From positions 1 through 26,448 of IMG/VR virus record IMGVR_UViG_3300032298_000905: 26,448 nucleotides of DNA; one strand, given 5' to 3'. Numbering within the stretch: position 1 is the stretch's first letter; each line of letters opens with the position of its first letter. The DNA is from a virus. A model generated the notes under the pieces. The model worked only from the letters and a program-made list of their open reading frames with translations. It was not told the DNA's origin and ran no database searches. Below are positions 1-26,448 of the stretch, piece by piece. The position numbers and the translations under genes are program-made.

Positions 1-186
1 CCTTGAAAATTACTTAATGGACCCTGAATTCCCTGAGTACCTTGAAGTCCCTGAGTACCTTGAGTACCTTGAGTACCTTGAGTGCCTTGAGTACCTTGAA
101 AATTACTTAATGGACCCTGAATTCCCTGAGTACCTTGAAGTCCCTGAGTACCTTGAGTACCTTGAGTACCTTGAGTGCCTTGAGTG
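1..186 (-). repeat. 93-bp tandem duplication in collagen-like region
   Basis: Bases 1-93 are repeated almost perfectly at 94-186. Both copies begin ccttgaaaattacttaatgg and share the same order of following 9-bp Gly-X-Y units. The unit encodes 31 residues, which keeps the frame but is not a multiple of three residues, because it carries the GPLSNFQ interruption. Shorter 9-bp repeats (ccttgagta and variants) lie inside each copy. Confidence 0.9.
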
Positions 187-527
187 CCTTGAGTACCTTG
201 AAGTCCAGGATAAGGAAGATTTGTCCAGGAATTAACTCCATCCCCAAATTTCCATCTACGAGTATCTGATTCAATACCAACTTCACCTGCCAATAAAATT
301 GGATCTTCTAATGTCCATTGGGCAGCAGTTTTTTCCTTTAATTGAATCTGATTTCCATTTTCACCTGCAAAAACAGTAATTCCATTATTAAATATTGCTC
401 TTCCATTAATAGTAATATCACCAAAATTTACATTACCTTGTCCCTCAAAATCATAATAAAGATGTCCATAAATGTAAACATCTTTATTAAAATATGCATC
501 ATTACCAGTTACTGTTATATCTGACAT
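1..527 (-). CDS. Collagen-like tail fibre/structural protein, N-terminal part (runs off left edge)
   Basis: The minus frame opens with ATG at 527 and stays open to base 1, so the C-terminus is missing. The first ~75 residues form a small beta-rich head. Residues ~80-110 (WTLEDPILLAGEVGIESD, then RRWKFGDG and W..LPY) match the module seen in the N-terminal domain of Mtd-like and other phage fibre proteins. From about residue 113 the chain is collagen-like Gly-X-Y, mostly G-T-Q and G-L-Q, broken by GPLSNFQG. The gene is last seen in the baseplate operon, 21 bp after the needle gene, so it is probably late and virion-borne. Whether it is a distal fibre or a whisker-like appendage cannot be told. 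The low complexity comes from the triplets, and a 93-bp tandem duplication lies inside it. Confidence 0.85.
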   Translation of the reverse strand, partial: MSDITVTGNDAYFNKDVYIYGHLYYDFEGQGNVNFGDITINGRAIFNNGITVFAGENGNQIQLKEKTAAQWTLEDPILLAGEVGIESDTRRWKFGDGVNSWTNLPYPGLQGTQGTQGTQGTQGTQGTQGLQGTQGIQGPLSNFQGTQGTQGTQGTQGTQGLQGTQGIQGPLSNFQ

Positions 528-548
528 TTTAGTTTCTAGTAATTTTTA

Positions 549-1109
549 TTAAAATAATTTTAGTGAACCACCACTAAATGTTGACTTAATTATATCTGCT
601 CCAACATACGTACCGGCAAATACAATTTCACCGAATGTAGATCCTTCAGGTGCAAGATTTCCATTGAGTGCATCACATGAAGCTTCCGGAGTTTGAATTA
701 AAACCCTACCACCTTGAGCCTTCAGATTAATATTTTTTCCTGCAACTAGGTCAATATCTTCGTCAGCATCTAGAATTATTTTTCTAGCACGAATTCTAAC
801 TTCTCCATTCTTCTCTGCTGTAATACAAATATCTCCATTTTTTCCAGTGATTTGAATATCCACACCAGTAGATTGACTCTTCTGACCGGCAACAATTTCA
901 ATGGAATGATCATTATAAATTTTATATAATCCACCTTCACTTAATCCAGTAACACATACATCTTTATTATCGGTTACTGCATAAAAATTATATACATCAC
1001 TTCCATTCAATCCCATTTGAGGATTGTTCATGTCAAGTCTAAATTTTGGGCCAAAACTACTTATACTTCTACCTTGCCAGTTTTGTTTATCAAAGGGTCT
1101 TTCTGCCAT
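549..1109 (-). CDS. Baseplate needle-like beta-helix protein (gp5 C-terminal-like)
   Basis: 186 aa. Residues ~65-145 alternate short beta strands with turns (IEIVAG, VDIQITGKNGDICITAEKNG, VRIRARKIILDADEDIDLVAG, INLKAQGGRVLIQTPEA). This is the pattern of the triple-stranded beta-helix that forms the membrane-piercing needle of T4 gp5 and VgrG spikes. The gene follows the OB-fold hub protein by 1 bp, where the needle would sit in a T4-type gp5. I infer that it is the spike or shaft part of the central hub, encoded separately. The residues after 145 are not recognised. A general virion structural role is the fallback. Confidence 0.6.
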   Translation of the reverse strand: MAERPFDKQNWQGRSISSFGPKFRLDMNNPQMGLNGSDVYNFYAVTDNKDVCVTGLSEGGLYKIYNDHSIEIVAGQKSQSTGVDIQITGKNGDICITAEKNGEVRIRARKIILDADEDIDLVAGKNINLKAQGGRVLIQTPEASCDALNGNLAPEGSTFGEIVFAGTYVGADIIKSTFSGGSLKLF

Positions 1110-1110
1110 T

Positions 1111-3069
1111 TTATGTTACACAATCAATAACTTGTTTTACTTCACCTTGGAATGTAGGTCTTACATCTAGAATTGGTTTCAGAATTGCTCCGGATCCAGT
1201 AGTAGATTTAATTTCAATTATAGGAAGATCAGTAATATCAATAGTATTTATTGGTTGTATTTTATTAATGTACCCATTAACTACTTCAATTTTATATTCA
1301 TTTCCTAAATTATCTTTTGCAGTATCTGTTGAACTATAATTTTGACCAGGATCTTGAATGATTACATTAGTTACAACATAAGGTTCAATTGTGGATACGG
1401 GATAATTTTCACCTCCAGAAACGATATAAATTGATTCCAATTCTCCTTTATCATTAATAATTGATCTTGCAATACCTCCATATCCTTGATTACAGTTATC
1501 TACAATTTCTACAAATGGTGGGAAGTCATATCCAGATCCACCATTAATTACTTTAATGCCAATAATGCTACCTGTGAGGGTATTTGAGATTGAAGATATT
1601 GCACCAAATAATGGAATTGCACTGGCACCAGATCCATTACTACCAAAGATATTAATTTTTGGTGGACTACATGAAGTTGGAGGTCCAGTATAGCATCCAT
1701 TAGTATTATTTACATTTTTAGTTGCTGAACTAAAAATATCAAATCCTGCTAATGGATTATTTGTGGTTGCTAATGATTTTGCAATATTTGCAGATTCCAA
1801 TATGGATGCAAATGGAATATCTGGATTATTTTTTGGACCCTTCCCAATAATCCATTGATTAACTTGGGAAGAACTATTTGAAGAACTTTCACCACAATTA
1901 AGTAGACTTGGTAATCCTGCAAGACCTTCTGCAGCAGTACGAAGGAAATTATCCACACTAAAGTTTGTAAAGAATTTTAGAATATTTGAAACACCACTAA
2001 TTGCAGATTGTAATCCTCCAGATACTTTAGAAATAATATCATTTATCATTGCTCCAGTAAATTGAATTCCTGCACAAGAAGTGAAGTTTTCTACATTATC
2101 GACTACAGAATTTAGAATCGGTTTAACTACACTTCCAAGACCATTTAGGATACTATTCAAAACGCATGGAAATGATTCTTGTAAAACTTTAATTGGAATC
2201 ACCATCGCAGTTTGTGCCGCAACTCCAGCAAGATGTGCCGCCACTGGATTCCCCGTCGCAGATAAAACTAGTGCATAGACCTGTTTATATAATAAATCCA
2301 ATCCTTTGTTTAGCATTGGTGCCAATTTTTTATATAAATTGTGCATCATACTACCAACTAATCCACTAGAAATTGCAACTATTTTATCGACAACTCTATT
2401 AATTTCATTGTCAATATTCAATACAACTGCAAGACCATTTTGTATCTTATTAATTAAATTGGTAACTTCGGTTGTAATTTTATCAATAGTTTTTCCAGTT
2501 GAGGAAGATGCTAACTGAACAGTATCTCCAATGGCACTAAAATATGAAATCTCATCAGATCCAATTTGATTTGCTAATGCTTGCGGGACATGTCTTGGAG
2601 ATTTTTGAGTCTCGGCATTTTGCTGAAGTGATTGATCTGGTTTTACTCTCCCATTAGATTTAATTTTACTCGTAAATCCTGTGAATGGTTGAAATGCTCC
2701 AACAAAATCATTCGAAGGAACTTGATCAGTTCTTCCAAATGCAGACATAATTACAGGAATTTGTGCATCATCCCCATCTAAGAAAAATCCGAATACAACA
2801 TCTCCTGGACTTAACTTAACATCAGTAGCATAATTAGCCGCACCTGTTCCTGAAGTTGTTGGGAGTAAACAATGTGCCCAGGGCAAGTCTTTATCTGGAA
2901 GTTCTACAGTACTATAAGGATGGTATCCCATAATACGAACTTTATATCTATTTCCCCATCCTGCTCCATTGATTTGATCACCATGAGCACTCTCTTGCGG
3001 AATTTGTCCAATCCACCAAAGAAATCCATCTCTTCCTATAAAATTACTTTTAAATTGATTATCCTGCAT
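1111..3069 (-). CDS. 5: Baseplate central hub OB-fold protein, gp5-like without lysozyme domain
   Basis: 652 aa. Residues ~8-115 look like the gp5/VgrG OB-fold domain (FIGRDGFLWWIGQIPQ, RYKVRIMGYHP, LPWAHCLLPTTSG, LSPGDVVFGFFLDGDDAQIPVIMSAFG). The middle (~180-400) is helical and rich in I/L/N/S. Residues ~505-650 contain beta repeats of the type V-I-N-G-G-S-G-Y-x-x-P-P (three diverged copies). No GH24 lysozyme motif is visible, unlike T4 gp5; the lysozyme lies in the gene at 4413-6218. The start overlaps the gp27-like stop by 1 bp. The product should sit at the centre of the baseplate above gp27. Gene symbol by homology of the OB domain only. Confidence 0.75.
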   Translation of the reverse strand: MQDNQFKSNFIGRDGFLWWIGQIPQESAHGDQINGAGWGNRYKVRIMGYHPYSTVELPDKDLPWAHCLLPTTSGTGAANYATDVKLSPGDVVFGFFLDGDDAQIPVIMSAFGRTDQVPSNDFVGAFQPFTGFTSKIKSNGRVKPDQSLQQNAETQKSPRHVPQALANQIGSDEISYFSAIGDTVQLASSSTGKTIDKITTEVTNLINKIQNGLAVVLNIDNEINRVVDKIVAISSGLVGSMMHNLYKKLAPMLNKGLDLLYKQVYALVLSATGNPVAAHLAGVAAQTAMVIPIKVLQESFPCVLNSILNGLGSVVKPILNSVVDNVENFTSCAGIQFTGAMINDIISKVSGGLQSAISGVSNILKFFTNFSVDNFLRTAAEGLAGLPSLLNCGESSSNSSSQVNQWIIGKGPKNNPDIPFASILESANIAKSLATTNNPLAGFDIFSSATKNVNNTNGCYTGPPTSCSPPKINIFGSNGSGASAIPLFGAISSISNTLTGSIIGIKVINGGSGYDFPPFVEIVDNCNQGYGGIARSIINDKGELESIYIVSGGENYPVSTIEPYVVTNVIIQDPGQNYSSTDTAKDNLGNEYKIEVVNGYINKIQPINTIDITDLPIIEIKSTTGSGAILKPILDVRPTFQGEVKQVIDCVT

Positions 3070-4412
3070 TAGGTATTAGTTCCATATTTTCCGAAAGTAT
3101 CTCTAATTAATTTCATTGAAGTATAAGATGCAGTTGTATCAAAATGATGACATATTTCCTTTATCATATATAGTCCACTTTGATCATCATCAAATTCTTC
3201 CTTATCCCCCCTAGAAATTTTTGGAAAATTGCAAGTAATAATATCACCAGCATGTAGATTAGTATTTGATGGAACTACCATACTCAATGTTTGTGTGAAC
3301 AAAATATTATATCTCATGATTGCCTGAGATTGATATTTAATTGGATCAGAATTTGTACTATCAAATGAAACATCTCTATCCATTGTTCCAATATCCAATA
3401 CCTGAGTTATAATTCTAGATGGAATATGGCCCAGATCTACGTTAGAACTATTTGAAATCTTTGGAAGTACAAGTTCCTGTCCAAGATTTTTGACTCCGGA
3501 TACATAATCATCAATTGTAAATAAACCCTTTTCTGGATCTGTAAATCTAAAATCTAGTGGATTATAGAACATACGGTAACTGGCATATGTACCTAGTCTA
3601 AGTTTTTCAAGTAGATTTTGATTTTTTTCAGTTTTATAATTTAATATCACAAAATCATTATCTCTTTCAGTTCCCGATTTGTTAATGTCAGTATAGATGT
3701 ATGTTGCCTTCGATGGTTGAGAAATCAATTCATCAATAGATCTGAACTGAAATCCTTCCTTTGTTTGATAAAATACAAATCCTGCGGTGGCATCTGCAGA
3801 ACTACTCTCAGGAACACCCTTGGATGCCAACCAAACTAAAAGTGTAAAAGGTTTTCTCAAATTTCCGATAAAACCATATCTGTTTTGAGTCTTATCCATC
3901 TTTCCAATTTTATCAGTCTTCAAATAGTTCTTCAAAATATCTTCAACTGAATTACTGATGGTAGAACTAGTTGGATATTTTCTTCCAACCCTTGAAGTTT
4001 CATTGGTAATTGCTTCTCTGGATACCAAGTGTAATAGAAAAGTTTCTCTTTGAGATTCTGATATTACATTAGTAATACTAGAAACATACAAGTAATCCTT
4101 TTCGTTTGTGGAAAAATCTAGTCCTGGATTTTTATCAGAATTTCCCGCAATTTTTAATGACAATCTTTCTCCACCACGAAGAGGAAGACCATTATAAATT
4201 GATTGCTTTGGTCCATCAGGTTCCCCTTCACTATCAGGTGCCTGAATAGAATCCCCCGTATTTCCGACTAAGATTTTTGCCGTGATAGTTGGAGAGAAGA
4301 TATCCTCATAATAATCTATGGATACCGTTCCCAGTTGAATATCAATGGTTCTTTTTTGATCGTTAGATTCGAGTGTCAATTTTTCGTAAATTGACTTATT
4401 AATTGCCGCCAT
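3069..4412 (-). CDS. Baseplate hub protein, gp27-like
   Basis: 447 aa. The N-terminal segment (GTVSIDYYEDIFSPTITAKILV) and the later late-control-D-like segment (SNTNLHAGDIITCNFPKISRG, then GLYMIKEICHHFD) fit the gp27/phage D hub fold, which forms the trimeric ring binding the gp5 OB domain. It is placed directly upstream of the gp5-like gene (1-bp overlap) and directly after the lysozyme/M23 gene. Overall similarity to T4 gp27 is weak by eye, so the call rests on motif style, length (T4 gp27 is 391 aa) and position. It is often annotated in cyanophages only as a structural protein. Confidence 0.65.
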   Translation of the reverse strand: MAAINKSIYEKLTLESNDQKRTIDIQLGTVSIDYYEDIFSPTITAKILVGNTGDSIQAPDSEGEPDGPKQSIYNGLPLRGGERLSLKIAGNSDKNPGLDFSTNEKDYLYVSSITNVISESQRETFLLHLVSREAITNETSRVGRKYPTSSTISNSVEDILKNYLKTDKIGKMDKTQNRYGFIGNLRKPFTLLVWLASKGVPESSSADATAGFVFYQTKEGFQFRSIDELISQPSKATYIYTDINKSGTERDNDFVILNYKTEKNQNLLEKLRLGTYASYRMFYNPLDFRFTDPEKGLFTIDDYVSGVKNLGQELVLPKISNSSNVDLGHIPSRIITQVLDIGTMDRDVSFDSTNSDPIKYQSQAIMRYNILFTQTLSMVVPSNTNLHAGDIITCNFPKISRGDKEEFDDDQSGLYMIKEICHHFDTTASYTSMKLIRDTFGKYGTNT

Positions 4413-6218
4413 TTAAGTATATGCCAAATCTAGGAGCATTTGCATCTTTATTAAACTATTTAACCCATCTTCCGGAACGGATTGTGGAGATGCTTGTCCG
4501 CCACCTGCAGATCTTGGTGAAGAAGATATCATTGGTTGGCGATCATCAATATAGATGATTTGTTGACCTCTTCTTTCCTGAGTAATTTGAGGCACATTTT
4601 GTCCTGGTGATATTGGAGGTGAGACTTGTGCTATTTGTGATTTTTGATTTTTAAGAAACGATATTGGGTCAAGACTATTCTCAAATCCACCTTCTATTTT
4701 TTTTCTAATTTCATAGTGAATAACTCCAGTATTGCTTTCTCCCACTGCAACTAAATCTCCAGGTTTAATTGTTTGACCCGGTTTAACCACTATTTTTGCA
4801 GCTTCAGCAATTCTTTCATATACCCCAAGTTCCTTATTGTATATGTCTGTTGCCCATCCATCTGCACCAAATCTAAAAGGACTTCCAACAACAACTCCCC
4901 CAATTCTACTATAAAATTTAGCATTTGGTCCACTAATATCAAAATCGACACCAGCATGTTTTCTGGAACCTCCATCTCTTGAAGCACCATAATTTTGACC
5001 TGGGATAGTATTTGTTCTAGGTAATGATGGCAAAGAACCTTGGGATATATTGGATGCCTGTGCTAATTGAGGTGATATTTGATTTCCTTTAGGTAAATTT
5101 ACTCTAGAACTAATTCCGGTTCTGATAACTTGTGCTTCATCTTTTCTCCTCCAAGCATTAACTCCACCATTATCTCCAGATAATCCTACAATTCCTTCAG
5201 CTATTTTTTCAGAATTTCCACTTTTAACCGCAGATAAAATTCTAGTAGGTATTGATCCATAATTATATACTATTGAAGTTAATGCAACTCTAGTATTCTC
5301 TGGTAATTTATTCCAGTTATCCAATCCAATTTGCTTTATTGCTCGTTGTCTGTGATCATCAATCGCATCCCTTTTCATTTGGATTGATTGCTCAGCAGTA
5401 ATTGTGTCTCCTTCTCTCACAGGTCTACCATTAATCGTGGTATTCCCTTCACCGATAGTCCATTTTCCTCCACTATCTTTATATGCTTTCAATCTAGATC
5501 CTTCATATGAACCTAAAAGTTTTTCAACTTTTTCTTGCTCAGATCCAGTAATAACCCCCCCTTTAGTATAATCAGTACCTGTTGGAGGAACTGGTTCCTC
5601 TCCTGCACCTTCCCCCAAAGGAGTTGTGAGTAATTTAAATCCCTCTTCAAATTGATTATTAAAGTCATCAAAAGTTGATTCCAAACCTTTCATTGCAGTT
5701 TGAACTTTTTTCTGACTATCTAAGAAATCTAAGTGTGTTACATTATACAATACTCCATTAAAAATATTTCCAAAATCTCCAAATACTTTTCCTACATTAG
5801 AAATAAATCCCTGCAATAATGAAAATAGAGATTGAACTCTTTTAATTAAATCCTTCACCATTGTCAAGATAGTTGGCAAATTATAAAGTAACCAACCAAC
5901 CAACATAGTAGTAATAAAATCAAGAATTCTTCCTAAGAATCCTTTGGCACTTTCGGTTGCAACTGTTCCTGCCCTTTTAAATACTCCACTAATTCCAGTA
6001 GCTTCTAATATATCTTCTTGATCCCTTCTTCCAATATTTTCAGTTCTTCTATTTTGTAAAACTTTTCTGCCAGCAATTGCCTGCCTTTTAAATATGGTTC
6101 GATTTAAAATAGCAGTTTTAATACTACTAACAGATTGCTTAGCACGATTTAATCCCAATTTTAGAGATCGAATACTTCCAGAAACATTTTGTATATTGAT
6201 AGGTGATGATATTGCCAT
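4413..6218 (-). CDS. Tail protein with membrane/tape-like N-terminus, GH24-type lysozyme and M23 peptidase domains
   Basis: 601 aa. Residues 1-60 are basic. Residues ~97-122 are hydrophobic (GRILDFITTMLVGWLLYNLP). Residues ~226-370 are a T4-lysozyme-like domain: YEGSRLKAYKDSGGKWTIG gives Glu239, Asp248 and Thr254, the equivalents of T4 lysozyme E11, D20 and T26. Residues ~405-525 look like a LytM/M23 peptidase with His421-x3-Asp425 and His501 as metal ligands. The first His of the usual HxH is Val499, so peptidase activity is doubtful. The rest is Pro/Gln/Ser-rich linker. It is the only visible murein hydrolase in this tail operon and so the likely cell-wall entry enzyme. It overlaps its upstream neighbour by 1 bp and may share an N-terminal module with it. 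Confidence 0.8.
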   Translation of the reverse strand: MAISSPINIQNVSGSIRSLKLGLNRAKQSVSSIKTAILNRTIFKRQAIAGRKVLQNRRTENIGRRDQEDILEATGISGVFKRAGTVATESAKGFLGRILDFITTMLVGWLLYNLPTILTMVKDLIKRVQSLFSLLQGFISNVGKVFGDFGNIFNGVLYNVTHLDFLDSQKKVQTAMKGLESTFDDFNNQFEEGFKLLTTPLGEGAGEEPVPPTGTDYTKGGVITGSEQEKVEKLLGSYEGSRLKAYKDSGGKWTIGEGNTTINGRPVREGDTITAEQSIQMKRDAIDDHRQRAIKQIGLDNWNKLPENTRVALTSIVYNYGSIPTRILSAVKSGNSEKIAEGIVGLSGDNGGVNAWRRKDEAQVIRTGISSRVNLPKGNQISPQLAQASNISQGSLPSLPRTNTIPGQNYGASRDGGSRKHAGVDFDISGPNAKFYSRIGGVVVGSPFRFGADGWATDIYNKELGVYERIAEAAKIVVKPGQTIKPGDLVAVGESNTGVIHYEIRKKIEGGFENSLDPISFLKNQKSQIAQVSPPISPGQNVPQITQERRGQQIIYIDDRQPMISSSPRSAGGGQASPQSVPEDGLNSLIKMQMLLDLAYT

Positions 6219-7834
6219 TACATTATTACGTTATAACTAACTTGAGAATATAATGCATAAAAATTATCAGGATTTGATGAAGAGAACAATGGAACATCAG
6301 TCGCTGATCCGGAACTTGAAGGTTGTGATTGTGGTTGAGAATTTGATCCACCCGAACTAGCATATACGATGTTTGGTTTTGCCTCAGGTTCTGGTTGAAT
6401 ATTAGTGGGTATGGTTGGAACTTTTTGAACTTGTGCCTGGGCAATTTGTGGAATACTTGGTTGAGAAGAAGTTTTAGCATTTATGGGCATTTCATTATTA
6501 TATGTGGAAGGGGAAGTTTGTTCCGATGCAGTTTCAATAGATGGTGAAGGTGATCCTAATGGTTTTGGTTTTGGTGGCACCATTTTATCTGTTGGCATTG
6601 ATTTTGCATTATCACTATTCTTATATGTAACCTCTGAACCAATGGCAGCAGCGGTTGTTGCCATTGACAACCAAGCCAGAGGTGGAATAAGACTAGTTGC
6701 TGAAGCAGTCCCATATAGTGACGCTCCCAACATATTTCCCTCCTTTGCGGATTCAATAGCACTCCACAAATTAAGTAAACTTCCAGCAACTGGCATAGCC
6801 CCTCCCACAATTCTAGAAGCAGCTTTTCCTGCCACAGCCTGTCCAGCCTTTCCAGATCCCCCTCCAAAAAGTTTAGACAACCAATTTCCACCTTTACTTC
6901 CTGCCTTCGCAATATCATCAGCAGTTCCCGCTCCCATAGTGACTGCTGCAGCCCCTCTTGCCCCTGCTCCAGCAGCTGCTACTGTTGCAGGTTTTGCTCC
7001 AATTCCAAGCGCCTTTTTACCTAGATTTAATAAACCTCCAAAGAGTCTTCCAATCGTATTACCTATTATAAACTTTCCCAATTTAAAAGTAAGTTTGGTA
7101 ATAAGACCAACAACTCTGAATATACCAACACTTAATACCCCTAATATTCCACCAACAACTAGCAGACTCTTAATTACATTATTTTTAATATCTTCTAATT
7201 TTTTCTTATTTCCGGTGGAAAGTGCTTTGAGAACATCCAATCCTTGTATGGTTAACCAACCACCAAGCAATTGTGAAATAAAACTCATTAAAGTTCCGAA
7301 GGCAGATTGAACTTTATTACCAATCTGCTTAATTGGCCACATCAATGCTTCTCGGATTTTAGATTCTAACTGTTTCTCCTTCCCTTGCCTTATTCCCGCT
7401 TCCGCTAATTTCTTTTCTTGTTCTTGTGCTAGTCTTTCTTTCTGCTGTTCTACTGCACCTTCATTGACAATTAAGTTTGCAATTTGTTGAAGATTATTTC
7501 CAAGATCAACAACACTTACCTGTACGACATTAATCTGCTGTTGTAAATTATTAATTTTTGCTAGATTAGACAAAACAGCATTATTTTGTTTTGTCAGATT
7601 ATTAATTTGAATTTGAAAAGAGGTGATAGTATTAGTATTAGTTCTTACAATTGCTAATGTTTGTGGATCTGGCCCCCTATTTGCAGGAACCAGTGCTCCA
7701 CCACGACCTCCACCAAAAACACTAGCAGAAGATATTTGACTTCTTCTGAATAACTCCTTTCTTTTTTCCGCAGACAAAGGAGACCCTGATACTGGGTCTA
7801 TACCACTTTGAGCAATTTCTGCGAGATTAACCAT
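6218..7834 (-). CDS. Tape-measure-like tail protein (coiled coil plus hydrophobic core)
   Basis: 538 aa, no recognised family. Residues ~65-160 are a Gln/Asn-rich coiled coil (NNLTKQNNAVLSNLAKINNL, then EQQKERLAQEQEKKLAEAG). Residues ~165-270 are helical and hydrophobic with putative membrane segments (LLVVGGILGVLSVGIFRVVG). An Ala/Gly-rich stretch (~280-345) and a Pro/Ser/Gln-rich tail follow. It is placed immediately after gp26/gp51, where tail chaperone genes precede the tape measure in many phages. T4 gp29 (590 aa) has similar length. The tape-measure role is inference; an internal tail or hub protein is the alternative. Its start overlaps the gp51 stop (TAATG). Confidence 0.55.
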   Translation of the reverse strand: MVNLAEIAQSGIDPVSGSPLSAEKRKELFRRSQISSASVFGGGRGGALVPANRGPDPQTLAIVRTNTNTITSFQIQINNLTKQNNAVLSNLAKINNLQQQINVVQVSVVDLGNNLQQIANLIVNEGAVEQQKERLAQEQEKKLAEAGIRQGKEKQLESKIREALMWPIKQIGNKVQSAFGTLMSFISQLLGGWLTIQGLDVLKALSTGNKKKLEDIKNNVIKSLLVVGGILGVLSVGIFRVVGLITKLTFKLGKFIIGNTIGRLFGGLLNLGKKALGIGAKPATVAAAGAGARGAAAVTMGAGTADDIAKAGSKGGNWLSKLFGGGSGKAGQAVAGKAASRIVGGAMPVAGSLLNLWSAIESAKEGNMLGASLYGTASATSLIPPLAWLSMATTAAAIGSEVTYKNSDNAKSMPTDKMVPPKPKPLGSPSPSIETASEQTSPSTYNNEMPINAKTSSQPSIPQIAQAQVQKVPTIPTNIQPEPEAKPNIVYASSGGSNSQPQSQPSSSGSATDVPLFSSSNPDNFYALYSQVSYNVIM

Positions 7835-8019
7835 TAGGATTGTTGATTCTTAAGATTTTCTTCTTCGATATACTGTTGCAATAGAGTGATATAAATTTCC
7901 CTCTCCCACGGCATTAATTCTCCTAACTCTGTCAAACTATATTTATGATGTTGAATTAGAGCAAATGTTGTTTTATAATATGATGCTAGGTCAGTATGAG
8001 AAAGGGCTACACGAAAAAA
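7834..8019 (-). CDS. 51: gp51-like baseplate hub assembly protein, in -1 frame of gp26, no normal start codon
   Basis: The frame reads ...RVALSHTDLASYYKTTFALI, continues through HHKYSLTELGELMPWEREIY and ends EEENLKNQQS at TAA (7836-7834). It resembles the short gp51 homologues of cyanophages, baseplate hub assembly factors. No ATG, GTG or TTG precedes the conserved part; an in-frame TGA lies just upstream at 8043-8041 (approximate), and the first TTG and ATG fall well inside the conserved core. The frame is -1 to gp26, and a T TTT TTC heptamer at 8019-8013 lies two codons before the gp26 stop. I infer production as a gp26-gp51 fusion (about 297 aa) by -1 frameshifting. A non-standard start, such as ATC, is the other possibility. 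Confidence 0.6.
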   Translation of the reverse strand, partial: FFRVALSHTDLASYYKTTFALIQHHKYSLTELGELMPWEREIYITLLQQYIEEENLKNQQS

Positions 8020-8726
8020 GCAGATAGTCCTTCCAGAACTACTTCACTTTCAACTCCAGTATTAGGATTTTTCAATTTAATTGTATGAGAAAGTTTAGGC
8101 ATTGTCTCAAAGAACTTTTCAATTTCTTTGAACTGTTTCGAACTTAGTTGTTCAATAAATTCCGAAAGTTCTTTTTTAGTACAGTCCGAAGCATTCCAGG
8201 ATTCTTCTTCATTATAAACTTGTTCGATGCATGAGCAGATCAAATCAAATGAATCTTCGACACTTACTCCAGATTCTGCATTAAAGTTGTTCTTAATGAA
8301 CTCATTCATTGATGGATACTTCATTCTCATGGTCAATGCTTCATCTAGTTTAATATCCCTAGAATGATTCTCATTAGTCTCAACATGAATTTCATCCAAA
8401 TTAATGGATACTTTAACCTGAGTTGTATTATCGTCTGGACAAGTTACAAGAACTTCTGCAACCTCTCCTACAGATTTACCACGAATATTCAAGAACAAAT
8501 ATTCAATATCAAAAGTTGAAAGATTTTCTACTTTAATACCTTTACTCAAAATACAGTTAGAAATTACAGTCTTGACGGCATTTCCAATTTGTTTATTATC
8601 CTCACTCTCCATCGCAATAATGAGAACTTTTTCTTCTTTTACTAAAAATGGTCGGTATCTAATTGTTTTCTTTAATGAAGGAATTTCCAATTCATAAATT
8701 GGTGTAGAAATTTTAGGTAAAGGCAT
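8007..8726 (-). CDS. 26: Baseplate hub subunit gp26
   Basis: 239 aa. Matches the T4-like gp26/baseplate family in style and length (T4 gp26 is 208 aa): N-terminal ISTPIYELEIPSLKKTIRYRPFLVKEEK, then VISNCILSKGIKVENLSTFDIEYLFLNIRGKSVG, and an acidic C-terminal half. The ATG at 8726 has AGGA 6 nt upstream and a CTAAATAC late element 23 nt upstream. It is the first gene of the leftward tail operon. The C-terminal coding end carries the slippery heptamer leading into the gp51 frame. Confidence 0.85.
   Translation of the reverse strand: MPLPKISTPIYELEIPSLKKTIRYRPFLVKEEKVLIIAMESEDNKQIGNAVKTVISNCILSKGIKVENLSTFDIEYLFLNIRGKSVGEVAEVLVTCPDDNTTQVKVSINLDEIHVETNENHSRDIKLDEALTMRMKYPSMNEFIKNNFNAESGVSVEDSFDLICSCIEQVYNEEESWNASDCTKKELSEFIEQLSSKQFKEIEKFFETMPKLSHTIKLKNPNTGVESEVVLEGLSAFFV
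8013..8032 (-). promoter_or_regulatory. Candidate -1 frameshift site (slippery T TTT TTC with upstream SD-like AAGGA)
   Basis: In the gp26 frame the codons are GCT TTT TTC GTG TAG. The heptamer T TTT TTC (8019-8013) fits X XXY YYZ. An AAGGA motif (8032-8028) lies 8 nt upstream, comparable with the Shine-Dalgarno-like stimulator of the E. coli dnaX frameshift. After the slip, reading continues with CGT GTA GCC into the gp51 frame. I saw no convincing downstream hairpin by eye. Confidence 0.55.
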
Positions 8727-8749
8727 AATGTCCTATAGAATTCATATTT

Positions 8750-8757
8750 GTATTTAG
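8750..8757 (-). promoter_or_regulatory. Late promoter element for gp26 tail operon (CTAAATAC)
   Basis: CTAAATAC on minus, just after the stop codon of the tail-tube-fold gene and 23 nt before the gp26 ATG. It resembles T4 late TATAAATA as seen in cyanophages (CTAAATA). There is no -35 box, as expected for gp55/gp33-dependent transcription. Confidence 0.6.
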
Positions 8758-8758
8758 A

Positions 8759-9586
8759 TTAGATTCTAAAAGTATTTTCAAATACAATTGGATTTGATGC
8801 TAATGCATTTGCAGCTTCAAGATTTATGGTTCCATCTTTAATTGCAACATCTAAAGAAGATACTGTCTTGGCAATATTTGCAATTTGCTCATCATTTAAA
8901 ACTGAAGTTAATTTATTATTTTTATCAGGTACTGAAGATTCTTTATTATTATCAGTACTTGTACTTATGTCAAGACTATTAACTCTACCAGAAACATATC
9001 TAGTATACATGAATGATGCAGTTGCTGTTAAAACCTGTGATTCATCATAAGAAACTGTTGGGGAAGAAAGTGCCTTTGGAAATAATCCAAAGAAATTATA
9101 TTCAATTTCTTCTTTATAATCACGATTGAACTTCAGAATTTTTGTGCCATCACATTTATATCCACTTGCAGGATCATTAGGATACTTCATTCGATAGAAA
9201 TATCCGGGACTTGACTTTCCTACATTTGATCCACTTGAAATATACTCCATCCAATGTTCAATGAATTTCAGTAATTTATATTCTTTATCAACATAAAATG
9301 TCAAATCAATCTGATTGAACATTCTAGTATGGGCAAATTCTTCAGTAACTCCAGTATAATTTCCAGTAATACTTGCCGTCGCAAATGCACTTCCAGGTAG
9401 TGATGCAGAAGAACATAGTAATCCAGCACTCTCCATAATGAATCCTCTATCCACACCTCGCAGTGCCAGATAGTTCATAAGATTTGGAGAAAGTGCTCCA
9501 AACATTACTTGATACTGAGATGTGTGTGCGAGATTACCAAAAAGAGGTTTGATCTCTGATATTTTTCTTGGACGTGCTATTGACAC
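8759..9586 (-). CDS. Tail-tube-fold baseplate protein (gp54/gp19-like)
   Basis: 275 aa from GTG 9586. Residues ~20-215 resemble tail-tube-type proteins: TSQYQVMFG strand, a SLPGSAF loop (compare ALPAG in T4 gp19), FIEHWMEYI helix, and IEYNFFGLFPKALSSPTVSYD followed by LTATASFMYTRYV (compare the LWPTNVGE...FEVTLALDYW end of gp19). Next to gp48 and gp53 it may be the gp54-like tube initiator, but gp19-type tube protein is not excluded. Longer starts at 9628 (ATG) and 9793 are open, but a minus late promoter element lies at 9621-9614, inside those extensions. GTG at 9586 puts it 27 nt upstream, the spacing seen for gp26 and gp4. The Shine-Dalgarno before GTG is weak. Confidence 0.6.
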   Translation of the reverse strand: MSIARPRKISEIKPLFGNLAHTSQYQVMFGALSPNLMNYLALRGVDRGFIMESAGLLCSSASLPGSAFATASITGNYTGVTEEFAHTRMFNQIDLTFYVDKEYKLLKFIEHWMEYISSGSNVGKSSPGYFYRMKYPNDPASGYKCDGTKILKFNRDYKEEIEYNFFGLFPKALSSPTVSYDESQVLTATASFMYTRYVSGRVNSLDISTSTDNNKESSVPDKNNKLTSVLNDEQIANIAKTVSSLDVAIKDGTINLEAANALASNPIVFENTFRI

Positions 9587-9587
9587 T

Positions 9588-9595
9588 CTAAATAC
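9588..9595 (+). promoter_or_regulatory. Late promoter element for gp4-gp53 block (CTAAATAC)
   Basis: CTAAATAC on plus, 26 nt before the gp4 ATG at 9622. It is an exact inverted copy of the element at 9621-9614 on minus. Confidence 0.6.
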
Positions 9596-9613
9596 TTTTA
9601 AAGTCTTATATAT

Positions 9614-9621
9614 GTATTTAG
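9614..9621 (-). promoter_or_regulatory. Late promoter element for tail-tube-fold gene (CTAAATAC)
   Basis: CTAAATAC read on minus, 27 nt before the GTG start at 9586. It faces the plus element at 9588-9595, with the two elements enclosing 18 bp. Confidence 0.6.
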
Positions 9622-10062
9622 ATGTCATATAAAGGAAAATATCAATTAAAAAATCCAAGTAAATATAAGGGAAATCCCACTTTAGTAATATACAGATCCT
9701 TATGGGAAAGATCTTATATGAAAAAACTTGATTTAAATGAAAATATATTAGAATGGTCAAGTGAAGAAATTGCCTTACCCTATAAGTCTCCACTGGACAA
9801 TCGTATTCATAAATACTATCCAGATTTTTATGTAAAGGAAAGACTCAGTGACGGAACTATAAAAAAATACATCGTAGAAATAAAACCCAAGAAACAAACA
9901 TTAGAACCCAAAGTTCCAAAAAGAAAGACCAAGGGATATCTATATGAGGTAATGGAATATGCAAAGAATCAAAGTAAATGGAATTCTGCCAGAGAATATT
10001 GTAAGGATCATGGATATGAATTTAAAATTCTTACTGAAGATGACCTCAATATAAAATACTGA
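9622..10062 (+). CDS. 4: Head completion protein gp4
   Basis: 146 aa, close to T4 gp4 (150 aa). The body (YRSLWERSYMKKLDLNENIL, WSSEEIALPY, HKYYPDFYV, KKYIVEIKPKKQ) shows the PD-(D/E)xK nuclease-like core: Asp in YPDFYV, then Glu-x-Lys in VEIKPK. gp4 acts at the head-tail joining step, closing the filled capsid before tail attachment. It is first of four plus-strand genes, overlapping the next by 1 bp (tgATGg). The start is fixed by the late element 26 nt upstream. Confidence 0.88.
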   Translation: MSYKGKYQLKNPSKYKGNPTLVIYRSLWERSYMKKLDLNENILEWSSEEIALPYKSPLDNRIHKYYPDFYVKERLSDGTIKKYIVEIKPKKQTLEPKVPKRKTKGYLYEVMEYAKNQSKWNSAREYCKDHGYEFKILTEDDLNIKY

Positions 10063-10682
10063 TGGCAAATACTAAACTTAATGGTTACGAAAAACCTTCA
10101 CTAGATCAATATACTAGAGCAGACCTTGTACAGATTTGTTCAAATTATATGATTGGTGGAAGAACTTCTGGTTTCTCTAAACTATCAAAAACTCAATTAA
10201 TTACTAAAATTTTAAATGATGCTGACTATATTAAATCTGATCCCAATAACAAGTACTCTAAAAAATTAAAAAAACAAGTTGGAAGTTTTCAGACCAGAGG
10301 TAGAGCAAAACTTCAGAACTCAATAACATCAAATAGAATTAGTCCCATTGTGGCAAGTTTATTTGGTAATGAGACTCCTGATGAATTAATGGATGATATT
10401 ATACAGGTATTGTCAGGTTCCGAATCAAAAATGGTAGTACCTGGAAAATACTACACGTTCATTTATCGTGCAGTAACTTCAAATTTAAATTATGATGCTC
10501 ATCCACTAATAAAGGTAGGGGAAATAACTAGAGTTGGATTCAAGGCATTCAATTATCACTGGAAACAAGTTCGCCAATATGGTTGGGAAGAAGTAATGGG
10601 AACTACATTCTATGAAGTTTCAATTGGAGAATATACTTTATTACAACAAATTCCATATCAGAAATTTTCGTTTACTTCATAA
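10062..10682 (+). CDS. Conserved T4-like phage protein of unknown function
   Basis: 206 aa. Residues ~13-55 (LDQYTRADLVQICSNYMIGG, then LSKTQLITKIL) resemble a SAP/Rho-N-like helix-extended-helix fold, which often binds nucleic acid. The C-terminal half (PGKYYTFIYRAV, HPLIKVGEI, FNYHWKQVRQYGWEEV) is a compact beta-rich domain with many aromatics. No function is recognised. Its place between gp4 and gp48 and shared late transcription suggest a virion or assembly role. Confidence 0.7.
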   Translation: MANTKLNGYEKPSLDQYTRADLVQICSNYMIGGRTSGFSKLSKTQLITKILNDADYIKSDPNNKYSKKLKKQVGSFQTRGRAKLQNSITSNRISPIVASLFGNETPDELMDDIIQVLSGSESKMVVPGKYYTFIYRAVTSNLNYDAHPLIKVGEITRVGFKAFNYHWKQVRQYGWEEVMGTTFYEVSIGEYTLLQQIPYQKFSFTS

Positions 10683-10685
10683 ATA
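10678..10685 (+). promoter_or_regulatory. Weak possible late element before gp48 (CATAAATA)
   Basis: CATAAATA overlaps the stop of the previous gene and lies only 13 nt before the gp48 ATG, shorter than the 22-27 nt seen for most other elements here. It may be a chance match. Confidence 0.25.
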
Positions 10686-10698
10686 ATTAGAAACCATA

Positions 10699-11613
10699 AT
10701 GGCAGTTCCAAAACCTCCACAACTTAGATATCCAATAAGAAAAATTGATTCCTTAGATGATTATTTGGAAATTAAAGTTATTCAATATGTACCTCCAGGT
10801 TATGAGGAAAACTCAAAATCTTTAAATGTATCCACTTCCAGTGAAACTTTAAAAAGTTCTGGAAGTATTGAAAAACCATTAATAACTATTCAATTACCAA
10901 TTCCTCAGGGAATTAATGATAAATCCAGTGTTGATTGGGGAAGTAGCACTTTAAATACTGCAGAAGCAATAGGCGCTGGTGAATTTGAAAAGATATTAAA
11001 AAGTCAAAATTTAGGTAAAGGTTTATACGATGCTGGAGTAAATGCGACATCATCAGTAACATCTTCTGCCACTAGTGGTATTGGTCAAGATTTAGTTGTT
11101 AGGGGAGTTGTTTCAAAGCTTTTAAACAGTTTAGGATCTAATGCAACACCTGCACAATTGTTTTCAAGATCAAGTGGTAAGATTTTAAATCCTCATATGG
11201 AACTACTTTTTAATAATGTATCCTTAAGGCCATTCTCATTTACATTTGATTTAGCTCCCAGAGACCCTAAGGAAGCATTAGTGGTTAAGCAGATTATACG
11301 AACCTTTAAAAAACATATGGCAGCAAAATCTGGGCAGGGTGGTGTAGGAGAAGGTGCTGGTGGTGTTTTTATTTCTAGTCCCGATATTTTTCAATTAACA
11401 TATAAAACTGGAGCAAAAAAGCATAGATTTTTGAATAGTTTTAAACCGATGGCATTACAAGATGTATCAGTGAATTATACTGCATCTGGAACTTATGCAA
11501 CTTATGAAGATTCAACTCCAGTTCATATGCAGATGACTTTAAATTTTCAAGAACTGAATCCAATTTACTTTGAAGATTATGATGACAAAAATGACATCGG
11601 AGTAGGATACTAA
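10699..11613 (+). CDS. 48: Baseplate tail-tube cap gp48
   Basis: 304 aa. The C-terminal half carries the gp48 signature region: LNPHMELLFNNVSLRPFSFT, DLAPRDPKEALVVKQIIRTF KKHMA and NYTASGTYATYEDSTPVHMQ. gp48 has a tail-tube-like fold and caps the baseplate hub so that the tube can polymerise. The N-terminal ~150 residues are Ser/Thr-rich and less recognisable. It overlaps gp53 by 1 bp (taATGg). Confidence 0.88.
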   Translation: MAVPKPPQLRYPIRKIDSLDDYLEIKVIQYVPPGYEENSKSLNVSTSSETLKSSGSIEKPLITIQLPIPQGINDKSSVDWGSSTLNTAEAIGAGEFEKILKSQNLGKGLYDAGVNATSSVTSSATSGIGQDLVVRGVVSKLLNSLGSNATPAQLFSRSSGKILNPHMELLFNNVSLRPFSFTFDLAPRDPKEALVVKQIIRTFKKHMAAKSGQGGVGEGAGGVFISSPDIFQLTYKTGAKKHRFLNSFKPMALQDVSVNYTASGTYATYEDSTPVHMQMTLNFQELNPIYFEDYDDKNDIGVGY

Positions 11614-12260
11614 TGGGTTACTTCAGAGAACTTCCAAACTTAGAATATCAGTCACCATTACCACATAGATCATCTTCGGATGAATATGTAAGAGTAAAGA
11701 ATTTATTTCGTAGAGTAAAACTTCGTGACGATTTACAGAATGTCTTTACTCTTTTTAACAAATATGAAATTCCTGATGGTTCAAGGCCTGAGTTAGTTGC
11801 CGAAGAACTTTATGGCAAACCAGAACTAGACTGGGTGGTTCTTTTAACTGCTGGTATTACACATGTAAGAGATCAGTGGCCTTTATCGGATAGAGATATC
11901 TATAGGTACTGTGAGGAAAAATATGAAGAAAATATTAATGATGTTCGTTTTTATGAGACTATTGAGATTAAAGATTCTGCAGGAAGATTGATTCTTCCTG
12001 CAGGTAAGGTAGTTGATGGTAACTTTACTATTACCAATCCAAATGATTATACCGCAACATTAAATCCAGTGATTGGAGTTAGTAATTATGAATATGAAGT
12101 CAGAAAGAATAATGCTAAAAGATCAATTTATATTTTGAAAAAATCATATCTACAACAATATCTGAATGACATGAGAACCATTATGTCTTATGATAAATCT
12201 TCACAGTTTGTAGATAGGAAGTTAGTTCGTACTGAAAATACAAGAAACACAATGCCATAA
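11613..12260 (+). CDS. 53: Baseplate wedge protein gp53
   Basis: 215 aa (T4 gp53 is 196 aa). The N-terminal half shows the family pattern: FRRVKLRDDLQNVFTLFNKY, IPDGSRPELVAEELYGKPEL, DWVVLLTAGITHVRDQWPLS. gp53 is a LysM-like wedge component that binds between wedges during baseplate ring formation. It is last in the plus-strand block; its stop codon lies in the A-tract that forms the U-tail of the opposing gp32 terminator. Confidence 0.9.
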   Translation: MGYFRELPNLEYQSPLPHRSSSDEYVRVKNLFRRVKLRDDLQNVFTLFNKYEIPDGSRPELVAEELYGKPELDWVVLLTAGITHVRDQWPLSDRDIYRYCEEKYEENINDVRFYETIEIKDSAGRLILPAGKVVDGNFTITNPNDYTATLNPVIGVSNYEYEVRKNNAKRSIYILKKSYLQQYLNDMRTIMSYDKSSQFVDRKLVRTENTRNTMP

Positions 12261-12284
12261 AAAAGGGAGGCATCTCTGCCTCCC
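12259..12284 (-). terminator. Intrinsic terminator of gp32
   Basis: An 8-bp stem (GGGAGGCA/TGCCTCCC) with loop TCTC (plus) is followed on minus by six T. It lies 8 bp after the gp32 stop. On the plus side the hairpin lacks a T-run, so it stops gp53 transcripts less clearly. Confidence 0.88.
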
Positions 12285-12292
12285 TGATTAAA

Positions 12293-13213
12293 TCATTCTT
12301 CCGCTAATTTTTGGAAGTATGATAGGGTATCATCGTCTTCATCTTCGTCTACAGATGTAGATTTAGAAGAACTCAGATTACTCAGTTGAGTACGGAGATC
12401 GTCATCTAGTTCACGGGAAGAACCACGAGTAGTTTCTTCTTCGAAGGTTTCAGGATCTTCATAACGAGGAGTGCCTTTGCTGCCAAGAACATAATCAAGA
12501 CGCTTCTTCAGTTCATCATAAGATTTGAACTTATCGGGAGCAACCAGTTCGGCAAGAGAGTATTCTTTCGACCAAACTGCTTCCATTGCATCATCATCAG
12601 AAAGAAGAGGACCAACGGCAGCAAACTCTGAGGAATCATAGTTGCGATAACCAGCAACATTCTTTGCCTTCAGTTTGAAATTAGCACCTTTCCAGAAATC
12701 AAATCCTTCGATTGGGGTATCATCTTCATACTCAGGTTGCATTGCTTCCATGATTTTATCAAAGATTTTCTTACCATACTTGAAGAGGAAGACTTTACCT
12801 TCATTTTGAGGATTTGTAGGATCCTTGACCACATAGATGTTACTAATGTAGGTCAGTTTACGCTTCTGTTTGCGAGCAATTTCTTTACCAGCATCAGTTC
12901 CATTATTCCATAGTTGGGAATTTAGTTCACCAACAGGATCTTTCTGTCCGATGGTACTGAGGTTGTTTTCGATGTACCAACCACCAGGGCCTTGGAATGC
13001 ATGAGAATAGATTTTGGCGAAAGGAAGATCTTCACCATCAGGAGCAGGAAGGAATCGGATTACGGCATAACCGTTCTGTGCTTTATCACATTCGAGTTTC
13101 CAGAACCTTTCATCTTCTGAACCCCCTGCGTTATTCATTTTATCGACTTCTTTCACCAACTTAGCAGTGAGAGAACCGAGACTGGACTGTTTTTTAAGAT
13201 TTGCGAATGACAT
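12293..13213 (-). CDS. 32: Single-stranded DNA-binding protein gp32
   Basis: 306 aa (T4 301). Basic N-terminal LAST-like region (SLTAKLVKEVDK), OB core with GYAVIRFLPAP, SHAFQGPGGWYIENN, LTYISNIYVVKDPTNPQNEG and KVFLFKYGKKIFDKIMEAM, and an acidic tail (DDDLRTQLS...DEDEDDD) that in T4 contacts replication partners. The three Cys of the T4 zinc site (C77, C87, C90) are absent; only the region of His64 is kept (SHAF). Transcribed from its own sigma70 promoter at 13257-13285 and ended by the hairpin at 12259-12284. Coats ssDNA in replication and recombination. Confidence 0.95.
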   Translation of the reverse strand: MSFANLKKQSSLGSLTAKLVKEVDKMNNAGGSEDERFWKLECDKAQNGYAVIRFLPAPDGEDLPFAKIYSHAFQGPGGWYIENNLSTIGQKDPVGELNSQLWNNGTDAGKEIARKQKRKLTYISNIYVVKDPTNPQNEGKVFLFKYGKKIFDKIMEAMQPEYEDDTPIEGFDFWKGANFKLKAKNVAGYRNYDSSEFAAVGPLLSDDDAMEAVWSKEYSLAELVAPDKFKSYDELKKRLDYVLGSKGTPRYEDPETFEEETTRGSSRELDDDLRTQLSNLSSSKSTSVDEDEDDDTLSYFQKLAEE

Positions 13214-13256
13214 TTTGATTTTTTGGATAAATTGGATGTTTTGGATTTACTTAGAT

Positions 13257-13285
13257 ATTATAACAAGAATTGTCTCTTTAGTCAA
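13257..13285 (-). promoter_or_regulatory. Sigma70-type promoter of gp32
   Basis: Minus strand: TTGACT (13285-13280), 17-bp spacer, TATAAT (13262-13257). Lies at the 3' end of the DUF1825-like gene, about 45 bp before the gp32 ATG. Confidence 0.85.
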
Positions 13286-13607
13286 GATAGGTCTTCAGAG
13301 ATTCAATCGTCTTATTCATATTATTGAAAAGTAAATTGATATCAGTGTCTTCTGGGAATCCCATTAAGAGAACTGATTTTTTTAGATTCTCTTTCATCTC
13401 AATCGCTTCTGGATCATCAGAAAGAGAAAGTCTAGTATACATGATTCTCTGCTTTTCTAGCAAGAGAGACATTTTGTCAATGTGTTCAAGTTTATCTTCA
13501 CGATTCATTCTACCGAAAGAAAAGACACTTCCATAGACAAAATCTTGAAGGTCATTAATTTCACGTAGTTCTTGTTGAATAAATTCCGAATTGAAAAAAT
13601 TACTCAT
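13278..13607 (-). CDS. DUF1825-like small protein
   Basis: 109 aa, all-helical. The pattern FFNSEFIQQEL...MNREDKLEHIDKMSLLLEKQ RIMYTRLSLSDDPEA resembles DUF1825, a cyanobacterial family also found in cyanophages and of unknown role. It sits between gp59 and gp32 and overlaps the gp59 stop by 8 bp, so it is co-transcribed with replisome loading genes. Confidence 0.65.
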   Translation of the reverse strand: MSNFFNSEFIQQELREINDLQDFVYGSVFSFGRMNREDKLEHIDKMSLLLEKQRIMYTRLSLSDDPEAIEMKENLKKSVLLMGFPEDTDINLLFNNMNKTIESLKTYLD

Positions 13608-14190
13608 CGATAATATTTTTTAGAAGTTTCTTATAATTGAACACATTGATATTTAGAAATGGTTTGTACTTGGATATTTTCAGACCTACGGTTTCCCACA
13701 CAGGGTCTTGGAGTTTTTTGTCGAAGTTTGCCGAGTATCCAAATATTATATCATAGATTACCAGGATTTCAATAGCGAGGTCGCCCCCTAGGAATCGCTT
13801 CAGAAGAATTGGGTGTCCTCTGGAGCAATTGAAGACATCTGGTAATTTGTTGCTGGATAGTAATTCACTGGATTGTTCTCTGAACAAGTAGCTTAAACTC
13901 TGTTGTCGTTTTGTCCATTCTGTATAAATTGTTTCTCCGTTGTTGATAATCTCACCAATCCAAAGATTTGAGGGATTGTCGGAAGAAACAAAATTGGAAA
14001 GAAAATAATCTTTAACCTCATCATCTGACTTTTTTCTTGACATCTTCTCATAAAAATATTTGTCACGACGCTTATTAAAGGAATCCATAGATACCTTTAC
14101 CTGACCATGATATTTTATATAATCGTATGATTTTGTTGAGAAGTGTCTTTTAAATGCCAGATATTGTTTATAGCATTCGTAAGGACTCAT
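13600..14190 (-). CDS. 59: gp59 helicase-loading protein
   Basis: 196 aa (T4 gp59 217). Conserved KRRDKYFYEKMSRKK (T4: QKRRDKYFFQKLSEKY), LWIGEI (T4 AWIGDI) and C-terminal PVWETVGLKISKYKPFLNIN (T4 LVWNNYSIKLKAYRKILNID). Loads the gp41 helicase onto gp32-covered forked DNA. Overlaps gp33 by 4 bp (ATGA) and the DUF1825-like gene by 8 bp. Confidence 0.9.
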   Translation of the reverse strand: MSPYECYKQYLAFKRHFSTKSYDYIKYHGQVKVSMDSFNKRRDKYFYEKMSRKKSDDEVKDYFLSNFVSSDNPSNLWIGEIINNGETIYTEWTKRQQSLSYLFREQSSELLSSNKLPDVFNCSRGHPILLKRFLGGDLAIEILVIYDIIFGYSANFDKKLQDPVWETVGLKISKYKPFLNINVFNYKKLLKNIIDE

Positions 14191-14447
14191 ACGGGAAGTC
14201 GTGCCTTCGAAGTTTTCTTCATAAAATTGAGAGTAATCGCATCATGTTTCAGACGCTCTTTGAGAGGTTTCGAAATAAGTTTGGAAACTGATTCGATTTC
14301 AATTTTATTAATTTCACAATATTGTACGATTGCATCAATATAGTTACATTTTTCCTTTACTACAATTGTTTCTATTTCTAGAGAAAACTTTGAAGGAGTC
14401 AGAAACTTATCTTCTATAACTTTTTCTAATTCATTATTAGGTTCCAT
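14187..14447 (-). CDS. 33: Late transcription coactivator gp33
   Basis: 86 aa from ATG 14447. The core LTPSKFSLEIETIVVKEKCN YIDAIVQYCEINKIEIES, then LISKPLKERL and LNFMKKTSKARLPV is typical of cyanophage gp33. In T4, gp33 links RNA polymerase and the gp45 clamp for late promoters recognised by gp55. A longer start at 14528 would overlap the exonuclease by 92 bp; the internal ATG 14447 overlaps by 11 bp, has GGAGA upstream and gives the usual short length. It fits the late elements found in this window. Confidence 0.82.
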   Translation of the reverse strand: MEPNNELEKVIEDKFLTPSKFSLEIETIVVKEKCNYIDAIVQYCEINKIEIESVSKLISKPLKERLKHDAITLNFMKKTSKARLPV

Positions 14448-15177
14448 ATGACTTAAGTTTATCTCCAACAAATTTTCTAATATATTTGCTGAGTAATTTG
14501 ATGTACTTTGATTTGTCATATTCTTCATAAACTACACATTCTCCATTTTCACAGGCCATGATGATAACAAGTTTTTTGACGGATATACCAGTCAATTCAT
14601 AATACATGCAAGCATATGCTACTGCCTGTACAAAATAATTTTCAATCCATTCTCTAGGTTTTGGTTTCTTTGAAGTTTTGAAATCTACGATTGCAAGTTC
14701 CCCATTATACTCAGCGATACAATCGGTAGTCCCAGCAATACCTAAGTATCTACTATATAGGGATCCTTCTAGGCAGTGAATATTACTGATATTATCGAGA
14801 TCTGGTTTCGCAATTTCAAAAAGAAGTTGTGATAGAGGTTGAACTTCGGGAAGTTCTTTATTATACAGATAATTTTCAACCAATGTGTGCATGTCGGTGC
14901 CACGACTAGTTGATTGTTTGGTGATCTTATCTGCTTCAGCATCACCAACTCTTTTTCTCCATTTTACAAATACTTCTTTATTGAAGTGACTTGTGACCGA
15001 AGTGATGGAGACTAACTTTAATAGTTCATCCCCATCTTCAACTTTATAATATCTTACACCATCAATGGTTTCTCTTTCAAGTTTTGGAAGATTTGTATCT
15101 ATATGTTTAAATCTTTCTTCATTACGAGAAACTTCGGGATGTAATTCATAATATTTTTCAATTAACGGATTTGGCAT
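14437..15177 (-). CDS. PD-(D/E)XK exonuclease, MGME1/RecB-like
   Basis: 246 aa from ATG 15177. Motifs: GTDMHTLVENYL, then YLGIAGTTDCIAEYNG, ELAIVDFKTSKKPKPREWI (Asp...Asp-x-Lys catalytic core) and YFVQAVAYACMYYE (Gln-x3-Tyr). This is the arrangement of RecB-type and mitochondrial MGME1 nucleases; a role in recombination or end trimming is likely. The start is set by GAGG 5 nt upstream and by the promoter at 15198-15226, whose start site would fall around 15191, downstream of the alternative ATG 15195. The 3' end overlaps gp33. Confidence 0.82.
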   Translation of the reverse strand: MPNPLIEKYYELHPEVSRNEERFKHIDTNLPKLERETIDGVRYYKVEDGDELLKLVSITSVTSHFNKEVFVKWRKRVGDAEADKITKQSTSRGTDMHTLVENYLYNKELPEVQPLSQLLFEIAKPDLDNISNIHCLEGSLYSRYLGIAGTTDCIAEYNGELAIVDFKTSKKPKPREWIENYFVQAVAYACMYYELTGISVKKLVIIMACENGECVVYEEYDKSKYIKLLSKYIRKFVGDKLKSYGT

Positions 15178-15184
15178 TAAGACC

Positions 15185-15901
15185 TCATTCTTCATTTATT
15201 ATAGCACATTTATCATGATTTGTAATTTTATTCCACATTTTTCCATTTTTAATTTTGGTTATGTGTCCCTGGTTAACATTAAACATATTTGCTATTTGAT
15301 TTTGTGTTAAACTACCTTCCCAAGAAAGATTATAAATTTGTAAAATTTGCTCTTCATTCAATTTACTCATAGGATGAGAAGTTCCAGGAAATCTATTATT
15401 TAATTTTTTAATTGTTTCTGGCGAAAACTTTCTCCCTTTATTTGCTTTTGAAATTTTTTCCTTAACATCATCAGTATGAAATTTACCATAAAAAGGATTT
15501 TTTTCACCTTTCATATTTTCGCTCAAATTTTTTTTATATTCATCTGAATGAGTTTTTCCATACATTCCATTTTTTTCGCCTCGCACTCTTTCATTTATTA
15601 TTCCAGTTCCCTTTAATAAAGTATTTGGATTATGTAAAATTGAAAATCCTACAGATTTTTCATTAAAATTCATACACTTTGGATCATTTATATATTTGGA
15701 AATATATTCCTCCTCTTTTTTAAGAAGTTCTTCTTGGTTTTCACAAAATAAAATAATATCTCTTTTTAAATTAGATTTATCTTTAATAGATCTTATCCAT
15801 TTACCACTACCAAAATATCCATCATTTATATCATTGGTAGTATGCCTACCATAATAATATAAACCAGAAGAAGAATATGTTTTATAAATGAAATGAAACA
15901 T
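15185..15901 (-). CDS. GIY-YIG/NUMOD3 homing endonuclease (Seg-like), free-standing
   Basis: 238 aa. Residues ~5-70: GIY-YIG-type start IYKTYSSSGLYYYGRHT and GYFGSGK. Residues ~105-170: NUMOD3 DNA-binding repeats (GEKNGMYGKTHSDEYKK, GEKNPFYGKFHTDDVKEK, KGRKFSPETIKKL). C-terminus ~185-230: helix-turn-helix (LTQNQIANMFNVNQGHITKI). Such enzymes cut phage DNA lacking the gene and spread by repair. It lies between phoH and the exonuclease and looks more AT-rich than both. A TATAAATA element precedes it; its C-terminal end contains an early promoter for the next gene. T4 SegG lies next to gene 32 in a comparable region. Confidence 0.85.
   Translation of the reverse strand: MFHFIYKTYSSSGLYYYGRHTTNDINDGYFGSGKWIRSIKDKSNLKRDIILFCENQEELLKKEEEYISKYINDPKCMNFNEKSVGFSILHNPNTLLKGTGIINERVRGEKNGMYGKTHSDEYKKNLSENMKGEKNPFYGKFHTDDVKEKISKANKGRKFSPETIKKLNNRFPGTSHPMSKLNEEQILQIYNLSWEGSLTQNQIANMFNVNQGHITKIKNGKMWNKITNHDKCAIINEE
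15198..15226 (-). promoter_or_regulatory. Extended -10 sigma70 promoter for exonuclease-gp33-gp59 group
   Basis: Minus: ATTACA (15226-15221, 4/6), 17-bp spacer, TATAAT (15203-15198) preceded by TGC (extended -10). It lies inside the last codons of the homing endonuclease. Its 14-bp AAATGTGCTATAAT is identical to the promoter at 25968-25981. Confidence 0.65.
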
Positions 15902-15933
15902 GAAATAATAGGTATAGTAAAAGAATATTTAAT

Positions 15934-15941
15934 TATTTATA
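15934..15941 (-). promoter_or_regulatory. Late promoter element for homing endonuclease (TATAAATA)
   Basis: Exact T4 late consensus TATAAATA on minus, overlapping the phoH stop codon and 32 nt before the endonuclease ATG. Confidence 0.6.
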
Positions 15942-16692
15942 GTCCAAGTTCATGTTTAGCAATTAGATATTCCTTAACTAAACCTGAGCGAATCACATCC
16001 TCAATGCCAAACTCTATTATATCAAAGGATGGCATTTTACGCAAGATGCTCATGAAGTCGATGATCCCATTACGCTCATTGGTCTTGATGAGGTCAGATT
16101 GACTGGCATCACCACAGAACATGATCTTAGAATTTTCCCCAACACGGGTGATGATAGAATCAAGTTCGTGGCTCGTACAGTTCTGAAACTCATCCACAAT
16201 TATAATGGAGTTGTCAAGTGTGGTTCCGCGAAGAAATGAAGTGCTCCAAAACTTAATGGTCTCTTGGGATTTAATGTTTCCATACAGCATCTCAAATTGA
16301 GATTCTGTTGACATTTGGAACATATATTTCACCATATTCTTATAAGGAATCTGGTAAATATCTGACTTATCCTCATAAGAACCAGGAAGAAAACCAATTT
16401 CTCTGGTTGCTACAAGAGATCTAACAAGATATATTTTTTCGAATGGTGTTTTTTCATCTAGGACTTCTCTAAGAGCATTATAGAGAGTAATGAAAGTTTT
16501 ACCAGTTCCGGCACAACCATAAGCAACGATATGTTTTTGTGAGGCATAAGAATCAAAAAGTTTTTTTTGATTGTCAGTTAATGGTTCGACATTAATTAAT
16601 GAATCAGAGTTAATTGGTTTTTTAGTTTTTCTTTGTCGTGTAGAATCTCCAAATTCAGTTTGCTGATCGTTAGACTTTCTTCTTCTTGCCAT
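15937..16692 (-). CDS. phoH: PhoH-family P-loop ATPase
   Basis: 251 aa. Walker A GCAGTGKT at residues ~59-66, Walker B SIIIVDEFQN near ~165-175, plus CGDASQ after it, giving the PhoH/RecD-like core; the basic N-terminus (MARRRKSNDQQ) is short. PhoH genes are frequent in marine phages; a link to phosphate stress or RNA metabolism is proposed for the family but not settled. It follows the 80-aa gene by 9 bp. Confidence 0.92.
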   Translation of the reverse strand: MARRRKSNDQQTEFGDSTRQRKTKKPINSDSLINVEPLTDNQKKLFDSYASQKHIVAYGCAGTGKTFITLYNALREVLDEKTPFEKIYLVRSLVATREIGFLPGSYEDKSDIYQIPYKNMVKYMFQMSTESQFEMLYGNIKSQETIKFWSTSFLRGTTLDNSIIIVDEFQNCTSHELDSIITRVGENSKIMFCGDASQSDLIKTNERNGIIDFMSILRKMPSFDIIEFGIEDVIRSGLVKEYLIAKHELGL

Positions 16693-16701
16693 ATGTTTAG
16701 T

Positions 16702-16944
16702 TTAGATTTTTTTTACTCTTGAACCAGGAGCCTTGCTTGCCTTATGAAGTACATCGTTCCATCCAGGGTTTTTGGCGATTAACTTATTTTGCCAATCTCC
16801 AACTTCCCCTGGGGTTGCACAACCTTCAGACCAATTCCGTTTCCATTCGGGGTTGTCCTGATACCACTGTGTGATGTCATGAACACTCATTTCAATCACT
16901 TTCGTCTCACCAGTTTCTTTGTTTATAATCGGATAAATTGCCAT
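16702..16944 (-). CDS. Small conserved T4-like phage protein
   Basis: 80 aa. Sequence style YPIINKETGETKVIEMSVHD, then DNPEWKRNWSEG, GDWQNKLIAKNPGWNDVLHK and PGSRVKKI is common in T4-like marine phages; the layout resembles FmdB-like small proteins but lacks the zinc-binding Cys pairs (a single Cys is seen). Function unknown. A CATAAATA element 22 nt before the ATG suggests late expression. Confidence 0.75.
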   Translation of the reverse strand: MAIYPIINKETGETKVIEMSVHDITQWYQDNPEWKRNWSEGCATPGEVGDWQNKLIAKNPGWNDVLHKASKAPGSRVKKI

Positions 16945-16966
16945 TGTTTATAATAATTTACAAAAA

Positions 16967-16974
16967 TATTTATG
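16967..16974 (-). promoter_or_regulatory. Late promoter element for 80-aa gene (CATAAATA)
   Basis: CATAAATA on minus overlaps the thyX stop codon and lies 22 nt before ATG 16944. Confidence 0.45.
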
Positions 16975-17725
16975 GACTCAAACGTGCCTTATGAAGCCTC
17001 TTCTCTTCATAATAACTAAAGATCTCAGGAACCCATGGTTTGATCACGGGAACCATACCTTCACATAATGCCTGAATTTCTAACTGGGCATCCAGTTTTG
17101 CTCTAAGATCTAAGAAATGAAGTGCGGATCTTAATGAAAATGAAACTACAAAGTTTTGGCGAATATTCTGTGGAAGATAATCCCGAAGATGTTCTTCTGC
17201 CATACCACGATTCTCAAATAGATCTGTATAACGCTCAGATGCCTCTACACACAACTTTAGTTCTCGTTCATAGTCTTTCTGTGTCCATTCATACTTGTGC
17301 CCTTTGCGGTCAAGGTAGAGACCTTCTGGACGCACATAGAAAACTTCTTGAGGTCTTAGTTCGCCTTTGGCAACCTTCAGAACACGACGACCAGTATATC
17401 GTTGAGATTGAACATCAAAAGTTATCCCAACGCGATGAGTTCTTGCCTGAACCATTACATTATGAACAAATCCAACACAGTCCAAAGAAATCGTAGGATG
17501 CTCCAATGGACCCCAGTGCCCACGTTCATTTGCAAGTAGTTTATCAATAACCCATTTACCACAATCTTTCTCATTTGGTGGAAATATTGTATGAATAGGT
17601 TCTTCGGAGTAATCATTCTTACCACCTTGCCACACCAAAGTTTGGGGAAGTTGTGTCTGCCTAATCATCACAACTTTCATATTTTGATCTAATTCTAGAA
17701 GATCTTTTGCTCTAATAGGTTTCAT
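16970..17725 (-). CDS. thyX: Flavin-dependent thymidylate synthase ThyX
   Basis: 251 aa. ThyX core: WGPLEHPTISLDCVGFVHNV, the motif RTHRVGITFDVQSQRYTGRR, YLPQNIRQNFVVSFSLRSAL HFLDLR and a C-terminal helical part. It makes dTMP from dUMP using FAD, NADPH and methylene-THF. The ThyX signature RHRx7S appears in a variant form (Arg-Thr-His-Arg ... Ser-x-Arg-Tyr); the Ser and Arg near the active site are kept. ATG 17725 overlaps the stop of the upstream small ORF (ATGA). Confidence 0.93.
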   Translation of the reverse strand: MKPIRAKDLLELDQNMKVVMIRQTQLPQTLVWQGGKNDYSEEPIHTIFPPNEKDCGKWVIDKLLANERGHWGPLEHPTISLDCVGFVHNVMVQARTHRVGITFDVQSQRYTGRRVLKVAKGELRPQEVFYVRPEGLYLDRKGHKYEWTQKDYERELKLCVEASERYTDLFENRGMAEEHLRDYLPQNIRQNFVVSFSLRSALHFLDLRAKLDAQLEIQALCEGMVPVIKPWVPEIFSYYEEKRLHKARLSP

Positions 17726-17886
17726 TTCTTTCCAAATCCTTTCGACGTTTTCTTTTCCAATACTTCAAGTTCTCCCTTCAACATTCGAAGTTGAGACTTC
17801 ATCTCTCTAAGTTGCTCATCAGAATATAAGTGATCCTGTTTGACCAATTTATCCATTAATTTAATTAGTTTCTTTGCTCTTGTCAT
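17722..17886 (-). CDS. Small coiled-coil-like conserved protein
   Basis: 54 aa: MTRAKKLIKLMDKLVKQDHL, then YSDEQLREMKSQLRMLKGEL and a Lys-rich end. All-helical, basic. Overlaps thyX by 4 bp and the upstream 41-aa gene by 26 bp, a translational-coupling arrangement. This type of mini-protein recurs in cyanophage genomes next to thyX; function unknown. Confidence 0.7.
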   Translation of the reverse strand: MTRAKKLIKLMDKLVKQDHLYSDEQLREMKSQLRMLKGELEVLEKKTSKGFGKK

Positions 17887-17986
17887 TCAGTGTTCTCTTA
17901 GGTTCATCAAGTTCCAATTCTTTTTTCAGGGAATATAGTAGTAATTCTAAATTGCGTATGATGAGTTTTATTTTGTCTCTGTCCAT
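17861..17986 (-). CDS. Very small conserved protein
   Basis: 41 aa: MDRDKIKLIIRNLELLLYSL, KKELELDEPK, RTLNDKSKETN. A single amphipathic helix. First gene after the sigma70 promoter at 18010-18038, coupled to the 54-aa gene. Function not recognised. Confidence 0.6.
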   Translation of the reverse strand: MDRDKIKLIIRNLELLLYSLKKELELDEPKRTLNDKSKETN

Positions 17987-18009
17987 TTTATTGGGTGGTG
18001 ACTTTGATC

Positions 18010-18038
18010 ATTCTACACAAAAAAAGGGATCATGTCAA
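18010..18038 (-). promoter_or_regulatory. Sigma70-type promoter for small ORFs-thyX group
   Basis: Minus: TTGACA (18038-18033), 17-bp spacer containing T7, TAGAAT (18015-18010). About 24 bp before ATG 17986. Confidence 0.85.
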
Positions 18039-18051
18039 GACCCCCCCTACC

Positions 18052-18450
18052 TCATTTCCTTTTTTTCTTTTCGGGAGGCTTGTATCCCCACACTCGGGGA
18101 TTAACTCTTCCCTTTGTCCACTCAATAAATTTCAAATCAGTTCCAAATTTATCATAATACATGTCAAATATATGAACCTGTTTATTTCCCCGAGTAATAT
18201 CATGATAGATTTTATCTTCATGAATATAAGAAATTATAAAAGAATCATTTGGCAATTGTGGATTTTCGGAATCTAATTTATTACATCTCTGTTGAATGAT
18301 TTCACATCCGTAAATCTGCCGTGAAAGTTCCTTTTCATGTTCAGACCAAGGATCTGAAGGTGTATTAGATAACTTATCCTTGTCTGCGGACATTGTACTT
18401 CCCTTCGTTTTACTTTCCAATGTTATTTCCTCATTATTAAAATTTTTCAA
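18052..18450 (-). CDS. Conserved phage hypothetical protein
   Basis: 132 aa. N-terminal ~35 residues are polar and disordered. The core SEHEKELSRQIYGCEIIQQR, then YHDITRGNKQVHIFDMYYDK and FGTDLKFIEWTKGRVNPRVWG looks like a family seen in T4-like cyanophages. Function unknown. It starts 1 bp after the stop of the 201-aa gene. The first ATG (18450) gives an N-terminal extension; a start at MSADKD (residue 20) is possible. Confidence 0.6.
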   Translation of the reverse strand: MKNFNNEEITLESKTKGSTMSADKDKLSNTPSDPWSEHEKELSRQIYGCEIIQQRCNKLDSENPQLPNDSFIISYIHEDKIYHDITRGNKQVHIFDMYYDKFGTDLKFIEWTKGRVNPRVWGYKPPEKKKRK

Positions 18451-19056
18451 TCAACCACGATTTCCCCACTGAATATCCGGATATGCCTGAGAAACAATGT
18501 CCTTCGTAATCTTATACTTAGTATCCAGTTTCTTATCCTTTACAAGGCATAGAATTTCAGCTTCTAGTGGATGAAGACCTTGAAGAATATTGATGAACAT
18601 ACTTTCTCTACGAAGAGAACTAAGTCCATCATTACCACCTTTTACAAAATTATAAAATTTCTGAAATTCTTTACGAATTGAAGATCTCCCCTGATCCTGA
18701 GAACCTAAAGAATTGGATCCAAGTTCCCCCATTTTACTTACAGCATCACTAATCTTTTCAGAAAGAGTTCCACTGAAAGAATTTTGTTCACTGGTTGCTG
18801 CGTATGGAACATCTCCAGGAGGAAGAACTGATACTATAGTTTCATCAAAGTTCCAAATGAATATGGATTTGATGGAAGGGTGTTCATATTTCTTCAGAAG
18901 TTCTACCTTTTTTGCATTTGTTCTTTGCTTTGACACAAGATTTAATACTTCAAAGGTAAATGGATTTGCAGGTAAATCCTCTGATACTGGAGTTTCTACT
19001 GGTACTGTTGTCTTTTTAACTGTAGTTGTTGCCTTTTTAGTTGTTGTGGTTGCCAT
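18451..19056 (-). CDS. Conserved phage protein (DUF6433-like)
   Basis: 201 aa. N-terminal Lys/Thr/Val-rich tail (MATTTTKKATTTVKKTTV). The core ANPFTFEVLNLVSKQRTNAK, then IFIWNFDETIVSVLPPGDVPY, FYNFVKGGNDGLSSLRRESM, LQGLHPLEAEILCLVKDKKL and AYPDIQWGNRG is a well-kept family in T4-like marine phages. I believe it is DUF6433 but could not check. Function unknown; the surrounding genes are replication and regulation. Confidence 0.7.
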   Translation of the reverse strand: MATTTTKKATTTVKKTTVPVETPVSEDLPANPFTFEVLNLVSKQRTNAKKVELLKKYEHPSIKSIFIWNFDETIVSVLPPGDVPYAATSEQNSFSGTLSEKISDAVSKMGELGSNSLGSQDQGRSSIRKEFQKFYNFVKGGNDGLSSLRRESMFINILQGLHPLEAEILCLVKDKKLDTKYKITKDIVSQAYPDIQWGNRG

Positions 19057-19079
19057 AATTATAGTTAATAAAAAATAAA

Positions 19080-19328
19080 TTAATCTTCGTCTTCTTCATC
19101 GGATTCTTCATCCCCATTTAGAAAATATTCAGGATCAAATCTTACAGAAACAATTTCTTGATCTATAAATTCACCTTCCTTATTAAAAAATTCTGGATGA
19201 TATTGATGATTGTTACTATTTTCTTGGTAGTTCATAAGGAACTCTCTAGAGACCCAACCAATTACAATTCCCAATATGAAAAACATTACAATTAGAAATG
19301 AACCGAATACTAGACTAGTTGCTAACAT
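19080..19328 (-). CDS. Small single-pass membrane protein with acidic tail
   Basis: 82 aa. Residues ~4-26 form one hydrophobic helix (LVFGSFLIVMFFILGIVIGW). The C-terminus ends in a run of Glu/Asp (DEESDEEDED). CGGAG lies about 9 nt before ATG. Inferred to sit in the host inner membrane with the acidic tail free; role unknown. Confidence 0.7.
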   Translation of the reverse strand: MLATSLVFGSFLIVMFFILGIVIGWVSREFLMNYQENSNNHQYHPEFFNKEGEFIDQEIVSVRFDPEYFLNGDEESDEEDED

Positions 19329-19349
19329 TTTTTTTCTCCGGGAAACTAT

Positions 19350-19532
19350 TTACTTCTTCCTTGATTGGAAGGAAAACTCAAAGTTGATGGTTACTTCCCG
19401 ATTAAGAAAGCAAATCATCTTTTCGAAAATTATATGAAAAGGTTTGGTCTGCTTTCTTTTCCCTCCACTAAGCATGAGTTCAATTCCACGATTTATGTGG
19501 ATCTCTGTTTTATTTATATTTGTATCAGACAA
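19350..19532 (-). CDS. Small basic protein, unknown
   Basis: 60 aa if it starts at TTG 19532, overlapping the glutaredoxin stop by 8 bp. A shorter version from ATG 19475 (MLSGGKRKQTKPFHIIFEKM, 41 aa) has GGA 9 nt upstream. The frame fills the gap between glutaredoxin and the membrane protein and is basic with a beta-like end (VTINFEFSFQSRKK). Probably real because of tight packing, but no family is recognised. Confidence 0.5.
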   Translation of the reverse strand: MSDTNINKTEIHINRGIELMLSGGKRKQTKPFHIIFEKMICFLNREVTINFEFSFQSRKK

Positions 19533-19761
19533 TTTGATTTTCTTTCAAAAATTTAACGGTATCCACATAACCACCCAGTTTTTTATCATCACAAATTACT
19601 TGAGGAAATGTAGAACCTTCCCCAAATTCCGAATAAAACTCTTCTCGTGTGAAGTGCTCATCAAAATTATACACCACAAAGTTACTTCCCGTCAACTCCA
19701 GGACTTGTTTAACCTTGTAGCAATATGGACAATCATTTTTAGTATAGACTACAAAATTCAT
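19525..19761 (-). CDS. Glutaredoxin
   Basis: 78 aa. Thioredoxin-fold mini-protein with redox motif CPYC at residues 11-14 and the TFPQVICDD cis-Pro segment near residue 52, then LGGYVDT. Likely reduces phage ribonucleotide reductase or other disulphides with host glutathione. It lies 38 bp past the small-RNA terminator. A TATAAATT element 25 nt before the ATG could be its late promoter. Confidence 0.93.
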   Translation of the reverse strand: MNFVVYTKNDCPYCYKVKQVLELTGSNFVVYNFDEHFTREEFYSEFGEGSTFPQVICDDKKLGGYVDTVKFLKENQIV

Positions 19762-19786
19762 AATTGGTATTAATAAGATTTACTGT

Positions 19787-19794
19787 AATTTATA
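19787..19794 (-). promoter_or_regulatory. Possible late promoter element for glutaredoxin (TATAAATT)
   Basis: TATAAATT on minus (7/8 to T4 late TATAAATA), between the terminator at 19799 and ATG 19761, 25 nt before it. Confidence 0.4.
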
Positions 19795-19798
19795 TAAG

Positions 19799-19825
19799 AA
19801 AAAAGAGGGGATTTCTCCCCCCTTT
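19799..19825 (-). terminator. Intrinsic terminator of candidate small RNA
   Basis: Minus: AAAGGGGGGA, loop GAAA, TCCCCTCTTT, i.e. a 10-bp stem with one G-T pair and a GNRA-like tetraloop, ending in a run of six T. Confidence 0.88.
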
Positions 19826-19896
19826 ATATACCACCAACTCACTTCCCCACCACGGGAAGATCTTGAGTTCCCGAAGTCACAAGGAACTTCAAGACC
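19799..19896 (-). ncRNA. Candidate phage small RNA, ~98 nt, own promoter and terminator
   Basis: From the expected start near 19896 (6 nt past the -10) to the T-run at 19799. Hairpin 1: 19896-19890 with 19865-19859, and 19888-19883 with 19871-19866 (13 bp, bulged A19889, 11-nt loop). Hairpin 2: 19859-19854 with 19847-19842 (CTTCCC/GGGAAG, 6-nt loop), sharing one base with hairpin 1. Then the terminator. No ATG; the longest GTG frame is 13 codons. Does not look like a tRNA. It could be a trans-acting RNA or a leader controlling read-through into glutaredoxin. Confidence 0.65.
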
Positions 19897-19901
19897 TCTG
19901 T

Positions 19902-19930
19902 ATTATAGGACGATTCTTGAGGTTTGTCAA
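19902..19930 (-). promoter_or_regulatory. Consensus sigma70 promoter of candidate small RNA
   Basis: Minus: TTGACA (19930-19925), 17-bp spacer, TATAAT (19907-19902), a perfect match to both boxes. It starts 12 bp after the stop of the 1200-aa gene. Confidence 0.9.
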
Positions 19931-19942
19931 GGGGGTAGGGAG

Positions 19943-22900
19943 TCAAAATCCAAGATTCTTTTGTCGAACAAATTTTAAATCATAGGATGTATAAGTAATT
20001 GGCATGGTTGAAATGTTATAAGGATATTGGTGGGGTTTATAATTCCAAATACAATGATGATTTATTACTCCATTCGAATCTGCCACATATCCACTCCATT
20101 GTGATCCCCACTTCTCTTCCATATAATAATGATTTGAAGTATGGGCATGATCCAATTTCTCTTTCAAACTCATATCAGTTCTCCAAGTTTGGGAACCAGT
20201 TGTTTCATAATTTTTTTCACCATGAAGATATGGTAAATTCATGTCGTATATTATAACATTTTGTTTTTGAGTTCGAATAAAATAATCACAATCTTCAACA
20301 TAAGCAGGATAAAAATTCTCATCAAATAATCCACATTTTTCAACCACCCAATCTTTAAGTAAGAATATATCCCACTGGGATTCCTTTCCTTTAATTATAC
20401 CATATTGATCATCTTTTTCCCTTTCAAATAATTCTTTAAGAAGACCTGGAGAAAATGCAACATCATGATTCACAATTAACCAATAAGGATCCATCATGTG
20501 AGTTTTAATAATTAAATTCCAAGATCCAGAAACTCCAATATTTGCTGGAAGATTGCAAATTTTAATTTTTCCAATAAATTTATGTTGAGTTTTAGAAAGT
20601 TTTTCTAAATCATCATCAAGTTCTCCTCTTCCATTATTATTGATTACACATAATTCTTTAACCGGATAATCAATACTATCAACTAATCTTTGTAACCAAT
20701 GAAATCCATTAACAATCGGGACTCCAATTACTGGAATTGGATTAAGTTTTTTTTTTTCCAATACGGTTAATCCGTTATTATTTGTCTTATGAATTTTAAA
20801 TTGCCATTCTGGATTACTGATTGTAAATTCAATAATTGCCGGGAGAAGACCCATAGGATTTTCAATATAACCAGTTACAATTTCACCCGAACTGGAATTT
20901 GAACATTTTTCTCCCGTAACTCCATAAGTTTGAGTATCATGAAATGCTATGTACTTTTTAACTTTTTTGGAATGAGTTTGAAGTTCATGTTTTAACTGCT
21001 CATACTGATGCCAAGTATCAATAAACAATAAATCAGTATCTTCGATTTCAATATTGAGAACATCGGATTCAACATAAGAAACATCTTTACCCTGTTTCTT
21101 TGCTACATCAAAAAGATGATTTACATTTGAATCAATGCTAAGATCATATGATCTCAGTTTAGCACTAGTATTTAAAAATGCTCTAGTACTTGAACCAGTT
21201 CTTACTCCAAATTCGGTGATGTGGGAGCATTCTTTTGCAATTTCATATAGAACTGGAAGATTTTGATTAATATCACTTTCAATTTTACAAGCATTTTGAT
21301 ATTCTTCTTCAAAGAAATTTTCACTAATTACAATATTTTTAATTTTAGTCACAGGAATCTCCACTCCCATTTTAGTTAAATTTTCATCTACTGCCTTTGA
21401 ATATTGTTCAGATAAAGAATAATTTTGTCTTAAATCTAAAAATATTTCCTTACACTCTTTATCCTTACCCCACCAATATCCAGAAACTGCCTTTTCGAAA
21501 AGTAAACAATATTTACCTAGATATTCCACATCAGTACGAAGAGGAGGATAAGATTCATGATCTGCAAACATCAATCCTTGATCTGCATAAATGTAACAAT
21601 CCTGCCACCATGCTCTTCTTTCGGCAAATCTACTCAAAAGAAAATATGCTTCAGGTCTCCTAGGCATTAGGCAAAGTGCTCGCTCAAGAAGAGATTTTGC
21701 ACTGCCATCTCTAGTACCTTGTTTATCGTAGCAATATGATGCCCGAATTAGTGATTCATATGCAAGATTATCATCTTCAGATCTTTCAGCAGATCTCAAA
21801 AAGTATGATAGTGCTGGAGCAGTATGTCCAGAATTCTCATACCATACTCCCAAATTAAAATTATTAACTGAATTTTCAGTATCCAAAGAATACTTAGTTA
21901 ATAATCTTTCCAATTGATTTTTTTCAATAGGATTTTCAGGTAAGAGATAATTTTTAACTCTTAAAAGATTCCAAATAATATCAGGAAGATTTTCTGTTGG
22001 ATATTTTTTAAGTATTTGATTTACATTCCCAGAAGGAGAAATTTGCCCTTCTTCAGGAAAATAAGATCTCATAAATTCAACATGCTCTTCTTTAGTGTAA
22101 TTTTTATTCAAAAGCATTTCTAAATTATCATTTGCATGACAAAATGATTGAAATTTATATACCCTATCTTCCGAAGATTGCATCCAGGCAAAATGCCATC
22201 CCAAATCTAAAAATATTTGATTATTATCTCCAGCATATAAAAATTCAAAATTTTCTCCATTTCGAATATGAGTTGCTGAATTTTGTTCTAAATGTTTTTT
22301 CAAACACATAAACATAGATTGATCCCAAGGTTCTCTATTCCCAGATTTATCATAAACTCTCAAGTCTGCTCTACCTTCAAGGAGAACCAAGGGAACTTTT
22401 AAAATGCTAGAATTATATTTAACTATATCACTTAGGAAATTAATATTGTTGGGATTAATAATCTCATCACAATCACTAACAATAAAAATAGTATCGTCAT
22501 CAAATTTATCTAAAACATTCTTAATTGCATCTCTTTGGAATCTTTCTCTACTTCCAACTTTGGCACTTGAAGAAAATCTAATATCATAATCTATAGTTGG
22601 TGGGCCTACAGATTCATCAGACATATCCAATTCAATCAGATGTATCTTATCTTTCGGTAAATTAAGTTCTTCAATTACTTGTCTGCAAGTGAATTCTTTT
22701 TGATTTCCACTATGAGTATAATTTCCATCCACAATTACAAATAAATCTACATGATCTTTTAAAAGATTTATTCTAAGTTCTAATAATTCCTTTTCATTAA
22801 AATAAGGAAAGCAATCGACAACATTATACTTTTTCATTTTATTTTTCCAATAACTTAATACAATTTCATGGGCAACTTTGTGATTATTTTTTTGTCCGGC

Positions 22901-23545
22901 ATTTACATCATTATCTTGATCTTTAGAAAAGGTTGAATCAAATTCAATATTTTCTACAAATAATGGGATAGTATAACTTTTACCTACACTAGTAAATAAA
23001 ATATTTTCTATCAAGGGCATTATTTCGGAATTTGGAATTTCTAGGTGAAATATATTTCTTTTGATGTAAGTATCTATAATCTTTTTAGCATAGTCTCTCG
23101 TAAGAATATATGCAGTTGCTCCCCAATCATTCCAATATCTTTCACGAATTTCAAAAGTTTCAAAATTATTACGAATTGTAAGTAACTGAACACACTCAGC
23201 ATCTTCCGGTAAAGATTCTATAAATTCCTCCCAAGTAAAATCCCAATACTGAACAGTTTCTAATGAAAGATCATCCTCAAAAAAGAATGCATAATCTTCA
23301 CTTGTAGATTCATACCAATTTTTAATTGCTTTTAAATGGGATACACAACATCCTGCTGTTCCAGCATTCAATTGATGTAAATACTTTCCCATTACAATAT
23401 CATTCGATTCGGAAAATCTTTTTGAAACAATAGGAATGGGGGATATTCCATATTTTTTAAATTGATTGGTAATATTTTTCTGACGATCTACACTTTCCTC
23501 TAAAGTCACATAATATGAGGTTGGAAAATTTTCTAATTTATTCAT
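19943..23545 (-). CDS. Giant multidomain glycosyltransferase: GT25-GT17-TPR-methyltransferase-GT2
   Basis: 1200 aa. Residues ~8-210: GT25 family (AGCCVSHLKAIKNW ~64-77, FFFEDDLSL ~87-95 with the DxD-like acidic motif). ~240-530: GT17-like (VVDCFPYFNEKELLELRINL, VDGNYTHSG, SDCDEIINP ~357-365). ~545-730: TPR-like helical repeats (SYFLRSAERSEDDNLAYESL). ~740-930: class I methyltransferase-like (ITEFGVRTGSSTRAF, DLLFIDTWHQYEQLKHEL, AFHDT). ~935-1170: GT2-like (VIGVPIVNGFHWLQRLVDSI, NHDVAF acidic motif, YVEDCDYFIR). Overlaps the upstream GT2 gene by 4 bp. It likely builds one glycan in sequential steps on a virion protein or host surface sugar; the acceptor is unknown. Confidence 0.8.
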   Translation of the reverse strand: MNKLENFPTSYYVTLEESVDRQKNITNQFKKYGISPIPIVSKRFSESNDIVMGKYLHQLNAGTAGCCVSHLKAIKNWYESTSEDYAFFFEDDLSLETVQYWDFTWEEFIESLPEDAECVQLLTIRNNFETFEIRERYWNDWGATAYILTRDYAKKIIDTYIKRNIFHLEIPNSEIMPLIENILFTSVGKSYTIPLFVENIEFDSTFSKDQDNDVNAGQKNNHKVAHEIVLSYWKNKMKKYNVVDCFPYFNEKELLELRINLLKDHVDLFVIVDGNYTHSGNQKEFTCRQVIEELNLPKDKIHLIELDMSDESVGPPTIDYDIRFSSSAKVGSRERFQRDAIKNVLDKFDDDTIFIVSDCDEIINPNNINFLSDIVKYNSSILKVPLVLLEGRADLRVYDKSGNREPWDQSMFMCLKKHLEQNSATHIRNGENFEFLYAGDNNQIFLDLGWHFAWMQSSEDRVYKFQSFCHANDNLEMLLNKNYTKEEHVEFMRSYFPEEGQISPSGNVNQILKKYPTENLPDIIWNLLRVKNYLLPENPIEKNQLERLLTKYSLDTENSVNNFNLGVWYENSGHTAPALSYFLRSAERSEDDNLAYESLIRASYCYDKQGTRDGSAKSLLERALCLMPRRPEAYFLLSRFAERRAWWQDCYIYADQGLMFADHESYPPLRTDVEYLGKYCLLFEKAVSGYWWGKDKECKEIFLDLRQNYSLSEQYSKAVDENLTKMGVEIPVTKIKNIVISENFFEEEYQNACKIESDINQNLPVLYEIAKECSHITEFGVRTGSSTRAFLNTSAKLRSYDLSIDSNVNHLFDVAKKQGKDVSYVESDVLNIEIEDTDLLFIDTWHQYEQLKHELQTHSKKVKKYIAFHDTQTYGVTGEKCSNSSSGEIVTGYIENPMGLLPAIIEFTISNPEWQFKIHKTNNNGLTVLEKKKLNPIPVIGVPIVNGFHWLQRLVDSIDYPVKELCVINNNGRGELDDDLEKLSKTQHKFIGKIKICNLPANIGVSGSWNLIIKTHMMDPYWLIVNHDVAFSPGLLKELFEREKDDQYGIIKGKESQWDIFLLKDWVVEKCGLFDENFYPAYVEDCDYFIRTQKQNVIIYDMNLPYLHGEKNYETTGSQTWRTDMSLKEKLDHAHTSNHYYMEEKWGSQWSGYVADSNGVINHHCIWNYKPHQYPYNISTMPITYTSYDLKFVRQKNLGF

Positions 23546-24357
23546 TGTTTTTTGGCAATATAAATTTGAGCATTAATCTGATCAATAGTCCATTTAATTT
23601 TTGATTGAAAATAATAGTTCTTATCTTCAGTAAAACATTGCTGTTTATTTTTTTGAATATGCTGTTGTGCTAATACATATTCTGCCTGCCATTCAAGTTC
23701 ATCTCCACTAAAATGTGTGGATAGGGAATTATAAACTTGAGATGTTAATTCGGTATCAGTATAATATGCTTCAAAATTTTCCAAACGTTTTTTATCTGGA
23801 TGAGGAATATGAATAATATTATGATTATAGCATACTTTTTTCTTTTCTAGACCAAGTAATTCCAAACGATCATCAATTTCATCATCTTCATAAGCATAAT
23901 ACTTGGTAATATTTTCATTAAATCCACCAATTTTCAAAAAATTTTCTCTTGTTACATAAAGAAGACCTCTTAAATATTTAAAATATGGACTTTCAGATAC
24001 TTCCGGTTGAGTATATCCATTTTCTCCACAAACAAAACTAGTATCATCAACCTCATAAAAATCAAAGAAATTAAAATAAGGATTTAAAATATAATCAGTA
24101 TCTACCTTTAAAATATAATCTCCCGTCGCCAAACTCGCAGCAAGATTTAGAGGTTCTGGTTGATTAAAATATTTTTGATTTGGTACGGATATAATTTTAA
24201 TTCTGGGATCTAAACTTGTAAGATCATTTAATGATTCTTCAGAACTCCAATCAACAATGATAATTTCCGAAATTTGAGGAAATAATAACCATGAAGTTAG
24301 GGATATTTTTAGAGGTGCATTTCTGTTTTTACATGCACAAATTAGTGATACATTCAT
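23542..24357 (-). CDS. Family 2 (GT-A) glycosyltransferase
   Basis: 271 aa. N-terminal nucleotide-sugar fold VSLICACKNRNAPLKISLTS, EIIIVDWSS, and KVDTDYIL (DxD at ~95) followed by GGFNE ... YAYEDDEIDDRL, the acceptor-side motif of GT2/GT7-like galactosyl- or N-acetylgalactosaminyl transferases. Soluble, no membrane segment. Second-last gene of the glycan operon, overlapping the 1200-aa gene by 4 bp. Confidence 0.85.
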   Translation of the reverse strand: MNVSLICACKNRNAPLKISLTSWLLFPQISEIIIVDWSSEESLNDLTSLDPRIKIISVPNQKYFNQPEPLNLAASLATGDYILKVDTDYILNPYFNFFDFYEVDDTSFVCGENGYTQPEVSESPYFKYLRGLLYVTRENFLKIGGFNENITKYYAYEDDEIDDRLELLGLEKKKVCYNHNIIHIPHPDKKRLENFEAYYTDTELTSQVYNSLSTHFSGDELEWQAEYVLAQQHIQKNKQQCFTEDKNYYFQSKIKWTIDQINAQIYIAKKQ

Positions 24358-24362
24358 AAACT

Positions 24363-24941
24363 TTAATTTCTAATAAAAGACCAATCATAAGTGTGTAAAG
24401 AATTTGTATGAGTATATCCCATTTCAAAAAACATTTTTTCAATTACTTGAGCATTTTTACCCAAATGCAAATGCTCAATTTCTACTCGTTTAATTTGGTA
24501 TTTTTTCCAATCAAAATCTAGAACAATTTCTGCATCTATTCCTTCAATATCCAATAATAACCAATCTAATTCTTGAATATTATACTTATCTAACAATTGT
24601 TCAAGAGTCAAACATGGAATAGTAAAAGATTTTATTTCTCCCCCATTATAATATTGACTATGCTTATGAATATGTGTTATATTACAAGATGCAGTTTCAT
24701 ATCCTGGACCATCATTTGTATTATAATAAATGGTCATCTCATTATTGGTATGGGAAGATGGTTTAATTGCAACATTTTCGACAAATAAATTATCATATTT
24801 ACCATAACAATTTTTCAATTCTTCAATATGAAGAGAATTTGCTTCTACCAAAAGAATAAATTCTAATTCATCATAATTTAAATTCAAATGATGAAACAAA
24901 TCATCATTTCCTCTATTTGATCCAACCTGAACTATTCTCAT
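24363..24941 (-). CDS. FkbM-family methyltransferase
   Basis: 192 aa. SAM motif IVQVGSNRGNDD at residues 3-14, ILLVEAN (acidic ribose-binding Glu) at ~29-35, NVAIKPSS, LTLEQLLDKYNIQELDWLLLDIEGIDAE, then VEIEHLHLG. Typical of FkbM sugar O-methyltransferases. It would methylate a sugar made by the neighbouring transferases. 5 bp from the downstream GT2 gene. Confidence 0.85.
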   Translation of the reverse strand: MRIVQVGSNRGNDDLFHHLNLNYDELEFILLVEANSLHIEELKNCYGKYDNLFVENVAIKPSSHTNNEMTIYYNTNDGPGYETASCNITHIHKHSQYYNGGEIKSFTIPCLTLEQLLDKYNIQELDWLLLDIEGIDAEIVLDFDWKKYQIKRVEIEHLHLGKNAQVIEKMFFEMGYTHTNSLHTYDWSFIRN

Positions 24942-24952
24942 ACTATATTAAA

Positions 24953-25945
24953 TCAATTATTATCAAAAATGTAATCTTGTACAAATTGCTGAGATGCTCT
25001 TAATAGATAGGCAGCATTATCTTGAAACCCAAAGGTCATAAGATAATCATTACCATATTCACACATACCTACAGCAAATTCCACTTCAGCATTTAGGAAT
25101 GAAAATTGCCTAGAAACTTTCACAATATTCCAATCCTTATCCCATACAATAAACCGGTGGCGATATGTTCCATCTTTTCTTCCCGCAGGACTTTTAAAAA
25201 GAAAAGTTTCATGATTTAAAGCAATTCTATATTCTCCCATTGGAATAACTTGAGATCCTCCTCTCAAATCAATGCATCCAAGATCTTTCCAATTAGTAAG
25301 AGTAATTTGTTCTGTAGTATTTGTTTCTATATCATATTTGGCAACTTCTGTTCCATTGGTCCATTTCACAAAGTGGTATGGCATATCGAGAATCGGCATC
25401 CAATTTTTTTCACAATAGGATCCTTCATCACCTTTATGTCCCGGAGTAGGAATTCTATATTGCCTAATTTCTTTAATGCCACTATCGGTAATTTCAATTT
25501 CAGATAATTCCATTCTACCAGTTCCTATGGTGTCAAGATCTCTTCTTACACCACAGATATAAAGTTTACCATCCCAACGAACTATACGAGAATCTTCAAG
25601 TCCTACAAACTCCCAAAGTTCTTTATCGGGAAACTTTGAAGTATCAATACGGTTATATGACTTAATTCCCATATTTTCATCCATTTCACACATATAATTC
25701 CATGTGCGAAGGCGAAGATCATTTTCTGGATGAATATAAACTAATGGACCCCAGGGATGTTCAAATTTTTTCTTTTCGGAATGGTATAAAGTATAGTTAA
25801 TATTTCTCAAATTAACTAAAATCTTGCCATTATCATTATAAATGGATGGATTTGTAATGGATGGTCCTTTCAAATCTGATGCTGGAATAATCAGTGGGTG
25901 AATACTTCCACCATTTTCTAAGACAAGTTTAACAAAATTATTCAT
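24953..25945 (-). CDS. Five-bladed beta-propeller glycosidase/phosphorylase-like protein (GH130/GH43-type)
   Basis: 330 aa. Propeller features: ITNPSIYNDNGKILVNLRN, FVGLEDSRIVRWDGKLYICG, YCEKNWMPI, LRGGSQVIPMGEYRIALNHE, RHRFIVWDKDW and EFAVGMCEYGNDYLMTFG. The EDSR ... EKNW ... HE pattern resembles GH130-type phosphorylases and related propellers. Family and activity are uncertain; it may trim or phosphorolyse a glycan, or be a non-catalytic sugar-binding protein. First gene of the glycan operon, just after the sigma70 promoter at 25968-25996. Confidence 0.65.
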   Translation of the reverse strand: MNNFVKLVLENGGSIHPLIIPASDLKGPSITNPSIYNDNGKILVNLRNINYTLYHSEKKKFEHPWGPLVYIHPENDLRLRTWNYMCEMDENMGIKSYNRIDTSKFPDKELWEFVGLEDSRIVRWDGKLYICGVRRDLDTIGTGRMELSEIEITDSGIKEIRQYRIPTPGHKGDEGSYCEKNWMPILDMPYHFVKWTNGTEVAKYDIETNTTEQITLTNWKDLGCIDLRGGSQVIPMGEYRIALNHETFLFKSPAGRKDGTYRHRFIVWDKDWNIVKVSRQFSFLNAEVEFAVGMCEYGNDYLMTFGFQDNAAYLLRASQQFVQDYIFDNN

Positions 25946-25967
25946 AACGTTAGTATGTGTAATAGTA

Positions 25968-25996
25968 ATTATAGCACATTTTCAAAGTAAAGTCAA
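25968..25996 (-). promoter_or_regulatory. Sigma70-type promoter of glycan operon
   Basis: Minus: TTGACT (25996-25991), 17-bp spacer ending TGC (extended -10), TATAAT (25973-25968). Located in the 63-bp gap after the fibre gene; only promoter seen for 25945-19943. Confidence 0.85.
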
Positions 25997-26008
25997 TAGA
26001 TATTTTGA

Positions 26009-26448
26009 TTATGATAGGGTTATATTAGCACTTCTTAAAACTCCATCAGATCCCCTAACTTTAATTCTTAAGTTTGTATCAGTAATAAGTTCAAAACTCA
26101 ATTGAGAATTATTTGGAGGAGTTGATGTTGACCCCAATCCAACTGTTGTAATACCAGAAATTAAAGCATCGCCAGTTACTGTAAGTTTTGATGTTGGATT
26201 TGTGGTTCCTATACCAAGATTACCAGAAACATTAAGATTAGTTCCATCAAATATTAGGTTGTCAGAACCAGCAGGATTATTTGAAGCATCTTTATAAACA
26301 ACTTGATTTGCTGTACCTGCTACTGGGCCAGTAGTTCCCTGAACTCCTTGAGTACCTTGAAGTCCTTGTCTTCCTTGAGTTCCCTGAAGACCTTGAGAAC
26401 CTTGATTACTTAAACCTTGAGTACCTTGAAGTCCTTGTCTTCCTTGAG
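26009..26448 (-). CDS. Collagen-like tail fibre, C-terminal part (starts beyond right edge)
   Basis: The minus frame is open from the window edge to TAA 26011-26009 (145 complete codons seen before the stop). It begins with Gly-X-Y repeats (GRQ, GLQ, GTQ) with the interruption GLSNQG, then GTTGPVAGTANQVVYKDASN and a beta-rich end with GNLGIGTTNPTSKLTVTGDA, a phrase common in phage fibre tails. No S74 chaperone follows. The repeat style matches the fibre at the left edge but the sequences differ. It lies directly upstream of the glycan operon. Confidence 0.85.
   Translation of the reverse strand, partial: QGRQGLQGTQGLSNQGSQGLQGTQGRQGLQGTQGVQGTTGPVAGTANQVVYKDASNNPAGSDNLIFDGTNLNVSGNLGIGTTNPTSKLTVTGDALISGITTVGLGSTSTPPNNSQLSFELITDTNLRIKVRGSDGVLRSANITLS

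Follow-up and report, generated by a model that had tools for sequence, protein, structure and literature searches.

We investigated how a conserved reading frame with no start codon of its own is expressed in a 26,448-nt stretch of viral DNA (IMG/VR record IMGVR_UViG_3300032298_000905, positions 1 to 26,448; hereafter the window), whose source virus is related to cyanobacterial T4-like phages. The frame encodes a gp51 domain (TAC-C; 8013-7834, minus strand; 59 codons plus TAA) and lies in the -1 frame relative to a homologue of gp26, the short form of the tail-assembly chaperone (TAC-N; 8726-8007, minus strand; 239 aa; PF12322, E = 1.5e-74; phrog_150, E = 1.4e-82). The 59 residues match phrog_634 (E = 1.8e-25), which is annotated as "baseplate hub assembly catalyst" (gp51); with a PF12322 short form and a gp51 C-terminal domain, the window belongs to the gp26/gp51 family. 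A TGA at 8046-8044 (minus strand) closes the -1 frame upstream, so the gp51 domain cannot start inside gp26. From 8043 the frame is open to the TAA at 7836-7834 (minus strand), and its earliest starts (the TTG in YSLTE and the ATG in ELMPW) fall within the conserved domain, with none before it. Direct reading thus confirmed what had been noticed from the sequence alone, i.e., that the gp51 frame is -1 to gp26, is closed by TGA, and lacks a start before its conserved part.

A slippery heptamer, T TTT TTC, is found in the gp26 frame at 8019-8013 (minus strand), two codons 5' of the gp26 zero-frame stop (TAG, 8007-8009, minus strand), and an SD-like AAGGA, a probable stimulator, lies 8 nt 5' of the heptamer (8032-8028, minus strand; anti-SD energy -5.5 kcal/mol). 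Both elements, which the sequence-only reading had pointed out, were read directly from the 3' end of gp26, GAA GGA CTA TCT GC[T TTT TTC] GTG TAG, where the protein ends A-F-F-V-stop. TTTTTTC is common by itself in this AT-rich window (32 copies vs. about 25 expected); an in-frame heptamer within the last five codons, however, was observed in only 1 of 696 other long ORFs (the gp26 of the window excluded), so the rarity lies in the heptamer being in frame at a gene end and not in TTTTTTC alone.

We consider it very probable that this site directs a programmed -1 frameshift of the lambda G/GT type, from which two tail-assembly chaperones would result, of 239 aa (short form) and 297 aa (long form). 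Most ribosomes would end gp26 at the TAG and release the 239-aa TAC-N, and a minority would slip from T TTT TTC to TTT TTT, assisted by the upstream AAGGA. The slipped ribosomes would read on through the gp51 frame, which is predicted to be read only after the slip, and would produce a TAC-NC fusion of 238 + 59 = 297 aa, the length of about 297 aa anticipated from the sequence alone. Both proteins are probably chaperones that would keep the tape measure soluble and recruit tube subunits during tail assembly. The AlphaFold2 model of gp26 is confident (mean pLDDT 87), and a fold search with it listed the HK97 tail chaperone 2OB9 near the top of the PDB matches, at a nonsignificant level (E = 1.2, prob 0.33-0.41); a PDB sequence search with gp26 gave no convincing match.

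The gp26 query matched 689 phage records. Relatives were drawn from IMG/VR and isolate genomes and gave 252 loci in which the end of gp26 is complete, 109 of them nonredundant. The T TTT TTN pattern recurs in 250 of the 252 loci and in all 109 nonredundant ones (TTTTTTC: 101; TTTTTTT: 7; TTTTTTG: 1), the two loci without it being T4-like Escherichia coli phage G8 and Vibrio phage K357. Aeromonas phage Aswh_1, which like G8 belongs to Straboviridae, retains the heptamer. At control Phe-Phe pairs from the same loci, T_TTT_TTC was found in 29 of 638. Conservation of the slippery site among relatives thus far exceeds chance expectation, and a chance heptamer is ruled out by these two counts together with the single case among 696 ORF ends. 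The codon 5' of the heptamer varies (AGT, TCT, AAT, GCT, GAT, CAT, or ACT, encoding S, N, A, D, H, or T) and always ends in T. Because this holds over six amino acids, selection on the protein alone is an insufficient explanation, and the possibility that Phe-Phe is kept for the protein only is ruled out by the invariable T at the wobble base before the pair.

Isolate genomes with the same frame relation include S-PM2, P-SSM4, P-HM2, and Bellamy, which bears on whether the two ORFs are truly one that was split by an assembly error, or whether gp51 is dead. Such an error would be conceivable in a single metagenomic contig, homopolymers being error-prone, but the frame relation recurs in 250 of 252 loci including isolates, and purifying selection acts on the -1 frame (see below). 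These comparative data refute assembly error and gene decay, to which we assign practically no probability.

A tblastn search with the gp51 domain matched 544 phage records, and the matches usually start with residue 1 of the domain, the one that follows the heptamer. All 108 of the related loci compared keep the -1 frame open over 50 codons or more, and neither of the other frames stays open that far in any of them. Substitutions in the -1 frame among similar loci are concentrated at the third codon position (21203 vs. 11087 and 5198 at the other positions), a pattern indicating that this frame is under purifying selection among relatives. The comparison of heptamer and frame across T4-like phages that the sequence-only reading had called for was therefore strongly positive (heptamer: 250/252; open -1 frame: 108/108).

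A conserved frame could also be translated as a free small gp51, either by ribosomes that reinitiate past the gp26 stop or from a weak or nonstandard start in its own frame. The fourth codon to be read past the slip is indeed ATG in 53 of the 109 relatives, late starts are annotated in Bellamy (3232 in L083) and S-T4 (1255 in L261), and K357 has a TAATG overlap. However, the window has CTT at the fourth codon, and 26 of the 109 nonredundant loci have no ATG, GTG, or TTG in the checked stretch, which comprised 14 codons after the slip and the -1 frame back to the upstream stop. The 53 ATGs are without an SD (mean -0.61 kcal/mol, 0 of 53 at or below -4), many of them fall within a hairpin's 5' arm, and a free gp51 would leave the invariant heptamer unexplained. 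We regard a free gp51 as quite improbable and retain the frameshift as the source of the gp51 domain.

The proposed upstream stimulator was supported by pairing with the anti-SD sequence in the 24 nt 5' of the heptamer (mean -6.96 kcal/mol vs. -2.26 kcal/mol at control sites), and the best SD-like pairing lies 6-9 nt 5' of the heptamer in 102 of 109 relatives. Synonymous shuffles already reach -5.22 kcal/mol, so much of the SD-like signal is due to conserved Glu-Gly residues. This SD-like site, together with the hairpins described below, points to the ribosome, and not to RNA polymerase slipping on the T run, as the agent that joins the frames. Poly-T runs are capable of polymerase slippage, and a few relatives have 7-8 T, but 102 of 109 loci have exactly 6 T, and the run is kept short by the C at the last base of the heptamer in 101 of 109. 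The review in PMC5009743 describes transcript slippage at stretches of 9 A or T. Polymerase slippage is thus highly unlikely here, and ribosomal frameshifting remains the preferred reading.

The analysis of downstream structure covered the 73 distinct junctions whose gp26 is most similar to that of the window, a selection made without regard to structure. A 10-bp hairpin starting 6 nt 3' of the heptamer is 78.6% paired in this set, compared with 26-46% when slid, and its covariation (0.159 vs. 0.094) was reached in none of 500 shuffles. One hairpin pair appears as U-A in 28, G-C in 13, and A-U in 12 junctions, counts that are nonindependent because the sequences are related. In the main clade the fourth-codon ATG of gp51 sits in the 5' arm. 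One clade has a covarying GTATG..CATAC hairpin that constrains the gp51 protein, with an Ala wobble base covarying with a Glu/Ala/Val codon. The hairpin of S-PM2 is of another type (z = -3.84), and further clades have unrelated ones (CCCTC/GAGGG type). Folding revealed no downstream hairpin in the window (z = +0.8 and +1.1), and no such hairpin is present in its closest relative (L002, 82% identity), so the hairpin cannot be essential. We tentatively suggest that the heptamer is near-fixed in T4-like phages while the RNA stimulator turns over, in which case the frameshift rate and the short:long chaperone ratio may have been retuned by lineage.

The two loci without the heptamer represent other arrangements of the pair. 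T4-like phage G8 encodes gp26 (208 aa) and gp51 (249 aa) in distinct genes on opposite strands, and both proteins match PF12322 over its full length (E = 3.5e-63 and 1e-55, respectively). G8 gp51 additionally matches the gp51 domain at its tail end, so it represents a long-form gp26 paralogue, i.e., a separate-gene solution. G8 and the window thus have homologous short and long forms, but those of G8 come from separate genes, and no frameshift is needed. In Vibrio phage K357 (L089:3219-3400), a gp51-like domain with the motif YNSLMPW lies in the -1 frame behind a TAATG overlap, and there is no slippery heptamer, which shows that the frameshift is not universal; K357 represents a third arrangement of the gp26/gp51 pair. 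The gp26 proteins of Vibrio phages D481 and K357 were scanned against viral contigs, and no relatives were found.

The slippery site of phage lambda is G GGA AAG, whereas the window has T TTT TTC with an SD-like element, and its relatives have hairpins. No sequence similarity was found between gp26 and lambda G. The predicted likeness to lambda G/GT is in a low-frequency -1 shift near the end of the short chaperone, which in lambda falls between the genes for tail tube and tape measure (PMC5009743) and in the window between a tail tube gene and a candidate tape measure gene. The window also resembles E. coli dnaX in its upstream SD-like element, and its relatives resemble dnaX in their downstream stem-loop (PMC3711429). 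The two systems are unrelated, however; the window has no stem-loop, and the shift would extend the protein here but ends it in dnaX.

The neighboring genes are in keeping with a tail-assembly role. The gene upstream encodes a tail tube protein (8759-9793, minus strand; PF23849 Phage_TTP_2, E = 1.6e-17; the listed ORF exceeds the gene length), and the next gene (6218-7834, minus strand; 538 aa) is a candidate tape measure whose start overlaps the gp51 stop (TAATG). The order of tail tube (PF23849), chaperone, and long helical gene fits the usual order of tube, chaperone, and tape measure. The sequence-only reading had suggested that this next gene may be the tape measure, and its adjacency, its length variation (387-1167 aa in the 144 loci where a gene abuts gp51), and its very long predicted helices (57-150, 154-207, and 210-275, in a low-confidence model) are in favor of this. 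No similarity between the 538-aa protein and T4 gp29 was found by Pfam, PHROGs, or hhalign, so we only infer the role; by position and predicted helicity, a tape measure is plausible. A second tape-measure candidate of 601 aa (4413-6218, minus strand), with a phage lysozyme match and a weaker M23 peptidase match, adjoins the 538-aa gene. S-PM2 has a single 1167-aa gene in the position after gp51. The 538-aa protein ends in a C-terminal motif, SSNPDNFYxLYSxxxYNV, that is common to relatives and possibly serves as a docking signal.

Elsewhere in the window, 15185-15901 (minus strand) encodes a NUMOD3-containing protein (E = 4.2e-16) that is possibly a homing endonuclease, and 19943-23545 (minus strand) encodes a 1200-aa protein with GT17, GT2, and GT25 glycosyltransferase-like domains. 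Both contig ends (1-201 and 26346-26448) consist of tandem repeats with one shared 9-base unit (CCTTGAGTA / TGAGTACCT), so the assembly probably broke within an array coding for LEYLEYLE-type repeats.

Frameshifting in T4-like tail chaperones has already been published (Vladimirov, Gautam & Davidson 2022, as cited in PMC10885494 and PMC12846349). That study is the source given by the PRFect paper (PMC10885494) for short and long forms encoded by separate genes, and by the phage Adele paper (PMC12846349) for TAC-N genes of T4-like phages that contain poly-T slippery sites; the window likewise has a poly-T slippery site in a TAC-N gene and a TAC-C in the -1 frame. The earlier proposal that gp26 and the fusion form a chaperone pair agrees with the published work, as far as it is represented in these two papers, and with G8 gp51 being a gp26 paralogue. 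The idea itself is not new, and the contig is a well-supported further example of a published kind. The 2022 study by Vladimirov and colleagues reportedly found frameshifting to be conserved in several T4-like groups and T4 to use genes 26 and 51, the gene pair seen in the window. What is new is this uncultivated member and the scale of conservation, and possibly the lineage-specific hairpins. Neither downstream hairpins nor their turnover is mentioned in PMC10885494 or PMC12846349, and the analysis of these hairpins is possibly novel.

Annotations of this locus are routinely wrong: the public records of S-CAM1 (L259) and ACG-2014d (L260) omit gp51, and those of Bellamy and S-T4 give it an internal start. 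A joined gp26-gp51 CDS would fit the evidence better than the current public annotations, and joining would yield the long chaperone for a phage group that is among the commonest in the ocean. One need appears to be met in two ways, through frameshifting in most sampled lineages and through a gene for each form in G8, and the relatives are naturally occurring variants in which the effect of stimulators on the chaperone ratio could be measured.
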